From positions 558,001 through 622,000 of the forward strand of contig BEIE01000001.1 in the NCBI GenBank assembly GCA_002898255.1: a stretch of DNA of 64,000 nucleotides, written 5' to 3'. The DNA is from a bacterium HR28. Lineage in GTDB: Bacteria; Chloroflexota; Chloroflexia; Thermomicrobiales; Thermomicrobiaceae. The notes beneath the pieces are model-generated. The model was not told where the DNA came from and did no database searches. It was given only the letters and a program-made list of their open reading frames with translations. This document shows positions 1-64,000 of this stretch, in pieces. The first letter of the stretch is position 1; each line of letters starts with the position of its first letter. Position numbers and translations under genes: made by a program.

Positions 1-1
1 C

Positions 2-277
2 TTGCGGCGCTGGCTCGGTCGTGTCGGTGATGGCACAGTTGCCCGAACGGTCCGCGCTGCGGGAATTGCTTCACTGGTGATGGCACTTTTCGTCACGATC
101 GTGGTGCTGACGGTCTCCCACTGGATCGTTCCAGAACAACAGTCTCTACTGGCGCGGGCGGGAGTTGTTTCTCTTGGCCTCATTGTGGGCGTTCTCGTCT
201 ATTTGGCTATACTCCGGCGCTTCCAGGTGCCTGAATTTCAATTCTTGCTGCAGGCTCTGCGTACGCGACTTGCCTGA
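2..277 (+). CDS. murJ: C-terminal end of a probable lipid II flippase MurJ (MviN family), cut by the window edge
   Basis: Only the last ~90 residues are inside the window, so the true start lies to the left. Two hydrophobic segments are visible (about residues 22-42 and 50-70), followed by a short basic amphipathic tail ending QALRTRLA. This layout, with a last membrane helix running into an L-A-I-L-R-R-F stretch, is typical of the final transmembrane helices of MurJ/MviN proteins, which flip the peptidoglycan precursor lipid II across the membrane. No diagnostic catalytic motif falls in this fragment, so another polytopic exporter remains possible. The next gene (tatA) is on the other strand, so this gene ends its transcription unit here. 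Confidence 0.5.
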   Translation: MRRWLGRVGDGTVARTVRAAGIASLVMALFVTIVVLTVSHWIVPEQQSLLARAGVVSLGLIVGVLVYLAILRRFQVPEFQFLLQALRTRLA

Positions 278-431
278 GGCGGTCGTTTGTGGTCGATGCG
301 AGTTTCTGTGTCTAGGGAGCTTCGTGGCTGCCTGCCTTCGAGGGTGAGGGCCACGGTCGAAGAACGCGTTTGGCACTCACCAACGCCCGAATGGACGAGG
401 GCCGAGCGCCTTGGAGACTGGCGAGGCACGA

Positions 432-653
432 TCACTGTTGCTGCTGGGTCGAGTGTGACAGCTGCTCTCTCATCGCTGTCCCAGATGGCTCCGTCTCTCC
501 CCCGGTGGTGTCGTCCCGGACACTGTGTCGGAACTCGCGGATGCTGCGGCCGATTGCTGCACCAACTTCGGGTAGCTTACCAGGACCGAAGATGATCAAG
601 ACGATCAGCAGGATCAAGAGCAGATGGCTCGGCTGGAACAGCCCCTCGAACAT
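432..653 (-). CDS. tatA: Sec-independent protein translocase subunit TatA/E
   Basis: This 73-residue protein has the TatA/TatE layout: a short N-terminal segment, one transmembrane helix (about residues 9-22), the hinge F-G-P-G-K-L-P-E, and then an amphipathic helix and a polar tail ending in a glutamine run. TatA oligomers form the pore for folded proteins carrying twin-arginine signals. A strong ribosome binding site (GGGAGGTG) sits 6 bases before the ATG. No tatB or tatC is adjacent. At least one protein in this window, the peptide-binding lipoprotein at 20.3-22.0 kb, carries a twin-arginine-like signal and could be a client. Confidence 0.9.
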   Translation of the reverse strand: MFEGLFQPSHLLLILLIVLIIFGPGKLPEVGAAIGRSIREFRHSVRDDTTGGETEPSGTAMREQLSHSTQQQQ

Positions 654-755
654 GAGGCACCTCCCACACTCGTGTAGTGGCTGTCAGCGCTGATGGTAGC
701 TTGGCAACAAGCTCTCGGCGTCGGGATTTATCCTCGACACGTTGTTCGCCGCAGC

Positions 756-785
756 TTGACAGCCTGCGGGCAGCAAGGGTGCAAT
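756..785 (+). promoter_or_regulatory. Possible promoter of the cytosine deaminase gene
   Basis: A perfect -35 box TTGACA is followed after 18 bases by TGCAAT, a 4-of-6 match to the -10 consensus. It lies about 90 bases before the chosen start of the deaminase gene. The weak -10 keeps this tentative. Confidence 0.3.
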
Positions 786-871
786 GCACCTTGTCTCGCG
801 TTTTTCCGCGAGATGGTGACAATGGCATGGGACGGAAGAAACGCCGTGCTGTTCAGAAAGGGGATGAGGCG

Positions 872-2173
872 ATGACGTACGATCTGATTGTTCGCCGGGC
901 ACGGCTCCGCGATGGTCGGCTGGTTGATATTGGTGTCGCAGAGGGACGAATCGTTGCGATTGAGACGGAACTGGTTGGCGAGGCGACAGAGACGATTGAT
1001 GCTGCAGGACGGCTACTCTCGCCACCGTTGATCGAACCGCACTGCCACCTCGATGCTGCGCTCACCGAAGGGCTTGCCGGCCACAACGAATCAGGGACGC
1101 TTCTCGAGGGGATCCAGCGTTGGGCACAGACCAAACCGCAGCTCACCGTCGAGGCGGTGAAGGAGCGGGCCAAAAGGACGATCGAGTGGTATGCCAGCCA
1201 GGGCACCCTTGTCATCCGCAGTCATGTCGACGTTTGCGATCCGAACTTCGTCGGTCTGCGCGCCCTCCTCGAGGTACGTGAGGAGATGCGCCACCTCGTC
1301 GACCTTCAGCTTGTTGCCTTTCCGCAGGAGGGGATCCTGTCCTATCCACGGGGGGCGGAACTCCTTGAAGAAGCCCTGCGCATGGGTTGCGATGTTGTGG
1401 GTGCGATTCCACACTATGAGACAACGCGCGAAATGGGGGTCGAATCGCTGCGGATCGCTTTCGAGCTTGCTGAGCGCTACGACCGCCCATTGGACGCACA
1501 CTGCGACGAGACTGACGACGACCAATCCCGCTTTGTCGAGGTGATGGCAGCCGAGACGATCCGGCGCGGGCTGCAGGGTCGTGTTGTCGCCAGCCATACC
1601 ACCGCGATGGGGTCATACAACAACGCCTATGCCTTTAAGCTGTTTGGCTGGCTCAAGCGGGCTGAGTTGAGCATCATCGCGAATCCACCAGACAATTCGA
1701 TCTTGCAAGGACGGTTTGATACCTATCCCAAGCGCCGGGGAATGACGCGCGTGAAGGAGCTCCTTGCGTTTGGAATCAACGTCGCCTTCGGACACGATTC
1801 GGTGATGGATCCCTGGTATCCATTGGGAACAGGCAACATGCTCCATGCAGCGTGGCTTGGGCTCCATATGGCGCAGCTCTCTGGCTACGACGAGATCCCG
1901 CTCGTCTGGGATCTGGTAACGACGAACGCTGCGAAAGCGCTTGGAATTCTCGATCGCTACGGCATTGAGATCGGGAAACCAGCCGACTTCGTGATCTTCG
2001 ACGCGGCAAGCGACCGCGATGCGCTGCGCATGCTGGCGCCAGCACTCTGGTGTGTGAAGGGTGGGCGCGTGGTGAGTCGTGCTACAGCACCGCGCGTGGA
2101 GGTATGGCGCGGCGAGGATTTTGTCACGATTCGCTATGAGCGGCCAGGCGAGGGGCTCGCGCTCGGTGGATGA
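872..2173 (+). CDS. codA: Cytosine deaminase / CodA-like amidohydrolase
   Basis: The 433-residue protein is a metal-dependent amidohydrolase that most resembles cytosine deaminase, which converts cytosine to uracil and ammonia in pyrimidine salvage. The metal and active-site motifs are visible in order: H-C-H-L-D-A near residue 60, G-T-L-L-E-G-I-Q-R-W, the H-C-D-E-T-D-D block, S-H-T-T-A-M-G-S-Y, and near the C-terminus G-H-D-S-V-M-D-P-W-Y-P-L-G. The last block is the most CodA-specific. The frame stays open upstream to 677, but the ATG at 872 follows an AAAGGGG ribosome binding site and opens with the expected beta-strand, so I chose it. Related isocytosine or creatinine deaminases share these motifs, so the substrate is inferred. 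A shared terminator follows the gene. Confidence 0.82.
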   Translation: MTYDLIVRRARLRDGRLVDIGVAEGRIVAIETELVGEATETIDAAGRLLSPPLIEPHCHLDAALTEGLAGHNESGTLLEGIQRWAQTKPQLTVEAVKERAKRTIEWYASQGTLVIRSHVDVCDPNFVGLRALLEVREEMRHLVDLQLVAFPQEGILSYPRGAELLEEALRMGCDVVGAIPHYETTREMGVESLRIAFELAERYDRPLDAHCDETDDDQSRFVEVMAAETIRRGLQGRVVASHTTAMGSYNNAYAFKLFGWLKRAELSIIANPPDNSILQGRFDTYPKRRGMTRVKELLAFGINVAFGHDSVMDPWYPLGTGNMLHAAWLGLHMAQLSGYDEIPLVWDLVTTNAAKALGILDRYGIEIGKPADFVIFDAASDRDALRMLAPALWCVKGGRVVSRATAPRVEVWRGEDFVTIRYERPGEGLALGG

Positions 2174-2286
2174 TTGATGGTGTGCAGGGTTGAGGGCGTC
2201 TACCCTCAGGAAAGTCTCGCGTGCCGAAAGCCTACGCGTGCAGAGCGTCCGACAAGGGCAGAATCCCCTCAGCGCCGAGGAAAATG

Positions 2287-2324
2287 AACCGGGTGGTGCC
2301 TCAGCACTGAGGCACCACCCGGTT
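2287..2324. terminator. Bidirectional terminator between codA and the first coxL
   Basis: A perfect 17-bp stem (2287-2303 with 2308-2324) encloses a GCAC loop. On the minus strand it is followed by CATTTTC, and on the plus strand by a pyrimidine tract. It lies between two convergent genes ending at 2173 and 2343 and can serve both. Confidence 0.8.
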
Positions 2325-2342
2325 TCCCCTTCCCGCCACGTT

Positions 2343-4673
2343 TCAGGAAGCGACCTTCGCCTGCTGGACAGCGCGCCAGACCTTTTCTGGGGTGAATGGG
2401 ATATCGAGGTGCTCGATGCCGAAGGGGGCCAGCGCATCAAGGACCGCGTTGGCGATGGTTGGGGTCGAGCCAATCGTCGCTGCCTCACCGATCCCCTTGG
2501 CCCCAAGCGGGTTGAGCGGCGTTGGAGTCTCCGTCTGATCAGTGGTGAACGAGGGGAGCATTGCTGCTTTCGGAATCGCGTAGTCCATCAGGGTGCCGGT
2601 GAGGAGCTGGCCGGAGTTGTCGTAGCGCACCTCTTCCCAGAGGGCCTGAGCGATACCCTGGGCGAGGCCACCGTGGACCTGACCCTCGACGAGGAGGGGG
2701 TTGATGCGTGGGCCACAGTCGTCGACCGAGTAGTACTCGAGGAGCTTGACCTCGCCCGTTTCGGGGAAGACTTCCACAATCGCCACGTGGGTGCCGAAGG
2801 GGAAGACCTCATCGGGCGGGGCGAAGAAATCGGTGGCGACAAGTCCCGGTTCCATACCCTGCGGAAGGTTGGGGCCGTAGGCGGCCTGGGCGATCTGGGC
2901 GAGGGTGACCGCGCGGTCAGGTGCGCCTTTCACCCGCCACTTTCCATCGACGAATTCGATGTCCTCAGCAGCGGCTTCGAGGAGATGAGCAGCGATTTGT
3001 GTCGCCTTCTCCTTGATCCGGTCAACCGCCATCAAGACTGCGCTACCGCCGACGACCAGGCTGCGACTCCCCATGGTCCCGTGCCCTTCGGGGACGCTCT
3101 GTGTGTCGCCGTGCAAAACAGTAATCTGATCAAAGTCCGCACCAAGGTGCTCGGCGACCAGCTGCGCAAGCGCAGTCTCCAACCCCTGACCATGCGGAGA
3201 CGTGCCGGTATACACCGTCACTGCACCGCTGGGTTCAACGCGGACGACCGCGCTTTCGTAGGGACCGAAGCCGCAAATCTCAACGTAACTCGCCAGCCCG
3301 ATGCCGATGTAGCGACCCTGCTGGCGGAGCTCCTGCTGCTTCTGCCGCCACTCGTGGTAGCGCGAGATCTCGAGAGCTTTGGCCAGCGGCTTCTCATAAT
3401 CGCCGGTGTCGTATTTTTCGCCGGCCGCCGTAGTGTACGGGAACTTGTCCGGCGGGATGTAATTGATCCGGCGCACCTCGGCTGGATCCTTGCCGAGCTT
3501 GCGAGCCAGGAGATCCATCATCCGTTCGATGTAGTAGGCAGCTTCGGGCCGACCGGCACCACGGTAGGCTCCAACAGCCATGGTATTGGTGTAGACACCG
3601 TAGGCTTTGATATCGACCGCAGGAATGTCGTAGCAGCCGCAGGCCATGAGTCCCGTTGTGGAGGGCAAGTAGAGACCACGTGGGTAAGCACCGAGGTTCT
3701 GGATGATGCGTGCTCGGAGAGCGAGTACCTTACCGTCCCGCGTCGCTGCGAGCTCGTAGTCGACCACTTGGTCGCGGCCATGGTTCGTAGCCATCAGGTG
3801 TTCGGCACGTGTTTCGACCCACTTGACGGGCTTGTGCAGGTGCAATGCGAGCGCCGCCAAGATGAAGTCTTCTTGGTAGGCACCGATCTTGACACCAAAG
3901 CCGCCACCGACTTCGGGCGCGATGATACGAACCTGACCGTGGGAGAGACCGAGCGCCGCTGCCAATGCGTTGCGGTTCCAGTGTGGGGCCTGTGTGGAGC
4001 TCCAAACGATGACGCCTTGGGTCAATGGATCTGGTGCTGCCACGATGGCCCGTGGTTCCATCGGGATACCGGCGAGGCGCTGCTGTCGGAAACGCTGTTT
4101 GACAACAACGTCGGCCCGTGCGAAGGCTCCATCGACGTCACCCTCGATGCGCTCCCAGCGTTCGCCAATGTTGTTGGGAATATCAGGATAGAGCTGTGGC
4201 GCTCCCTCCTGCATTGCCGCCTCGGGATCGGTGACGGCCGGCAGCGGCTCATAGTCCACCAAGACCGCCTCGGCAGCGTCACGGGCGATCGCTGGGGACG
4301 TTGCGACAACAACGGCGATTGGCTGTCCAACGTAGAGTGCGCGGTCGACCGCAATGGGCTCTTCTGGTGGCACCGGGATACCCTCGGGCTTCTGTTCCTC
4401 GGGGTGCGGTGCTTCGCCAGGCATCAGCTCTGGTTTCCCTTTCAGCCGGGCGGCCAAATCGCGCCCGGTGTAGACACCGACGACACCTGGCATGGCGCGG
4501 GCTGCCGAAGTGTCGATGCTGCGGATGCGGGCATGCGGATAGCTACTGCGCACGAAAGCGACATGCAGCATACCGGGAAGCTTGATGTCGTCCACGTACT
4601 GGGACGTCCCTGTGATGAGTCGGGGATCTTCCTTCCGCCGTACCCGGGCGCCGACGTAGTGACTGATAACCAT
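2343..4673 (-). CDS. Molybdenum hydroxylase large subunit, form II CoxL (first copy)
   Basis: The 776-residue protein belongs to the xanthine dehydrogenase / aerobic CO dehydrogenase large-subunit family, which binds the molybdopterin cytosine dinucleotide cofactor. Visible motifs include an N-terminal R-R-K-E-D-P-R-L-I-T-G, the cofactor loop G-G-G-F-G, A-Y-R-G-A-G-R, S-P-H-G-Q-G, and the C-terminal G-I-G-E carrying the catalytic glutamate. A-Y-R-G-A-G-R marks form II; true CO dehydrogenase (form I) has A-Y-R-C-S-F-R. The substrate is therefore probably another carbonyl, aldehyde or heterocycle. The start at 4673 follows a GGGAG site; the upstream in-frame ATG at 4772 lacks the family N-terminus. 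No medium (FAD) or small (2Fe-2S) subunit is in the window. The 3' end is identical to the neighbouring copy. Confidence 0.87.
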   Translation of the reverse strand: MVISHYVGARVRRKEDPRLITGTSQYVDDIKLPGMLHVAFVRSSYPHARIRSIDTSAARAMPGVVGVYTGRDLAARLKGKPELMPGEAPHPEEQKPEGIPVPPEEPIAVDRALYVGQPIAVVVATSPAIARDAAEAVLVDYEPLPAVTDPEAAMQEGAPQLYPDIPNNIGERWERIEGDVDGAFARADVVVKQRFRQQRLAGIPMEPRAIVAAPDPLTQGVIVWSSTQAPHWNRNALAAALGLSHGQVRIIAPEVGGGFGVKIGAYQEDFILAALALHLHKPVKWVETRAEHLMATNHGRDQVVDYELAATRDGKVLALRARIIQNLGAYPRGLYLPSTTGLMACGCYDIPAVDIKAYGVYTNTMAVGAYRGAGRPEAAYYIERMMDLLARKLGKDPAEVRRINYIPPDKFPYTTAAGEKYDTGDYEKPLAKALEISRYHEWRQKQQELRQQGRYIGIGLASYVEICGFGPYESAVVRVEPSGAVTVYTGTSPHGQGLETALAQLVAEHLGADFDQITVLHGDTQSVPEGHGTMGSRSLVVGGSAVLMAVDRIKEKATQIAAHLLEAAAEDIEFVDGKWRVKGAPDRAVTLAQIAQAAYGPNLPQGMEPGLVATDFFAPPDEVFPFGTHVAIVEVFPETGEVKLLEYYSVDDCGPRINPLLVEGQVHGGLAQGIAQALWEEVRYDNSGQLLTGTLMDYAIPKAAMLPSFTTDQTETPTPLNPLGAKGIGEAATIGSTPTIANAVLDALAPFGIEHLDIPFTPEKVWRAVQQAKVAS
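2362..2792. repeat. 431-bp perfect repeat, copy A (3' end of first coxL)
   Basis: Every base from 2362 to 2792 equals the base 2948 positions further right. The first mismatch on the left is at 2361/5309 and on the right at 2793/5741. The rest of the two genes aligns with the same offset over the stretch I checked, but with many differences. Confidence 0.97.
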
Positions 4674-5240
4674 CTCCCTACTCCCTTCCTCGACGGCTCC
4701 CGTCGATCGCTCCCATGCCGAGTACCCGACTCTAGCCTGAGATGAATCCCCTGAAAAGTCAAGGGTCATCACATGACCAGTTCCTGGTTAGGGGCTAAAC
4801 ACTGAAGCCGCAGCGGACTCACATGAGTCATGCAAATCGTGTTGCCCTAGAGGTCTACCGCGGTTTCGCAAAAGGCGATGGTTCTGCGAGCAAACACCGT
4901 GTTCGCCGCTTTACTCGCGGCGACACGACACGAACACTTTCCTTCAGTGTGATCTGCTGCACATCTCCCCGGTGGCGAACCAAAGTCGACTGGGTGTCTA
5001 CTCGCAGGAGCTTGTGCATAGGAAGTTTGCGGATCGACGATCTCATGCGAAATCCGCAATGTTGCAGGCTCTGGTGCTCTGCAGCGGGAGAGACTGTGCT
5101 CAGTCGAAACAGAAGCCTCCCGGCATAGGTGAGCTGACTGGCTCATGCTCGGGAAACCATTGCTCACGCAGTACGGTTGGAAGGCGCGCCCTGGTTCGTT
5201 TTGAACGATGCGGCGCTCATGACCACATGCGTTGGAGACA
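4674..5240. other. Gap between the two coxL genes
   Basis: I see no credible gene in these roughly 570 bases. Short frames exist on both strands but lack ribosome binding sites and recognisable products. The part nearest 4673 must hold the promoter of the first coxL. A TTGACT -35-like box lies there on the minus strand, with no convincing -10 at normal spacing. The gap ends at the terminator of the second coxL. Confidence 0.6.
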
Positions 5241-5269
5241 AGTGGCCCGGGGCAATGCCCCGGGCCACT
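5241..5269 (-). terminator. Terminator of the second coxL gene
   Basis: A perfect 13-bp GC-rich stem (5241-5253 with 5257-5269) with an AAT loop lies 22 bases beyond the stop codon at 5291. The minus strand continues as TGTCTCC, a modest T-containing tail. Confidence 0.75.
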
Positions 5270-5290
5270 CACGTTCTCTTGATATCGCGT

Positions 5291-7624
5291 TCAGACGCTT
5301 GCCCTGGCTTGCTGGACAGCGCGCCAGACCTTTTCTGGGGTGAATGGGATATCGAGGTGCTCGATGCCGAAGGGGGCCAGCGCATCAAGGACCGCGTTGG
5401 CGATGGTTGGGGTCGAGCCAATCGTCGCTGCCTCACCGATCCCCTTGGCCCCAAGCGGGTTGAGCGGCGTTGGAGTCTCCGTCTGATCAGTGGTGAACGA
5501 GGGGAGCATTGCTGCTTTCGGAATCGCGTAGTCCATCAGGGTGCCGGTGAGGAGCTGGCCGGAGTTGTCGTAGCGCACCTCTTCCCAGAGGGCCTGAGCG
5601 ATACCCTGGGCGAGGCCACCGTGGACCTGACCCTCGACGAGGAGGGGGTTGATGCGTGGGCCACAGTCGTCGACCGAGTAGTACTCGAGGAGCTTGACCT
5701 CGCCCGTTTCGGGGAAGACTTCCACAATCGCCACGTGGGTACCGAAGGGGAACAGAGTTCCCGGCGGTGCATAGTAGTCGGTCACGACGAGTCCGGGCTC
5801 GATGTCAGCCGGGAGCCCTGGGCTATAGGCGGCCTGGGCGATCTGGGCGAGGGTGACCGCGCGGTCAGGTGCACCCTTGACCCGATACTTTCCGTCGGCG
5901 TACTCGACGTCCTCCACCGCCGCCTCAAGCAAGTGTGCGGCGATGCGGATCGCCTTCTCGCGGATACGCTGCGCGGCCATCAGCATGGCGCCGCCACCGA
6001 CGGCCAAGCTCCGGCTGCCCATCGTGCCGACGCCTTCCGGAACGCTCTGGGTATCCCCGTGCAGCACGACGATCTGGTCAAAGTCGGCGCCGATTTCGTC
6101 CGCGATGATCTGAGCGAGTGCGGTCTCCAGCCCCTGCCCGTGTGGGGACGTGCCTGTATAGGCGATGACGGCTCCGGTTGGTTCAACCCGGATGGAAGCG
6201 CTCTCATAGGGGCCGAAGCCGCAGATCTCCGTGTAGGTGGCCAGCCCGATGCCGATGTAGCGACCCTGCTGGCGGAGTTCCTGCTGCTTCTGGCGCCACT
6301 CGTGGTAGCGCGAGATCTCCAGCGCCTTGTTCAACGTCTTTTCGTACTCGGCGGAATCGTAGCGAGCGCCGGCTGGGGTCTGGTACGGGAACTTGTCCGG
6401 CGGGATGTAATTGATCCGGCGCACCTCGGCTGGATCCTTACCGAGCTTGCGGGCCAGGAGATCCATCATCCGTTCGATGTAGTAGGCGGCTTCGGGCCGA
6501 CCGGCACCACGGTATGCCCCGACGGGGGTTGTGTTGGTGCAGACGCTGTATGTCTCAATCGAGAGATTGGGGATGTCATAGACACCGACCGACATCATTG
6601 CGGTGAGTGGTGCCAGGAGCATGACCTTGGGATAGCCGCCCAGATCCTGGATGACCTTCAGCCGCAGGCCTAGGATCCGCCCCTCTTTCGTCGCGGCGAG
6701 TTCGTAGTAGGCCACCTGCCCACGCCCCTGGTTGGTGGCGATAAAGTGCTCCGAACGTGTCTCATACCACTTGACGGGGCGATGCATGTGGAGAGCAATT
6801 GCCGCAAGGATGATGTCCTCTGGATAGGCTCCGATCTTGGCGCCGAAGCCGCCACCGACTTCCGGTGCGATGACGCGGACCTGGCCGTGACTGAGCCCCA
6901 ATGCCTGAGCCAGTGTGTTCCGGTTGTTGTGAGGAGCTTGCGTGGATGACCAGACGGTGACACCCCGGGTCAGCGGATCAGGGGCTGCGGCTACAGCGCG
7001 GGGCTCCATCGGAACGGAAACAAGCCGCTGCTGGTAGAAGCGCTGCTTGATGACGATGTCTGCCTCAGCGAACGCCTTGTCAACGTCGCCGTGTTGATGG
7101 CTGGTGTGCATCGCGATGTTGTTCTGGAGCGTCGCATGGATCTGCGGCGCACCGTCCTTCATCGCTTCCTCGGGATCAACAACCGCTGGGAGCGGCTCGT
7201 ATTCGACTTGGACAGCGGCTGCTGCGTCATAGGCACGATAGCGTTCTGTAGCCAAAACGACTGCGATCGGCTGACCGACGTAGCGGACACGATCGACGGC
7301 CAGGAGTTCGTGCTGTGGTGGTCCGGCCGGAGCCTCCTGCTGGGCCGGAGCTTCGCCCTCACCCTCGCCGCCGCTGAGTTGCACGGCACCCTTTAACCAG
7401 CGGCCCAACTGCTCTGCAGTGATGACTGCGACGACACCCGGCATGGCCAGTGCCGCAGAGGCGTCCACCTTCTTGATGACAGCATGCGGGTACGTGCTGC
7501 GGACGAAGGCCGCATAGAGCATGCCAGGAAGCGTAATGTCATCGACATACTGAGACGTTCCTGTGATAAGGCGAGGGTCTTCCTTGCGGCGGACGCGAGC
7601 CCCGACCATTCGACTCAATACCAT
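5291..7624 (-). CDS. Molybdenum hydroxylase large subunit, form II CoxL (second copy)
   Basis: A 777-residue paralogue of the upstream gene, same strand and same length. Key elements are G-G-G-F-G at residues 257-261, A-Y-R-G-A-G-R at 370-376 (the form II signature), S-P-H-G-Q-G in the second half, and the catalytic-glutamate motif G-I-G-E-A near the C-terminus. The chief difference is an acidic G-G-E-G-E-G-E-A insert near residue 85-95. The start at 7624 follows GGGAAGGGG. A well-formed promoter lies at 7668-7696. The hairpin after each copy suggests separate transcription. FAD and Fe-S partner subunits are absent here, so they must be encoded elsewhere. The molybdenum cofactor genes at 45-47 kb fit this enzyme class. 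Confidence 0.87.
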   Translation of the reverse strand: MVLSRMVGARVRRKEDPRLITGTSQYVDDITLPGMLYAAFVRSTYPHAVIKKVDASAALAMPGVVAVITAEQLGRWLKGAVQLSGGEGEGEAPAQQEAPAGPPQHELLAVDRVRYVGQPIAVVLATERYRAYDAAAAVQVEYEPLPAVVDPEEAMKDGAPQIHATLQNNIAMHTSHQHGDVDKAFAEADIVIKQRFYQQRLVSVPMEPRAVAAAPDPLTRGVTVWSSTQAPHNNRNTLAQALGLSHGQVRVIAPEVGGGFGAKIGAYPEDIILAAIALHMHRPVKWYETRSEHFIATNQGRGQVAYYELAATKEGRILGLRLKVIQDLGGYPKVMLLAPLTAMMSVGVYDIPNLSIETYSVCTNTTPVGAYRGAGRPEAAYYIERMMDLLARKLGKDPAEVRRINYIPPDKFPYQTPAGARYDSAEYEKTLNKALEISRYHEWRQKQQELRQQGRYIGIGLATYTEICGFGPYESASIRVEPTGAVIAYTGTSPHGQGLETALAQIIADEIGADFDQIVVLHGDTQSVPEGVGTMGSRSLAVGGGAMLMAAQRIREKAIRIAAHLLEAAVEDVEYADGKYRVKGAPDRAVTLAQIAQAAYSPGLPADIEPGLVVTDYYAPPGTLFPFGTHVAIVEVFPETGEVKLLEYYSVDDCGPRINPLLVEGQVHGGLAQGIAQALWEEVRYDNSGQLLTGTLMDYAIPKAAMLPSFTTDQTETPTPLNPLGAKGIGEAATIGSTPTIANAVLDALAPFGIEHLDIPFTPEKVWRAVQQARASV
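5310..5740. repeat. 431-bp perfect repeat, copy B (3' end of second coxL)
   Basis: This is the partner of 2362-2792. It encodes the last roughly 140 residues of the protein, identical in both copies apart from the final few residues. Identity stops just inside the coding region on the 3' side and does not extend into the flanks. Confidence 0.97.
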
Positions 7625-7667
7625 CGCCTAACCCCTTCCCTGACGCTGACGATCCCGCTTCGCTCCC

Positions 7668-7696
7668 AGTATAGCGGATCTTTGCCTCATTGTCAG
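7668..7696 (-). promoter_or_regulatory. Vegetative promoter of the second coxL gene
   Basis: On the minus strand CTGACA (5 of 6 to consensus) is followed after exactly 17 bases by TATACT (5 of 6). The predicted start is about 37 bases before the ATG at 7624. Confidence 0.7.
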
Positions 7697-7754
7697 GAAT
7701 GAACTGTCATGCTGCCCTGCGCCGGAAGCGGCCAGGGGGGCCAGAGGGTTGGAC

Positions 7755-8111
7755 ATGATAGCGGCCAGGGGGATGTTTTTCTACAGCAACAATCCGTACA
7801 AGGGTTGGGGTGACTACCTTGTCGAGATCGACATCGGGATCTGGGAGCAGGCGCTCAACGAGGAGACTTGGCAGGCCTGGGTGAACCTCAAGCGGGAGAT
7901 TACCCGAGCCACACTTGAACACCAAGGCTCAATCAGTGCTTGTCACGGGGCATGTCGCGAGGGCGATGCCGAGTTCATCCCGGTGGAACTCCGTGAGGGT
8001 GGGTTCGAACTGATGAAGAAAATTAAGCGCCTGCTCGATCCGAACAATATCCTCAACCCCAGCAAGAATTATCTGCACCTTGCCTACATTGACGAGGAGG
8101 TTGGCGTATGA
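7755..8111 (+). pseudogene. C-terminal remnant of an FAD-linked oxidase (GlcD / D-lactate dehydrogenase type)
   Basis: About 115 residues match only the C-terminal substrate/cap domain of FAD-linked oxidases: a late H-x-G-x-C-R-like stretch, then the hallmark I-K-R-L-L-D-P-N-N-I-L-N-P-S-K near the end. Full-length members have about 450-550 residues with an N-terminal FAD-binding PCMH domain. None of that is present upstream, where the second coxL promoter begins almost at once. A 13-bp direct repeat at 7727-7739 and 7760-7772 flanks the apparent truncation point and may mark the deletion. The stop codon overlaps the ATG of the next small gene (ATGA), so the old operon junction survives. Expression is unlikely, as I see no promoter or good ribosome binding site. 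Confidence 0.7.
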
Positions 8112-8344
8112 AGCAGGTTCGCAAGGGAGTCGTTCTCCGGCGTGAGGACTTGCATGTGTTCGAGGTTGATCCGAGCCTCATGACCCGTGTCCCGCAGGAC
8201 GTCTCTGATGCCGAACAGGCACGCATCGTGCGCAACCGCTGGGAATATCTTGACTGGATGCACCGGCACTTCGCCCAGAGGACGATCCTCCTCAGCGAAG
8301 TAGCCGACGTACCGGCACACGGTCCTGGGCATGGACATTCCTAA
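8108..8344 (+). CDS. Small conserved-looking protein coupled to the oxidase remnant
   Basis: The 78-residue frame starts in an ATGA overlap with the oxidase remnant, typical of a coupled downstream gene. It is rich in charged residues and ends H-G-P-G-H-G-H-S, a possible metal-binding histidine tail. No membrane segment, signal peptide or family motif is recognisable. It is closely followed by a strong terminator, so the unit ends here. With the upstream oxidase truncated it is probably a relic of a two-gene operon. I cannot assign a function. Confidence 0.5.
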   Translation: MKQVRKGVVLRREDLHVFEVDPSLMTRVPQDVSDAEQARIVRNRWEYLDWMHRHFAQRTILLSEVADVPAHGPGHGHS

Positions 8345-8366
8345 CGGTACCCTCCTTTCGGTCGAT

Positions 8367-8395
8367 GGGCGGTGCTCGCTCACCGAGCACCGCCC
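8367..8395 (+). terminator. Terminator after the oxidase-remnant operon
   Basis: A perfect 12-bp stem (8367-8378 with 8384-8395) with a CTCAC loop, followed by CTTCTCC and TATTT. The next 240 bases (8400-8641) contain no gene I can support. Confidence 0.75.
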
Positions 8396-8641
8396 CTTCT
8401 CCTATTTAGGTCAACTAAGTCGATTCTTCGGACGGCGAGCACGGTAGATTTTGGAGGTGCTTACTGATTGAACCAGACTGTTGTCGTGGATGTCCTGCTC
8501 GACGCGGCCAATGCCCGCTCCAACCTTCCGTGTCTTCCCAGCTGATTGCAGTGCGAGCGCCCGGAGGGATCCAATGAGTAGCGCCGCATGACTTGAACTG
8601 TCCGGAGACTGCGGCCTCAGCGATGTGCTGCCTTTCGTTAT

Positions 8642-9433
8642 TCAGTCTTTCCAGGCAACTGCAACGAGATCGATCGCGTGCGCGACGTCGCCCTTGCCAA
8701 CGCGGAAGTCTTCAACAGCGATCGCTTCGACCAAGCTGTGCAGACGTCGGTTCAGCCACCACCGTACCAGGAGCGTACCCAACGCGTGGAGTTCGCCACG
8801 CAACCTGCTCGGTAGTCGACGGTGCAGCTGCAATCGATCAAGCCGCAGGACCTTTTCTACCGTGCGGCGATTAGCAGCGCGGTACGCTGCAACGCGTTCG
8901 CTCGGGAAAACGCCGAGGAGTTCGACGTGGTCGAACACGCTGCGCAGGAGGTTCTGCAAACTCTCTGGATCATACTCCCGGACGTGGTGCGGATTAAGTC
9001 CGCTGAGAATGGCAGCCCGGTTGGGTGTCGTAAGCAGGAGCTGTCCCCTTGGGGCAAGAACCCGATGTGCCTCGCGGAGGAAACGCTCTGGCTGCTCGAG
9101 ATGCTCGAGCACCTGAAAACAACACAGGAGGTCGATGCTTCCATCACAAAGCGGCAGTGCATCAGCTACTCCGCAGATCCACCGGAGATTGGCAGCCACA
9201 TACCGACGACGTGCGGTCTGCAATACTGTTGCGTCGGCATCGAGACCGACAACGAACCGGGCGTGACGTGCCAGTTCTCTTGTGCCGTATCCCTCACCGC
9301 AGCCAACATCGAGGACGCGTCGCCCTTCAGCAACGTTGCATGCCCAGTGATAGGCTGCCAGACTTTGCCAGAAGGTGACGCGCAGAGCAGAGCTTTCTGG
9401 TGTGACGCGTTCAGTCGTCGGTCTCCTCAGCAC
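8642..9433 (-). CDS. Class I SAM-dependent methyltransferase
   Basis: The 263-residue protein has the Rossmann methyltransferase core. Motif I is V-L-D-V-G-C-G-E-G-Y-G around residue 40-50, followed by an acidic G-L-D-A-D strand, a D-A-L-P-L post-motif, and the motif IV-like D-L-L-C-C-F-Q-V-L-E-H-L. This matches the Methyltransf_11 / UbiE-like group, which methylates small molecules, lipids or sugars. The C-terminal ~100 residues are basic, rich in R-W-W and R-R-L, and may contact a membrane or nucleic acid. The start is a GTG at 9433, downstream of a GAGGAAG purine stretch. It stands alone, divergent from the next gene, so the context gives no substrate. Confidence 0.75.
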   Translation of the reverse strand: MLRRPTTERVTPESSALRVTFWQSLAAYHWACNVAEGRRVLDVGCGEGYGTRELARHARFVVGLDADATVLQTARRRYVAANLRWICGVADALPLCDGSIDLLCCFQVLEHLEQPERFLREAHRVLAPRGQLLLTTPNRAAILSGLNPHHVREYDPESLQNLLRSVFDHVELLGVFPSERVAAYRAANRRTVEKVLRLDRLQLHRRLPSRLRGELHALGTLLVRWWLNRRLHSLVEAIAVEDFRVGKGDVAHAIDLVAVAWKD

Positions 9434-9537
9434 TGTTCCGTCGCTTCCTCACTTTTGCCGCCCACGGCGGCAGCAAGTTGTGCGGCCCTCCCTGTTATCC
9501 TTGCATCGACGATTTTGCGTCGGAAGGAGCCTTTCCC

Positions 9538-10434
9538 ATGCACACAATGACACTTCCCGCAACGCTCGAGCTCGGCCCGGTCACCCTGCGTGTCGCTGAC
9601 GAGCGACTCATCCGACTCTTTTACCAGGAGCTCCTTGGTTACGAGTTTGTCCCACAAGGGGACGGCTTTTGGGCAGCGCTGCCACCGGGTGCCGCGAAGC
9701 CGCATTTTCTCTTCGAGATCGCACCAGAGGCACCCGCTCGGCCGCAGCGTGCTCCTGGCCTTTACCATACGGCAATCCTTTTGCCGACTCGCACGGAGTT
9801 GGCGCGAGTGCTCCGCCACTTGGTAGAGCGCCGCTGGCCGCTCCTTGGTGCTTCCGATCACCAGGTCAGCGAGGCGCTCTACCTCGCTGATCCAGAAGGG
9901 AACGGCCTCGAGCTCTATGCCGATCGCCCGCCGGAGCGCTGGCCGCGCGGAACGCGCGAGTCGATCTCGATGGTCACTGAGCCTCTGGACGTACGCGATC
10001 TTCTCCGAGAACTCGAAGCGAGCCCGGAGCCGTGGCGGACAATGCCAGCGAACGCACGAGTGGGACATGTACACCTGCAAGTGTCTAGCTTGGAACTTGC
10101 GGAACGCTTCTACGTGGAACTCCTCGGCTTCCAGGTAACACAACGTTCCTATCCCGGTGCGCTCTTCGTTGCTGCCGGTGACTATCACCACCACCTGGGC
10201 CTGAATATCTGGAACAGCCGTCGTGCTGATCCCGCACCGCCAGGCTGCCGTGGTCTTGTCCGCTTTGCGATTGTCATTCCTGACCGTGCTGCCTGGAGTG
10301 CCGCGCTCGACCGACTGGAGCGGGCGGGTCGACCGGTCGAGCGCGGACTCCACGGCGAGCTCGGGGAAGGTGCTCGGACGCGCGACTATGACGACCTCGA
10401 GATCGAACTCTGGACACCGCTTGAGGCCGATTAG
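9538..10434 (+). CDS. VOC-superfamily protein, CatE-like catechol 2,3-dioxygenase / glyoxalase
   Basis: The 298-residue protein holds two vicinal-oxygen-chelate modules of about 140 residues each. Each module shows the F-Y-x-E-L-L-G signature: R-L-F-Y-Q-E-L-L-G-Y near residue 28 and R-F-Y-V-E-L-L-G-F-Q near residue 190. Metal-ligand candidates are the histidine in G-L-Y-H-T-A, the glutamate in G-N-G-L-E-L-Y-A, the histidine in V-G-H-V-H-L, and the late E-I-E-L-W. Bacillus CatE has this double-module size. The ATG at 9538 follows a GGAAGGAGC site. The 3' end overlaps the convergent M42 peptidase gene by four bases. The substrate is unknown: extradiol dioxygenase, glyoxalase and fosfomycin-type activities share the fold. 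Confidence 0.72.
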   Translation: MHTMTLPATLELGPVTLRVADERLIRLFYQELLGYEFVPQGDGFWAALPPGAAKPHFLFEIAPEAPARPQRAPGLYHTAILLPTRTELARVLRHLVERRWPLLGASDHQVSEALYLADPEGNGLELYADRPPERWPRGTRESISMVTEPLDVRDLLRELEASPEPWRTMPANARVGHVHLQVSSLELAERFYVELLGFQVTQRSYPGALFVAAGDYHHHLGLNIWNSRRADPAPPGCRGLVRFAIVIPDRAAWSAALDRLERAGRPVERGLHGELGEGARTRDYDDLEIELWTPLEAD

Positions 10435-11492
10435 AGGCGCCGGAAGTCTGGTTCCGGGCCAAGGTCGCGCACGAAGCGGGTGATAAGGCGGATCGCAGCG
10501 TCCAGGTCGTCCAGGCTCACCAACTCGTTCGGCGAGTGCATGTAGCGGTTCGGTACTGACACGAGCCCACAAGGGATGCCCGCACGCGCTGGAGCGATCG
10601 CGTCGGCGTCCGTGCCGGTGCGTATTGGCGCTGCCGAGAGAGTGACCGGGATACTTTCTGCCTCGGCTGCAGCAAGCAGCCGCTCGAGGACACGCGGATG
10701 CACCATTGAGCCGCGGTCAAGTACTGGGCCGCCGCCAATCCGCACGTCGCCACCGCCACGCTTATCTGCTTCTGGGTGGTCAGTGGCATGCGTCACGTCG
10801 ATCACGATCGCCACAGTGGGTTCCACAGCGAATGCCGCTGCGCGAGCACCAAGAAAACTGATTTCTTCCTGTGTTGCGGCAAGCGCCACGACCTCCAGCG
10901 GTGGTCTTTCGCTCGCGAGCGCGCGAAGCACTTCGAGCGCAATAAACGCTCCCATCCGGTTATCCAGGCCACGCGCCACCAATCGGCCGTTGCGAAGCTC
11001 AACCGGAGGCTGCTCGATGACGATCGGATCCCCGACGCGGACGAGTTCGCGAGCCTCAGTCCCGTCTCGTGCGCCGATGTCGATCCACAGCTCCTTGATA
11101 CGGCTCGCGCGACCCTTTTCTTCCTCGCTCAGCAAATGGGCTGGCTTGCGGCCAATCACGCCGAGCACTGGTCCCTGCTGCGAGAGGATCCGGACACGCT
11201 GGCCAGTCAAGATCTGGTCGTCCCAGCCACCGATCCCACGGAACCAGATGAAGCCCTGATCGTCGATGTGGGTCACCATGAGGCCGATCTCGTCGATGTG
11301 ACCCTCGATCAGGACGGTCGGTCCGCTGCCGCGCAGGCGGGCGAAGCTGTTCCCGTTGTGGTCGACCCAAACCTCGTCAGCAAATCGACTTGCTTCCTCG
11401 CGCCAGATTCGAGCAGCTGGTTCTTCGAACCCGGAGGGGCTCGGAGCTTCGAGCAAGCGGAGTAGGAACGCTTTTTGCTCGTCGCGCAACAT
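10431..11492 (-). CDS. M42-family aminopeptidase / endo-cleaving cocatalytic metallopeptidase
   Basis: The 353-residue protein matches the M42 glutamyl aminopeptidase family (FrvX/YpdE-like TET peptidases), which form tetrahedral particles that digest peptides in the cytoplasm. Metal-binding features include the first-ligand motif I-E-G-H-I-D-E-I-G near residue 68, A-R-G-L-D-N-R, A-T-Q-E-E with the catalytic and ligand glutamates, the aspartate in V-I-D-V-T-H, and the late Y-M-H-S-P-N-E histidine. The ATG at 11492 is preceded by a strong GAGGAG and sits just after the stop of the upstream dehydrogenase. The alternative ATG at 11507 would overlap that gene and has a poor site. Co-transcription with the upstream dehydrogenase is likely. 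Confidence 0.86.
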   Translation of the reverse strand: MLRDEQKAFLLRLLEAPSPSGFEEPAARIWREEASRFADEVWVDHNGNSFARLRGSGPTVLIEGHIDEIGLMVTHIDDQGFIWFRGIGGWDDQILTGQRVRILSQQGPVLGVIGRKPAHLLSEEEKGRASRIKELWIDIGARDGTEARELVRVGDPIVIEQPPVELRNGRLVARGLDNRMGAFIALEVLRALASERPPLEVVALAATQEEISFLGARAAAFAVEPTVAIVIDVTHATDHPEADKRGGGDVRIGGGPVLDRGSMVHPRVLERLLAAAEAESIPVTLSAAPIRTGTDADAIAPARAGIPCGLVSVPNRYMHSPNELVSLDDLDAAIRLITRFVRDLGPEPDFRRL

Positions 11493-11500
11493 GGTTCTCC

Positions 11501-12475
11501 TCACCATCCAAGGCGCACTTCAGGGTTCACCTGTGCATGGGGTGGCCGGCCGTTGAGCACGTTGCAGACGTTGGTCAGTGCCAGATAGAGGGTGCGCTCG
11601 CGCGCTTCCTGGGTCGAGCCGCCGAGGTGTGGCGTCATGACGACATTCTCGAACTCGATAAACGGGTTGTCGCGGATCGGCTCGACCTCGAAGACGTCCA
11701 GTCCAGCGCCAGCAATCTGTCCGCGGCGTAGCGCCTCCACCAGCGCCGACTGCTTGACGACCGGCCCGCGTGCCAGGTTGATGAGGAATGCGGTCGGCTT
11801 CATCAGCGCGAGTGCCCGTTCGTCGATGAGATAGCGCGTCTCGGGTGTCAGCGGAACGTGGAGCGAGACGAAGTCCGACTCGCGCAGGAGCTTATCGAGC
11901 GGAACGTAGCTGATTTCATGGGCGTTGGCAAAAGTCGTATCCCACACAATGTCGTGAGCCAGGACACGCATCCCAAATCCACGCCCGAGCAGCGCAACGG
12001 CCCGACCTGTGCGGCCCAGTCCAACCACGCCCAGCGTCTTGCCCCAGAGCTCGACTCCAAAGTATGGTTCCCAGCGCCCCTGCCGCATTGCGCGGTCGGA
12101 TCCATGGATGCGCCGGGCAAGGCTCAGCATAAGGCCGAAGGCAAGTTCGGCGACCGAGTGCTCGTTGGCACCATGACAGTTGCTCACGACGATGCCACGG
12201 CGGGTCGCTTCAGCGACGTCGATGTTGTCGTAGCCGACGCCGCTGGTGCTGATGACCTTGAGGCGGTTCGCACAGGACAAAACACGCGCAGTGACCGGCT
12301 CCAATCCGACCACCAGCCCGTCAATGTCCCGGACGAGTTCGCAGAGTTGGTCTTCATCGACCGGATAGCGAATCTCCCGCTCGACGAAACGACACCCGCG
12401 TTCTGCAAGGAAGCGCTGGATCTCCTCGCGGGCGGAGAAATATTTCCAGGTCAACACGAGCACGTCCTTGCCCAT
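11501..12475 (-). CDS. D-isomer 2-hydroxyacid dehydrogenase (phosphoglycerate dehydrogenase-like)
   Basis: About 324 residues. The NAD-binding core has G-V-V-G-L-G-R-T-G (G-x-G-x-x-G type). The catalytic arginine lies in the N-L-A-R-G-P-V-V segment, the glutamate in D-V-F-E-V-E-P, and the histidine in T-P-H-L-G-G-S-T, which is the serA-type ending. There is no ACT regulatory domain, so the length is that of short SerA-like or phosphonate/hydroxypyruvate reductases. Residues before the NAD domain (S-T-S-G-V-G-Y-D-N-I-D) are typical. The ATG at 12475 starts with the expected beta-strand, although an ATG at 12502 is possible because the GGAG lies rather far from 12475. It sits directly upstream of the M42 peptidase. 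The substrate cannot be told. Confidence 0.8.
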   Translation of the reverse strand: MGKDVLVLTWKYFSAREEIQRFLAERGCRFVEREIRYPVDEDQLCELVRDIDGLVVGLEPVTARVLSCANRLKVISTSGVGYDNIDVAEATRRGIVVSNCHGANEHSVAELAFGLMLSLARRIHGSDRAMRQGRWEPYFGVELWGKTLGVVGLGRTGRAVALLGRGFGMRVLAHDIVWDTTFANAHEISYVPLDKLLRESDFVSLHVPLTPETRYLIDERALALMKPTAFLINLARGPVVKQSALVEALRRGQIAGAGLDVFEVEPIRDNPFIEFENVVMTPHLGGSTQEARERTLYLALTNVCNVLNGRPPHAQVNPEVRLGW

Positions 12476-12606
12476 CGTCCGCTCTCGCTCCTTTCCGCTC
12501 ATCGGACTACTCGGCCACAGCACGGCCTGCGCCATTCTACGCGAGGTATCGCAGTGAAGCATCAGGCTCGCTCACGTTGTCTCAAGTGCACCGGTACAGG
12601 CGTGAA

Positions 12607-12635
12607 TTGACGCCTTTCCTGGACGGTGATACCAT
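12607..12635 (+). promoter_or_regulatory. Promoter of yggT
   Basis: TTGACG, 17-base spacer, then TACCAT (4 of 6). It lies about 30 bases before the GTG start, which leaves a short leader containing the GGAGG site. Confidence 0.6.
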
Positions 12636-12666
12636 TCGGCAAGTACGAGACTGGAGGCTGTCTTCC

Positions 12667-12921
12667 GTGGAATTTGTGCTGAACGTTCTCCTCACGTTCC
12701 TTTGGGTGATGCAGCTCGCGATCATCGCGCGTGCGATCCTCTCCTGGTTCGATCCAGGGGCACGTTGGCCGATTTCGCAGATCCTAGTGCAGGTTACCGA
12801 ACCGATCATTGCTCCGATCCGGCGCGTCATGCCGCGAACAGGATTCATCGATTTCTCGCCGCTCGTCGCACTGCTCTTGATCTATCTTTTGCGTATGATG
12901 TTGCTCAACGCCGTTTACTGA
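12667..12921 (+). CDS. YggT family membrane protein
   Basis: The 84-residue protein has two transmembrane helices (about 4-24 and 60-82) separated by a loop with R-A-I-L-S-W-F-D-P-G and T-E-P-I-I-A-P-I-R-R-V-M-P. These are hallmark segments of YggT/Ycf19, a family linked to cell division, plastid division and osmotic tolerance with no fixed biochemical role. The GTG at 12667 is chosen because GGAGG sits 9 bases upstream and because the family begins with a hydrophobic helix; the frame extends upstream only through non-homologous sequence. The 3' end overlaps the convergent DUF917 gene by seven bases. Confidence 0.88.
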   Translation: MEFVLNVLLTFLWVMQLAIIARAILSWFDPGARWPISQILVQVTEPIIAPIRRVMPRTGFIDFSPLVALLLIYLLRMMLLNAVY

Positions 12922-14048
12922 GTTGCTGCACCGCGCTCTGCCGCGAGGCGATCTCCCCCATAGATGCCTGGGAGCGGTTGGTACTCCACATCGACGTACC
13001 CAAAGGCAGCTGGCCCGACGACTGCCAGTGCTTCTGGCGTCCGGAGCATCGCCGGTGCTGGGATACCGAGTACGGCAACACGGAGGCCGTACCGTACGAC
13101 TTCCGTCGTGACCGGTTCGGCGGTTTCCTGGTCAACGAGGCAGATCAGGTCAGGTACCGCGGCGATGACCTGGCCATCACGGCGAGCAATCAAGTTCTCG
13201 TTCTGAAAGTCAATCCGGAGTTCGCTCCCTCGGTCATCGCCAAGTCCTTCTAAGCGCATGGTTCCCCGCGCGAAGCCTGCAGCCAAGCGGCGCTCCACGT
13301 CGATCACTTTGCCGCGAAAAAGCAGGCAGCCACCAGTGACAGCAAGGGCGGCCGCAATCGGGTCGGCATGTTCCCGGCGTGCCGACAAAACCGCCTCTCC
13401 CAGCTGCACGGCTAGGCTGATCGTATAGGGGATGACGACGCGACGAAGCTCTGCGCCGCTCATCGCTGGGAAGGCAAAGCCGGCCGCGCCACCCATCTGT
13501 ACCGTCACAGCACGGGCATACCGCTCTAACGTCAATGCGTCGCGCAGGTACGGGAAGACAACAAGGTTATGTTCGATATCGGCCAGCGCGGCTGGTGTGG
13601 CAGGGATGCCATAGATTGCAAAGGTGTCCATCTGGAGCTCCGGAAAAGCTCGCCCCATGCCGTCTCCGTCGATAACTGGGAGTTCAGCGAGCGCGGCGAC
13701 TGCAAGGGGGCGAAGCGCGTTCGCTCCACCGATCTCGCCTGGTACCAGATGCGTTGCTCTCCGTCCCAGGTACTGCTCAAGAGCACGCAGCGCTGCGAGT
13801 GGCTCGTCCCCCCGGTGGATCCGCTCGATCCCGATTGTCGGCGCACCCATCCCCCCGACCGAGACAACAAGTGCATCGTCCGGTACCTCTTCCGGTGCGA
13901 CGATGCAAACGCGTCGTCCCTCGCGCAGAAGTCTGCGGGCATAGAGCTTGCCGTAGTAGGGATTTCCACCGCCACCTGTGCCCAAGATGCCAGCGCCAAT
14001 GGCCAGTGCTTCCACGTGCGCTTCAGTGAGCTCCCAGACCACACTCAA
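12915..14048 (-). CDS. DUF917 (S-Me-THD superfamily) protein
   Basis: The 377-residue protein belongs to the DUF917 family, recognised by the N-terminal G-A-G-I-L-G-T-G-G-G-G-N-P glycine loop, then V-G-G-M-G-A-P and H-L-V-P-G-E-I-G-G-A-N. The family is often encoded beside hydantoinase/oxoprolinase subunits and has been tied to thiohydantoin desulfurization. The start overlaps the end of the upstream hydantoinase gene by four bases, so the two are co-translated and probably act in one ring-opening or ring-modifying pathway. A role in cyclic amide or hydantoin metabolism is inferred from that pairing only. Confidence 0.8.
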   Translation of the reverse strand: MSVVWELTEAHVEALAIGAGILGTGGGGNPYYGKLYARRLLREGRRVCIVAPEEVPDDALVVSVGGMGAPTIGIERIHRGDEPLAALRALEQYLGRRATHLVPGEIGGANALRPLAVAALAELPVIDGDGMGRAFPELQMDTFAIYGIPATPAALADIEHNLVVFPYLRDALTLERYARAVTVQMGGAAGFAFPAMSGAELRRVVIPYTISLAVQLGEAVLSARREHADPIAAALAVTGGCLLFRGKVIDVERRLAAGFARGTMRLEGLGDDRGSELRIDFQNENLIARRDGQVIAAVPDLICLVDQETAEPVTTEVVRYGLRVAVLGIPAPAMLRTPEALAVVGPAAFGYVDVEYQPLPGIYGGDRLAAERGAATQ

Positions 14049-15589
14049 CCTCCTCGCAGGTCACCCACGGCCTTGACGCGGACTCGCACAGCGTTCGACG
14101 GGAGATAGGCGATCGGTATCTCCTCGATCTCGACGATCGTGACACTGGCTGGGTCAGCACCCGCCGCAACGGCGGCACGGCGGGCATCGGCGCAGGCCGC
14201 GGCGAGCGCAGCCTCACGTGTTTGCCCCTCCAGAGAAACAATCCGGTCGATTTCTCCGCTCACTTGAGCAATCGCCGCGCCGATCGCGTTCGCAACCGCA
14301 GCGTGTGGTGGACGAACAACCTCGCTTGCCCCTTCCAGGTGATCAGGGACGAGTACACTCCCACCGCCAACGACGATAACCGGCACTGCTGCCGGGGTCG
14401 TCTTCAAGCTATCGACGAGTTCGGTGAGTCGCTGGTCGATCGTCGCCAGGGCTCGCCGGACGACACTAGGGGGAAGATGTGCGACGCGGCTGGGATCGCC
14501 GAACCTGGCGCGACCAGCCGCGACAGCAATGTCGCTTGCGGTGAGCGTCGAACCGCCAAAGACAAGCGCCTCGCTGCTGAGGCGGTAGCCGACACTCTGT
14601 GGCCCCACTGTCGAGCCGTCTGGCCCCACGAGGCTTCCACCACCCAAGCCAATCGAAACGACATCCGGCATACGGAAGTTGGTACGCACACCACCGATCA
14701 TGACCGCGAACGAAGCCTCTCGCGGGAAGCCACTGACGAGCGCACCACCGTCGGTCGTCGTGCCACCGACGTCGAGCACAATCGCATCGCGGAGCCCGCT
14801 CAGGACAGCGGCCCCACGCATCGAATTGGTCGGGCCAGAAGCGAAAGTGAGTACCGGATAGCGAGCTGCGAACTCGGCTGTCATGAGCGTCCCGTCATTC
14901 TGGCTGAGGTAGAGTGGAGCCTCTAGACCAAGCTCGCTCAGTGCCTGCTGGAAGGCGCGGACAGTCTGTTCCGCGAGCGGAACGAGCGCCGCATTCAGTG
15001 CAGCAGCATTCTCCCGTTCGAGCAGTCCGATCCGACCGATTTCCCGCGAGCGGGTGACACGAAGCCCCGGGACGCGCGCGGTGAGGAACTCTGCGACGGC
15101 GTCCTCGTGCGTGGGGACAGCGGGCGAAAAGACAGCGGTGACTGCTGCCGTGCCGACTCCTCGTCGTCGTAACTCCCCAGCGAGCTGCTCAAGGGCCTGC
15201 CAATCGAGTGGGGCGATTTCCCGGCCATCAAACTGATGACCCCCTGGAAGGATCATCGCGAGTTCAGCAACCGTTTCACGCAAGTCATCGGGCCAGTCCT
15301 CAAGTGGCGGGATCGAGGCGGTTGCAGGTAGTCCAAGGCGGATGACCGCGATGCGGGCAAGGTCACGACGCTGGACAACAGCGTTCGTGAAATGTGTGGT
15401 GCCCAGCATGACGGCGCGGATCTCGGGTGGTGCCAGTGGTGCTTGTGCAAGTACGTCCCGGACCGCAGCGAGGATGCCGCTGCTGACGTCGGGAGTCGTC
15501 GGGTGTTTCGCCCACGCGATAACCTCACCGCGGTCGAGGAGCACCGCGTCCGTATTCGTTCCGCCGACGTCGATCCCGAGTCGAGCCAC
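14045..15589 (-). CDS. Hydantoinase / oxoprolinase subunit A (HyuA-like)
   Basis: The 514-residue protein has the ASKHA-type N-terminus G-I-D-V-G-G-T-N-T-D used by HyuA/acetone carboxylase/oxoprolinase A subunits for ATP binding. This is followed by G-T-T-H-F-T-N-A, S-Q-N-D-G-T-L-M, a second phosphate motif V-L-D-V-G-G-T-T-T-D, and the glycine run S-I-G-L-G-G-G-S. It is shorter than the ~690-residue classical HyuA, matching the compact form that pairs with DUF917 instead of HyuB. Nothing like a B subunit is nearby. The likely chemistry is ATP-dependent activation of a cyclic amide; the substrate is unknown. The 5' end lies inside the 3' end of the upstream membrane-protein gene (65 bases overlap). 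Confidence 0.82.
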   Translation of the reverse strand: MARLGIDVGGTNTDAVLLDRGEVIAWAKHPTTPDVSSGILAAVRDVLAQAPLAPPEIRAVMLGTTHFTNAVVQRRDLARIAVIRLGLPATASIPPLEDWPDDLRETVAELAMILPGGHQFDGREIAPLDWQALEQLAGELRRRGVGTAAVTAVFSPAVPTHEDAVAEFLTARVPGLRVTRSREIGRIGLLERENAAALNAALVPLAEQTVRAFQQALSELGLEAPLYLSQNDGTLMTAEFAARYPVLTFASGPTNSMRGAAVLSGLRDAIVLDVGGTTTDGGALVSGFPREASFAVMIGGVRTNFRMPDVVSIGLGGGSLVGPDGSTVGPQSVGYRLSSEALVFGGSTLTASDIAVAAGRARFGDPSRVAHLPPSVVRRALATIDQRLTELVDSLKTTPAAVPVIVVGGGSVLVPDHLEGASEVVRPPHAAVANAIGAAIAQVSGEIDRIVSLEGQTREAALAAACADARRAAVAAGADPASVTIVEIEEIPIAYLPSNAVRVRVKAVGDLRGG

Positions 15590-16184
15590 TGCTTTCGTCT
15601 CCTATCTCTCGCACCGGGGCGAACCAGGTCATGGCCAAGAGTTCAACCAGGAGCGTAATAAGCGCGAGCAACCCCACGTTAATCGCCGTGAGTGCTCCCA
15701 GCGAGTGGAGTAAGAGGCAGCCGACGGAGAAAAGGCCGAGCACGTACCCCCGTCGGCGTGCCCGGAGGGGATCCGGGAGAATGGCGCGGCGAGCTGCCAA
15801 GCGGAGTTCTACCGCAGCACTGAGCAGGGTGAAGACGGACGAAACACTAACGAGGAGCGGAAGCAGCACGACGAGCATCGCGAGCGGCCCTCTCACCCGC
15901 TCCGGGTCGATGAACGTCCAGACAAAAAGACTGGTTGACCAACCAGCGATGGCTTCGATCTCCAAGAACGGCACACGGACGAGCCGACCCAGTGGAGCAA
16001 AGGTCAGTGCCGGTGCAACGAGAAATGCACCGTACGCGAGTAAGCGCTCCGGTGCCCAGAAATCCTGCAGAACTCCAACATTCTCTCGCACGACGAGCGA
16101 GAAGGCGAGGCTCCACGCGAGCGCCGTCGCTATAAGCCAGCTCACTACCAAACCAAGCTTGCCAAGGGTACGCACGCGCATCAC
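15525..16184 (-). CDS. Polytopic membrane protein of unknown function upstream of hyuA
   Basis: About 219 residues with five or six hydrophobic segments (around residues 10-30, 48-65, 72-92, 100-122, 150-170 and 172-190), then a basic, arginine-rich tail. I do not recognise a family. It starts at a GTG immediately followed by an ATG, with AGGGG just upstream. Its stop lies 65 bases inside hyuA, an unusually long overlap, so the basic tail may be a run-on. Its place at the head of the hyuA-DUF917 unit suggests it could carry the substrate, but nothing in the sequence proves transport. Confidence 0.6.
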   Translation of the reverse strand: MMRVRTLGKLGLVVSWLIATALAWSLAFSLVVRENVGVLQDFWAPERLLAYGAFLVAPALTFAPLGRLVRVPFLEIEAIAGWSTSLFVWTFIDPERVRGPLAMLVVLLPLLVSVSSVFTLLSAAVELRLAARRAILPDPLRARRRGYVLGLFSVGCLLLHSLGALTAINVGLLALITLLVELLAMTWFAPVREIGDESSGSTRDRRRRNEYGRGAPRPR

Positions 16185-16252
16185 CCCTGCCGCAGTCTAG
16201 CACTCCCGAATCCCTTCTGAGTGACCGGCTATACTCGCTCCGGGAGGGACTG

Positions 16253-16489
16253 ATGACGCTCGACATCCAGGTCGACGATGTTGTGCGCTTGCGCAAGCAG
16301 CACCCCTGTGGCTCGACCGACTGGGTCGTCGTTCGGGTCGGGGCGGACATCGGTCTCCGCTGCCTCGGTTGCGGGCGGCGCATCCTCCTGCCACGCCACG
16401 AGTTTCGCCGGCGGCTAAAGACGATCGTGGCTCGGTCGGAGAAGCCGCCGCTTGTGCTTCCCCCTCGGCCGCGCGATGAGCAGCCTTGA
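16253..16489 (+). CDS. DUF951 family small zinc-binding-type protein
   Basis: The 78-residue protein matches DUF951 (YyzM-like): D-V-V-R-L-R-K-Q-H-P-C-G followed by G-x-D-I-G-L-R-C-L-G-C-G-R. The three to four cysteines in C-G...C-L-G-C could hold zinc. Its role is unknown; in Firmicutes the gene lies near ychF and parB. GGGAGGGA lies 5 bases before the ATG, and a TATACT -10 box lies near 16227, although I see no good -35. The 3' end overlaps the start of the MFS gene, so they form a two-gene unit. Confidence 0.85.
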   Translation: MTLDIQVDDVVRLRKQHPCGSTDWVVVRVGADIGLRCLGCGRRILLPRHEFRRRLKTIVARSEKPPLVLPPRPRDEQP

Positions 16490-17786
16490 AACGCTCGAGC
16501 CGCTTCCCGAAGAGGCTGTTACACGAGAGCGTGGTCTGCTCCGTCATCGACCGTTCGTGCTGCTCTGGCTTGTCCAGACGCTGTCGCAGACGTCGCAGAA
16601 CGCGGTGAATTTCGCGTTGCTCGTGCTGGTGCAAGGAATCATTGAGCGTGGAGCCTCTCTGCCGGCCAATACTGCAGTCGGCCTGGCGGTGCTGAGCTTT
16701 TCGCTGCCTGCTGTGCTGGTTAGCCCACTGTCTGGCGTCGTCGCCGATCGCTTCGATCGACGAAGCGTTTTGATCGCTACCAATGCGCTGAGGGGACTTG
16801 CGGTCATCGGCTTGCTCTTCGTCGAAGCGCGCTGGGCCCCGCTGGCGGCGTTGCTTGTCGTCTACGCTCTGGCCTTCGCCTCGGGAACCGTGGGACAATT
16901 CTTCGGCCCAGCACTCTGGTCGATGCTACCGAGCGTCGTTCCGAGCGGGCGACTCGTCCAGGCGAACGCGCTTTTCAACCTCACGTTCACCGCATCGCAG
17001 CTGGCGGGGTTTGCGATCGCCGGCCCGGTCTTGATCAAGCTTGTCGGAGTGCGGGCCGTGCTCGGAGCAACCGTCGCGTTATTCGCTGTGAGCGCAGCAC
17101 TCTCCATCCTCCTTCCACGTGTGGCGATGAAACGTCACCCTGTGCTCAATACGCGGGCGCTGGTCGTTCAGGTCTGGTATGAGATGGTGGAAGGGGTACG
17201 GCTTGCTGTTGGACACCGGGTACTGCGCAAGGCGATCGGATACTTGGCGGTTGCTACAGCGACGTATCTCGTCGTCGCCGCGCTCGGGCCTGGTTATGTG
17301 ACGCACGTGCTGGAGCTCGCCAAGGAAGATATCGCCTATCTGGTGTTGCCGGCTGGACTTGGGGTAGTGCTCGGGACGCTCATCGTAGACCGGGTCACGC
17401 GCTGGTTAGGGATCGAACGCACGGCTGATACTGCGCTCGTCGTTGGCGGTTTGTTGCTCGTTGCCCTCGCCGAGCTTCCCGATACGTTGGGTCACGGCCG
17501 TGCAGAAGTCGTTGGTGCAGTAACCTTGGCAGCACTGCTTGGCCTGGCGGATGGACTCGTGCGAGCACCGGCTCAAGCATTGCTACAGGCGGAAGCGCCG
17601 GAACAAGCACGCGGACGAATCTTCGCCGTATTTTTCACCGTTTCCAACAGCGTCGCGTTTCTACCGGTTTTCGGGGCTGGTGCACTGGCGGATGCCTTCG
17701 GTGTGACGACTGTTCTCCTTGGTCTCGGTGTCGCGCTTGCGCTCACCGGAGCGTGGCAGCTCATTGCTCATCGGGCGCGGCAGTAA
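16476..17786 (+). CDS. MFS transporter, probable drug/macrolide-type exporter
   Basis: The 436-residue protein has about 12 hydrophobic segments and the MFS loop motif D-R-F-D-R-R-S between helices 2 and 3. A long central loop with R-V-A-M-K-R-H precedes the second half. The pattern S-Q-T-S-Q-N-A-V-N-F-A in helix 1 and G-L-A-D-G-L-V-R-A-P-A-Q-A-L later fits the MefA/ENTS-like exporter subgroup. The ATG at 16476 lies inside the end of the DUF951 gene and is translationally coupled. Substrate unknown. The 3' end overlaps the convergent DUF5808 gene by 26 bases. Confidence 0.78.
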   Translation: MSSLETLEPLPEEAVTRERGLLRHRPFVLLWLVQTLSQTSQNAVNFALLVLVQGIIERGASLPANTAVGLAVLSFSLPAVLVSPLSGVVADRFDRRSVLIATNALRGLAVIGLLFVEARWAPLAALLVVYALAFASGTVGQFFGPALWSMLPSVVPSGRLVQANALFNLTFTASQLAGFAIAGPVLIKLVGVRAVLGATVALFAVSAALSILLPRVAMKRHPVLNTRALVVQVWYEMVEGVRLAVGHRVLRKAIGYLAVATATYLVVAALGPGYVTHVLELAKEDIAYLVLPAGLGVVLGTLIVDRVTRWLGIERTADTALVVGGLLLVALAELPDTLGHGRAEVVGAVTLAALLGLADGLVRAPAQALLQAEAPEQARGRIFAVFFTVSNSVAFLPVFGAGALADAFGVTTVLLGLGVALALTGAWQLIAHRARQ

Positions 17787-18075
17787 ATCGTCGGCGCGCC
17801 TGCTCGACGAGTGGGAAAAGGCGGCGCCAAGCCTGGGCGAGATTGACCGACCAACCGATTCCCCACGGCATCGGCGTGATCAGTCGTGGATCATCCGGAT
17901 TCCAGAGACTCGCGCGCAGGCGTTCAAGAGAAGGAATGCGGAAGTTATACGGAACGGGTCCGATTTGCCCCATCCACGTGCGCTCTGCTGGGGCTCGACG
18001 AAGTTGGTCGTAGAGCGCTGCGCCGATCAGTCCCAAGGCGATCCATTTGGCCAGTCGCACAACGGAACACCGCAT
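17761..18075 (-). CDS. DUF5808-domain small membrane-anchored protein
   Basis: About 104 residues: one N-terminal transmembrane helix (about residues 7-22), a short linker, and then two N-P-D-D-P-R-L-I-like and M-G-Q-I-G-P-V-P-Y-N-F segments. The motif D-P-R-L-I-T-P-M-P-W-G-I-G-W-S-V-N-L-A is the DUF5808 signature, a domain of unknown function found in membrane proteins. The ATG at 18075 follows GGGGGAAG; the longer upstream frame has no homologous look. It is a single gene on the minus strand and converges with the MFS gene. Confidence 0.62.
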   Translation of the reverse strand: MRCSVVRLAKWIALGLIGAALYDQLRRAPAERTWMGQIGPVPYNFRIPSLERLRASLWNPDDPRLITPMPWGIGWSVNLAQAWRRLFPLVEQARRRFTAAPDEQ

Positions 18076-18360
18076 TGGCTTCCCCCTTCTGCCAGTCTCT
18101 CCGTTCTGGGGCAGCGACCACTGCTGGGAATGATTACACAGGTTCTTTCGGTCGCACGCTCCCCGATTGAGGTTTCGACCGAAGTGCGGCCTTCTCGCCC
18201 CTAGAGGCCTTTCGGATGTCCTAATAGGCAACGCTGACTCGGTGCGTGTTCTCTTCCGGTCGTGAAATCAAGAGTGAACGTTCCCGGTTCAGTCCCGAGC
18301 ACTCCTTGCAAGGAAAGGGAGCCTTAGAGCACGCCTCGTACCGTCGTGGCTGGAGATCGA

Positions 18361-19254
18361 TCAGCGTCGGCGACGCCGCGGATCGAGTACATCGCGGAGT
18401 CCGTCACCGAGGAAGTTGAGTGCCATCACGACGCTGAAGATCGCAAGCCCAGGGAACGTTGCTAGCCACCACTGGCTGAAACGACGTTGCCCTTCACGGA
18501 TCATCGCGCCCCATTCCGGCGCCGGAGGGACGGCACCAAGACCGATGAAGGAGAGTCCCGCTGTCAGGACGATGGCCGCGCCGACATCGAGTGTCGCTTT
18601 GACGACAAGTGGTGCCTGGGTGTTGGGGAGGATGTGAATGAGCAGCAAGCGGAGCCTGCTCACGCCAAGTGCCTCGGCGGCTGTCACGTACTCTTGTGCT
18701 TTCACCGCCAAGACCTGTGCACGCATGAGCCGCGCGTACTCCGGCCACAGGACGATAACGATAGCGATTAGTGCGTTTTTCAAACCCGGACCAAGCGCAG
18801 CAGCAATCGCCATTGCCAAAACGATCGAGGGGAAGGCAAGCACCATGTCGGCGATCCGCATGAGGATGGCATCTACCCAGCCGCCCGCGTAACCAGCGAT
18901 CGCACCGACGAGACAACCGATAACGAGTGCTCCCAGGACAGTGAGGAAGCCTGCCGGGAGTGAGATGCGGGCACCATAGAGTGTGCGCCGAAAAATATCG
19001 CGGCCCAGGTCGTCGGTTCCGAACCAATGCGTCACGCTTGGCGGCTGGAGCCGCGCGCTCACATCGGTGGCCAGTGGATCGAACGGCACGAGAAATGTGA
19101 CCGTCAGTGCAACACCGATCCAGAAGAGCAAAATGGCGAGCCCTACCACCGCACTTGGCCGCTGCCAGAGCGCGCGGAACGCCTGCCAGGCCGGCCGATC
19201 TGACCAGCGCGAGCGAGCGCCCAACCGTTCCGCGGTGTGCACGGTCGTGAGCAC
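18361..19254 (-). CDS. Peptide/nickel-type ABC transporter permease (DppC-like)
   Basis: The 297-residue protein has an N-terminal helix, an extracytoplasmic stretch with F-G-T-D-D-L-G-R-D-I-F-R-R (the DppC/OppC signature), five further helices, and the cytoplasmic EAA loop A-A-E-A-L-G-V-S-R-L-R-L-L-L-I-H-I-L-P-N, where the ATPase docks. It starts at a GTG at 19254 after a GGGAG site, 13 bases from the end of the partner permease. It is the last gene of the operon, and no DppD/DppF ATPase follows. Confidence 0.9.
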   Translation of the reverse strand: MLTTVHTAERLGARSRWSDRPAWQAFRALWQRPSAVVGLAILLFWIGVALTVTFLVPFDPLATDVSARLQPPSVTHWFGTDDLGRDIFRRTLYGARISLPAGFLTVLGALVIGCLVGAIAGYAGGWVDAILMRIADMVLAFPSIVLAMAIAAALGPGLKNALIAIVIVLWPEYARLMRAQVLAVKAQEYVTAAEALGVSRLRLLLIHILPNTQAPLVVKATLDVGAAIVLTAGLSFIGLGAVPPAPEWGAMIREGQRRFSQWWLATFPGLAIFSVVMALNFLGDGLRDVLDPRRRRR

Positions 19255-19266
19255 GCGACAACTCCC

Positions 19267-20283
19267 TCAGCTTACCCGGATGCGTGGGTCGAGGATGCCG
19301 TAGAGGACGTCGGTCACAAAGTTCACGATCACATAAACGACTGCAATGAGCAGCGTGACACCCATCACCGCCGGAAGATCGAGTTTCATCGCGGCGTCAA
19401 CGGCGTAGCGTCCAATTCCTGGCCAAGCGAAGATTGTTTCAGTAAGGACAGCGCCGGCCAAAAGACTGCCGAAAGTGAGGCCAATAACCGTGACCGTGGG
19501 AATCAGTGCATTCCGGAGCGCGTGGACGAGGATCACACGGTGTTCCATGAGTCCCTTGGCGCGGGCGGTTCGGATGTAGTCAGCCCCGAGCACATCGAGC
19601 AGGGCCGAGCGGGTCATGCGCGCGATGATCCCCATGGCGTAACTCCCAAGGACCATACCAGGCAAGACCAAATGAGCGAGGACGTTCAGAAAGAGCGACA
19701 GGTCTCCGGCGAGTAGGCTGTCGATGGTGTAAAAGCCGGTGCGGAACGGTGGAGCAGTGAGGCGAGGGTCGATGCGACCGGGACCGGGCAAGAGACGCAG
19801 GTTGGCGTAGAAAAGTTGCAGGGCGAGCAGCCCCAGCCAGAAGACGGGAAGCGACACGCCGACGAGCGAGATCACCCGAGCGAGGTGGTCGATCCACCGC
19901 TCATGCCATACGGCAGAGAGGATGCCAAGCGTCATACCGATCGTCACCGCGTAGAGCATCGCGGCGGAGGCGAGTTCCACCGTTGCCGGGAATCGCTCGC
20001 GCAGGTCCTGTGCCACTGGTCGGCGACTAGTGTAGGACTCACCGAGATCGCCACGGAGGAGATTCCGAAGATAGAAGACATATTGTTCCGGTAGGGAACG
20101 GTCGAGTCCCCACCGCTCCCGATACATGCGAACAGTCTCCGGATCGCTGGCGGCACGCTCAGGCAAGATCGCCATGAGCGGGTCGGCCGGAATGAGGTGG
20201 GAGACCGTAAAGGTCACGAGTGTGATCCCGAAGAGCAACGGGATTGTCAAGATAAAACGCCGGAGAACGAACTGCCCGAGCAC
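19267..20283 (-). CDS. Peptide/nickel-type ABC transporter permease (DppB-like)
   Basis: About 338 residues with six helices: the N-terminal R-R-F-I-L-T-I-P-L-L-F-G-I-T-L-V-T-F helix, the loop P-A-D-P-L, and the EAA loop with R-T-A-R-A-K-G-L-M. I prefer the GTG at 20283 because GGGAG lies 9 bases upstream and the family begins with this hydrophobic helix. A TTG at 20316 would add 11 residues. The gene sits 37 bases after the binding-protein gene and is co-transcribed with it. Confidence 0.9.
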   Translation of the reverse strand: MLGQFVLRRFILTIPLLFGITLVTFTVSHLIPADPLMAILPERAASDPETVRMYRERWGLDRSLPEQYVFYLRNLLRGDLGESYTSRRPVAQDLRERFPATVELASAAMLYAVTIGMTLGILSAVWHERWIDHLARVISLVGVSLPVFWLGLLALQLFYANLRLLPGPGRIDPRLTAPPFRTGFYTIDSLLAGDLSLFLNVLAHLVLPGMVLGSYAMGIIARMTRSALLDVLGADYIRTARAKGLMEHRVILVHALRNALIPTVTVIGLTFGSLLAGAVLTETIFAWPGIGRYAVDAAMKLDLPAVMGVTLLIAVVYVIVNFVTDVLYGILDPRIRVS

Positions 20284-20320
20284 GGTACTGCGCTCCCGTA
20301 TGATGGTGCCAGGCAAACGT

Positions 20321-22042
20321 TCAGCTCTTCCGTACCTTGCTCAAGTCAACACCGATCACCGGATCGAACACATAGCCTTGCACGTTCTTGCCGACAGCGA
20401 TCTGGGCCTTAGGCTGGTAAAGGCACAGGAACGGTGCGTCCTCGTTGAGCAGCCGTTGCCCTTCCGCGTAGAGTCGAGCACGCTCTTGTGGATCAGCTGT
20501 GCGGGCGGCCCGCTGGAAGAGGTCAGCGACTTGCGGGTTGTTGTAGGCGACACGCTTCGCTGCGGCTTCGCCAGGAACCCCGAAGGGGATTGCCCAGCCG
20601 TGCGGGTCGAGGAAGTCCGGTGTCCAGCCGGAAATCGTGCACTGCAGTTTACCTGCCCGATAGTCGGCAAGTCGGACATCCGGTGCGCGTGGATCAAGAG
20701 TGACGCGGATCCCAACCTTCCGCAAATCGTCAGCGATCTTGCTGGCCAGAACTTCGGATGAGACACCCCCGACCTCTGTGCCGCCGCTGGAGAAGGTAAG
20801 CGTGAGGTCGAAGCCGTTCGCCAAACCCGCCTCGCCCAAGAGTTGCCGAGCACGCTCCAGATTGGTCTGGTACCGCGCGTCCTCGGCCTCGGTGACACCC
20901 AGAAGGCCGCTCGGGATTACCGAGGGCGGACGGACGGCAGCGCCTCGGAGAATCTGCTGGATGATCCCGTCATAGTCGATTGCGTAGGCGATGGCCTGCC
21001 GCACTCGCTTGTCGGCAAGTTCTTTCCCGATCTCAGGACTGGTGTGCATCGCGAAGTACTCGGTGTCGAGCGTATCGCCGCGGACAATCTGTGCTGTGCC
21101 AGCCTGCTCGAGTTCGGCGATGAGATCGGCATCGAGGTTGTGCGCCGCGTCGACGTCACCACTCTCCAGAAGCTGCCGCTGAGTCGTCGGATCAGGAATA
21201 TGCCGGATAATCACCCGTTCGAGCGCTGCCGGCTGCCCCCAGTAGTTCGGGTTACGCTCCATAACGATCTCTTGTTCCTTGACCCAGCCCTTGAGCACGA
21301 AGGGACCGGAACCGGCCGAGTTCTGGTTCAGCCACTCTGTTGCCTTGTCTGTCTTGTCTGCGCCGGGTTGGTCGGTGCCACCTTGTTGCTTGACGACGGT
21401 CGAATCGAGGATCGAGAAGTTTGGGGAAACGAGCATGGCTAGGAAGGCGGCATTCGGCTCAGTGAGCCTGATGCGGACTGTCCGTGCGTCTGGGGTTTCC
21501 ATTGCCTGGATGATATCGGCCAACCAGGACGGGTTGTCCTTCAGTTCGCGCAGGCGGTTGAAACTGAAGACGACGTCAGCTGAAGTCAACTGATTCCCGG
21601 AGGCAAAGTGTACCCCCTCGCGGAGAGTGAAGGTGTATGTTGTGACGTCTTGTGTGATGTCGAACTTTTCGGCCAAGTGGGGCTGGACAGTGCGGATATC
21701 CGGCGGTTGGATGGTCACTAAGCGTTCATAGCAGGCGCCCATCACGATAGGCGAAGTCAATTCGTACTGGCGCGAAGGATCAAGCGTGATCGTATCGGTG
21801 AGGCGTGCGATGACAAACGTCCCACCCGTCGCGGCTGTCACGGGGGTTGGAGAGGCTGCAGGAGCTGGTGTCTGACCAGGAGCAGGGGCAGCGGTAGGCG
21901 CCGCGGTGGTCGGAGTCGCAGGAGGACGCGCGCATGCCCCAAGGAGGCCGGCCCCGATGAGTCCGGCTCCTAGGCTAGTCAGACGGAGAAAACGACGACG
22001 CTGCATCGCGATAGTAAGCCAGGCGGTGCGCTCGGTGGACAT
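20321..22042 (-). CDS. Peptide ABC transporter substrate-binding lipoprotein (SBP family 5)
   Basis: About 573 residues. The N-terminus has Q-R-R-R-F-L-R-L followed by a hydrophobic stretch ending L-L-G-A-C, a combined twin-arginine-like and lipobox signal, then a long proline/threonine/alanine linker typical of thermophile lipoproteins. The mature part shows the family 5 features D-P-S-R-Q-Y-E-L-T-S, Y-E-R-L-V, Y-T-F-T-L-R-E-G-V-H-F and the V-R-Q-A-I-A-Y-A-I-D-Y-D block. GAGGAGGAG sits 5 bases before the ATG at 22042; an ATG at 22006 is possible. First gene of a binding protein-permease-permease operon; peptides, nickel or oligosaccharides are all possible cargo. Confidence 0.9.
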   Translation of the reverse strand: MSTERTAWLTIAMQRRRFLRLTSLGAGLIGAGLLGACARPPATPTTAAPTAAPAPGQTPAPAASPTPVTAATGGTFVIARLTDTITLDPSRQYELTSPIVMGACYERLVTIQPPDIRTVQPHLAEKFDITQDVTTYTFTLREGVHFASGNQLTSADVVFSFNRLRELKDNPSWLADIIQAMETPDARTVRIRLTEPNAAFLAMLVSPNFSILDSTVVKQQGGTDQPGADKTDKATEWLNQNSAGSGPFVLKGWVKEQEIVMERNPNYWGQPAALERVIIRHIPDPTTQRQLLESGDVDAAHNLDADLIAELEQAGTAQIVRGDTLDTEYFAMHTSPEIGKELADKRVRQAIAYAIDYDGIIQQILRGAAVRPPSVIPSGLLGVTEAEDARYQTNLERARQLLGEAGLANGFDLTLTFSSGGTEVGGVSSEVLASKIADDLRKVGIRVTLDPRAPDVRLADYRAGKLQCTISGWTPDFLDPHGWAIPFGVPGEAAAKRVAYNNPQVADLFQRAARTADPQERARLYAEGQRLLNEDAPFLCLYQPKAQIAVGKNVQGYVFDPVIGVDLSKVRKS

Positions 22043-22081
22043 GACACTCCTCCTCAGGTCGCTGACCGGGTCGATGAGCGA

Positions 22082-22111
22082 AGTCTGGTGTGCGATGTTG
22101 CTTCTTGTCAA
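22082..22111 (-). promoter_or_regulatory. Possible promoter of the peptide ABC operon
   Basis: On the minus strand a perfect TTGACA is followed after 18 bases by CAGACT, a 3-of-6 match to the -10. It lies 40 bases before the start codon. The rest of this ~460-base gap up to 22504 holds the rny promoter and leader and no gene. Confidence 0.4.
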
Positions 22112-22378
22112 GAGAATCCTCGTCCGGTGGCCTGCCCACTCGCTGGGCTGATGCACTGTTGCTCCGCTGAGCACTGCAGAATCGGGACAGACGTACTGGA
22201 TGCGAGCAGCCCCTTTCTTCGGCCACCGCTACTCCTCCGCTGGCGGTATGCGACACGAGATGATCTGTGCGTGCGAGAGGAGACGAGAACGGTCGTTGGG
22301 GCCGTGGTGAGTTCGTGCGGCATAGACTTCTCCTGGACGATTGACGGGAGATAAACGAATCTGTGCTCGGCCGCACGT

Positions 22379-22408
22379 TTGGCGTTGCAGACTGGTGAGG
22401 GGTATCCT
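22379..22408 (+). promoter_or_regulatory. Promoter of rny
   Basis: TTGGCG, 18-base spacer, TATCCT. The leader to the ATG at 22505 is about 90 bases and contains the inverted repeat GGCGGG...CCCGCC near 22413-22430. Confidence 0.55.
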
Positions 22409-22504
22409 TAGAGGCGGGCAATTCCCCGCCAGCTATTGGTCGTCCGCTTAATTGCGTGACGACCCTGTACGTTACCAAACGATGCATCGAGGAGAGGCGC
22501 GGAG

Positions 22505-24037
22505 ATGGAGACCATGCTGATGGTCGTCGCCGCGGTCGTCGTCACAGCGATCGTGGCGATGTCGGGAACCTACCTGTACTTACAGCGGGCGGCGCGCTCG
22601 CGCCTGCGCGCGACGGGGGACGAGGTCCGGCGACTGCTGGAGGAAGCTGAGGCGCGGCAGAGAGAGATCCTCCTGGAGGCGAAGGATGCCGCGCTGAAGC
22701 TGCGCGAGGAACTGGAGCAGGAATATCAGCAGCGACGCCAACAAGTCGAGCGTCTGGAGCGACGGCTCCAGGCCAAGGAGGAACAGCTGGACCGGCGCCT
22801 GGAGAATCTTGAAAAGCGTGAACGCAAGATCCAGGCGCGAGAGAAGGAGATCGAGGAGCGCCTCGAGGAGATCGCCCGGCTGGAGCAGGAACGGCAGGCC
22901 GAGCTCCAACGCGTGGCGCAGATGACACTGGAGGAAGCGCGGCAGCTTGTGATCCAGCAGGCGACCGAGGAGGCGCGCGAACTGCTCAACCGTCAGGTCC
23001 GCGAACTCGAGCAGCAGGTGCGCGAGGAGGCGCAACAGCGTGCCCGCATGATCCTGGCGACAGCCATTCAACGGATCGCTTCCGAATACGTCGCCGAGGC
23101 CACGGTAACCGTCGTCCCGCTTCCGAGCGACGACATGAAGGGTCGTATTATCGGACGTGAAGGACGGAATATCCGAGCGCTCGAGCAGGCGACGGGTGTT
23201 GATCTTATCGTCGACGATACACCAGAGGCTGTCACGCTTTCGTCCTTCGATCCAGTGCGGCGCGAGATCGCTCGTCGGGCACTGTTGAAGCTGATCCAAG
23301 ACGGGCGAATCCACCCCGCGCGGATCGAAGAGGTGGTCGAGAAGACGCGCCAAGAGGTCGAACAGATCATCTGGGAAGAGGGGGAACGGGCAGCACTCGA
23401 GGCTGGGGTGCAGGGCCTGCACCCGGATCTCATCCGCCTGTTGGGTCGACTTCGCTTCCGCACGAGTTACGGGCAGAACGTGCTACAGCATTCGATCGAG
23501 GTTGCGCTCATCGCTGGCGCACTCGCTGCCGAGCTCGGTGCGGACGTCAATGTCGCCAAGACAGCCGGGCTCCTGCACGATATCGGCAAGGCCGTCGACC
23601 ACGAGGTCGAAGGGCCGCATGCGTTGATCGGCGCAGACATCGCGCGACGCCTCGGTCGTTCGGCCAAGATTGTGCACGCGATTGCGGCACATCACGGTGA
23701 GGAGGAGCCAAAGACGGTCGAAGCATTCATCGTCGCGGCTGCCGACGCGATCAGTGGTGCTCGGCCAGGGGCGCGGCGCGAGATGCTCGAAGCCTACATC
23801 AAGCGTCTTGAAGCGCTCGAGAGCGTTGCGACATCCTTCCCCGGGGTCCAAAAGGCGTACGCAATCCAGGCCGGGCGCGAAGTTCGCATTCTCGTCAGGC
23901 CGGACCAGATTGACGACTACGGTGCGTTGCGGCTCGCCCGCGATGTGGTCAAGAAGATCCAGGAGACACTCGATTACCCAGGACAGATCAAAGTCACCGT
24001 CATTCGTGAGACGCGTGCGATCGATTATGCCCGCTGA
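22505..24037 (+). CDS. rny: Ribonuclease Y
   Basis: The 510-residue protein has the full RNase Y architecture: one N-terminal transmembrane helix (about 5-25), a long charged coiled coil (about 30-190), a KH domain with [12 protein letters not shown], and an HD domain with the metal-binding G-L-L-H-D-I-G-K-A and the downstream A-H-H-G. RNase Y is the membrane-bound endonuclease that starts mRNA decay in Gram-positive and related bacteria. Length and motif order are normal. The ATG at 22505 is preceded by GGAG; promoter and terminator lie close, so the gene is probably monocistronic. Confidence 0.97.
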
Positions 24038-24042
24038 ACAAG

Positions 24043-24073
24043 AACAGCCGGTACCCTATGGGTACCGGCTGTT
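24043..24073 (+). terminator. Terminator of rny
   Basis: A perfect 14-bp stem (24043-24056 with 24060-24073) with a TAT loop, followed by TTGCTTC. It starts five bases after the stop codon. Confidence 0.85.
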
Positions 24074-24573
24074 TTGCTTCATGCCCTCGCTGGGAGATCG
24101 ACACGTTTCACCATCGGCACTCCCGAAGTCAGGCTTCGCGATTCAGTGGGGTTGTAGCCGCCCCCAGAGTGGCGGTGACCTGAGCGACTCTTCTCGTCTG
24201 CTGAACCGCACAGGCCAGGCAGTAATGCTGGTCACCCCAAGATGATCGCCGGCAGCACTGCGGACGTGGCATCCAGTGTTGGGACGATACAGCTCACACG
24301 CTCGCATCGAGCGAACAGGGCGAGGTGGGTCAGCGAGAGCCGAAGCAACCGCCTCTTGAGTCTATTGACGCGCTCGTTGCAGTGTGGTACGCCTACACGC
24401 GGCTGCAGCCTGAAGGCTGGCCCGTCGCGACGGCGAGTCTGTGTATGGGGATAGGGAAGTCATCCTGGAGAGGAGTGGGGGACCGCGTAGAGCATCGGAC
24501 ACGCTGCTCGGAAACGGAGTCAGGCTGAGCGACAAGCGTGGCAGTGTGACCCACATCCATCGGAGGAGTCAGA
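24074..24573. other. 500-base gap before spoVS
   Basis: No gene is supported here; short frames look random. A TTGACG box occurs at 24365-24370 with a poor TACGCC after 17 bases. The spoVS promoter should lie in this gap but I cannot fix it. A GGAGGAG ribosome binding site for spoVS ends the gap. Confidence 0.5.
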
Positions 24574-24966
24574 ATGGAGCGCTTCTTCAGTAAACTCGAT
24601 TTGCGTGAGATCAAAATCGGTACAGAGGCGAGCTTCCCGCCTGAGGAGGAGGCCTATCAGGAGTCGTCCCGATCCGGCGGTCAAGCGGGTGGCCAGAAGC
24701 GGCGGAGCGAGGTGCTCAAGGTGTCCGCGCGCTCTCGCCCGAGCGCAGTCGCTGGCGCGATCGCAGGCGTCGTTCGGGAGGTCGGGCGGGCTGAGGTCCA
24801 GGCCATCGGTGCTGGTGCGGCCAATCAGGCGATCAAGGCGGTGGCGATCGCCCGCGATTACCTCGCCGAGTCGGGTATTGATGCCGTGTGTCTTCCCTCA
24901 TTCATTACGGTCACGATCGGGAACGAGGATCGCACAGCGATCCGGCTGATTGTCGAACCGCGCTGA
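24574..24966 (+). CDS. spoVS: SpoVS-family (stage V sporulation protein S) protein with N-terminal extension
   Basis: The last ~86 residues are a complete SpoVS domain, starting E-V-L-K-V-S-A-R-S-R-P and containing G-A-I-A-G-V-V-R-E, G-A-G-A-A-N-Q-A-I-K-A and the C-terminal L-I-V-E-P-R. The domain has an Alba-like fold and may bind nucleic acid. Bacillus SpoVS is just this domain, whereas here a 44-residue polar, glycine/serine-rich N-terminal extension precedes it. The upstream GGAGGAG site supports that long start. SpoVS occurs in non-sporulating thermophiles such as Thermus, so it is not proof of sporulation. A strong terminator follows. Confidence 0.92.
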   Translation: MERFFSKLDLREIKIGTEASFPPEEEAYQESSRSGGQAGGQKRRSEVLKVSARSRPSAVAGAIAGVVREVGRAEVQAIGAGAANQAIKAVAIARDYLAESGIDAVCLPSFITVTIGNEDRTAIRLIVEPR

Positions 24967-24971
24967 ACGAG

Positions 24972-25003
24972 GACTGCCCCCGGTGAGAGCACCGGGGGCA
25001 GTC
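24972..25003 (+). terminator. Terminator of spoVS, touching the next gene's start region
   Basis: A perfect 13-bp stem (24972-24984 with 24991-25003), GAGAGC loop, then TCTCTATTTT. It ends only about 14 bases before the ATG of the PHP gene. Confidence 0.85.
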
Positions 25004-25017
25004 TCTCTATTTTGTGC

Positions 25018-25872
25018 ATGGGTACAGTCGATCTCCACACCCACACGAATGCGTCCGACGGGCTCCTTTCACCTGAGGAGCTCGTCCAGTTGGCGGCAGC
25101 GCGCGGTCTTCGCGTGCTTGGCATCACTGATCACGACACCGTTGCTGGTCTAGCGCCAGCACAGACGGTTGCTGCTCAGCTCGGTGTCACGGTTGTCCCG
25201 GGAATCGAGCTGAGTACCGCAGTCGAGGCTGGTGAAGTCCACGTGCTGGGATACTTCATCGATCCGCAACAGCCAGTGCTCCGTGCTCATCTCGAGCGGT
25301 TGGTCGAGGCGCGGCGAGAGCGCGCCGCGCGCATCGTAGAGCAACTCCGTAGGCTCGGCTTCCCGTTCACGCTCGAGGATCTGGAAACGGTTGCTCAGGG
25401 CGGGACGATCACCCGGGCGCACGCCGCACGGTTGCTTCTCACCCATGGCTATGTCTCGTCCATTGACGAGGCGTTCGACCGATACTTGGGCCGCAATCGC
25501 CCTGCGTATGTCCCGCGCAGCTATCCATCTCCTCGTCAGGCGGTCGAAATCATCTTAGCAGCCGGTGGTGTACCGGTTCTGGCGCACCCGCTCAGCGTCG
25601 ATGACCTCGAATCGGTGCTCGCTGAGTTGGTGCCAGCCGGGCTGGCTGGTCTTGAGGCGTGGTACGCGGAATATCCGCCGGAGATCCAGCGTGAACTGGT
25701 CGAACTGGCTCGACGGTGGGATCTCATCCCAACAGGAGGGAGCGATTACCACGGCCCCGCATTTCGTGCTGGCCGCGAGTTGGGAAGCGTTGAGGTACCA
25801 CTCGAAATCGTCGCGGCGCTTGAAGCGCGTGCTCGGCACCACGAGCGACCTGCTACACTGCCTGAGCAGTGA
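25018..25872 (+). CDS. PHP-domain metal-dependent phosphoesterase (YciV/TrpH-like)
   Basis: The 284-residue protein carries the PHP metal motifs: D-L-H-T-H-T-N-A-S-D-G at residues ~5-15, I-T-D-H-D-T-V, P-G-I-E-L-S, a late V-L-A-H-P, and G-S-D-Y-H-G. Length and motif spacing match the TrpH/YciV group, 3',5'-nucleoside bisphosphate phosphatases that also act as 5'-to-3' exonucleases on short RNAs. The protein begins directly with the first catalytic strand at 25018, yet no Shine-Dalgarno sequence precedes it, because the upstream terminator occupies that space. The gene may be read leaderless or by readthrough. Confidence 0.85.
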   Translation: MGTVDLHTHTNASDGLLSPEELVQLAAARGLRVLGITDHDTVAGLAPAQTVAAQLGVTVVPGIELSTAVEAGEVHVLGYFIDPQQPVLRAHLERLVEARRERAARIVEQLRRLGFPFTLEDLETVAQGGTITRAHAARLLLTHGYVSSIDEAFDRYLGRNRPAYVPRSYPSPRQAVEIILAAGGVPVLAHPLSVDDLESVLAELVPAGLAGLEAWYAEYPPEIQRELVELARRWDLIPTGGSDYHGPAFRAGRELGSVEVPLEIVAALEARARHHERPATLPEQ

Positions 25873-25967
25873 GAGCGCGAGCGACACGGCCGGCGAATGG
25901 ATGCGGCGACATGGTAGCACTGAAGCCTCCCCGAGACGCCGCGCAGACAGCTTCGACTGAGGGCACG

Positions 25968-27047
25968 ATGGAACATCCGCCAGTCGATCGACGCCGGGCG
26001 CGAGCTGAGCGAGCGAACGCGCCGATCGGGCGGCTGTTACGCTATAGTGGCCTGTTCGTCGGTGCACTGGTCGGCTGGTCGTTCGGTGGTGTGCTGGCTG
26101 CACGGCCAGAACTCGTCGCGGCTTCACAGCTGTTCCTCGCTGCAGTGCTCGCGGCGCTGGGATTCCTGACGACCCCGTATGTCGTCTTTGACCTCGTCGA
26201 CGCAATTCTTCTGCGGTTGCGTGCGCTCACACTCGATGCACTCATCGCAGGCGGTCTCGGCGCTTTCTTTGGTGCGCTGCTTGGTCTCTTGCTTGCTTGG
26301 CCCTTAGCCCTCTTGCCGCGTCCAGCTGGGCAACTCGTCCCGCCTGCTGTCGCGCTGCTGGCGACGGTGATTGGAACGCTTGTCGGGCACAGCAAGCGGA
26401 CGGAGATCCTCTCGCTCGTTGGGCGAGCGTCGCGCCCGGGTGAGCCAGCCTTGGTACTGGACACGAGCGCGCTCATCGATGGGCGCATCCGAGCGCTTCT
26501 CCGCACAGGATTCTTCGAGGGCACAGTCTTCGTGCCAGAGGAGGTACTGCAGGAACTACATCGGATCGCTGAAAGCCGCGAGAGTACCCGGCGGGCGCGT
26601 GGCCGACGCGGACTGGAGGTACTTCGCCGGCTCCGAGAGGACCTGGGAGCCGGGCTCGAAGTGCTTTCCGCTTTTCAGCCAGCACGCCCCGTTGACGAAG
26701 CCGTTGTGGCGCGCTGCAGTGAACTCGGCGGCCGACTCGTGACGTGTGACCAGCGTCTCGCCGATGTGGCACGAGTGCGCGGGCTTGTTGTGCTCAACCC
26801 AAACCAGTTGGCTGAAGCGCTACGGAGTCCGGTGCATGTGGGCGACCAGTTGACGCTCCTTCTGGTCGGTCCGGGGCGGGAAGCGGAGCAGGCGATCGGG
26901 TACCTGGAGGATGGCACGCTTGTCGTCGTTGAGCACGCAGAGTCCTTTATCGGCCGCGAGGTGCTCGTCGAAGTGACTCGCACGCTACAGACGGCGAGCG
27001 GTCGGCTCGTCTTCGGCCAACTTGTGCAGCGAGGCGAGACACCATGA
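25968..27047 (+). CDS. PIN-TRAM membrane protein (YacL-type, predicted RNase)
   Basis: About 359 residues: four transmembrane helices in the first ~150 residues, then a PIN domain with the acidic residues in V-L-D-T-S-A-L-I-D-G-R, E-V-L-Q-E-L-H and V-T-C-D-Q-R-L-A-D-V-A, and a C-terminal TRAM RNA-binding domain with E-A-E-Q-A-I-G-Y-L-E-D-G-T-L-V-V-V and the final G-R-L-V-F-G-Q. This is the YacL/PilT-like family that precedes ispD in many Gram-positives, as here. I chose the ATG at 25968 behind GAGGG; an ATG at 25911 is also open. It overlaps ispD by four bases. Confidence 0.88.
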   Translation: MEHPPVDRRRARAERANAPIGRLLRYSGLFVGALVGWSFGGVLAARPELVAASQLFLAAVLAALGFLTTPYVVFDLVDAILLRLRALTLDALIAGGLGAFFGALLGLLLAWPLALLPRPAGQLVPPAVALLATVIGTLVGHSKRTEILSLVGRASRPGEPALVLDTSALIDGRIRALLRTGFFEGTVFVPEEVLQELHRIAESRESTRRARGRRGLEVLRRLREDLGAGLEVLSAFQPARPVDEAVVARCSELGGRLVTCDQRLADVARVRGLVVLNPNQLAEALRSPVHVGDQLTLLLVGPGREAEQAIGYLEDGTLVVVEHAESFIGREVLVEVTRTLQTASGRLVFGQLVQRGETP

Positions 27048-27733
27048 CGTGCGGGGCAGTGATTCCTGCCGCTGGCAGTGGACAACGACTTGGGGGACGC
27101 GATAAGGCGCTCCTCCCGCTCGCCGGTCGACCAGCACTCGCGTGGGTTCTCGAGGCACTCGCGCGCTCGGCGCAGATCGATGAAATCGTTGTCGTCGCCA
27201 GCGAGGCCAATGCTGCAGCAATCGAGTCACTGTGCCAGGTGTCGGAACTCCGGATACCGGTGCGTGTCACGTTAGGGGGAGCCGAACGGGCACTCTCGGT
27301 ACGAGCGGGGGTCGAGTGTCTTAGTCCGTCGGTCCAGCTTGTCCTGATCCACGACGCAGCACGACCGCTCCTTACTTCGGAGCTCGTCCGCCGTGCGATC
27401 GCGATGGCACATCGGCACGGAGCGGTCGTTGCTGCTGTACCGGTCGTCGATACGATCAAGCAGGTTTCAGTGGATGGGCGAGTTGTCGCAACGCCGGATC
27501 GTTCGACGCTCGTGGCTGCACAAACGCCCCAGGTGTTCCGTCTCGATTGGCTGCGTGAGACCTACCGTCGGGTTGGCGCAAGTTTGGCCACGGTGACCGA
27601 TGAAGCGACGCTTCTCGAGCGTGCGGGTTTTCCAGTTTACATCTTCCCTGGTGATCCAGAGAACATCAAGCTGACGACGCCACTCGATGTGACGATTGCA
27701 GAGTTTTTGCTCGCTCGAAGGAGAAGGGAATGA
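27044..27733 (+). CDS. ispD: 2-C-methyl-D-erythritol 4-phosphate cytidylyltransferase
   Basis: The 229-residue protein carries out the third step of the MEP isoprenoid pathway, joining CTP and MEP. The N-terminal nucleotide loop P-A-A-G-S-G-Q-R-L-G-G-R-D-K-A-L (residues ~8-23), the L-I-H-D-A-A-R-P motif near residue 103, the later A-Q-T-P-Q-V-F-R, and V-T-D-E-A-T-L-L-E are all standard. The ATG overlaps the upstream stop and the TGA overlaps the ispF start (ATGA both times), so the three genes are translationally coupled. Length is normal. Confidence 0.96.
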   Translation: MTCGAVIPAAGSGQRLGGRDKALLPLAGRPALAWVLEALARSAQIDEIVVVASEANAAAIESLCQVSELRIPVRVTLGGAERALSVRAGVECLSPSVQLVLIHDAARPLLTSELVRRAIAMAHRHGAVVAAVPVVDTIKQVSVDGRVVATPDRSTLVAAQTPQVFRLDWLRETYRRVGASLATVTDEATLLERAGFPVYIFPGDPENIKLTTPLDVTIAEFLLARRRRE

Positions 27734-28230
27734 TCCGCGTCGGCTTGGGGTACGATGTTCACCCCCTCGTCACCGGGCGTCGACTCGTGCTCGGTGGTGT
27801 GGAAATTCCTGGAACGGTTGGTCTGGCTGGACATTCTGATGCTGACGTTCTAGCACACGCGATCGGCGACGCTGTGCTCGGAGCGGCTGGTCTCGGGGAT
27901 CTGGGAACGCATTTCCCTCCCGAGGATGAGCGGTGGCGAAATGTCTCTAGCTTGGAACTGCTTCGTCACATTCGCCGCCTCGTCCAGGAGGCCGGATGGC
28001 GTATCGCGTACGTTGATGCCACGCTTGTTGCGGAGTACCCACGGATTGCACCGTTCCGCGAGCGGATGCGCGAGCGGATCGCCGAAGCGCTGGCGATCAC
28101 CACGACACAGGTGAACCTGAAGGCGACAACGAATGAGCGGCTCGGTTTCATCGGGCGTGGCGAGGGGATCGCTGCCCTTGCTGTAGCGACGCTCGAATCG
28201 GAGCATGGTGCCCAAAGTGATGCGGATTGA
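27730..28230 (+). CDS. ispF: 2-C-methyl-D-erythritol 2,4-cyclodiphosphate synthase
   Basis: The 166-residue protein makes the cyclic diphosphate in the MEP pathway. It has the metal motif G-Y-D-V-H-P, the [11 protein letters not shown] segment with two more ligands, G-D-L-G-T-H-F-P, and the late [18 protein letters not shown]. All match functional IspF, which is a homotrimer. It starts in an ATGA overlap with ispD and is followed after 16 bases by dtd. Together ispD and ispF show that isoprenoids (quinones, carotenoids, undecaprenol) come from the MEP pathway here. Confidence 0.96.
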
Positions 28231-28246
28231 GGAGGGGGATGGGACA

Positions 28247-28711
28247 GTGCGCGTCCTCGTCCAGCGTGTGAGTCAAGCGAGTGTGACAGTGGACGGCCAA
28301 GTCGTCGGAGCGATCGGCCCGGGCTTGCTTCTGCTCGTTGGCGTGCGGCGTGGTGACGATCAGGCGACGGCCGAGTGGATGGCTCGCAAAGTGGCGCACC
28401 TGCGTATCTTCGAGGACGAGGCCGGTAAGATGAACCGCTCAGTGCTCGAGATCGGAGGGAGTGTGCTCGTCGTCTCACAGTTCACGCTCTATGCCGACGT
28501 TCGTAAGGGCCGTCGTCCGAGCTTCATCGAGGCAGCTCCGCCGGATGAGGCTCGTCCACTCGTCGAAGCCTTTGCAGAGGCACTCCGGTCGCTCAGCCTA
28601 CCGGTAGAGACTGGTGTCTTCGGGGCTCACATGGACGTCGCGTTGGTCAATGATGGTCCGGTGACGATCTGGCTCGACAGCGCAGAGCTCCGGGGGGATA
28701 CTGGGGAATAG
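28247..28711 (+). CDS. dtd: D-aminoacyl-tRNA deacylase
   Basis: The 154-residue protein removes D-amino acids, and mistakenly attached glycine, from tRNA. The two signature blocks are S-Q-F-T-L-Y-A-D near residue 77 and [11 protein letters not shown] near the C-terminus, the latter being the cross-subunit Gly-cisPro segment. The GTG at 28247 gives the normal N-terminus R-V-L-V-Q-R-V and follows GAGGAGGGGG; the upstream frame to 28205 is inside ispF. Length is slightly above the usual 145-150 because of a short C-terminal tail. It is likely the last enzyme gene of the PIN-TRAM/isp operon. Confidence 0.95.
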
Positions 28712-28787
28712 GACTTCTGGGGTACTCGAATCCGAAGGGACAATGCTACACTGCGCGCAGAATGCACTGCGCGAGCGGAGGTTCATC

Positions 28788-29408
28788 GTGTATTGCCCGC
28801 AGTGTGGTCAGCACATCGCCGAGGATCGTGATGTGTGTCCGGTGTGTGGCGCTGTGCTGAGCGGGGAGGTGGCTAGTACGAGCACTTGTCCGAGCTGCGG
28901 AGCACCGCGTGCTCCAGATGACACCTATTGCCGCCGCTGCGGTGCTGTGCTTCCGCTTGATCTCTCTGCGCTGGGCGGTCTCCAAGAGGGCACAACAATA
29001 GCTGGCGCGCTCTCCGATGCTGCATTACCGGAGTGGTTGCGGGGCGATGAGCCGAGCGCGCCTGGCGGAGAACTGGAATGGCTGAGTGAGGCGGAGCTTC
29101 CCGACTGGCTGCGTGAACCGGGCGAATCGCTTCCCGTGGCTGCTGAGCCGGTGGGGCAGGAGAGAGTGGCGGTCCCGCCAGTTTCGCCCGTGTGGACTCG
29201 CCTATCGGACGTCGAGGCGGTGGCTCCGACCGTCTTTGCCCCATTGCCGCTACTCTCGCTTCCAGCTATCCGCGCGGAATTGGCCAACGCTCCAGCGGCA
29301 GCGGCGAGCGAGTCTGCAGCCGGGCGACGAGCAGCACGGTTGGCGTTGGTGGTGGCGCTGGCGGTCTTGATCGGCGTTGCTGTCTACATCTTGTGGCTGA
29401 GTCGCTAG
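28788..29408 (+). CDS. Double zinc-ribbon protein with C-terminal membrane anchor
   Basis: The 206-residue protein begins with two treble-clef/zinc-ribbon pairs: Y-C-P-Q-C-G...C-P-V-C-G-A within residues 2-23, and T-C-P-S-C-G-A...C-R-R-C-G-A around 32-55. The middle is acidic and tryptophan-rich, with two P-x-W-L-R repeats, and one transmembrane helix ends the chain (about 183-203). This is a common but uncharacterised layout in Chloroflexota. GTG at 28788 is preceded by GGAGG. It sits 18 bases upstream of the MutL-like gene and may share its transcript. Confidence 0.7.
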   Translation: MYCPQCGQHIAEDRDVCPVCGAVLSGEVASTSTCPSCGAPRAPDDTYCRRCGAVLPLDLSALGGLQEGTTIAGALSDAALPEWLRGDEPSAPGGELEWLSEAELPDWLREPGESLPVAAEPVGQERVAVPPVSPVWTRLSDVEAVAPTVFAPLPLLSLPAIRAELANAPAAAASESAAGRRAARLALVVALAVLIGVAVYILWLSR

Positions 29409-29426
29409 CGAAGGCGCGGAGGAGCG

Positions 29427-31094
29427 ATGGGAGACGCAGAGCCGGTGCGGAGCGCGATCGTCCTCTCGCTGAACGGGGCAACAACACGGGCGATCGTGAC
29501 TGATCGTGTCGAAGGAGAACCGCGTCTCGTGGCGAGCGCCAGCGTGGTAGGACGATCGGCCGTCCCCGCGCTCGAGGTAATCGAACGACGACTTGGCCGA
29601 TGTGTTCTCGAGAGTGGAAGGCCGATCAGTGCCCGGAGTGTGCTTGGAGATGGGGCCGACGCTTGGATTTCAGTCGGACTACCTCTGTCACGGCCAACGG
29701 TCGTGCTCGTTGCGCTCGGAGGCCAGAACTTCGCTGCCGAGTTGGCTGCGACTGCAGCGCGTGCCTCTCCCGTACGAGTGTCCCAGCTCGTCGTTGATGA
29801 GACGACGAGCCCAACAGTGCTTGCCCAGAAGCTGAATGAGCAGCGACCGGACCTGCTCCTCTTAGCTGGCTTAGCGGATGACGCCGTTTGGCGGACCGCC
29901 TTTGCCGCGGTAACGAGTGCCATCGGTGACGAGTGGCGGCCTCGCCTCGGAATCGTCGTTGCGCCAGAGGCGATTCAGCAACACGTCGCAGCCGCACTCG
30001 GCGAGCAGCTTGAGCTTATGGGAGTCGATCCCGGGGAGTATGCACCAGCTGAAGTCGTGCGTGCGCTCTCCGCCGAACTCCGCGCGCAAGCTGTGGAAGC
30101 GCTGCGCAGCGAGCTTGAGGGCACGTTCTCGGAGCAACTGGTCGATCGGTTGACAGCGCTGGAGCGAGCAGCAGCGTTCTTGGTTCGTCGAGCGGATCAG
30201 CGACTAGTCCTGGTGGATCTGGAGCAGGGAACCACCGTGCTATGGGCCCGCGCTGAGGGCCTTGCGACAATCTATCGCGCGGAGCAGGATCTCGGCCACC
30301 AGGCGCTCGGATTGGCTGAGCTCGGCTCCGAGAGCGTCCTGCGGTGGCTCCCCTGGTCGATCGGTGACGATGAGCTTCTCGATTGGCTGGCTAATCGAGT
30401 GCTCTCACCGTATCCCGTCATTCTCAACGAACGTGACCAGTTTCTTGCCGCCGCCTTTGTCCGAGCGCTCTTGCGTGCGGTCGCAGGCGAGATCGAGCAG
30501 CAGGATGTTCGAGAGGACATTACGCTCGTTGCGCTCGGACCCTGGTTCGCGACGCTTCCGCCGGCACTCGCGGTGCTGTGTGCCCTCGATGGAATTGAGC
30601 CGGTGCCGGCGAGCGGCCTTGTGAGTATTGCGCTGGATGAAGCGGATCTCCTCGCCGCAGGTGGAGCGATTGCGGAGTTCCACCCTGGTTATGCGGCGAG
30701 GGTATTGGAACGCGACGCGCTCTTGCCGCTCGCGCATGCGCTCGTTCTCACAGGTGATGGCGTCGAGGGCGCCATCGCTGTGCGTGGTGAACTGCGAACT
30801 GGTGAGATCGTCCAGCGTTTCAGCGTTCCGTGGGGAAGTGTGCACGTTCTCCCATTCTCTCCAGGGACATTTGCAGAACTCTCCGTGGAACCGGAGTCGG
30901 GTGTCCGGATCGGTGGGCTCGAGGCGGGCGTTGCGCTTCAGTTCACGGGTGACGCGGCGCTCGGCTGGGCGCGTCTTGGTGTCGTGATCGATGCAAGAGG
31001 GCGTCCGTTACGGTTGCCAAGTGATCCCGCGGCGCGCATGCGTCGCCTCCGCTCGTGGCTCGCGGACCTTGGTTTGTCGGGAGGGGCAGTGTGA
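29427..31094 (+). CDS. MutL/GlmL-like ASKHA-fold protein (Chloroflexota type)
   Basis: The 555-residue protein resembles the 'glutamate mutase L' family that Chloroflexota carry without a glutamate mutase. An N-terminal sugar-kinase-like strand reads S-L-N-G-A-T-T-R-A-I-V-T-D-R-V-E-G. A V-V-L-V-A-L-G-G-Q segment and the R-P-D-L-L-L-L-A-G-L-A-D-D block follow, and a second half resembles an ATPase lobe. The expected phosphate-1 motif is changed from D-x-G-x-T to L-N-G-A-T, so ATP binding may be altered. The stop overlaps the GTG of the companion gene, so they are coupled. No mutase S/E subunits are in the window. The assignment rests on remembered family patterns. Confidence 0.5.
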   Translation: MGDAEPVRSAIVLSLNGATTRAIVTDRVEGEPRLVASASVVGRSAVPALEVIERRLGRCVLESGRPISARSVLGDGADAWISVGLPLSRPTVVLVALGGQNFAAELAATAARASPVRVSQLVVDETTSPTVLAQKLNEQRPDLLLLAGLADDAVWRTAFAAVTSAIGDEWRPRLGIVVAPEAIQQHVAAALGEQLELMGVDPGEYAPAEVVRALSAELRAQAVEALRSELEGTFSEQLVDRLTALERAAAFLVRRADQRLVLVDLEQGTTVLWARAEGLATIYRAEQDLGHQALGLAELGSESVLRWLPWSIGDDELLDWLANRVLSPYPVILNERDQFLAAAFVRALLRAVAGEIEQQDVREDITLVALGPWFATLPPALAVLCALDGIEPVPASGLVSIALDEADLLAAGGAIAEFHPGYAARVLERDALLPLAHALVLTGDGVEGAIAVRGELRTGEIVQRFSVPWGSVHVLPFSPGTFAELSVEPESGVRIGGLEAGVALQFTGDAALGWARLGVVIDARGRPLRLPSDPAARMRRLRSWLADLGLSGGAV

Positions 31095-32194
31095 CCACGC
31101 TTGCACGCTCGCCGGTCATCGCGGAGGACGTCGAGTGCGTCGTCCGACGCCATCTCGTCGCGCCTGAGGTGCACGTGGCGGCGTCTCAACTCGTCGAGCC
31201 GGAGACCATCATCGCCACCGCCGCAACGGGTGTCAGCCGGGCAGCCCGCATCGCTCTTGCGGTGGAACTAGGAGTCGCTCCAGGGGAGGTTGCTCGTTAC
31301 CTCGTGCGAGCGCTCGGTGAACGGGTCGAAGCGGGTGAGGTCGTCGCAGCTCGCCGGCGGGGTCTTCGGTCCCTTCAAGTGTCGAGTCCAATTGCGGGGC
31401 GGCTTGCCACGCTGGACGAACAGACCGGGACGCTTGTTGTCGTTGCCGAAGCACCGCGTCGGCCTGTTCCGGCGCTTGTCGCCGGCGAGGTCATCCGAAT
31501 TGCTGAAGGAGCGGTCGAGATCCGTGCCGTTGGGGATCTCGTCGCAGGTACTGTGCTCCTCGGACCAGAATCTGCCGGCCCGCTCATGGTCCTGGCTGAT
31601 CGCCCGGACCGAGAATTGCCGATCGACGAGTTTGACGAGCGCTGTCGTGGTACGGTCGTTGTTGCGGGGATGACGGTGAGCAGTGCAGTCCTGCGCCGAT
31701 TGCTGGAAATCGGCGCAGCTGGTGTCATCGTCGGGAGCCTCTCCGTGAGTGCGCTCGAACCTTTCTTCAGAGATATTGCCCGGGTGCGACGGGCACTGAC
31801 GGGTTTCCTTGGAGACTGGCCATTGCCGTTTGGCATCCTGGTCATGGAGGGCTTCGGTCGGATCGCACTCGCTGAGCCGTTCTTCGGTGCGCTCCGTGAG
31901 CGCACCGGACGCTGGGCTGCGCTGCTCCGCGGTGAAAGTATCGGGCTAGATCGACCGGTTTGTTTCACCCCTTCGCGTGGACTCCATGGACGGTCGCTGC
32001 GACCGGTTCCGCTCTCCGTCGGGATGCCTGTCCACCTCCGGATTCCAGCTGGGCCCGGTATCGCGCACGTGCGCAGCCTCCCGTTCCTCGCACGGTGTCT
32101 TGAAGGGCTTGCCTTTGAGGCAGTCCTTGTCGAGCGCGACGGGCGTGTTGAGACTGTGCCCGTCGATCTTGTCGATCCGCTCGAAGTACGGTGA
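31091..32194 (+). CDS. Companion of the MutL-like protein, possible split C-terminal half
   Basis: The 367-residue protein begins at a GTG that overlaps the upstream TGA, after GGGAGGGG. It has a beta-rich N-terminal region with S-P-I-A-G-R-L-A-T-L-D and V-A-G-E-V-I-R-I (lipoyl- or SH3-like hammerhead character), followed by a Rossmann-like stretch ending G-A-A-G-V-I-V-G-S-L. In relatives I recall, similar sequence is part of one long MutL-type polypeptide of about 1,200 residues, so this may be a split version. Function unknown. Its stop lies one base from the end of the convergent protease gene. Confidence 0.45.
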   Translation: MTTLARSPVIAEDVECVVRRHLVAPEVHVAASQLVEPETIIATAATGVSRAARIALAVELGVAPGEVARYLVRALGERVEAGEVVAARRRGLRSLQVSSPIAGRLATLDEQTGTLVVVAEAPRRPVPALVAGEVIRIAEGAVEIRAVGDLVAGTVLLGPESAGPLMVLADRPDRELPIDEFDERCRGTVVVAGMTVSSAVLRRLLEIGAAGVIVGSLSVSALEPFFRDIARVRRALTGFLGDWPLPFGILVMEGFGRIALAEPFFGALRERTGRWAALLRGESIGLDRPVCFTPSRGLHGRSLRPVPLSVGMPVHLRIPAGPGIAHVRSLPFLARCLEGLAFEAVLVERDGRVETVPVDLVDPLEVR

Positions 32195-32195
32195 C

Positions 32196-33365
32196 TTAGG
32201 AGACGCGTCGTTCTCTGCGTTGCTGCGCGTAGATCGCGGCGACTTCGTCTGGGGTCCGTGCCAGTTCTTGCCGCAGCTGCAAGAAACGCAGCAAGGCGTT
32301 GCGTGTCAAAAGCCCGAGCAGTCGACTATCGTCGACGACGGGAATCTGGTGGATCTCGTGCCCGGCCATAAGGCGCAGCACACGCTCGAGGTCATCGTCG
32401 GGTGAAGCGGTGATCAGGCGCTCCCGTGGCGTCATGAGATCACGGACGTGATGGCTCGACCACTCGTGGCGTGGGACATGGCGCACGTCGGTTAGCGTCA
32501 CAATGCCAACAAGGCGACCGTTCTCGACGACCGGAAAGCAACGGACGTTGTGGACGAGCAGCGCGTCCACAAGCTCGTCGACTGTGAGGTCAGGGCTGAT
32601 GGTCGGTGGCTCCGGCTCCATGAGTTGGCCAACACGCACTCCCTCAAAGAAGCGTCGGATCATGAGCTGCTGGTAAGACTGCTGGGCAGCGTTCTGCAAA
32701 AACCAGCCGATCGCGATGAGCCAGATGCCAGAGAGCGGCGACCGGAAGACAAGGAAGAGTCCACCGGCCATGAACAGGAACCCGATAGCGACGCCGATCC
32801 CAGCTGCGATACGAGTGGCACGCAGGACATTGCGCATTGCGCCCCAGAGAAGAGCGCGCAGCACACGGCCGCCGTCAAGCGGATACGCAGGGATCGAGTT
32901 GAAGGCAACGAGGATGAGATTGGCCCAGCCGAGATACTCCAATACGGCTCCAAGTGGCTGATTGATATCATCGACGAATGGCCAGAGTACGATAGAGATG
33001 ACCCCGATGACCACACTAACGGCAGGACCAGCCACTGCGATCAGAAACTCATCGCGGGCCCGGCGTGCCTCATCCGCCAGCTGTGCAACACCACCGAAGA
33101 TGAAAAGCACGATGCTCACTACCGGAACGCCGCGTGACTGCGCGACCAGGGAATGCCCGAGTTCATGAGCTAAGACCGACGCAAAGAGGAGCAGGCTCGA
33201 AAGCGCTCCTATCGCCCAGTAGGTCCCTGGCTCCCAACCGGGATACCAGCTCGGGAAGACGCCGACAGCGAGCGAATAGGTGAGCAGTGCAAAGACGAGA
33301 AGCCAGCTATAATGCACACCGATTTCAATCCCTCGGATACGGCCGAGACGAATCGACGCCTCCAC
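32196..33365 (-). CDS. Site-2 protease family zinc metalloprotease with two CBS domains
   Basis: About 389 residues. Six or so membrane helices hold the M50 active site: H-E-L-G-H-S-L near residue 67 and the third ligand in N-S-I-P-A-Y-P-L-D-G-G-R. A C-terminal pair of CBS domains follows (from about residue 240), which usually bind adenine nucleotides and gate activity. This is the class III S2P layout seen in Chloroflexota and archaea, working in regulated intramembrane proteolysis. The GTG at 33365 sits 6 bases after GGAGG and gives the normal start R-L-G-R-I-R-G-I. It is the last gene of a minus-strand group with coaE and the dipeptidase. No anti-sigma factor is adjacent. Confidence 0.88.
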   Translation of the reverse strand: MEASIRLGRIRGIEIGVHYSWLLVFALLTYSLAVGVFPSWYPGWEPGTYWAIGALSSLLLFASVLAHELGHSLVAQSRGVPVVSIVLFIFGGVAQLADEARRARDEFLIAVAGPAVSVVIGVISIVLWPFVDDINQPLGAVLEYLGWANLILVAFNSIPAYPLDGGRVLRALLWGAMRNVLRATRIAAGIGVAIGFLFMAGGLFLVFRSPLSGIWLIAIGWFLQNAAQQSYQQLMIRRFFEGVRVGQLMEPEPPTISPDLTVDELVDALLVHNVRCFPVVENGRLVGIVTLTDVRHVPRHEWSSHHVRDLMTPRERLITASPDDDLERVLRLMAGHEIHQIPVVDDSRLLGLLTRNALLRFLQLRQELARTPDEVAAIYAQQRRERRVS

Positions 33366-33488
33366 GATCGACCTCCGTCTTCCCGAGTCGAGCACATGGG
33401 TCGGGTTGAAGGAGCAGGTACCGCGCGGAACGACCAACCGGTTCGCGCTCTTCCGCTCGCAGCAATCCTATCATCAGACGGTAACGAC

Positions 33489-34679
33489 TCAGCCGACGAC
33501 GTCACGGAAGACACGGAGGAAGTTGAGCCCAAGGAGCTTCCGCAGCTCTTCTTCTGTGAAGCCGGCCTGAGCCAGAGCGACCGTCAGGTTTGGCCAATCG
33601 GCGAACGTCTCGTATCCCTCGAGGCGATAATCGGGCGTCAGGCGATGTTCCTCAGGGCGGAATCCTGTCCAGTCGAATGTACCCGGTGGAGCAGCTGGCA
33701 TTTCGGGCGGAAACTCAATCAGCGAACCAGTGCGGGAACTCGGTGGGCCAATCTTGTCCGTGCCGATGCCAACGTGGTCGATCCCGCAGACGTTCACAAG
33801 GTGCTCAACGTGCCGAACGAAGTCCTCCAGCGTGGCATGGGGTCGCCGGCTGATAAAGCCTGGTACAACAACGACGCCGAAGTATCCCCCACGTTCGGCA
33901 ACTGCTCGTGCCAACTCATCCGATTTCGCGCGGGGATGGTCGGACAGTGCCTTAGCGGCAGAGTGTGACACGACGACTGGTGCCGTTGAGACGGCGAGTG
34001 CGTCCCAGCCCACCTGTTCGCTGCAATGACTGATGTCGATCAAGATGCGGAGCTCGTTGAGGCGGCGGACCACTTCCAGCCCGAACGTTGTCAAACCGCC
34101 TTGGTACCGTTCGGTGCAGCCGTCACCGACAAGGTTCTGCAAGTTGTAGGTTAACTGCACCATCCGAAGGCCAAGGTTATGAAACAGCTCGATACGGTCG
34201 AGATCGTCACCGAAGGCGAGCGTATCCTGAAAGTCAATCACGATCCCGTGTTTCCGTTGGTGGTGCGCGCGTTCGATGTCAGCTGCCTCGCGGACAAGGA
34301 CCATGTGCTCGTCAAGGATGTCGACAATGGCATGAGCCTGGCTGATGCGCCGTACGGCTTGCTCGAATGCCTGGCTGATCGGACCAGGGCCGGAGAAAGT
34401 ACCACAGGCAACTGTGACGCCGGAGCGCTCCCAGAGATCGAGGTAGGCGCGGCGCGCCTCGGGTGACTCCCGAAGTTCCCGCACGACCATTGCTTCGAGG
34501 AGTGGTTGGACTTCCGCTCGGGTACGGCCCATCCGTGCGTATTCCGCGAGGAGCTGGCGCATGCGCGGGGTGAAGAGGGCTCCAGTTGTGATCGGAGGTT
34601 GCTGCGAATCGATGACGAGTGCCTCAGCGTGAAGTGCTCGTGCCTCCGCCGGCGTCAATGTCGGTGACCGTCTCCTCAT
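33489..34679 (-). CDS. Membrane-dipeptidase family (M19) peptidase
   Basis: About 396 residues. The N-terminal strand V-I-D-S-Q-Q-P replaces the classical D-x-H-x-D, so one of the usual zinc ligands (H) is changed to Q; the second-metal bridge, the D-I-S-H-C-S segment, V-V-S-H-S-A, and the late V-G-I-G-T-D-K-I are present. M19 enzymes cleave dipeptides, often with a D-residue at the second site. The H-to-Q change suggests an altered metal centre or substrate. The start at 34679 follows GGGGAGGG and lies 56 bases inside the coaE 3' end. Confidence 0.8.
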   Translation of the reverse strand: MRRRSPTLTPAEARALHAEALVIDSQQPPITTGALFTPRMRQLLAEYARMGRTRAEVQPLLEAMVVRELRESPEARRAYLDLWERSGVTVACGTFSGPGPISQAFEQAVRRISQAHAIVDILDEHMVLVREAADIERAHHQRKHGIVIDFQDTLAFGDDLDRIELFHNLGLRMVQLTYNLQNLVGDGCTERYQGGLTTFGLEVVRRLNELRILIDISHCSEQVGWDALAVSTAPVVVSHSAAKALSDHPRAKSDELARAVAERGGYFGVVVVPGFISRRPHATLEDFVRHVEHLVNVCGIDHVGIGTDKIGPPSSRTGSLIEFPPEMPAAPPGTFDWTGFRPEEHRLTPDYRLEGYETFADWPNLTVALAQAGFTEEELRKLLGLNFLRVFRDVVG

Positions 34680-35370
34680 TCCGAGAGCCCTCCCCACTCT
34701 CTGCTTCGTTGCATGTGTTGGCAGTGTAGGAGGACGGAGAGGAACGAGCAAGCATCGGACTGCCCGTTTCACCGAGCTTGGCGAGCACTTCGCGCCAGAG
34801 CGCCTGCACCTGCTGTCGAGTCGCCTCAATCGACCCACTGTTGTCGATGATGCGGTCTGCGCGGGCGATCTTCTCTTCTTGCGGGGGTTGGGCCCGGATC
34901 CTGGCCAGGGCTTCCTCTTCGCTCAACGCGTCGCGAGCCATCAAGCGTGCCAACTGCTGGTCCGGTCGGCAAGTCACTACCCACACTTCGTCGCAATCGC
35001 TGGCTAGACTCGATTCGAACAGTTTGATTGCGTCGATAACAACGACAGGGCGGTTGCTTTCGGCCACTCGGCGGCGGATCTCAGCGACGATAACCGGATG
35101 GGTGATGGCTTCCAGGCGGCGGAGCGCCTCAGGGTCACGGAAGACGATTGCGCCCAGTGCACGCCGGTCAAGCGTGCCATCAGGACGGAGCACGTCTTGT
35201 CCGAACGTCTCGGTAATCGCTGCAAGGACAGGGCTGCCAGGAGTCATTACCTCGCGGGCGACCTGGTCGGCATCGATTGTTTCGGCTCCCAAGGCAGCAA
35301 GTTCTCGCAGGACGAGCGACTTCCCGCAAGCGATATTCCCGGTGAGTCCGATCACATATGGGCGCCGCAC
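34624..35370 (-). CDS. coaE: Dephospho-CoA kinase with a long C-terminal tail
   Basis: The 248-residue protein performs the last step of coenzyme A synthesis. It opens with the P-loop G-L-T-G-N-I-A-C-G-K-S (residues ~9-19), then I-D-A-D-Q-V-A-R-E-V, H-P-V-I, and the lid arginines. Normal CoaE proteins end around residue 200. Here about 45 extra residues, rich in serine, glutamate and glycine, overlap the dipeptidase start. That tail looks like non-conserved run-on caused by gene overlap. It begins two bases after the ABC-F stop, so the two are coupled. Confidence 0.92.
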   Translation of the reverse strand: MRRPYVIGLTGNIACGKSLVLRELAALGAETIDADQVAREVMTPGSPVLAAITETFGQDVLRPDGTLDRRALGAIVFRDPEALRRLEAITHPVIVAEIRRRVAESNRPVVVIDAIKLFESSLASDCDEVWVVTCRPDQQLARLMARDALSEEEALARIRAQPPQEEKIARADRIIDNSGSIEATRQQVQALWREVLAKLGETGSPMLARSSPSSYTANTCNEAESGEGSRNEETVTDIDAGGGTSTSR

Positions 35371-35372
35371 CT

Positions 35373-37280
35373 TCAGCCTCCAACGTGCAACCCCGCGAGT
35401 TCTTCTTGGAGCATCTCCCAGCGCGCATAGGCCTGTTCCAGTTCTCGCATCACGGTCTCGTACGCTGCGCCAAGTTCGGTGATCGCCTCAACGTCCTGAC
35501 GTGCGGTGGCTTCGTCAAGGTCCTCGGCGAGTTGTTGAGCTCGTTCCTCCAGTTCCTCGATCATGTGCTCTACCTGGGCGAGTTCACGCTCGACTTGACG
35601 CGGTGAGCGGCGGGATGCCGCGCGCGGAGGGGCGCTGCGTCCACGGTCGAGCGTTGTTGTGCGAGGTGGTTCCGGACGCTCCGCCGTGCGGCGGCGCTGG
35701 TAATCGGTGAAATTGCCAAGTGAGACAACGAGCTCGTCGCCCTCGATGGCCCAGACGGTCGTCGCGAGGCGATCAATGAGATAGCGGTCGTGTGAGACAA
35801 AGAGGATCGTGCCCTCGAAGTCAGCCAGCACGGCCTCGAGCGCTTCGCGGCTGGGGAGATCAAGATGGTTGGTTGGCTCGTCGAGGAGGAGAACGTTGGC
35901 GCGTTCGAGGGCCAAAAGCGCAAGCGCAAGACGCCGCCGCTCACCGCCGCTCAGCGCGCTGACCGGCTTGAACACCTCATCGCCCTCGAAGAGGAAGCGC
36001 GCAGCGAAGTTCCTGGCCTCACGTTCGCTCAGTGCATACCGACGCAGAAGTGTCTCCAGTACGGTTCGCTCTTCGTCGAAACGCGGCTCTTGCGCAAGGT
36101 AGGCAGGCTTGACACCTTGGCCAAAGCGGATCGTCCCGGCAAGTGGAGGGAGTTGGCCGAGCAGCGTGCGAAGCAACGTCGTCTTGCCGACTCCGTTCGG
36201 GCCGATGATTGCAATGCGCTCCCCGCGCTGGACAACGAGCTCAGGAGTCCGAAAGAGCTGGCGGTTGGGGTAACCGATCACAAGGGGAGTCGTCGTAAGG
36301 ATTGTTCGCCCACTCTGCCCACCCTGTGTCAGCCTCAGTTGGAGGCGTTCGATTTCGCGCGGGCGTTCGAGTCGTTCTAATCGCGTCAGTTTGGTTGCTC
36401 GACCGCGTGCCTCCCGGGCGCGCTGGCCAGCGCGGTAGCGCTGAATAAAGGCCTCTTCCTTACGGATGTACTCCTGCTGCGCTTCATAGGCGGCGAGCCG
36501 TTCTGCAAAGCGTTGTGCCCGGAGCACGAGATACTGAGAGTAATTTCCTGGATACTCCTCGAGACGACCGAAACTCAACTCCAGTGTCCGCGTCGTAACC
36601 TGATCAAGGAAATAGCGGTCATGTGCGACGACCAAGACCGTGCCGCGGAATCGCTGCAGGAAGCGCTCAAGCCAAGCGAGCGCTTCAAGGTCAAGGTGAT
36701 TTGTCGGCTCGTCGAGGAGCAAGAGATCTGGATCGGCAAGTAAGGCACGGGCGAGCGCAAGCCGCGTCCGTTGACCGCCACTGAGCTGTTCGACCGGCTG
36801 GAGAAGCTCCTCGTCGCGGAAGCCGAGACCGGCGAGTACCTGCCGGGCGCGAACATCGAGGTCGTACCCTCCGGCGGCCTCGAAGCGTGTGCTGACACGC
36901 TCGTAAGTGGTCAGGAGACGAGCTTGCTCAGCCGGGTCGTGCACGGTAGCAAGGGCCGCTGCGAGGGTGGCGAGTTCCTCCCCAAGGGCACGGACGTGTG
37001 AAAGGGCATCGAGCGCTGCCTCGAGGACACTACGACCGCACGGTACCGCTGGTTCCTGTGGCAAGTAACCAATACGGAGTCCGCGCTGGGCGATGATCCG
37101 ACCGCTGTCGGGTTGCTCCAGGCCTGCGACAATACGGAGGAGCGTGCTCTTCCCCGCACCGTTCGGACCGACAAGGGCGACGCGGTCGCGCTCCAGCAGA
37201 TGAAAGCGTACGCCCTGGAACAGCTCGTATGCCCCGTAGTGTTTGCTCACGCTGTCGACAGTCAGAATTGTCTCGGGCAT
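35373..37280 (-). CDS. ABC-F family ATP-binding protein (duplicated ABC ATPase)
   Basis: About 635 residues with two ABC domains in one chain and no membrane segment. Walker A sequences are G-P-N-G-A-G-K-S-T near residue 38 and G-P-N-G-V-G-K-T-T in the second half; each domain has L-S-G-G-Q/E-R and a D-E-P-T-N-H-L-D Walker B. The linker has the charged P-tRNA-interaction-like helices, and the C-terminus is a coiled coil. ABC-F proteins act on the ribosome (translation factors, antibiotic protection), not in transport. The ATG at 37280 follows a weak site, and the upstream frame is spurious. Divergent from lysA. Precise subtype (YdiF/Uup-like) is a guess. Confidence 0.92.
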   Translation of the reverse strand: MPETILTVDSVSKHYGAYELFQGVRFHLLERDRVALVGPNGAGKSTLLRIVAGLEQPDSGRIIAQRGLRIGYLPQEPAVPCGRSVLEAALDALSHVRALGEELATLAAALATVHDPAEQARLLTTYERVSTRFEAAGGYDLDVRARQVLAGLGFRDEELLQPVEQLSGGQRTRLALARALLADPDLLLLDEPTNHLDLEALAWLERFLQRFRGTVLVVAHDRYFLDQVTTRTLELSFGRLEEYPGNYSQYLVLRAQRFAERLAAYEAQQEYIRKEEAFIQRYRAGQRAREARGRATKLTRLERLERPREIERLQLRLTQGGQSGRTILTTTPLVIGYPNRQLFRTPELVVQRGERIAIIGPNGVGKTTLLRTLLGQLPPLAGTIRFGQGVKPAYLAQEPRFDEERTVLETLLRRYALSEREARNFAARFLFEGDEVFKPVSALSGGERRRLALALLALERANVLLLDEPTNHLDLPSREALEAVLADFEGTILFVSHDRYLIDRLATTVWAIEGDELVVSLGNFTDYQRRRTAERPEPPRTTTLDRGRSAPPRAASRRSPRQVERELAQVEHMIEELEERAQQLAEDLDEATARQDVEAITELGAAYETVMRELEQAYARWEMLQEELAGLHVGG

Positions 37281-37318
37281 CGTCCAGGAACTTCCTTGCC
37301 TCTGACGCGCTGTTTCTC

Positions 37319-37348
37319 TTGGCGCGCCTCCGAATTGCCAACTATACT
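37319..37348 (+). promoter_or_regulatory. Promoter of lysA
   Basis: TTGGCG, 18-base spacer, TATACT. The predicted start is about 29 bases before the ATG at 37384. Confidence 0.6.
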
Positions 37349-37383
37349 CAGCGCCGTGCCCACCGTGGCGCGAAGGATGGAGA

Positions 37384-38751
37384 ATGCGCGAGTTCGACAC
37401 CGAACTGGTGCGAGTCTTGCCGGATACGGCAAGAAAGGGCGCGGACGGGCAGCTCTGGGTAGGTGGTCGTCCCCTGGCCGAGCTCGCTGATGAGTTCGGC
37501 ACGCCGCTGTATGTCTATGACGTTGCCACGATTCGGGCTGCCTGTGCTGCCTTTCGACGAGGGCTGGCTCAGTATTCTGGTGAATCGTCTCTCATCTATG
37601 CGGCGAAGGCTTACGCCTCAGTGGCACTCTTCCAATTGCTCGCGCAGGAGGGACTCGGGGTCGACTGTGTCTCGGATGGCGAGCTCTTCATGGCACATTG
37701 CGCAGGAGTTCCAGCCGAACGACTGGTGTTTCACGGGAACAACAAACTCGAGTCAGAGCTGGAATTTGCCCTCCGTATTGGTGTGGGGCGGTTCGTGATC
37801 GATAACCTCGACGAGTTGGAGCTCCTCGCGGCGATTGCGACACGCGAGGGCAAGACTGCTTCGGTCTGGCTTCGCCTGAATCCCGGCGTCGAGCCACACG
37901 ACACGCACGCGTACCGACGGACGGGCCAGTTGGACTCGAAGTTCGGACTTCCGATCGAAACTGGCGATGCTGAGCGGGCTGTGCGCTCCTGCCAGTCGCT
38001 CTCGGCACTCCAGCTTCTTGGCTACCACATTCACATTGGATCACAAATCTTCGATCTCAGACCGTACCGCGAGGCGATCGAGCGAACGTTCGCCTTCGCT
38101 GCGCGGATGCGCGACCGGTACGGCATCGTCCCAAGAGAGTTCTCGCCGGGTGGAGGTCTTGGCGTCCCCTACATCCCCGATGATCCGGTGCTTCATCTCA
38201 CCGAGGCCGCCGCGATGCTGGCGGAATGGGTACAAGCGGCTGCACATGCGTGGGACCTCCCGCTCCCGAGACTTTTCCTTGAGCCCGGACGTTCGCTGGT
38301 AGCACGTGCAGGCCTCGCGCTGTACCGGGTGGGGGCGGTCAAACGCATCCCAGGAGTCCGCACCTATGTGGCGGTGGACGGCGGGATGGCGGACAACATT
38401 CGGCCGGCACTCTATGGAGCGCACTATGTCGCGCTTCCCGGAAAGTTCACAGAGCGTCCCGCAGAACGAGTGACGGTAGTGGGGAAGTACTGCGAGTCGG
38501 GCGATGTGCTTGTCCGGGAGGCCTGGCTTCCCGCTCCCCAACGCGGTGATCTCGTCGTCGTGCTCGTCGCGGGGGCATACTGCTTGGCGATGGCGAGTAA
38601 CTACAACCTGGCACGTCGGCCAGCGGTGGTGGCAGTGGAGGATGGGCGAGTCATGGTATGGCAGCGGCGAGAGACGCTCAACGACCTAATCGCGCGCGAA
38701 ATGGTCGTTGCCCCGAAGATGACGGACATTGAATTCTCGCCATGTCCGTAG
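37384..38751 (+). CDS. lysA: Diaminopimelate decarboxylase
   Basis: The 455-residue protein makes L-lysine from meso-diaminopimelate with pyridoxal phosphate. Landmarks are Y-A-A-K-A-Y-A with the PLP lysine near residue 76, S-D-G-E-L, H-G-N-N-K, H-I-H-I-G-S-Q, the phosphate loop E-P-G-R-S-L-V near 302, and C-E-S-G-D-V-L with the active-site cysteine near 378. All needed residues are present. The final ~20 residues include a M-T-D-I-E-F tail. The ATG at 37384 follows AAGGATGGAGA. It is followed by the sigma factor after a 62-base gap. Confidence 0.94.
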   Translation: MREFDTELVRVLPDTARKGADGQLWVGGRPLAELADEFGTPLYVYDVATIRAACAAFRRGLAQYSGESSLIYAAKAYASVALFQLLAQEGLGVDCVSDGELFMAHCAGVPAERLVFHGNNKLESELEFALRIGVGRFVIDNLDELELLAAIATREGKTASVWLRLNPGVEPHDTHAYRRTGQLDSKFGLPIETGDAERAVRSCQSLSALQLLGYHIHIGSQIFDLRPYREAIERTFAFAARMRDRYGIVPREFSPGGGLGVPYIPDDPVLHLTEAAAMLAEWVQAAAHAWDLPLPRLFLEPGRSLVARAGLALYRVGAVKRIPGVRTYVAVDGGMADNIRPALYGAHYVALPGKFTERPAERVTVVGKYCESGDVLVREAWLPAPQRGDLVVVLVAGAYCLAMASNYNLARRPAVVAVEDGRVMVWQRRETLNDLIAREMVVAPKMTDIEFSPCP

Positions 38752-38813
38752 TATCACTGGGCTGCCGCACGAGCAGAGATTGGGTGCCTCATCGACCGTG
38801 AGGAGTGCGCGCG

Positions 38814-40343
38814 GTGACCAAGGCGGAACGGCGCGGAAGACCCAAGCGGTCCCGTGATGTGATGATGAAGGCGAACGAGTCAACTGACCTTCCGGTGCCG
38901 GTCGATGTCATGGCGATCCTCTCGGCTGCGCGAGCACAAGGGTGGCTCTCTCGTGAGCAGCTGACCGCACTGATCGAGGCACTTGGCCCAGACGCTGCCG
39001 AGACGATCCTCGCGGAGTTGGTCGCGGAGGGGATCGTTGTGCCACTCGAGGACGGTCAAGCGGTCGATGGAGCGCTTAGTGTCTGGGATGCCGAAGAAGA
39101 GACCGATCCCGATCTCTTGGTTGAGGATCCGGTTCGGCTCTATCTCGCGGAAATTGGACGGGTTCCGCTGCTGACGGCCGAGCAAGAAGTGCAGCTTGGG
39201 CAGGCGGTCGAGGTTGCTGAATACCTGGCAGAGTTTCGGCGCGCGCACGGTGAGGATCCGGTGGCGATCGTACGGGGCGTGTGGGAACGGTTCCGCGCGG
39301 GGTGGCCGCTGGTGGAGGTCTTTGCCGAGGGGCTTGGGTTGGAGCGACAGTCTCGCAGTGCTGTCCTGAGCGCGGTCTTGCCGTTAAGCGCTATTTCACC
39401 AACCGTCCTGCGCCAAGCGCTGGCGCGTTTTGGGGCGAATCTCGAAGCAATGGAGGAAGAGTTGCGACGGCGACGGCTCGAGTTCGCACTCTTCCCTGAG
39501 CCGCTCCGACAGTGGAGTGATCCCTGCGAGCAAGCGTTACCACCCGAACCGCCGCTGGCGCAGCTCGGCTTGACGTCGGATGTGCTGGCCGCACACTGGC
39601 GGCGAGTTCAGCGCGAGGGGGAAGAGGCCCGTCGCAAGCTGACGGAGGCGAACCTCCGGCTCGTGGTCAGCATCGCCAAGCGCTATGTGGGGCGTGGGCT
39701 GACACTCCTGGACTTGATCCAAGAAGGGAACCTCGGTCTGATCCGCGCAGTGGAAAAGTTCCAGACGCACAAAGGGTTCAAGTTCTCGACCTATGCGACC
39801 TGGTGGATCCGGCAGTCGATCACTCGCGCGCTCGCCGATCAGGCGCGCACGATCCGCTTGCCTGTCCACCTTGTCGATACGCTCAATCGCCTCGGGCGGA
39901 TCGCACGGCAACTCACCCAAGAACTCGGCCGAGAACCGACGACGGCCGAGTTGGCGGCAGCAGCGAATATGCCGGTGGAGCGCGTGCGCGAGCTCTTGCA
40001 GGCCGCTCAGGAGCCGGTCTCGCTCGAGATGCCGGTCGGTCAAGAAGAGGAGAGTACACTGGGCGAGTTTCTGGAGGACGAGCGGACAGTAGCGCCGCTC
40101 GATGCGGCGGCGATGTCGCTCTTGCGCGAGCACGTGCAGGCACTCCTTGCGACGTTGACTGAGCGGGAGCGGCGAGTGCTGGCGATGCGCTTCGGCTTGG
40201 AAGACGGGCAAACATATACACTGGAAGAAGTGGGGCGCGCCTTCGGCGTGACGCGCGAGCGAGTGCGCCAGATCGAGGCCAAAGCGCTCCGGAAACTGCG
40301 TCATCCGCTGCGGGCGCGCGCACTCCGCGACTTTCTCGAGTGA
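38814..40343 (+). CDS. sigA: Primary RNA polymerase sigma factor (sigma-70, RpoD/SigA)
   Basis: About 509 residues. An N-terminal region resembling 1.1 is followed by region 1.2 ([16 protein letters not shown]), a ~150-residue non-conserved region, region 2 ([34 protein letters not shown]), region 3, and region 4 with [10 protein letters not shown]. The full set marks it as the housekeeping sigma, and the TTGACA/TATNNT promoters in this window fit it. The GTG at 38814 has GAGGAG 8 bases upstream. A GTG at 38805 is open, but its site is inside that motif. Confidence 0.93.
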
Positions 40344-40404
40344 GCTGCACCAGTGGCGAGTGACGACGCTTAATGAGGCTCGGCTCGCCCGGGCAGGAGG
40401 CGTC

Positions 40405-41808
40405 ATGTTCTACGACCAGGCCAAAATCTATGTCAAAGCTGGCAATGGTGGAAACGGAGCGGTGAGCTTCCATCGCGAGAAATACGTTCCGCGTGGCGGG
40501 CCGGACGGTGGCGATGGTGGACGTGGGGGGAATGTCTACCTGCGGGTTGATCCCTCGCTCAACACGTTGCTTCCCTTCAGCTACCAGCAGCACTTTCGTG
40601 CTGAGGACGGCCAACCGGGCCAAGGGAACAAAAAGAGTGGACGTGACGGCGCGGATCTGTACATCGACGTACCGCCGGGGACGGTTGTGATCGATGAGGC
40701 GACGGGGGAGGTGCTCGGTGATCTTGTCGAACCGGGTGAGGTGCTCCTCGTCGCACGAGGTGGGCTTGGAGGCCGGGGAAATCAGCACTTCGCGACACCG
40801 AGCCGGCAAGCTCCGCGTTTTGCCGAAAAGGGTGAACCGGGCGAGGAGCGTTGGTTGCGTCTCGAGCTGAAACTGCTCGCGGACGTCGGCCTTGTCGGAC
40901 TCCCAAACGCTGGGAAATCGACATTGCTCGCAGCCGTGAGTGCGGCACGGCCGAAGATTGCTGACTATCCCTTCACGACGCTTGAGCCAATGCTTGGGGT
41001 GGTGAGCGTGCCTGGGAGCGGCGGTGGCTCCTTCGTCCTTGCTGACTTGCCTGGACTCATTGCTGGTGCGTCGCGTGGTGCCGGACTCGGCCTGGAGTTC
41101 CTCCGTCACGTCGAGCGCACGCGTTTACTGATCCATGTCCTTGACGGTTCTGGCGGACTTGAGGGGCGTGACCCGCTTGAGGACTTCCACACTGTCAATG
41201 CTGAGCTGGCAGCCTATTCGGCAGCTCTTGCTGGCAAGCCCCAGCTCGTGGCGGTGAATAAGATGGATCTCCCGGAGGCACAAGCCAACTGGCCGCGTCT
41301 CTCAACGGCGCTCCAGGACCTTGGGTATGCCGTCTATCCGATCTCAGCGGCGACCGGACAGGGAGTGGGAGAACTCGTCCGAGCAGCTTGGGAGCGGCTG
41401 CAGCAGATCCCCCGTCCGGAACGGATCGCTCCGCCGGTGCGGACACACCGCGTCTACACCCTCGATCGCTCGCAGGAACGCTGGGAGGCAGTGCGCCTCG
41501 CACCTCACCGCTTTGCGCTCCGTGGGCCGAAGATCGAGCGCCTCACGCTGATGACAGACTTTTCGAATCCAGAGGCTGCTGAGCGCTACCAACGCCTGCT
41601 TGCACGCTGGGGTATTTCGCGCCGCTTGATCGCGCTTGGCATCCAACCGGGTGACATCGTCGAGGTCGCTGGCCGTGAGCTTGTCTGGGAGCCGGAGCTG
41701 GTCGAGGCCGAGCGGACACCTCCACGTCGGCGCCTCACTAAACGCGAGCGATTGCTGAAGCGTGCGGGGTTACTGGAAGAGCCAGAGGAAGAAATCGGCG
41801 AACAGTGA
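40405..41808 (+). CDS. obg: Obg family GTPase (CgtA) with OCT domain
   Basis: The 467-residue protein has the glycine-rich Obg domain ([20 protein letters not shown]) in residues 1-158. A G domain follows with G1 [10 protein letters not shown]3 D-L-P-G-L and G4 N-K-M-D, then the C-terminal OCT domain (G-P-K-I-E-R-L...[10 protein letters not shown]) and a short acidic tail. Obg acts in 50S ribosome assembly and the stringent response; the facing relA/spoT gene fits this. The ATG at 40405 is preceded by AGGAGG. It is 61 bases after sigA and probably co-transcribed. Confidence 0.96.
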
Positions 41809-41815
41809 GCCCGAT

Positions 41816-44080
41816 TCAGCGAGGTGCTGGCGCCGTTGTTTCCCCGCCAGTGACTCGACGGACGTCATAGACGTCCTTGATCGACTCGAGCTTCTGCAGC
41901 ACGCGGCTGAGCTGCTGGACACTGGCGACCTCGAGCGTCATGAGGATGGTCACCGTCCGGTCGTCGTGGACGTTCGTAAGGACGGAGAGCGCGTTGAGCC
42001 CTTCGTCTGCCACAAGTGTCGTGACGTCGCGCAGGAGCCCGACACGATCCCACGCCTCGATGCGGATAGTGACAGGGTGTTGTTGCGGCGTCTCACCCCA
42101 GCTGACGGGGATGATCCGCTCCGGCTCAGTTGTGTGCAGAATATTCGGGCAGTCGGCACGGTGGACGGTGATGCCCCGCCCGCGTGTGATAAACCCAACA
42201 ATCGGATCCCCATAGACGGGTTTGCAGCAGTTGGCGAGGCGGGTCAGAAGGTCGCGCAACCCCGTCACCTGGAGCGGTGGTGGCGTGCTTGCGGCAGCGG
42301 GTGCAGATGCCGTACGGACGCGTTGATCCTCATGCTCGGCGATGCGCGCCGCGAGTTGTTGCGGTGTGATTGCTCCATAACCGATGGCTGCGAGGAAGTC
42401 TTCTAGCTTCTGATAACGCGGGAAGAGCTTGAGGACATCCTCCGGTTTCATCTCAACGCCAAGCCGGCGGAGCTCCTGCTCCAGGAGATGCCGGCCGTGT
42501 GCGATGTTCTCCTCCCGCTCCTGCTTGCGGAACCACTGTCGGATCTTCTCGCGGGCCGAAGCCGTTGTGACATAACCATTGCTCGGAATAAGCCAGTCGC
42601 GGCTGGGGCCAGTACGTGCCTTGGAGGTGATGATCTGCACCACCTGGCCATTCTGGAGCTTGTAGTTCAGTGGCACAATCTGCCCATTGACCTTCGCGCC
42701 AACACACTGGTGTCCAACCTCGGTGTGGATGCGGTAGGCAAAGTCGACTGGTGTTGCACCAGCCGGGAGTTCGACCACGTCTCCCTTCGGCGTGAAGACG
42801 TAGATCATCTCTGGCAAGAGGTCCTGCTTAACCGAGTCGACAAACTCTTGGGCATCCAGCAGTTCGTCTCGCCACTCCAGGATCTGGCGGAACCAGGCGA
42901 TCTTCGCCTCGATGGAGCGGTCACCACTGTCCGGTCGGAGCTGCTCCTTGTAACGCCAGTGGGCGGCGATACCGTACTCAGCCTCGCGATGCATCTCGTG
43001 AGTACGGATCTGGACTTCCAAGGGGATGCCGTTCGGCCCGATCACCGCGGTGTGCAGCGAGCGGTAGAGATTCTCCTTTGGTGTCGCGATGTAGTCATCG
43101 AATTCGCCAGGGATCGGGTGCCACATGCCGTGAATGACACCGAGCGCCGCGTAGCAGTCACGTTGTTCGTCGACAATGACACGGATTCCCAGGACATCAT
43201 AGATCTCGTCGAAGTTGCGCTGCTTCTGGCGCATCTTCCGCGCAATGGAGGCGATGTGCTTCTCCCGCCCGGTGACGACAGCCTGAATGCCTGCCTCAGC
43301 CAGTGCTTGCTTGACTTGCTCAATCACCTGCTGAAGATAGCGCTCGCGGTCATGCCCGCGTGACTCCAGCGCTTTGGCGATGGCCTCGTAGGTCTGCGGT
43401 TCGAGGTACTTGAAGGCAAGGTCTTCAAGTTCGGCCTTGAGTTGACCGATGCCGAGCCGGTTGGCGAGCGGCGCATAAATATCCATTGTCTCTCGAGCGA
43501 TGCGCCGCTGTTTCTCGGGTGGCAAGTGCTCGAGAGTCCGCATATTGTGGAGCCGATCGGCCAATTTGATGAGAACGACGCCGACATCTTCCGCCATAGC
43601 CAGCAGCATCTTGCGCAGGCTCTCGGCTTGTCGCGTCTTCTCACGCTCGAGACTGACCGGCTCCGTCTCCGGGCTCCAACGAATCTTGCCCAGCTTGGTG
43701 ACGCCGTCAACGAGACGTGCCACACGTGGCCCGAACGCCTCGCGCAGCTGCTCCAGTGTGACGTCGGTGTCCTCCAAAACGTCATGGAGGAGCGCCGCAG
43801 CGATCGTTTCCTGGTCAAGTTGCATATCGGCGAGGATCAGTGCGACGGCAATCGGATGGCAAAGGTACGGCTCCCCAGAGCGACGTCGCACTCCCGCGTG
43901 TGCTGCTCGGGCGTACTCGAATGCACGGCGGACAAGTTCAAGATCGGCGCCCGGCAGTCGCTTCTGGAACTCAGGAGCGATCATCTCCCATGTGGGTACA
44001 TCGCCGGCCGTCGTGACGGTCGGTTCCTGATTCGATTCGGTGTGGTGTCCGCTCTCGCGGGGTACAGCGCTTGCCATCAT
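41816..44080 (-). CDS. rel: Bifunctional (p)ppGpp synthetase/hydrolase (RelA/SpoT, Rel)
   Basis: About 754 residues with the full Rel order. First comes an HD hydrolase domain (the H-P-I-A-V-A segment, L-L-H-D-V-L-E-D-T and K-L-A-D-R-L-H-N-M-R-T-L). Then a synthetase domain with G-I-R-V-I-V, R-S-L-H-T-A-V and E-V-Q-I-R-T, a TGS domain (Y-V-F-T-P-K-G-D-V-V-E-L-P-A-G-A-T), a zinc-finger/conserved-cysteine region with N-C-C-K-P, and a C-terminal ACT domain. Both catalytic halves look intact. I chose the ATG pair at 44077-44080, since the longer frame upstream crosses the promoter at 44133-44162. Confidence 0.95.
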   Translation of the reverse strand: MMASAVPRESGHHTESNQEPTVTTAGDVPTWEMIAPEFQKRLPGADLELVRRAFEYARAAHAGVRRRSGEPYLCHPIAVALILADMQLDQETIAAALLHDVLEDTDVTLEQLREAFGPRVARLVDGVTKLGKIRWSPETEPVSLEREKTRQAESLRKMLLAMAEDVGVVLIKLADRLHNMRTLEHLPPEKQRRIARETMDIYAPLANRLGIGQLKAELEDLAFKYLEPQTYEAIAKALESRGHDRERYLQQVIEQVKQALAEAGIQAVVTGREKHIASIARKMRQKQRNFDEIYDVLGIRVIVDEQRDCYAALGVIHGMWHPIPGEFDDYIATPKENLYRSLHTAVIGPNGIPLEVQIRTHEMHREAEYGIAAHWRYKEQLRPDSGDRSIEAKIAWFRQILEWRDELLDAQEFVDSVKQDLLPEMIYVFTPKGDVVELPAGATPVDFAYRIHTEVGHQCVGAKVNGQIVPLNYKLQNGQVVQIITSKARTGPSRDWLIPSNGYVTTASAREKIRQWFRKQEREENIAHGRHLLEQELRRLGVEMKPEDVLKLFPRYQKLEDFLAAIGYGAITPQQLAARIAEHEDQRVRTASAPAAASTPPPLQVTGLRDLLTRLANCCKPVYGDPIVGFITRGRGITVHRADCPNILHTTEPERIIPVSWGETPQQHPVTIRIEAWDRVGLLRDVTTLVADEGLNALSVLTNVHDDRTVTILMTLEVASVQQLSRVLQKLESIKDVYDVRRVTGGETTAPAPR

Positions 44081-44132
44081 GTCCCGAACACTCGATCGCG
44101 AGGGTGGCGAGAGGATTTGAGTTTCATCTTTT

Positions 44133-44162
44133 ATGATACGGAGCAGCCATCGCCAATTGCAA
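44133..44162 (-). promoter_or_regulatory. Promoter of rel
   Basis: On the minus strand TTGCAA is followed after 18 bases by TATCAT. The predicted start is about 45 bases before the ATG at 44080. Placement inside the longer open frame is the reason I prefer the shorter Rel start. Confidence 0.55.
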
Positions 44163-45028
44163 TCGCCCGGCGAGCAGGTATGTGTTCCATGGCCGGATCG
44201 GCCATATGTGGCTGCGCGCACGGTCGCTATTCGGGGGCACATGAAAACGGTCGAGCTGCAGTATCGCTGCGGTCATTCGGCAAATTTCGCGGATCCCCAT
44301 GGGAGTAGGAGAGTTGCGGAAAGTGCTGAGGCGCCTCCTCTGTCCCCGCCTCTCCTGTCACTGCGTATGTCGGCAGATTTTGGTTCCTACATATCGCAGC
44401 TCTATTCCTCGGTGATGTTCTGGAATCACGGCGTTGTCCGAGTGGTCTTACGATGCGGAGTTCCGTTCCTCTGCTCGAGGTCATTGCACGGTTCAGGAGG
44501 GGTTCTGAGCTGCGAGAAGCAATCGGGCAGGGACGCATTGTGATAGCCGTTGGACCAAGCAGAGTGTGGAACCACATTTGGTCCTCCTCGTGCCCCCGCA
44601 GCGGTCCGGACAACGACGTTGTGTGTAGTCAGGCGATTCTCCCTCTGTACACCTTGCTTGGCAGTTGCTGGGAACTCCCAGATCACCGGATCACGTTGTC
44701 GGGCACTGTTGAGGGCGGAGGAGGTGCGGCGTCTCCGCACCTGGCCGGCGGGAGAGCCGCGATTCATCACATGCGTGGTGTGCACATGGAGAGGAGACGA
44801 ACACAGGGCTCACCGATGCTTGGTGACTGGAGGCGGGCTTGCAGGATGATCAATGCTCCAACAGGCCTCTTTTGTCGCTATCCGCCTTCTCCGGGCGTGA
44901 TGCCTCGTTTCCCCTGTGTCAAGGGACGAAACACCGAGTGTGCGTGTGACATTTCTCACCGCATTGCGCGATGCCGGTGTAGGATTGAGTTGCTTTCGTG
45001 GAGATAGTGATGGCCCGAGGAGCACAGT
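44163..45028. other. Long gap between rel and moeA
   Basis: About 870 bases with one weak candidate gene (44241-44543) and no clear RNA gene. I looked for a molybdenum-cofactor riboswitch ahead of moeA and could not identify one with confidence. A stem TCACCG...TGGTGA occurs near 44808-44826. The moeA ribosome binding site GAGGAG is at 45015-45020. Confidence 0.5.
44241..44543 (+). pseudogene. Possible decayed small zinc-binding protein (Y-R-C-G-H type)
   Basis: The frame opens M-K-T-V-E-L-Q-Y-R-C-G-H-S-A, a start shared by many ~45-60-residue proteins with a C-x-x-H...C-x-x-C metal site, and GGGGG lies 4 bases upstream. After residue ~20 the reading becomes proline- and serine-rich and unlike the family. 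In another frame the same DNA reads L-R-K-V-L-R-R-L-L-C-P-R-L-S-C-H-C, a plausible second half. That suggests a frameshift around 44300. It could equally be coincidence. Confidence 0.3.
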
Positions 45029-46255
45029 ATGCAGCGAACGAGTCGAATGCTGACCCCGCGAGAGGCCCTCGACATCATTCTGGCGCATGTGCAGCGTTTG
45101 CCGACGGAAACCGTGACGTTGATGCAGGCGGTTGGGCGAGTGCTCGCTGAGCCGGTCATTGCGCCAGAGGATCACCCGCCGTTCCCTGCCGCGACGATGG
45201 ACGGTTACGCTGTGATCCACGATGACACCTCTCCCTGGCGGGAGGTGATTGGCGAGCAGTACGCTGGACATGTCACCGACGTCGTCGTCACGCCGGGTAC
45301 CGCAGTCCGTATCACTACCGGAGCGCCGCTCCCCGCTGGTGCGGATGCTGTCGTTCCGGTAGAAGATGTGGAAGTGGTGGACGACCATATCGTAATTCGG
45401 CGTGATGAGGTTCGGCCAGGTGAGAATGTCCGCCCGGTTGGGGTGGACATTCGGCGTGGTGACCTGGTCATTCCGGCGGGTACACTGCTTGGCCCAGCTG
45501 AGATCGGGTTGTTGGCAAGCCTCGGTTTCGCCCGCGTTACTGTCTCTCGTCGGCCGCGTGTCTCAGTCCTGAGCACGGGTGACGAGCTCGTCGAGCCCGA
45601 CGCACCGCTTGGACCAGGGCAGATCCGCGACTCGAACCGGTTCATGCTGGTTGCAGCTGCTGAGCGGGCCGGTGCCGAGGTTATCTGGGCTGGGCGTGGA
45701 CCAGATGACGTCGAGCGACTGACCGAGTTGCTCCGAGAGCGGATTGCGGAAAGTGACGTGGTGATCACCTCAGGTGGAGTCTCGGTGGGTGAGCGGGATC
45801 TCATCAGTGCAGCTTTGCGAACACTCGGGACGGTGCACATCGAACGCCTCTTCATGAAACCAGGCAAGCCGTTCCATTTCGTCACAGCAGGCTCCACGTT
45901 GCTGTTTGGCTTGCCCGGGAATCCGGTCTCGGCGTTGGTTGGATTCGAGATTTTCGTCGTGACAGCGCTCCGGGCAATGACTGGCCAGCAGCCGGTCGAG
46001 GTGGAGCCGGTCACGGTCGTGCTTGAGCATGATGTCGAATCGGGTGATCGAATCGAGTACCAGCGGGCAATTGTCTGGTGTGACTCCGACGGGACACTCC
46101 GAGCCCGCAATACTGGTCCGCAATCCTCAGCTCGGTTGCTCTCCGCCGTGGGTGCGAACGCCTACCTCGTCGTACCACCTCGGGCGACACCATACCGCGC
46201 GGGCGAGCGGCTGCAGGCGATTCTGCGCGGTCCGGTTCGCGGTCAGCGGGCCTGA
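45029..46255 (+). CDS. moeA: Molybdopterin molybdenumtransferase MoeA
   Basis: The 408-residue protein inserts molybdate into adenylated molybdopterin. Visible motifs are P-F-P-A-A-T-M-D-G-Y-A-V near residue 55, I-T-T-G-A-P-L-P-A-G-A-D-A-V-V-P-V-E, R-P-V-G-V-D-I-R-R-G-D, the S-T-G-D-E-L-V and D-S-N-R block, T-S-G-G-V-S-V-G-E-R-D, and P-G-K-P...G-L-P-G-N-P-V-S. Every domain of MoeA is complete. GAGGAG lies 9 bases before the ATG. The convergent moaD-moaE fusion starts the same pathway set. Likely clients in the window are the two form II CoxL proteins. Confidence 0.95.
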   Translation: MQRTSRMLTPREALDIILAHVQRLPTETVTLMQAVGRVLAEPVIAPEDHPPFPAATMDGYAVIHDDTSPWREVIGEQYAGHVTDVVVTPGTAVRITTGAPLPAGADAVVPVEDVEVVDDHIVIRRDEVRPGENVRPVGVDIRRGDLVIPAGTLLGPAEIGLLASLGFARVTVSRRPRVSVLSTGDELVEPDAPLGPGQIRDSNRFMLVAAAERAGAEVIWAGRGPDDVERLTELLRERIAESDVVITSGGVSVGERDLISAALRTLGTVHIERLFMKPGKPFHFVTAGSTLLFGLPGNPVSALVGFEIFVVTALRAMTGQQPVEVEPVTVVLEHDVESGDRIEYQRAIVWCDSDGTLRARNTGPQSSARLLSAVGANAYLVVPPRATPYRAGERLQAILRGPVRGQRA

Positions 46256-46261
46256 CTGCCG

Positions 46262-46975
46262 TCATTGCGGTGAGGACGCTGGCTCGTTGGTGTGCCGCGC
46301 GAAGAGCTCCTGGTAGAGCGCCTCACTGCCAATCCACATTTCGCCGTCGTCGTACACTTCCTTCTTCCAGATCGGTGCAATCTGCTTGAGGCGCTCAATC
46401 GCGTACCGGCAGGCTTCAAATGCCTCGGCTCGGTGCGCGCTGGACACGGCGATAACGACGCTCGCTTCTCCGATCTCTAGACGCCCGGTCCGATGTGCGA
46501 TGGCGATCCCGAGGACGTCCCAGCGTTGCCGGATCTCAGCGGCGATCTGGGCGAACGCGTCTACCGCCGCCTCCGCATAGGCCTCGTATTCCAGATAACG
46601 CACGCGTTTGCCGCGCGCATGGTCGCGGACTGTTCCGACAAACGTCACGATCGCCCCGGCTCGCGGGTCGGCCACAAGGCGCTCAATAGCGGCTGGGTCG
46701 AGTGGTTCAGGGCCAACGGAGAAGGGAGTACTTCCTCCCGAGACCGGTGGGATGAGCGCGACTTCGTCCCCGTCGGAGAGGAGCTGGTCTGGTCGGGCAT
46801 AACGCCGGTTGACCATGACCAACATGGAGCGACGCAAGCGCTCGAGGATTGGCTGACGTGCGATCAGGTCTTCCAGGAATTGGCCAACAGTGGTCCCTTC
46901 CGGGAGTTCATGCTCTTCGTGGTCTTGCCCGAGAAACTCGCGGACGACTGCAAAGTAGCGAACTGTGACGCGCAT
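46262..46975 (-). CDS. MoaD-MoaE fusion, molybdopterin synthase
   Basis: This 237-residue protein joins both subunits of molybdopterin synthase. Residues 1-81 are a ubiquitin-like MoaD ending in G-G (residues 80-81, P-P-V-S-G-G), and residues ~88-237 are a complete MoaE with G-A-I-V-T-F-V-G-T-V-R-D, Y-L-E-Y-E-A-Y, H-R-T-G-R-L-E-I-G-E and W-K-K-E-V-Y, including the catalytic lysines. In separate MoaD the G-G terminus must be free for thiocarboxylation; here it continues into MoaE, so either the chain is cut or sulfur is delivered differently. The ATG at 46975 is chosen because the GTG at 46987 has no usable ribosome binding site. Confidence 0.9.
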   Translation of the reverse strand: MRVTVRYFAVVREFLGQDHEEHELPEGTTVGQFLEDLIARQPILERLRRSMLVMVNRRYARPDQLLSDGDEVALIPPVSGGSTPFSVGPEPLDPAAIERLVADPRAGAIVTFVGTVRDHARGKRVRYLEYEAYAEAAVDAFAQIAAEIRQRWDVLGIAIAHRTGRLEIGEASVVIAVSSAHRAEAFEACRYAIERLKQIAPIWKKEVYDDGEMWIGSEALYQELFARHTNEPASSPQ

Positions 46976-46983
46976 CGTGGTCC

Positions 46984-47241
46984 TCACTCCTGTCGTTTGC
47001 GCTGACGGCGCGGGAACCGGAGTTGGGTGAGTAAGCTCACAATGAGCAGGCCGATGCCTGCTCCACCTATGATGTTCGCCGCAAAATCAGAGAGCGTGAC
47101 ACCCAGCACGCGAGTGAGGAGTGCATGGCTCACCACGAGCAGCGTACCGAGGAGGAAGGAGAGGAGCCAAAGCTGATTGGCGCGCTGGCGCACGTCTGTC
47201 CTCGCTCTTTTCGCCAATGTCCAGTTACGAGCGCTCTCCAC
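46984..47241 (-). CDS. Small two-helix membrane protein upstream of moaD-moaE
   Basis: The frame gives up to 85 residues with two transmembrane helices (about 24-44 and 55-72) and a basic C-terminal tail R-F-P-R-R-Q-R-K-R. No family is recognised. The stop lies 9 bases before the moaD-moaE ATG, so they are co-transcribed. The start is unclear: GTG at 47241 has no clear site, while a GTG near 47193 follows GAGGAC and would give ~69 residues. Confidence 0.6.
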   Translation of the reverse strand: MESARNWTLAKRARTDVRQRANQLWLLSFLLGTLLVVSHALLTRVLGVTLSDFAANIIGGAGIGLLIVSLLTQLRFPRRQRKRQE

Positions 47242-47281
47242 ACGGAGAGCAGGTACTCCTCGTTGGGTGGAAGGAGCGAGA

Positions 47282-47357
47282 TGGCACCCCCGGCAGGATT
47301 CGAACCTGCGACATGCGGCTTAGAAGGCCGCCGTTCTATCCACTGAACTACGGGGGC
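47282..47357 (-). tRNA. tRNA-Arg (anticodon UCU)
   Basis: The minus strand folds as a complete 76-base cloverleaf. The acceptor stem is GCCCCCG with CGGGGGU, the D-arm GTTC/GAAC, the anticodon stem GCGGC/GCCGC with loop CTTCTAA (anticodon TCT), and the T-arm GCAGG/CCTGC with TTCGAAT. The CCA end is encoded. It reads AGA codons, which are rare in this GC-rich genome. Confidence 0.97.
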
Positions 47358-47740
47358 ATCGCGCTCCACCATGCTCATCACGATAGTACCGCAGGTGATG
47401 CGAAGGCGGCAAATCGTGTGGCGTTCGTCGATATCCCGACCAGGATGGCCACTGCGACTGATGACCCTGTGTGCTCCTCGCTACGAGGGATTGATTGTCT
47501 CGCTGAAATCCGTTCCGACGATGGGCGGCCTATCTACTGCCCGACATGCTCTGCACACTGGGGGAGGAAGGCGCATCCCGCTGGTGACGATCCTACGAGA
47601 CATTCACTGAACGTCAGCCAGCTGCGCAAGAGAACAGGCGGTAGCGTTACAGCTGACTTCCGAAAGCCGGTACACCAACGACCGATGTGGGGAAGTCTTA
47701 CCGCTCTCGGGAGACTTGCCTGCGCTGCCTCGAGCAGCCG
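47358..47740. other. Gap between tRNA-Arg and marR
   Basis: No gene or clear repeat is seen in these 383 bases. The tRNA promoter must lie here on the minus strand, but I cannot define it. Open frames here look random. Confidence 0.5.
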
Positions 47741-48385
47741 TCACTCAGCGGCCAACGACAAGAGTCCCTGTGGGTGTTCCGGGTGATAGTCCGGACACGC
47801 CAGACGTGCCTCTTGCTCACTTAAGAACCGCTCGATGAGGTCACACCGGTGCGGTTCGCTGGTTCCTGGAGCCACGTTCTCACGAAAATACACGCAGCCG
47901 CGGCAAGCTTCGGCAACCTGAAGCAGTCCTGCTGCTCGTAAGCTCCAGACGACCGCTCCCAACCCATGCTCGAGCGTCGCGAGTTCGCGCTCGTCCATCC
48001 CCGCAAGCGCTTCTTCGAGCGTGTGGCCGAACCGTTCCAAACGTTGGACGGCCTCCTCACCAGCGGGGGTCACACGGAGCAGTGTCACACGGCGGTCGTC
48101 TTGGCTCGTTTCTCGTGTGAGCAATCCCTCACGCTCGAGCGCATCGATCACCCCGATCGCCGTAACGTGCGTCACACCCAGCGCTTGGGCGAGCCGCCCA
48201 ACCGATGCCAGGAACGGCTTGGTATAGCGGACCCAGAGCAGCGCCTGCGCCTGCATCGGCGTCAACCCAAGCCCCTTCACTTCGTCGGAAGAGATCGCCT
48301 TCACTGCATGGCTCAGGCGGAGTAATGCCATGGCGACGCGCGCAGCTCGCGATCGCTGGCGGAGTTCGGGATCGAACACGGTCAT
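47741..48385 (-). CDS. MarR-family regulator with a C-terminal cysteine cluster
   Basis: The 214-residue protein has a winged helix-turn-helix (residues ~30-140): L-T-P-M-Q-A-Q-A-L-L-W-V-R, L-A-Q-A-L-G-V-T-H-V-T-A-I-G-V-I-D-A-L, the wing R-E-T-S-Q-D-D-R-R-V-T-L, and the C-terminal dimer helices. Beyond the usual MarR end (~150) lies a tail with C-R-G-C-V-Y-F, a later H-R-C, and A-C-P-D-Y-H, giving four cysteines plus histidines. This can bind an Fe-S cluster or zinc and suggests redox sensing. The ATG at 48385 is chosen by the conserved N-terminus. The gene stands alone, so targets are unknown. Confidence 0.82.
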   Translation of the reverse strand: MTVFDPELRQRSRAARVAMALLRLSHAVKAISSDEVKGLGLTPMQAQALLWVRYTKPFLASVGRLAQALGVTHVTAIGVIDALEREGLLTRETSQDDRRVTLLRVTPAGEEAVQRLERFGHTLEEALAGMDERELATLEHGLGAVVWSLRAAGLLQVAEACRGCVYFRENVAPGTSEPHRCDLIERFLSEQEARLACPDYHPEHPQGLLSLAAE

Positions 48386-48774
48386 CGTGTACGACTCGCT
48401 CTCCACGACAATGACCACCCTACTATGGCCAGCACATGCCCGAGACGAGTATAGCATGCGTTCAGTCGCGTGCCGACGCGGATTATTCCTCTTTCCCCAG
48501 ACTGTGCAGTGCCAAGGGCGGAGGCGTTCTCCGCGAGAGACAACGCTGCTGGCTAGTTCACTGTCGGAGTACGAGTGCAGCTCCCTGTGTCAGACCTACA
48601 GCTGCGCCGATGCAGAGGATACTTCGGCCCGGGACGATGAGGAGAGTGCAGCACTGGCTGCTTCCGAGCCCATCGAGACCTAGATCGGTGCCCTCAGTCT
48701 GATCCCGACCTGCCTGGGATAGCACTGCAGTGTGACGCTCGGTGCCCCGAGGCGATGTGACCTTGGGGTGGTTT
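48386..48774. other. Gap between marR and the sugar ABC operon
   Basis: Nothing gene-like is supported. It must contain the marR promoter (a TATACT lies near 48441-48446 on the minus strand without a good -35) and the 3' end of the sugar transporter operon. No strong terminator hairpin was seen. Confidence 0.5.
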
Positions 48775-49620
48775 CTAGCCTTTGAGCGATCCGGCCAGCA
48801 GACCCCGCAGGAAATATCGTCCGAGCAGGATGTAGACGAGCAGCGTCGGCAACGCCACCAGAAGGGCTCCGGCCATCTGGACGTTCCACATCGTGTACTG
48901 GCTCCCAGCGATATTCTGGAGCGCGACTGTCACCGGGCGCTGCTGTGGCGAGTTAGTGATGACTAGGCCGAAGAGGAACTCGTTCCAGATAGAGGTGAAC
49001 TGCCAAATAGCGACGACGACGAACCCAGTAGCGGAAAGCGGCAGGATGACACGCCGATAGATCCCAAAGAATCCCGCGCCATCGACCTTCGCTGCTTCCA
49101 GGAGTTCCGTCGGTATTGCGGCGTAGTAGTTGCGGAAAATGAGTGTGGTGATAGGGATGCCGTAGACGACGTGCGTGAGAATCAGTCCGGGGATCGATCC
49201 GTACAGCCCCATGCGCTGCAGCGTGAGCACGAGCGGGATCAGGATGCTCTGGTAGGGAATGAACATGCCGAAGAGAATCGCGGTGAAGAGCGTATCCGAC
49301 CCGCGGAATTTCCATTTGGCCAGCACATAGCCGTTCATTGAGCCGAGCAGGCTGGAAAGTACTGTTGCCGGAACCACCATTTTCACACTGTTAAGGAAGC
49401 TCGGTTTGAGTGTTTGCCAAGCGGCGAGGAAACTATCGAACCTTAGGCCTGATGGGAGGTCCCACATGCGACTGATGTTGACTTCCTCGAAGCTCTTCAT
49501 GCCGGTGATGAGCATGAGGTAGACAGGGAGAAGGTAGAAGGCCGCGAAGGCGATCATCACGCTGTAGATGATCAAGCGTGTCGGGTGAAAACGGGGTGCA
49601 CGGGGAGCACGGACGCTCAT
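48775..49620 (-). CDS. Carbohydrate ABC transporter permease (MalG/AraQ-like)
   Basis: The 281-residue protein has six helices and the EAA loop A-A-I-P-T-E-L-L-E-A-A-K-V-D-G-A-G-F-F-G-I-Y-R-R-V-I-L-P-L, which binds the ATPase, as in CUT1-class MalG proteins. It starts in a four-base overlap with the partner permease. It is the last gene of the operon. No MalK-type ATPase is present, so a shared ATPase such as MsmX is inferred. Confidence 0.93.
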   Translation of the reverse strand: MSVRAPRAPRFHPTRLIIYSVMIAFAAFYLLPVYLMLITGMKSFEEVNISRMWDLPSGLRFDSFLAAWQTLKPSFLNSVKMVVPATVLSSLLGSMNGYVLAKWKFRGSDTLFTAILFGMFIPYQSILIPLVLTLQRMGLYGSIPGLILTHVVYGIPITTLIFRNYYAAIPTELLEAAKVDGAGFFGIYRRVILPLSATGFVVVAIWQFTSIWNEFLFGLVITNSPQQRPVTVALQNIAGSQYTMWNVQMAGALLVALPTLLVYILLGRYFLRGLLAGSLKG

Positions 49621-50636
49621 CGTTCGGTCTCCGTTCGCAGCCGCCAGATCAAGTACGGCACGATAAGCACAGACACCATGAGCAGCATCACGATCGCTAC
49701 CGCTGCTCCCTCCGCGTATTTATTGCTCTTGAACGTTGTTTCGTACATGAAGATACCCGGCACGTCGGTCGCGAAGCCTGGACCGCCACCAGTCTGCGTC
49801 ATGATCAAGTCAAAGATCTTGAGTGAGATATGGCCAAGGACGATCACAGCGCTGAGCGTCACTGGCTGGAGGAGCGGAAAGGTGATCCAGCGGAAGACCT
49901 GCCATTCGCTGGCTCCATCCACGCGAGCGGCTTCGCGGAGTTCGTCGGGGATCGCTCGTAGCCCAGCGAGATACATTGCCATAGTGAAGCCAGACATTTG
50001 CCAAATCGCGGCGATAATCACGGGGATCATGGCCAAGGGAACCCCAAACGGAACGCGAAGCCACTCGGGTTTCCACCCGCCTCCAGGCCAGACGTGGGAA
50101 ACCGTACTCCAGGTTTGAAAGACGGGTAGCCCGATCTGCTCAAACAGCAGATTCAGGCCGGTCGGCTGTCCGGGAGCTCCTGGGGTGAAGAGCCACTGCC
50201 AGACCGTTCCGGTAACGACGAACGAGAGCGCCATCGGAAAGAGGTAGACCGTCCGGAAGAACGACTCCCCGCGCACCTTCGAATCCAGCAATACCGCGAG
50301 AAGGAGTCCGATCGAAAGCGAACCGATCAGGAAGAACACCGTGAAGACGATCGTGTTCCGGATGTCGCTCTGGAACCGATAGGAGGTAAGAAGGGCAGCG
50401 TAATTTCGGAAACCGGCGAAGCTAAGATCGGGTACGATCCCTTGCCATCGGCTGACAGAAACCACAGTTGTCCAACCGATGAACCCGTACACGAACACAG
50501 CGATTGCGATGATAGAGGGTGTGATCATGAGTATCGGGATCAGCCGTTCGACCAAACGGTATCGGCTCCGGGCCGTCATCGGCCGCGTGGCGACGCCTGG
50601 TCTCGGCCTCGCTTCTTCAATCACTTTCCCGGTCAT
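49617..50636 (-). CDS. Carbohydrate ABC transporter permease (MalF/AraP-like)
   Basis: The 339-residue protein has an N-terminal cytoplasmic stretch and six helices, with the EAA motif A-I-P-D-E-L-R-E-A-A-R-V-D-G-A-S-E-W-Q-V-F-R-W-I-T-F-P-L. Helix 1 is preceded by arginine-rich sequence. It pairs with the permease above by an ATGA-style overlap and begins 42 bases after the binding-protein gene. GGGGGCGG precedes the ATG at 50636; an internal ATG after P-G-V-A-T-R-P is possible. Confidence 0.93.
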   Translation of the reverse strand: MTGKVIEEARPRPGVATRPMTARSRYRLVERLIPILMITPSIIAIAVFVYGFIGWTTVVSVSRWQGIVPDLSFAGFRNYAALLTSYRFQSDIRNTIVFTVFFLIGSLSIGLLLAVLLDSKVRGESFFRTVYLFPMALSFVVTGTVWQWLFTPGAPGQPTGLNLLFEQIGLPVFQTWSTVSHVWPGGGWKPEWLRVPFGVPLAMIPVIIAAIWQMSGFTMAMYLAGLRAIPDELREAARVDGASEWQVFRWITFPLLQPVTLSAVIVLGHISLKIFDLIMTQTGGGPGFATDVPGIFMYETTFKSNKYAEGAAVAIVMLLMVSVLIVPYLIWRLRTETER

Positions 50637-50678
50637 CGACCGCCCCCACGGTGTCCTTGCGTGCTATGAGCGTGTTCT

Positions 50679-52061
50679 TCACTTGAGTTCTTTAGCAGCG
50701 TCAATGAGCATGCCTTTCAGCTGATCCTTGTCGCGGCTTGCTGAGAAAACGTTCAGGGCATTGTTGTACTCGGTCATATAGGCCTCGTTTGCGGCGGCAC
50801 CGTGGACAACGCTCGGTGCCAGCTTGTCTTGCGCGAACCGCTCGATCGAGTAGCGCAGGTACTCGTCGTACTTGCTCTTGTCCGCATCGGTGCGCGCAGG
50901 AATGGAGCCCTTCTTTGGATTGAACGCGTCCTGACCTTCGCGTGACCCACAGACTTTCAGCCATTCAATGGCGTTGTTACGATGCGGAGCACCGATCGGC
51001 AGGCCGAAACTATCACTGAGCCACAAGAAGCTACCGTCTGTCCCTGGTGCTGGTACCCAGCCGAAGACTTGGCCCGGCTGTGCACCCTTGTTGATGAAGT
51101 AGCCGTAAGCCCAGTCACCCATGATCGTCATGGCAGCGCTGCCATCGATGACGCGTTGAGCAGCATCGGCCCAGCTCAGCGCAGCCCGATCCTCATTGGC
51201 GTAGCTTAAGAACTGATCGAGCATGTCGATCGCTTCCTGGATGCGGGCATCGCTTTCCCACATACCAGGATCGCCGAACAGCTTTGGATAGTCCTCCGGA
51301 CCAAACACCGCGAGCAATACGCTCTCAAAGAGGTGTGGAACTTCGAACTTATCCTTACCACCGACCGAAAGTGGCGTCACACCGGCTGACTTCAGCTTCT
51401 CGGCGACCTGATAGAACTCGTCGACGGTCTTCGGCGGCTGGAGGTTATTTGCCTCGAAAACGCGCTTGTTGTACCAGAGCATATTTGAGCGGTGAATGTT
51501 CACAGGAACAGAATAGAACTTGCCTTCGTGGGAAATCTGATCGAGCAGGGTCTTCGGCATAACTTTGTTCCATCCCTCCTGCTCGAACAGATCATTGATC
51601 GGTTCCATCTTGCCTGCGACGACCCACGTGCCGATAAGCTCTTGTCCTGCGTGCACTTGGAAGCTATCGGGCGGATTTCCGCCTTGCATTCGGGTGACCA
51701 GAACCGCCTTGGCGTTGGTGCCAGCACCGCCGGCAACCGTTGCGTTAATAATTTCCACTCCTGGCCGACGCTGGCTGAAAAGGTCGAAGAGTGCTTTGAG
51801 TCCGTCAGCCTCACCTGGATTCGTCCACCAGCTGAAGATCTCGAGCTTGTCCTCTGCTTGTCCTGTGGTCGGGGCGGTCGGACTGGCCTGTCCCGCTGGT
51901 GGCTGCGTTGGGGCTGCGGTAGTGGGGGTGGGTTGTTGTCCGCCAGCGCAGGCAGCCAACAAGGCTGTGCCTCCTGGAAGTGCAAGGCCCAGTGCCAAAA
52001 AACGCCGGAGCATTTCCCGCCGCGTCATCTCTCGACTGTATTCCCGACCTGTCGAAGTCAT
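50679..52061 (-). CDS. Sugar ABC transporter substrate-binding lipoprotein (SBP family 1)
   Basis: About 460 residues. The signal is M-T-R-R-E-M-L-R-R-F followed by a hydrophobic stretch and the lipobox L-L-A-A-C, then a proline/threonine-rich linker. The mature protein shows the family 1 features E-I-F-S-W-W, V-N-I-H-R-S-N-M-L-W-Y-N-K, and A-A-M-T-I-M-G-D-W-A. A-N-N-L-Q-P-P-K-T-V-D-E-F is common in xylose, glucose and oligosaccharide binders. The ATG at 52061 overlaps the stop of the ROK gene (ATGA). The XylR-type operator upstream makes a pentose or xylo-oligosaccharide a good guess. Confidence 0.93.
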   Translation of the reverse strand: MTSTGREYSREMTRREMLRRFLALGLALPGGTALLAACAGGQQPTPTTAAPTQPPAGQASPTAPTTGQAEDKLEIFSWWTNPGEADGLKALFDLFSQRRPGVEIINATVAGGAGTNAKAVLVTRMQGGNPPDSFQVHAGQELIGTWVVAGKMEPINDLFEQEGWNKVMPKTLLDQISHEGKFYSVPVNIHRSNMLWYNKRVFEANNLQPPKTVDEFYQVAEKLKSAGVTPLSVGGKDKFEVPHLFESVLLAVFGPEDYPKLFGDPGMWESDARIQEAIDMLDQFLSYANEDRAALSWADAAQRVIDGSAAMTIMGDWAYGYFINKGAQPGQVFGWVPAPGTDGSFLWLSDSFGLPIGAPHRNNAIEWLKVCGSREGQDAFNPKKGSIPARTDADKSKYDEYLRYSIERFAQDKLAPSVVHGAAANEAYMTEYNNALNVFSASRDKDQLKGMLIDAAKELK

Positions 52062-53518
52062 GATTCCCCTCCTCTGTGGTTCAACCATCGATCCTGCTTC
52101 ACGACGGCGAGCGCCGTGATCTCATGCGGGGTCTGACGAGTGCCCCGCATGCTCGTCGCGGTCGCCTGTGGTTCATCGCCTGTCTCACCTCCCCCTCTTG
52201 AGGCCGCACCAACATGCCGAGAAGCCAGTGCACTCGAATCCCTGAATCTCTGGGGACTGGCTAGAGCCTGTCGAGAGTTCTGTGTTGACGCTCGGGTGGC
52301 ACGGAATGGCCGACTGAGGACCTGCTGGTAGACCAGCGCGACACCACCCATCACGCAAGCATCAAAACCGTGTGTCGCGACGAGAAGTCGGAGCGGTCTG
52401 GCAAGCCAGCGCAGCGCGCGTTCCTGGATGACGCGCTGGATGGTCGGCATCAAGAAGTCGCTTGCGAGGCTAAGCACGCCACCGAAGACGACCGCTTCCG
52501 GGTTGAGCGCATTAACCAGATTAGCGATGCCAACACCGAGATAGAAGGCCGTTTCCTCCAGCGCGGCCAAAGCCACGTGATCACCGCGCTTGGCGGCCTG
52601 TACAACGAGTGGGATGGTCAGCCGCGTGAGATCGCCATGTGTCAGTTCCTGCAGTTGCGAGCGTTGTCCACTGTCGATGGCGGCTCGCACTCGCTGGAAG
52701 ACTGCTTCCTGGCTGACGAGCGTCTCCCAGCAACCGCGATTTCCACAGTTACACTGCGGGCCATCAAGCACCAATGTCATGTGGCCGATTTCACCAGCCA
52801 GGCCAGTGGCGCCCGAAACAAGCTGGCCATCGAGGACGATCCCACCGCCGAGGCCAACTCCGGAACTCACATAGAGCAGGCTACGCACATCGCGTGCTGC
52901 ACCGAAGAAACTTTCGCCGAGGGCGGCGAGGTTGGCCTCGTTGTGGACGTAGATCGGAAATTCGAACTCGGCTTCGAGCAGTGACCGGAGCGGTACCTCG
53001 TGCCAGTGAAGGTTTGGGGCGAACAAGAGAGTGCCAGAGGACACGTCGACGAGTCCTGGCACGCCGAGCGCGAGCCCAAGAATGCGATCGTACTGGCCCT
53101 GCGTCTCACGAATTCCCTGGCGGACGATCTCCAGGAGGCGATTGAGCACCCGTGTCTCGCTCGTCTCAGGAACAGTCCGCTCGAAGTATCGCCAAATGAT
53201 CTCGGCAGCGAAGTTGGCGATAACGACGGAGATGAAGTCAACTCCTATCTCGGCTCCAATCAGTCCTCCTGCTCGTCGATCCAGTTCGAGCAGGATTTCT
53301 GGACGGCCTGTGCGCCCGGTGCGTTCGGGACCGAGCTCCGAGACAAAGCCGGTGTCGATCAGTTCTTCCACTAGACTAGAGACGGTGGCCTTGTTCAGCC
53401 CGGTGGCGTGGGCGAGCTTGGCGCGCGACAGCGGAGATGTCAGCCGCAAAGCATTGAGGACCAGCGAGAGGTTCAGTTGTCGCATGAGCCTCTGATCTGC
53501 GACCCGAGTCTCGTGCAT
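52058..53518 (-). CDS. ROK-family transcriptional repressor (XylR/NagC-like) with extended C-terminus
   Basis: The 486-residue protein has an N-terminal winged helix-turn-helix (residues ~15-75), then a sugar-kinase-like ROK domain with G-L-A-L-G-V-P-G near 149, and S-S-G-V-G-L-G-G-G-I. It also has the zinc site C-N-C-G-N-R-G-C-W-E (C256, C258, C263). The ROK domain ends near residue 403; about 83 further residues, low in complexity and arginine/serine/threonine-rich, run to the ATGA overlap with the binding-protein gene. The tail looks like run-on that puts the two genes in one coupled unit. A strong promoter and a XylR-type operator lie just upstream, so it is predicted to repress itself and the transporter, with a sugar as inducer. 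Confidence 0.93.
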   Translation of the reverse strand: MHETRVADQRLMRQLNLSLVLNALRLTSPLSRAKLAHATGLNKATVSSLVEELIDTGFVSELGPERTGRTGRPEILLELDRRAGGLIGAEIGVDFISVVIANFAAEIIWRYFERTVPETSETRVLNRLLEIVRQGIRETQGQYDRILGLALGVPGLVDVSSGTLLFAPNLHWHEVPLRSLLEAEFEFPIYVHNEANLAALGESFFGAARDVRSLLYVSSGVGLGGGIVLDGQLVSGATGLAGEIGHMTLVLDGPQCNCGNRGCWETLVSQEAVFQRVRAAIDSGQRSQLQELTHGDLTRLTIPLVVQAAKRGDHVALAALEETAFYLGVGIANLVNALNPEAVVFGGVLSLASDFLMPTIQRVIQERALRWLARPLRLLVATHGFDACVMGGVALVYQQVLSRPFRATRASTQNSRQALASPQRFRDSSALASRHVGAASRGGGETGDEPQATATSMRGTRQTPHEITALAVVKQDRWLNHRGGES

Positions 53519-53550
53519 ATCCCTATCCGTGTTTCATGGCTCACGACTGA

Positions 53551-53577
53551 ATTAGTTTGCTGGGACTCCATACTAAT
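53551..53577. promoter_or_regulatory. XylR-type operator upstream of the ROK/sugar ABC operon
   Basis: The inverted repeat ATTAGTTTG - 9 bases - CATACTAAT has 8 of 9 positions symmetric. It closely follows the layout of the Bacillus XylR operator (TTAGTTTG, 9 bases, CAAACTAA) as I remember it. It begins four bases downstream of the -10 box and covers the predicted transcription start, so binding would block initiation. Confidence 0.8.
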
Positions 53578-53581
53578 CGCC

Positions 53582-53610
53582 ATCGTAGTACCGGCCTCCC
53601 CGCGTGTCAA
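53582..53610 (-). promoter_or_regulatory. Promoter of the ROK/sugar ABC operon
   Basis: On the minus strand a perfect TTGACA is followed after exactly 17 bases by TACGAT (4 of 6). The start codon at 53518 lies about 60 bases downstream. Confidence 0.8.
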
Positions 53611-53968
53611 GTGGGTTGCACACGGGAGGTACCTCGGCAGCGTGGGGTAGGCGCCGGACTTTCCGTTTCTCGCGTCCGCTCACAGAAGCTCGTCCACAAT
53701 GGGAGAGGGGGATTGGCACCCCTGCCGATGAGCCCACGCCAATCGTGTCTGGCCGCAGGAGATAAACGGGGCAAGGCAGTCCTAGGGAGTATGGCGGCTG
53801 ACGACAAGCGTGGAACGAGACTGCGCCAGCGTGGTGAAGACACTGCCAGATCCTTGGACTGGAATAGCCGCTTGCCAGAAAGGCTTGCGCATCATGTGCG
53901 GACGGGTGCACTGAGTTGCGAGGTGACGACCCCGGGCAGCAGAAGTGGCGAGTTTGCCATGTAGGGGG
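53611..53968. other. Gap between the ROK promoter and the RNA-gene promoter
   Basis: These 358 bases hold no supported gene. The minus-strand 244-residue frame covering 53573-54307 crosses the ROK promoter and the structured RNA and is rejected. Confidence 0.5.
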
Positions 53969-53997
53969 TTGACAGCAAGGCACAATTGAGGTATCCT
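53969..53997 (+). promoter_or_regulatory. Strong vegetative promoter of the structured RNA gene
   Basis: A perfect TTGACA is followed after exactly 17 bases by TATCCT. The predicted transcription start (7 bases on, about 54004) coincides with the first base of the closing helix of the RNA. Confidence 0.85.
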
Positions 53998-54003
53998 GAA
54001 GAT

Positions 54004-54212
54004 GCGATCCCGACGAGTTCTCGTCGGACCGTCGCGAGAGCACCCGAGGAATCGGGTTGCTTGTTCCGGCTCCGATAGCCACCTGTCGGAGTTGCTCGCG
54101 AAAGCGGGCACCAGGGCTGTTCACCAGCCGGACCGGCGCGAGCCGGGAAGGGGGTGAATCTGAGACTGGCGGACACGCGCCGGGAGGCGAACGGCTCGTC
54201 GGGGTCGCTTTT
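54004..54212 (+). ncRNA. Candidate structured non-coding RNA of unknown class
   Basis: The RNA would start at about 54004. Its first 14 bases (54004-54017) pair with 54195-54208 over 14 base pairs, one of them a U-G, and the closing helix is followed at once by TTTTG. Inside lie further helices. One is 54029-54035 with 54187-54194, with one bulged base. Another is 54039-54047 with 54052-54061, closed by a GGAA loop. A third is 54093-54099 with 54104-54110, closed by a GAAA loop. A further 8-bp helix joins 54133-54140 and 54176-54183. A helix of about eight pairs, 54063-54071 with 54126-54133, competes with a shorter hairpin at 54115-54129. No ribosome binding site or sensible frame is seen. 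It lacks the RNase P A-C-A-G-A-A core, tmRNA ends, and the SRP domain IV motif, and it is multibranched unlike 6S RNA. Confidence 0.6.
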
Positions 54213-54988
54213 GTCGTGAGTTTCCTCGGCGCATGCATGCTTCCTCGTCCATTGCGAAAGCTGCGTGCGTATCGTCGAATGTCAGTTCCGCGAAGTCGAT
54301 TGCGCACTCTTCTGCCAGTCGTCCTTCCTACACAGGGTCCGGGGTGACGTTCCGGTGCGGCACGCCTCCTCTCGACGTGACCTCGCCGAATCTGACTACT
54401 CCTAGGCCTCCATGAGGGGGATTGCCCTTCTGACGAAGCAGGCTGAGTAGGTTAGTGACCGCGGCGAAAGCGTCGATCAAGGGCAGTGGACGCCGCTCCC
54501 GATCATCTCGGTGCTCCTGCCGCGATACCCTCGTGTCATGCGTGACCGGGCCGGCGTGTTTCAGCTCCTCGCGACTTCAGGGGCCGCGGCCTCTGTGCCT
54601 GAGCTGAGGCTGTGGGAAGGTTGAGGACGACAATACTGTACCTCGGATATGAAAAGTAGGATCCTTCACCCCCAATCGTGCAAGGACGAAAACGGCGAGA
54701 TCGCGGTATTGCATCGCCGGGTGATCAACCGGAGACTTCGCGTTGTTCCCCCTCTCAGCTAACCTGTGGGATCCAAGAAAGTTTCGGATGATGAAGAGTC
54801 CTTGTAGTGGAATCTCTCCAGCCGGAGTCATTGGCCCGTCCTGGACACAGTAGGCAGTATTTGTGCTACTATTCCGCAGACAGGAGAAATGTCCGCTACT
54901 TCATGCACCCACCTTCCTCAGGTGACTTGAGTGTGGCCATATGGTGAGCTGAATCAGCTGTAGAGACTGCTTCCGGCAGATATTCCTT
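54213..54988. other. Long gap between the RNA gene and the protoglobin
   Basis: About 780 bases without a supported gene, promoter or clear terminator. The minus strand must contain the 3' end of the protoglobin transcript. Frames on both strands look random, and codon third positions lack the GC bias of neighbouring genes. Confidence 0.5.
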
Positions 54989-55576
54989 TCACCATGTCCC
55001 CTCTTTCACCCAAGGGTAGGTCCAAAGAATCGCTTGGAGCAGGACGGCCTTCAGCCAGGCCTGGTGCATCCGTTCGATCATCGCGGGATCGCTCTCGCCA
55101 CGCTCAAGGAACGGTCGAACAGTGGCATAGATCGGATAGACGAGCGCAATCATGAATCGGAAATGGATAAAGGGCGGTGCACCCTCAACGCCATCCGTCT
55201 GATTCTTCTTGTCGAAGTGACGGCGACCAATCTCGTAGGCATAGTCGAGCCAGCGCTGGTCGAACTCGGCACGGCAGGTATCGAGCACCCACTGACCGAA
55301 ACGCTGGCGCACCCGAGCGAGGTAGTCGCTGTGTGGCCCCTCGGGGGTGGAGAAGTATTGGAGCAGAAAATCGTGACTGCCAACGAAGCCATACCAGACG
55401 TCAAGGAGTTCCTCGATATGGGGTGCAAGGATCTCGCCGGCGTGTCGCAATGCAGCGATGTCATCGTCGGTAAAGAGCAAGGTCTGCAGTAGGGGCTTCA
55501 GATCCGTCTCGCTGTAGGGGGCGCGGGGGAGGGACGGGTCGCCGTAGCGGTAACCGGGGATCGCCTGAGTCGTCAT
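54989..55576 (-). CDS. Protoglobin (single-domain heme protein)
   Basis: The 195-residue protein is a protoglobin, a globin relative that binds O2, CO and NO, with length equal to the archaeal examples. The proximal histidine is H120 in Y-A-Y-E-I-G-R-R-H-F-D-K-K-N-Q-T-D-G-V-E-G. Heme-pocket residues W61, Y62 and F93 are present, as is the late P-F-I-H-F-R segment. No signalling domain follows. The ATG at 55576 is preceded by GGAGG. A perfect-consensus promoter with an overlapping palindrome precedes it. Its job (gas sensing, NO detoxification or redox chemistry) is unknown. Confidence 0.9.
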   Translation of the reverse strand: MTTQAIPGYRYGDPSLPRAPYSETDLKPLLQTLLFTDDDIAALRHAGEILAPHIEELLDVWYGFVGSHDFLLQYFSTPEGPHSDYLARVRQRFGQWVLDTCRAEFDQRWLDYAYEIGRRHFDKKNQTDGVEGAPPFIHFRFMIALVYPIYATVRPFLERGESDPAMIERMHQAWLKAVLLQAILWTYPWVKEGTW

Positions 55577-55613
55577 CGGTGTACCTCCTGTCCGTCTGAA
55601 CCTGCCGCCACAT

Positions 55614-55630
55614 ATGTCGGATAGCGACAT
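55614..55630. promoter_or_regulatory. Palindromic operator candidate of the protoglobin gene
   Basis: A perfect inverted repeat ATGTCG - 5 bases - CGACAT lies across the predicted transcription start and overlaps the last two bases of the -10 box on the minus strand. This placement is typical of a repressor site. Which protein binds is unknown; the MarR gene in the window is one possibility without evidence. Confidence 0.65.
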
Positions 55631-55657
55631 GATAGGGCCAGCGGAGAACGTTGTCAA
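55629..55657 (-). promoter_or_regulatory. Promoter of the protoglobin gene
   Basis: On the minus strand perfect TTGACA, 17-base spacer, then TATCAT (5 of 6). The leader to the ATG at 55576 is about 45 bases and holds GGAGG. Confidence 0.85.
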
Positions 55658-56155
55658 GAGGCAAGTCGCAGGGAGAAGCGGCCCGTCGCCTGGCTCTGTG
55701 TGCCAAGCTAGCAGTGACCATCAAAAAAGTGGCGGGACGTTCGTTTCTCACTCTCGACCTGCTGTCTCTGCTTCATGCGTAATCTCTCGCGAGTATCGCT
55801 GGATCGTGAGGGGGGTAATACTCCAGGGGTCAGGAGGTTACGATAGCCAATTTCTATGGCACTGGTATGCTCTTGGGAAGAGACTTCGATCATTGTTGTC
55901 CTGCCGAATACGAGGAAACTCCCCCCCTTGCGCCTGCCAATACACTTGGAGCATAATATCTGGCACGAACTAACAAAGCTTCTTCCATATAAGGTGCACT
56001 AGTAGCGCTATCGTGCGAAGGTAATACACGTATGTGTTTGTGAAAACTCGGTGGTCTTCTTTGTGTGTCATACGCTTGCCGGTTGATGGGCCTCGCCGGG
56101 TAGGCCGGTGTTATGATCCTTCGCGAATCGGATGGTGGACGAAGGTGAGACCAAC
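55658..56155. other. Relatively AT-rich gap with a likely promoter at its right end
   Basis: No gene is supported here. The right end contains an extended -10 (TG-T-TATGAT at 56109-56117) without a good -35, and a GGCC...GGCC inverted repeat just before it, close to the coiled-coil gene start. Base composition is lower in GC than the flanks. Confidence 0.5.
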
Positions 56156-56980
56156 GTGACTCCGGACGCTCAGTCACCGATGGATGCGATCGAACAAGCG
56201 ATGCATGACATCGTGTCGTTGCATCGCCTGACGGTCAACCAACTCGGGGACTTGATCCGGGTGCAGCGCGACACAACTGACCAGCTTCAAGCGGTTTCCG
56301 AAGCGATGCGCCAGGTTGGTTCACTCTTCCGCGACATGGCCAATGCCCAGGCCCGCGTCAACGATGCCCTCATTGCACTCTCCACACAACTTGAGCGGAT
56401 GACAGAAGTCGATGATGCCACAAAGCAGGCGATCAAAGAGCTTATCGATCGGTTTCAGCAAGCAGTTCCCCAGTTGGATCAACTCGCTGGTCAACTGAGT
56501 GGGTTCGGTGTCTTGCTCCGTCAACTTGTCCGTGAGCAGGAGCGACTGATACTCTCCGCCTTCCGGCAAGATCTTGAGCGTCGCCTGCCGACGCTCTTTT
56601 GTCGCTATCTCGCATCACTCCGCTGGGGTGTGCCAGGAGTCTTCTATGAAGAACTCGCGGCCCGGCTTCCGGAGAGTGCCGTCGACTTCTGGCTAGCGGC
56701 TGACTTGGTGGTGGCTGGGGCTCTACGACAGGCGCATGCTCCGGCCTGGCTCTGGATTATGGTCTTTGTCACTCCAGAGGCGGACGAGGCGCTATTTGCT
56801 CGGGCCAGTGCCACGGCAATGGTGCTCGGCGATGTCCTCGGGACAGTTCTTCCGGCTATCGCTGTACTGCGCCCCGGCGATGCTGTCGGGATGGCGCTCT
56901 CTCAGGGGATCCTGCTCATTGCGGATGGAGTTCTCCACGGCTGGGAGCAAGCGATCGCGCGCTGGATCGCCGAGGGGTAG
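56156..56980 (+). CDS. Coiled-coil protein of unknown function
   Basis: About 274 residues. The first ~150 form long amphipathic helices with heptad-like spacing (residues ~15-145), resembling a coiled coil or methyl-accepting-type rod without a membrane segment. The second part is globular and hydrophobic, with V-V-A-G-A-L-R and W-L-W-I-M-V-F. No catalytic motif is recognised. GTG at 56156 has AAGGTGAG upstream; an ATG at 56132 is also open. It is 40 bases ahead of the MscS gene and may share its mRNA. Confidence 0.7.
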   Translation: MTPDAQSPMDAIEQAMHDIVSLHRLTVNQLGDLIRVQRDTTDQLQAVSEAMRQVGSLFRDMANAQARVNDALIALSTQLERMTEVDDATKQAIKELIDRFQQAVPQLDQLAGQLSGFGVLLRQLVREQERLILSAFRQDLERRLPTLFCRYLASLRWGVPGVFYEELAARLPESAVDFWLAADLVVAGALRQAHAPAWLWIMVFVTPEADEALFARASATAMVLGDVLGTVLPAIAVLRPGDAVGMALSQGILLIADGVLHGWEQAIARWIAEG

Positions 56981-57020
56981 GCAGTGAATAAGCTCGTGGA
57001 AGGGGTCCTGGCGGAGAGGA

Positions 57021-57896
57021 TTGGGCCGAGTGTTCGAGCGTCTGACTGAACGACTTGTTCTCCTCGTCGAACCGACCATCCAGGCGATTGTCGTTATCCT
57101 CATCGCGTGGCTTGTGCTGCGGTTGGCCCGGCTCGCCATCCACCGCGGTGTGGCGCGAGTGCTGCAGGCACAACGGCTTACCACGCGGGAATTTGCGACC
57201 CGCGTTCGCACGTTGACCACGCTAGCCGAGTCAGCTGTCCGGCTCACAATTCTCTTGCTGACCGGATTGACAGTCCTGGCGCTGTATGGTGTGCCGATCG
57301 GTCCACTCCTTGCGAGTGCTGGGGTAGCTGGCCTTGCCATCGGTTTGGGCGCGCAAACGCTGATCCGTGACATCATCGGTGGGATCTTCATCGTCCTGGA
57401 AGACCAATTTCATGTCGGAGACGTGATTACGGTGAACAACCTGAGTGGGCAGGTTGAAGCGCTAACACTCCGTTACACAGCCTTACGCACACTAGACGGC
57501 GCCTACGTCGTCATTCCCAATGGCGAGATTCGCATCGTCCAGAATCTCTCACGTGATTGGGCAAGAGCAGTCATCGACGTTGCATTGACGCCGGAAGAAG
57601 ACGTCGACCGGGTCGTCGCGGTTCTGCAGTCATTACTTGCCGAGTTGCCCAGCGATCCGGAACTTGGCCCGCTTGTGCTTGAGCCAGGCGAGGTCTTTGG
57701 TGTAGAAGCGATCGGACCGCAACAGGCGACAGTCCGTCTTGCTGTCAAAACGCGGCCCCTGGAGCAGTGGCGGGTCGCGCGCGAACTCCGGCGGCGCATC
57801 CTGGTTGCGCTGCGTGAAGCGGGTGTGAGTGCGCCGTATCCACGAACAGTCACCATTATCCAGCCGCGTCACGAAGATGAGCCGCCGCCGTCTTGA
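57021..57896 (+). CDS. MscS-family small-conductance mechanosensitive channel
   Basis: The 291-residue protein has three hydrophobic helices (about 18-38, 72-92 and 97-112). The pore helix reads S-A-G-V-A-G-L-A-I-G-L-G-A-Q-T-L-I-R-D, followed by the hallmark D-I-I-G-G-I-F-I-V-L-E-D-Q-F-H-V-G-D and the beta domain with V-V-I-P-N-G-E-I. This gates solute release when membrane tension rises. It starts at a TTG at 57021 after GGAGAGG; a GTG at 57030 is the alternative. A 47-base gap separates it from the next membrane gene. Confidence 0.94.
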   Translation: MGRVFERLTERLVLLVEPTIQAIVVILIAWLVLRLARLAIHRGVARVLQAQRLTTREFATRVRTLTTLAESAVRLTILLLTGLTVLALYGVPIGPLLASAGVAGLAIGLGAQTLIRDIIGGIFIVLEDQFHVGDVITVNNLSGQVEALTLRYTALRTLDGAYVVIPNGEIRIVQNLSRDWARAVIDVALTPEEDVDRVVAVLQSLLAELPSDPELGPLVLEPGEVFGVEAIGPQQATVRLAVKTRPLEQWRVARELRRRILVALREAGVSAPYPRTVTIIQPRHEDEPPPS

Positions 57897-57943
57897 ACGA
57901 CGTGCTAGACTGACCGTCAGCAAGTGCTGAGCGGGGGCTCCGA

Positions 57944-58702
57944 ATGCGCGTCGTGCGGAATGTTGGATATCTGAAGAAACGGCAGCGCGCCGCACGCCTG
58001 ATGATCGCGCTCGGCCTCGCTGGTTTGCTGGGTTCCATTGCACTAACTTTCTTGCAGCAGCTTCTCTATATTTATCTTGCCTATGCCGCACTCATTACGG
58101 GCTTTCTCTTCTTCAACGCTGGCATGCAGCAGTGGGCAAAGTGGAATCGCCGGCCGCGTCCGGACGAACTTCTCGATTCCGCGCTGCGACGGTTGAACGA
58201 CCGCTATACGCTGGTTCATTATCCGGATGTGCCCGAAGGGTGGCGGCCGGAGCATGTCCTCATCTGGCCTGGTGGGATCCTCAACATCACGACGCGAGAA
58301 CTGGCGGGACGTATCGTGGTGAAGGGGATGCGGTGGCGACGGCTCGACCGGTTCCTGATCCGCCTCCTGACCTTTGGCGGCCCACCGCTCGGGAATCCAA
58401 CAGTTGAGTGCCAACGCCAGGTGGAAGCGTTGCAAAGGTTCCTTGCCCAGCGTGATCTCCCTGGTGCTGATCTTGTCGAGGGTCTGATCGTCTTCCTCAA
58501 CGATCAGGCACAGCTTGAGGTTATTGAATCGCCGGTCAGTATCGTCACACGCAAGGAGCTCTTCGACGCGATCCGTGCCTATGGCAGCGAGCGACGCTTG
58601 AGCCAGGGCGAGATCGATGAGATCGTGACGGCTCTCGCGCAGGGCGAGGAGGTCGAGGGGCCAGTCTCACTGCCAACACGTCAACCGGCGAAAGTGAAGT
58701 GA
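57944..58702 (+). CDS. Membrane protein, possibly NERD-like nuclease-related domain
   Basis: About 252 residues: two N-terminal transmembrane helices (about 18-38 and 42-62), then a soluble domain beginning L-L-D-S-A-L-R-R-L-N-D-R-Y and containing H-V-L-I-W-P-G-G-I-L-N-I-T, similar in form to NERD domains (...H-V-L-I-G-P-G-G-V). The expected nuclease residues are not convincingly complete. It overlaps the holB GTG by four bases, so it belongs to the holB unit. Role unknown. Confidence 0.5.
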   Translation: MRVVRNVGYLKKRQRAARLMIALGLAGLLGSIALTFLQQLLYIYLAYAALITGFLFFNAGMQQWAKWNRRPRPDELLDSALRRLNDRYTLVHYPDVPEGWRPEHVLIWPGGILNITTRELAGRIVVKGMRWRRLDRFLIRLLTFGGPPLGNPTVECQRQVEALQRFLAQRDLPGADLVEGLIVFLNDQAQLEVIESPVSIVTRKELFDAIRAYGSERRLSQGEIDEIVTALAQGEEVEGPVSLPTRQPAKVK

Positions 58703-59745
58703 GCGACCAGAGCATCTCAACCGCCTTCGAGATTCAATCGCGTTGGCCGGTGATTGGCCACGAGCGGGTAGTCTCGTATTTGGCGCGGGCCATCGAACGT
58801 GGCCATGTGCATCATGCCTACCTCTTGGCCGGCCCTGCTGGAATTGGGCGGACGACACTGGCGTATGCTTTCGCCCAAGCATTGCTCTGCGAAGCGGTGT
58901 CGGAGGCACGCCCCTGCGGACGCTGCCGCTCGTGCGACCGGGTTCTGCGGCGGGTGCACCCGGACGTCACGCGGGTCAGTCTGGAACAGGGGCGAGAGGA
59001 GGCGAAACTCCTCTCGATCGACCAGATCCGTGAGCTCCGCGCAAGTCTCGCGCTCCGCCCACTCGAAGGTGCCTGGCGCATCGCAATCGTTGATGATGCC
59101 GAGCGACTGTCGCGTGATGCCGCGGATGCGCTCCTCAAGACGCTCGAAGAGCCTCCACCCTACGCGGTGTTGCTCCTCATTGCCGAGGATCTCCAGTCGG
59201 TGCCGGAGACGATCCGCTCCCGATGCCACGTGCTGGCACTAAGTCCGCTCCCGCTCGCTCTCGTCCAGCAGGCGCTGCAGGAGCGTGGTATTGCCCCAGA
59301 GCGAGCTGCGCGGCTGGCGCGTGCGACGCGTGGCCGGATCGCCGAGGCGCTACGCATGGCGAACGACGATGCCGCGTTGACACGCCGCGAAAAGCAGGTC
59401 GCAGAAGTGATTGCAGCGCTGAGTGAGCCGCTCGCAGCGCTCGGCTTCGCTCGGCGCTTGGCGGAGCAGTACCGGCGTGGACGCCGAGCAGCCGTCGAGG
59501 ATACGCTCCGGCTGGCCGTGGAGCTCTGGCGGGATGCGCTCTGGCTGGCAGCGGATCTGAATGCGCCGATCGTGTATGAAGAAGCACGTGCTGCGCTGCA
59601 GGAACTTGCGCGACGGGAAGGACTTTCTGGAACGGCTCGCGGCCTCCGAGCTACCCTGCAAGCGCTTGCCGATCTCGAGGTGAATGTGCAGGCACGACTC
59701 GCCCTCGATGTCGCGGCGATTTCCTGGGCGGAGGGGAGTTCGTGA
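58699..59745 (+). CDS. holB: DNA polymerase III delta-prime subunit
   Basis: The 348-residue protein is an AAA+ clamp-loader subunit. The Walker A region is G-P-A-G-I-G-R-T (residues 45-52), with R51 in place of the catalytic lysine; delta-prime does not need ATP hydrolysis, so this is in keeping. A zinc module C-G-R-C-R-S-C-D-R follows, then L-E-E-P-P-P and the sensor I segment R-S-R-C. GTG at 58699 overlaps the upstream stop. The stop overlaps the GTG of the PSP1-like gene, as in the Firmicute holB-yaaT order. Confidence 0.93.
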   Translation: MSDQSISTAFEIQSRWPVIGHERVVSYLARAIERGHVHHAYLLAGPAGIGRTTLAYAFAQALLCEAVSEARPCGRCRSCDRVLRRVHPDVTRVSLEQGREEAKLLSIDQIRELRASLALRPLEGAWRIAIVDDAERLSRDAADALLKTLEEPPPYAVLLLIAEDLQSVPETIRSRCHVLALSPLPLALVQQALQERGIAPERAARLARATRGRIAEALRMANDDAALTRREKQVAEVIAALSEPLAALGFARRLAEQYRRGRRAAVEDTLRLAVELWRDALWLAADLNAPIVYEEARAALQELARREGLSGTARGLRATLQALADLEVNVQARLALDVAAISWAEGSS

Positions 59746-60398
59746 AAGGGGCTATTCGGAGACTCGGATCGGCGCGGCTTGAACTGGCTCTTGTTCCCAA
59801 GAGCGCCGGTTGGATTGCGGTTCCTGGCCCACTTGGTGAGGAGGTTGCGGGGATCCTCGCGGATGAGTCACGGTGTTACGGCTGCGAGACTCTGCCGGCC
59901 ATCGCCGCTCGGTCACTCAGTCCGGAAGAGTTGGCGCAGATCCCGGAGCTCTGGGAGCGTGCATTCGCTGCGGCACGCGCGCTGCAAGGGAACGTTTCTC
60001 GAACGATCGTCGGCGTGCGGCCGTCCCTCTCCGGTGGTCTTGTGCTCGAGGTAAGCGGGCTGCCAGACGCCCAGATGCCAGAGGAGGAGCGGGCACTGAG
60101 CGAGCTCCTTAGGCAACCGGTTCGCCTTGTCGCGGTAGCTGTCCAGTCTCACTACGGCGGACTCGGTCGCCCGCGAGGCGGTGACGACCTGGCCGAGCGA
60201 GCACTGGTGCGACTCCTTACAGGTAGTCCTTCCTTGCCTGGAGGTTTTCCGCGCATTGGCACGCGTGTCGAGACATCTCAGGGCATCGGAACCGTCGTTT
60301 CCGTCCAGACGCGGAACCGCACCGCGCTCGTCCAGGTGGGAGACGAGACGGTGCGGCTATCTATTGAAGAACTGCGCATCAGCGAGCGCGGTGACTGA
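59742..60398 (+). CDS. PSP1/YaaT-like protein downstream of holB
   Basis: The 218-residue protein ends with L-P-G-G-F-P-R-I-G-T-R-V-E-T-S-Q-G-I-G-T-V-V-S-V, similar to the C-terminal part of YaaT (PSP1). In Bacillus YaaT follows holB and acts in biofilm/sporulation and RNA decay with RNase Y. The cysteine-rich core expected of YaaT is weak here, so the likeness may be partial. Start GTG overlaps the holB stop. The stop lies right against the convergent propeller-protein stop. Confidence 0.45.
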   Translation: MKGAIRRLGSARLELALVPKSAGWIAVPGPLGEEVAGILADESRCYGCETLPAIAARSLSPEELAQIPELWERAFAAARALQGNVSRTIVGVRPSLSGGLVLEVSGLPDAQMPEEERALSELLRQPVRLVAVAVQSHYGGLGRPRGGDDLAERALVRLLTGSPSLPGGFPRIGTRVETSQGIGTVVSVQTRNRTALVQVGDETVRLSIEELRISERGD

Positions 60399-62723
60399 TT
60401 AGGATCCAGCCGGTGGTGCGGGGAGACGGACGAGGAATAACCCGCGATCCGTCAGGACATATGCCAGTCCCTGCACGTCATCGACGGCCAGATCACGCAA
60501 GCCATCAAGCGATGGCACACCTGACCCGCTGACGAACTGCTGGACAAGCGTCCCATCAGTGCGCAGGCGTAAGATGCGACCACTGCGTGTTCCAACGTAG
60601 CGGTAGGGTCGATCAGGCTGCTGAGAGAGTGCGACCGCATCGGTAACTGGTGGCTCAACTTGGGGCGTCACGGTTGCTTCCAAAGCACCGCGGTAGAACG
60701 TGAGCACTGTGCCGTCGGCGAGAAGCACATGGATGCGACCGTCAATCTCGAAGTCGACAGCGTTGCGCAGCTGGTCAGCTGCTTGTCCCCCCGTCCAGTC
60801 TTCGGGGAGATTGGCATAGGCGCCGTTCAAGAAGCGGAGGATCTGCCCGTTCTGTGGTTGAAGCAAGTAGAGGTTGCCAGTGAAGGTGCCAAGCGCGGCC
60901 ACATTCTGGTACGGTGCGCCAAAAGTCCCAACCGGGAGTGCGCTCCAGCGCGCGGCAGTCGGGTCGAAGAGGTAGGCGACGCTGCCGTCGAATGCGACTG
61001 GAGCGCCATCGGCCCAGGCTGCACCGACGAGTGGCCCAACGGTCACTCCGTCGACGATATCACCAGGGCCGAGCAAGCGCACGAGGCGTGTCCCGCCAGC
61101 ATCGAGGCGGTAAAGCGCGTCAGTAAGGAGATAGAGCTGGCCGTTGCCAAAGAAGAGGCGTGGGTGCACACCTTCTGGAGCTGCAGGCACGGATCCGAGG
61201 ACTTGAACCGCGCTGGCCGAGAGACGCTCCACGCGGAGAAGCTTGTCGAGCGTTCGTTCGATCGCTGCGCGTTCTTGCGCAAGGAGTTCGGGCTCGAGTC
61301 CGAGCGCAGCAGCGCGCTCGAGCCGTTGCGACGCGGTTGCCAAGTAGGCGCGGGCGATCGTGGAATCGGTGGCCTGCTCGGCGAGCTGTCGTTCAGCGAC
61401 CGCTGACTGGTACAGCTGAGCGAATTCCTGCCTCCGCTCGGCATTTCGTCCCGACTGTACCGAGACGACGAGCGTCGTAGTGAGCGCGCCAAGGAGGCCG
61501 ATGGCGATCAGGCCAGTGAGACGGCTGGCGGGGAGTCGCGGCAGCTGGCGCCGGACTGGAGTGAGATCAGGAAGGCGAATGCGGTCTTCGTGCCGTTCTA
61601 GGCGGGGCAGCCCGAACGTGCCATCGTCCTGAGGGAGAAGTGGGCGACGCCGACGTGCGACGAGCTGCCAGATTCCCAGCAGCCCAGTGACGGTTGCGAT
61701 CGCGAGCCCAGCAATGAGCTCGATCAGGGTTCGCCCCCCACGCCTGGAAGCCACCTGGTGCGGCTCGGGTTCATCCCCTGCGCCGACCGTCGCTTCTTCT
61801 GCCTGGCGGTCAGAAGCTGGCGGTCTGGCCTCATCGAGCGGGGCTGACTCTTCGTACAGGCTGGCGTCGTGGTCCGCCCGCTCCTCCCGTGCTCCCTTAG
61901 TCTGCTCGTCCAAAGGCGTGGCGTCAACTCCCTTCCTGTCTTGGGTTACTCCGGTACGCTCGTCCTGCCCGGTGTTCTCGGGGAGAAGAAGGCGCAAGAG
62001 TTCGCTGAGACGTCGAACTGGCTGAGCGCTGAAGCGGGGTTGTTCAGGGACGCGCAAGACCACTGCGGGGACCTGCTCCGCATCTCCTTCATCGATGGCG
62101 AGCTCTTCGAGCCACTCGAAGATTCGGCCAGGTGTTGCGTTGGGCAGCTCGTGGCTGTGGTTGTCCAGCAGGCGAGAGCCGTAGCGGCTGGTGGTAAGCA
62201 GGAGGAGATCGCCAGGTGCGCTACGGGTGTAGTAAAGGGCCGGTTGCAGTTGGCGAGCGCTCCCAAGTGCAGATGCAAAGCGGGTCGGCTCGCTCTCTCG
62301 GGGTGGGAAAGTGTACAAGTCACCATCCTGTGTCACGATCGCGCTACTCGGTGGCACTTGAGCCAGGATGAGATCGTGAGCACTGAGGATGGCGCACGTC
62401 GCACCGAACCGGTGCCACTGGCTGCCTGGGCGGCCGCTGTTGAGGGTAACCAGCCAGTGATTCGCCCGGAGATACGCTTCCGTGAGTGCCTCACTCGCCT
62501 CTTCAAGCGAGGTGTGTGTTCCGAGTTGCCAGAATGCGTGCTGGAGTAACGCGATGACGCGGCGGGCGACATCTGGACTACTGGGTAAGGGGTCGATCGG
62601 TTCCACGACGACTGCGAAGGCACGCAGCCCACTGGCCGTCGTGTCGGCAGCGTATTGGAGTGCAACGTAGGGAGATGCGCTTGCCCGGGCAAGGCGCGCG
62701 CTCCGCTCGATGACGTGCGCCAT
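60399..62723 (-). CDS. PP2C-like / membrane / beta-propeller protein
   Basis: About 774 residues in three parts. The N-terminal ~240 residues resemble a PP2C-type phosphatase fold (F-A-V-V-V-E near the start, F-G-A-T-C-A-I-L, G-D-L-L-L-L-T-T-S-R-Y-G), though the key aspartates are mostly missing, so it may be inactive. An acidic, low-complexity linker and two transmembrane helices (about 335-358 and 400-422) follow. The last ~300 residues form a repeated beta-strand region with N-L-Y-L-L-Q-P-Q, Y-L-L-T-D-A-L-Y-R-L and I-R-I-L-R-L-R-T-like pieces, probably a propeller or lactonase-like domain outside the cell. The ATG at 62723 follows GAGAGGAG. Neighbour of a TPR protein. Confidence 0.6.
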   Translation of the reverse strand: MAHVIERSARLARASASPYVALQYAADTTASGLRAFAVVVEPIDPLPSSPDVARRVIALLQHAFWQLGTHTSLEEASEALTEAYLRANHWLVTLNSGRPGSQWHRFGATCAILSAHDLILAQVPPSSAIVTQDGDLYTFPPRESEPTRFASALGSARQLQPALYYTRSAPGDLLLLTTSRYGSRLLDNHSHELPNATPGRIFEWLEELAIDEGDAEQVPAVVLRVPEQPRFSAQPVRRLSELLRLLLPENTGQDERTGVTQDRKGVDATPLDEQTKGAREERADHDASLYEESAPLDEARPPASDRQAEEATVGAGDEPEPHQVASRRGGRTLIELIAGLAIATVTGLLGIWQLVARRRRPLLPQDDGTFGLPRLERHEDRIRLPDLTPVRRQLPRLPASRLTGLIAIGLLGALTTTLVVSVQSGRNAERRQEFAQLYQSAVAERQLAEQATDSTIARAYLATASQRLERAAALGLEPELLAQERAAIERTLDKLLRVERLSASAVQVLGSVPAAPEGVHPRLFFGNGQLYLLTDALYRLDAGGTRLVRLLGPGDIVDGVTVGPLVGAAWADGAPVAFDGSVAYLFDPTAARWSALPVGTFGAPYQNVAALGTFTGNLYLLQPQNGQILRFLNGAYANLPEDWTGGQAADQLRNAVDFEIDGRIHVLLADGTVLTFYRGALEATVTPQVEPPVTDAVALSQQPDRPYRYVGTRSGRILRLRTDGTLVQQFVSGSGVPSLDGLRDLAVDDVQGLAYVLTDRGLFLVRLPAPPAGS

Positions 62724-62902
62724 CCTCGTGCTCCTCTCGCCAGTTTCCGAGGTCAACCGCTGGGCACGATCAGAGAGCAGCGCGGTGGATCCTCCTCCGC
62801 ACTTCCCACCGGCCTGCACTCCTGCCGTGCCTGCCTGGCAAGGGGCAGTCTAGCACACAGGGTGTACGTACGTCTAGAGGAACACGCGTTCGTACGCGGC
62901 TT

Positions 62903-64000
62903 CTAAGGGATGTCACGCGGGAGTTCTTCGTGCCGGGGTGGGATGAGTGGGGACTCGCTGAGGAGCTCGTCAGCCGGTTCGCTTGCGGCAGGTGAGCGTC
63001 GCAGGTCCGGCCCCAGCAGCTCACGCAGACTCGTAGCCAACTCGTCGTCACCTAAGGCGAGGGCAAGTTCGTACGCCAGTCGGAGATGATACCGTGCTTC
63101 GCCGTCGTTGCCCTGATCAAGGAGCAAGAGCGCTGCATTGTAGTGCAGTGCTAAGGCGGCGCGTCGATCCCCGAGTTGCTCGAAAAGTGCTACCGCCTCA
63201 CGATACGTGGCGAGGGCTTCCTCGACTCGACCGGACGCGTCAAGCACAGTAGCGAGCCCACGCAACGCACGAGCCTGCAACGGCAGCGACTCGATCTCCT
63301 GCGCGATTGTCGCAGCCGCTCGGTAGTGTTCTTCTGCCTCGCGGAAATAGTGGAGTGACTGATAGAGGCGCGCGATTCTCCCGTGGAGGCGCGTACGAAG
63401 TTCGTCGTTCCCCGTTGCGGTCGCAACATCGAGAGCTTGTCGGAGATAACCGATGGCTCCGTGCGGATCCGCGTCTTGGAGTTGCAGTTCGGCCAGGAGC
63501 AGCAGGGCTCGCTCGTGGGCGAGAAAGTCGCGCGCCTGTTCTGCCCGTTCACAGGCTTGGAGCAGGTGCTGCTCTGCCTCGCGACGCAGTCCTCGCGCCA
63601 GGGCGATCGAACCTTGGAGGACGGCGAGCTGTGCTTCCATTCGTGGGTCTTCGGTTACCTTGACCAAATTGGCAGCGTGCTTTGCGACCGTGATCGCGTC
63701 CTGGAGTTCACCAAACTCGAGCAGCACTTCGCCCGTACCCAGTAGCCAGCGTGCCTGCTCTGTTACGTCGCCCCGCTGCTGCGCCAGGCGGAAGGCTCGG
63801 GAGAGGTACTCGAGCGCTTCACCACGATGATCCAGGGCGGCATGAGCCAAACCGGAGAGCCCGAGGAGCCGCTGGCGGAGCGTCACGTCCTCCATTGCCT
63901 CGCTCTGTTGCTGTGCTAGCTGCAAGAACTGCAGCGCGCGCTGCGCCTGTTGTCCTTCGAGCGCAAGTTCTGCTGCATCAAGCAGTGCTCGAATCGCAGC
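62903..64000 (-). CDS. Tetratricopeptide-repeat protein (5' end outside the window)
   Basis: The frame stays open to the right edge, so the protein is N-terminally incomplete; a TTG at 63925 is only an internal codon. At least seven 34-residue helical repeats are seen, with the A-x-x-L/A-x-x-Y pattern (G-A-I-G-Y-L-R-Q-A-L, A-E-E-H-Y-R-A-A, A-L-A-T-Y-R-E-A-V). Such solenoids bind peptides or partner proteins. The C-terminal ~40 residues are polar and end L-P-R-D-I-P. It is upstream of the propeller protein on the same strand after about 180 bases and may be co-transcribed. What it binds is unknown. Confidence 0.75.
   Translation of the reverse strand, partial: AAIRALLDAAELALEGQQAQRALQFLQLAQQQSEAMEDVTLRQRLLGLSGLAHAALDHRGEALEYLSRAFRLAQQRGDVTEQARWLLGTGEVLLEFGELQDAITVAKHAANLVKVTEDPRMEAQLAVLQGSIALARGLRREAEQHLLQACERAEQARDFLAHERALLLLAELQLQDADPHGAIGYLRQALDVATATGNDELRTRLHGRIARLYQSLHYFREAEEHYRAAATIAQEIESLPLQARALRGLATVLDASGRVEEALATYREAVALFEQLGDRRAALALHYNAALLLLDQGNDGEARYHLRLAYELALALGDDELATSLRELLGPDLRRSPAASEPADELLSESPLIPPRHEELPRDIP

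Follow-up and report, generated by a model that had tools for sequence, protein, structure and literature searches.

6S RNA (RF00013) is a stand-alone RNA of ~150–200 nt with its own promoter, paired ends and sometimes two paralogues, and bacterial SRP RNA is likewise structured and stand-alone with paired ends. In the Ro-associated Y RNAs, the two ends of the molecule pair in a conserved closing helix that is followed by U residues. The raiA-motif RNA, which is presumably similar in size to the RNA considered here, was described from Bacillota and Actinomycetota. Like the present RNA, it was found by comparative genomics as a conserved structured noncoding RNA ahead of its role (ModT; PMC11706538). 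The candidate RNA at 54004–54212 of the window (the whole stretch of 64,000 nucleotides that was analyzed) has the listed features in common with 6S and SRP RNA, and its closing helix of both ends followed by U residues is a lead toward the Y RNAs. It differs from the rod-like 6S RNA in being multi-branched, in having no match to the 6S model, and in belonging to a family found beside a separate 6S gene in several relatives, and from the raiA-motif RNA in its range and in matching no Rfam model. On the comparisons below, 54004–54212 is very probably the gene of a stand-alone structured RNA. The first-pass annotation had proposed a stand-alone regulatory RNA with its own promoter, paired ends and perhaps a switch; homologues, compensatory changes and the Rfam searches bear out the stand-alone structured RNA with its promoter and paired ends, and not the switch.

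The promoter elements TTGACA (53969–53974) and TATCCT (53992–53997), separated by a 17-base spacer, were confirmed in the window sequence. This promoter-like site scores 10 of 12, and there are 3 such sites in 2.5 kb against 0.6 expected. TTGACA sits 35–37 bases before the RNA 5′ end in the homologues, a spacing obtained with a search pattern that itself demanded TTGACA; in five homologues identified by an RNA model without a promoter requirement, the same place holds TTGACA in four and TTGACG in one. Because homologues carry TTGACA at the matching place, comparison supports the start at ~54004 that had been predicted from the promoter. The spacer between the −35 and −10 elements, here (53969–53997) and in homologous promoters, often contains GGCAC-N4-GTGC, either as an inverted repeat or as part of a layout general to strong promoters. 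No reading frame had been noted, and none was seen to be kept among the homologues, which differ by single-base insertions and deletions. ARAGORN identified no tRNA or tmRNA at the RNA gene, the sole tRNA in the window being at 47282–47357. The features of the locus are as follows.

53969–53997, plus strand: promoter (TTGACA, 17-base spacer containing GGCAC, TATCCT), at a near-fixed distance upstream of homologues
54004–54212, plus strand: predicted RNA gene, ~209 nt, from the predicted 5′ end to the U-tract (fold and homologues)
54004–54019, plus strand: P1 closing helix, 5′ strand (fold; compensatory changes)
54010–54027, plus strand: alternative 5′ hairpin CCGACGA/TCGTCGG, a probable co-transcriptional intermediate
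54029–54035, plus strand: P2 inner helix, 5′ strand, CCG at 54029–54031 and CGC at 54033–54035 (compensatory changes)
54038–54062, plus strand: arm 1, hairpin with GGAA tetraloop at 54048–54051 (fold; compensatory changes within the genus)
54065–54068, plus strand: stem enclosing arms 2–4, 5′ strand, partner 54170–54173 (fold)
54069–54092, plus strand: arm 2, hairpin with loop CCAC at 54079–54082 (fold; compensatory changes in three pairs)
54093–54110, plus strand: arm 3, hairpin with GAAA tetraloop at 54100–54103 (fold)
54111–54169, plus strand: arm 4, long, with a 3×3 internal loop GGA/GAA and a GCGA tetraloop at 54138–54141 (fold)
54146–54158, plus strand: GGAAGGGGGTGAA, complementary to the anti-Shine-Dalgarno end of 16S rRNA, a lead (duplex energy)
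54170–54173, plus strand: stem enclosing arms 2–4, 3′ strand (fold)
54177–54183, plus strand: P2, 3′ strand, GCG at 54177–54179 and CGG at 54181–54183 (compensatory changes)
54193–54208, plus strand: P1, 3′ strand, GGCTCGTCGGGGTCGC (fold; compensatory changes)
54209–54212, plus strand: U-tract after P1, the two together read as a putative intrinsic terminator

When folded as RNA, 54004–54212 reached −122.5 kcal/mol with a z-score of −6.46, and none of 200 shuffled sequences folded equally well; the opposite strand is weakly structured (z −2.5). Four members of the genus gave z-scores between −6.5 and −7.0, and one Sphaerobacter member gave −5.2. The pairing of the first 14 bases with the end (54004–54017/54195–54208) is present as annotated, and the best fold lengthens it to 16 bp, so that P1 consists of the first and last 16 bases of the RNA, with TTTT (54209–54212) directly after it. 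Both the GGAA-capped (54038–54062) and the GAAA-capped (54093–54110) helices of the first-pass annotation are part of the supported fold. The complementarity of a third, 8-bp helix (54133–54140/54176–54183) exists, but this helix was rejected as part of the supported fold, in which its strands are used by the GCGA-capped hairpin and by P2, the latter with compensatory changes.

A DNA search of the window's own genome returned, as a convincing match, the RNA gene itself alone. In the genus, full-length or nearly full-length matches that include the promoter were found in three other members and a partial match at a contig end in a fourth, and a weak match in genome G015 marks a complete homologue that has TTGACA, starts with the same sequence, shares the 3′ end and adopts a similar multi-branched fold. 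A covariance model built from four genus members (R1) detects the RNA in nearly all genomes of the window's family f1, which includes Thermomicrobium, Sphaerobacter and Thermalbibacter, with few exceptions. With a model of 20 sequences whose structure is P1 and P2 alone (R2), strong scores were obtained in 18 of the 21 genomes of f1, the remaining three being 54%, 62% and 78% complete, and the RNA was found in four of the five genomes of a second family, f2. Conservation in close relatives, which the annotation had left to be checked, thus extends through the genus to both families. Promoter, start, P1, P2, multi-branched core and U-tract are common to the homologues, and the predicted length in Sphaerobacter is ~221 nt. 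Searches of the order's three remaining families and the rest of the class (158 genomes altogether), and of 400 genomes sampled from the phylum, gave no convincing match; the strict filters of these larger runs may have passed over distant relatives. Weak matches at class and phylum level (e.g., G023, G058, G186 and G500) were left uncounted, being partial or devoid of the promoter and closing helix where inspected.

Using TTGACA and CCGANGAGT alone as a 5′ pattern, we located 24 sites among 21 genomes, two in one genome being common; the reversed pattern matched twice in 21 genomes. Most Thermomicrobium, Sphaerobacter and second-family genomes have two sites, the second sites being complete RNAs of like architecture, and genera g3, g4 and g5 have a single copy each. 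The second paralogue of the window's genome lies outside the window (G000:C1:1038212–1038412). Neither this paralogue nor the spread over the family is visible from the window itself. The paralogues of two Sphaerobacter genomes (L068 and L082) are 8.4 kb apart and flank the same block of genes, among them 2-oxoacid dehydrogenase and pyruvate kinase genes. The neighborhood of the RNA is constant within the window's genus, and across genera there is no fixed neighbor gene; the genes downstream vary and occur in either orientation. Three genomes, from two families, have a gene resembling RsmI, a 16S rRNA methyltransferase, in the vicinity of the RNA (L068:3959–4954, L076:8837–9667 and L080:6910–7953).

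Across 20 sequences, 91.7% of the P1 and P2 cells are paired, and 8 pairs comprising 41 cells have changed on both sides. In 500 shuffles neither this number of cells nor the covariation score was ever reached, and 2–4 pairs remained when the partners were slid. Compensatory changes occur in five of the seven pairs of P2; P1 varies little, and its covariation comes from few positions. Within separate groups folded on their own, pairs with double changes numbered 7 for the window's paralogue (4 sequences), 14 for the second paralogue (5 sequences) and 20 for genus g5 (5 sequences). The structures were derived in part from the very sequences in which the pairs were counted, which biases the counts in their favor; two things nevertheless speak for genuine pairing, the result of the slid controls and the consistency from group to group. 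Compensatory changes, named beforehand as the support to look for, thus back P1 and P2 in comparisons between genera and the arms in comparisons inside three groups, and in the arms of the multi-branched core the sequence varies and the pairing is kept. The P1 core, CCGAnGAGU/GGCUCGUCGG, is nearly invariant even where pairing alone would permit change, which suggests that its sequence is recognized.

The first-pass annotation had also pointed out that TCGTCGG occurs at 54021 and 54196, either copy being able to pair with 54010–54016, and had read this as two possible exclusive folds, perhaps forming a ligand- or temperature-dependent switch. The repeats and their complementarity are there, but the two-fold alternative is not supported. 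Forcing the local hairpin (54010–54027) made the overall fold 12.4 kcal/mol worse at 37 °C (equilibrium probability 4e-9), and the penalty is ~5–8 kcal/mol at 60–80 °C, the alternative being less stable at 37, 60, 70 and 80 °C. When growing prefixes were folded, the local hairpin formed first and was displaced at ~200 bases. Apart from a weaker version in a sister genus, it is confined to a single paralogue of one genus, and most homologues cannot form it. A two-state switch was rejected on these energy differences and on the lack of conservation; the hairpin is probably at most a co-transcriptional intermediate of one paralogue, displaced once the 3′ end is made.

No family of Rfam 15 matched the window RNA at the gathering cut-off, a lax scan of 401 bases (53900–54300) gave a chance isrB score alone (12.8 bits, E 9), and the surroundings of the homologues yielded no match other than an unrelated fluoride riboswitch. 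These searches agree with the annotation's judgment that known classes do not fit. In the open-access literature, with its partial coverage, no report of this RNA was found for Thermomicrobium, Sphaerobacter or Chloroflexi. SRP RNA (RF01854) was ruled out, since the sole match to the SRP model in the window's own genome is a separate gene (G000:C5:97978–98241), and identity with Y RNA was rejected on the absence of the partner protein Ro (TROVE, PF05731) from all genomes of the two RNA-carrying families.

A 6S RNA that has diverged strongly and binds RNA polymerase would also be stand-alone and ~200 nt long with paired ends and two paralogues, and some bacteria do have two 6S genes (PMC7726162). 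With the Rfam 6S model and a 6S core pattern, moreover, no 6S gene was detected in Thermomicrobium, g3 and g4 (Thermalbibacter's genus and one further genus), with the exception of a doubtful pattern match with one mismatch in G018. Genomes in which 6S went undetected are G000–G003, G005, G008, G009, G013 and G016, though most of the order has 6S. Yet Sphaerobacter, genus g5, most of family f3 and part of f2 do have a separate 6S gene that the Rfam model recognizes, and this coexistence with the window RNA family in several relatives disfavors homology. The 6S model is also silent on the RNA itself, matching neither in the own-genome search at E 10 nor in the lax scan of 53900–54300, and where 6S RNA has a rod with a central bubble, the fold here has a multi-way junction. 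We therefore regard a divergent 6S RNA as very unlikely; that the RNA took over the 6S job in the genera without 6S is possible.

As a structured, promoter-proximal element with a terminator-like end and an alternative 5′ pairing, the RNA might instead be the leader of a downstream gene, acting in cis as a riboswitch or attenuator. The neighboring genes, however, change between genera and lie in either orientation, the next same-strand gene of the window that recurs in relatives begins only at 56132, and the local alternative fold is not conserved; the change of neighbors in particular argues against a cis-regulatory role, which we consider highly improbable. Paired ends can also resemble the terminal inverted repeats of a miniature mobile element, and there is more than one related copy per genome; an origin of this kind is extremely improbable given that the own genome has two divergent copies only, that the neighborhood is the same within the genus, that the promoter keeps a near-fixed distance and that the internal helices show compensatory changes. 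A ribosome-directed RNA, binding 30S subunits through the strand 54146–54158, is a less remote alternative, though an unlikely one. The duplex of 54146–54162 with the 16S rRNA end has an energy of −19.0 kcal/mol, as good as in 1 of 100 shuffles, and in three genera such energies are reached by 0–8 of 100 shuffles; the motif GGRGGUGA is kept in both Thermomicrobium paralogues and in two sister genera (g3 and g4), and the RsmI-matching genes fit the same picture. Against this, the motif is absent from g5 and the second family, inconsistent in Sphaerobacter, and for the most part taken up by base pairs in the predicted fold.

A stand-alone RNA that is trans-acting and stable, perhaps as an RNP scaffold, is the most likely reading, though its confinement to two families and its divergent interior would be compatible with a weakly constrained RNA as well. 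P1 joins the opening 16 bases of the RNA to its closing 16, and the U-tract comes immediately after it, so that both ends would be set by start and termination and locked into a helix: P1 with the U-tract would end transcription, and the RNA would be sealed from the moment it is made and should be stable. The simplest reading would be a trans-acting, protein-bound RNA. More tentatively, the P1 core may be bound by a putative dedicated protein, the arms serving as RNP scaffold or regulator, and in three genera the strand complementary to the anti-Shine-Dalgarno sequence may add a contact with the small ribosomal subunit.

The class search also matched an 83-base stretch of the own genome (G000:C1:448377–448459; L125:1378–1460, minus strand), with a second copy at G000:C2:310409–310499. 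This ~80-nt RNA, which matches no Rfam family, usually has two copies per Thermomicrobium genome, one or two in g3 and one in a Sphaerobacter; it folds as a rod and has the P1 core CCCGACG/CGTCGGG in common with the window RNA. Its promoter in g3 resembles that of the larger RNA (TTGACA, often with GGCAC in the spacer), and in Thermomicrobium (L151 and relatives) an operator-like conserved dyad of the type TGTTGCG-TTTTT-GTAACG lies ~45–60 bases upstream. It is a speculative and rather unlikely idea that the ~190–285-nt and ~80-nt families form one terminator-sealed class with a shared RNA-binding protein, a new RNP system that possibly replaces 6S in the genomes that seem to have lost it.

The RNA is new as a family of sequence and structure, with no Rfam match and with 6S and SRP RNA as separate genes; its general kind, the stable, structured, stand-alone bacterial RNA, is already known. 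Few RNAs of such size are kept over whole bacterial families, and several of those studied have proved important (6S, SRP, tmRNA and raiA-motif RNA). The RNA has a promoter, two paralogues and precisely predicted ends, and covariation supports it, so that experiments can start on it in a phylum that has been little studied, and it raises the testable question of what a clade apparently without 6S RNA uses instead.
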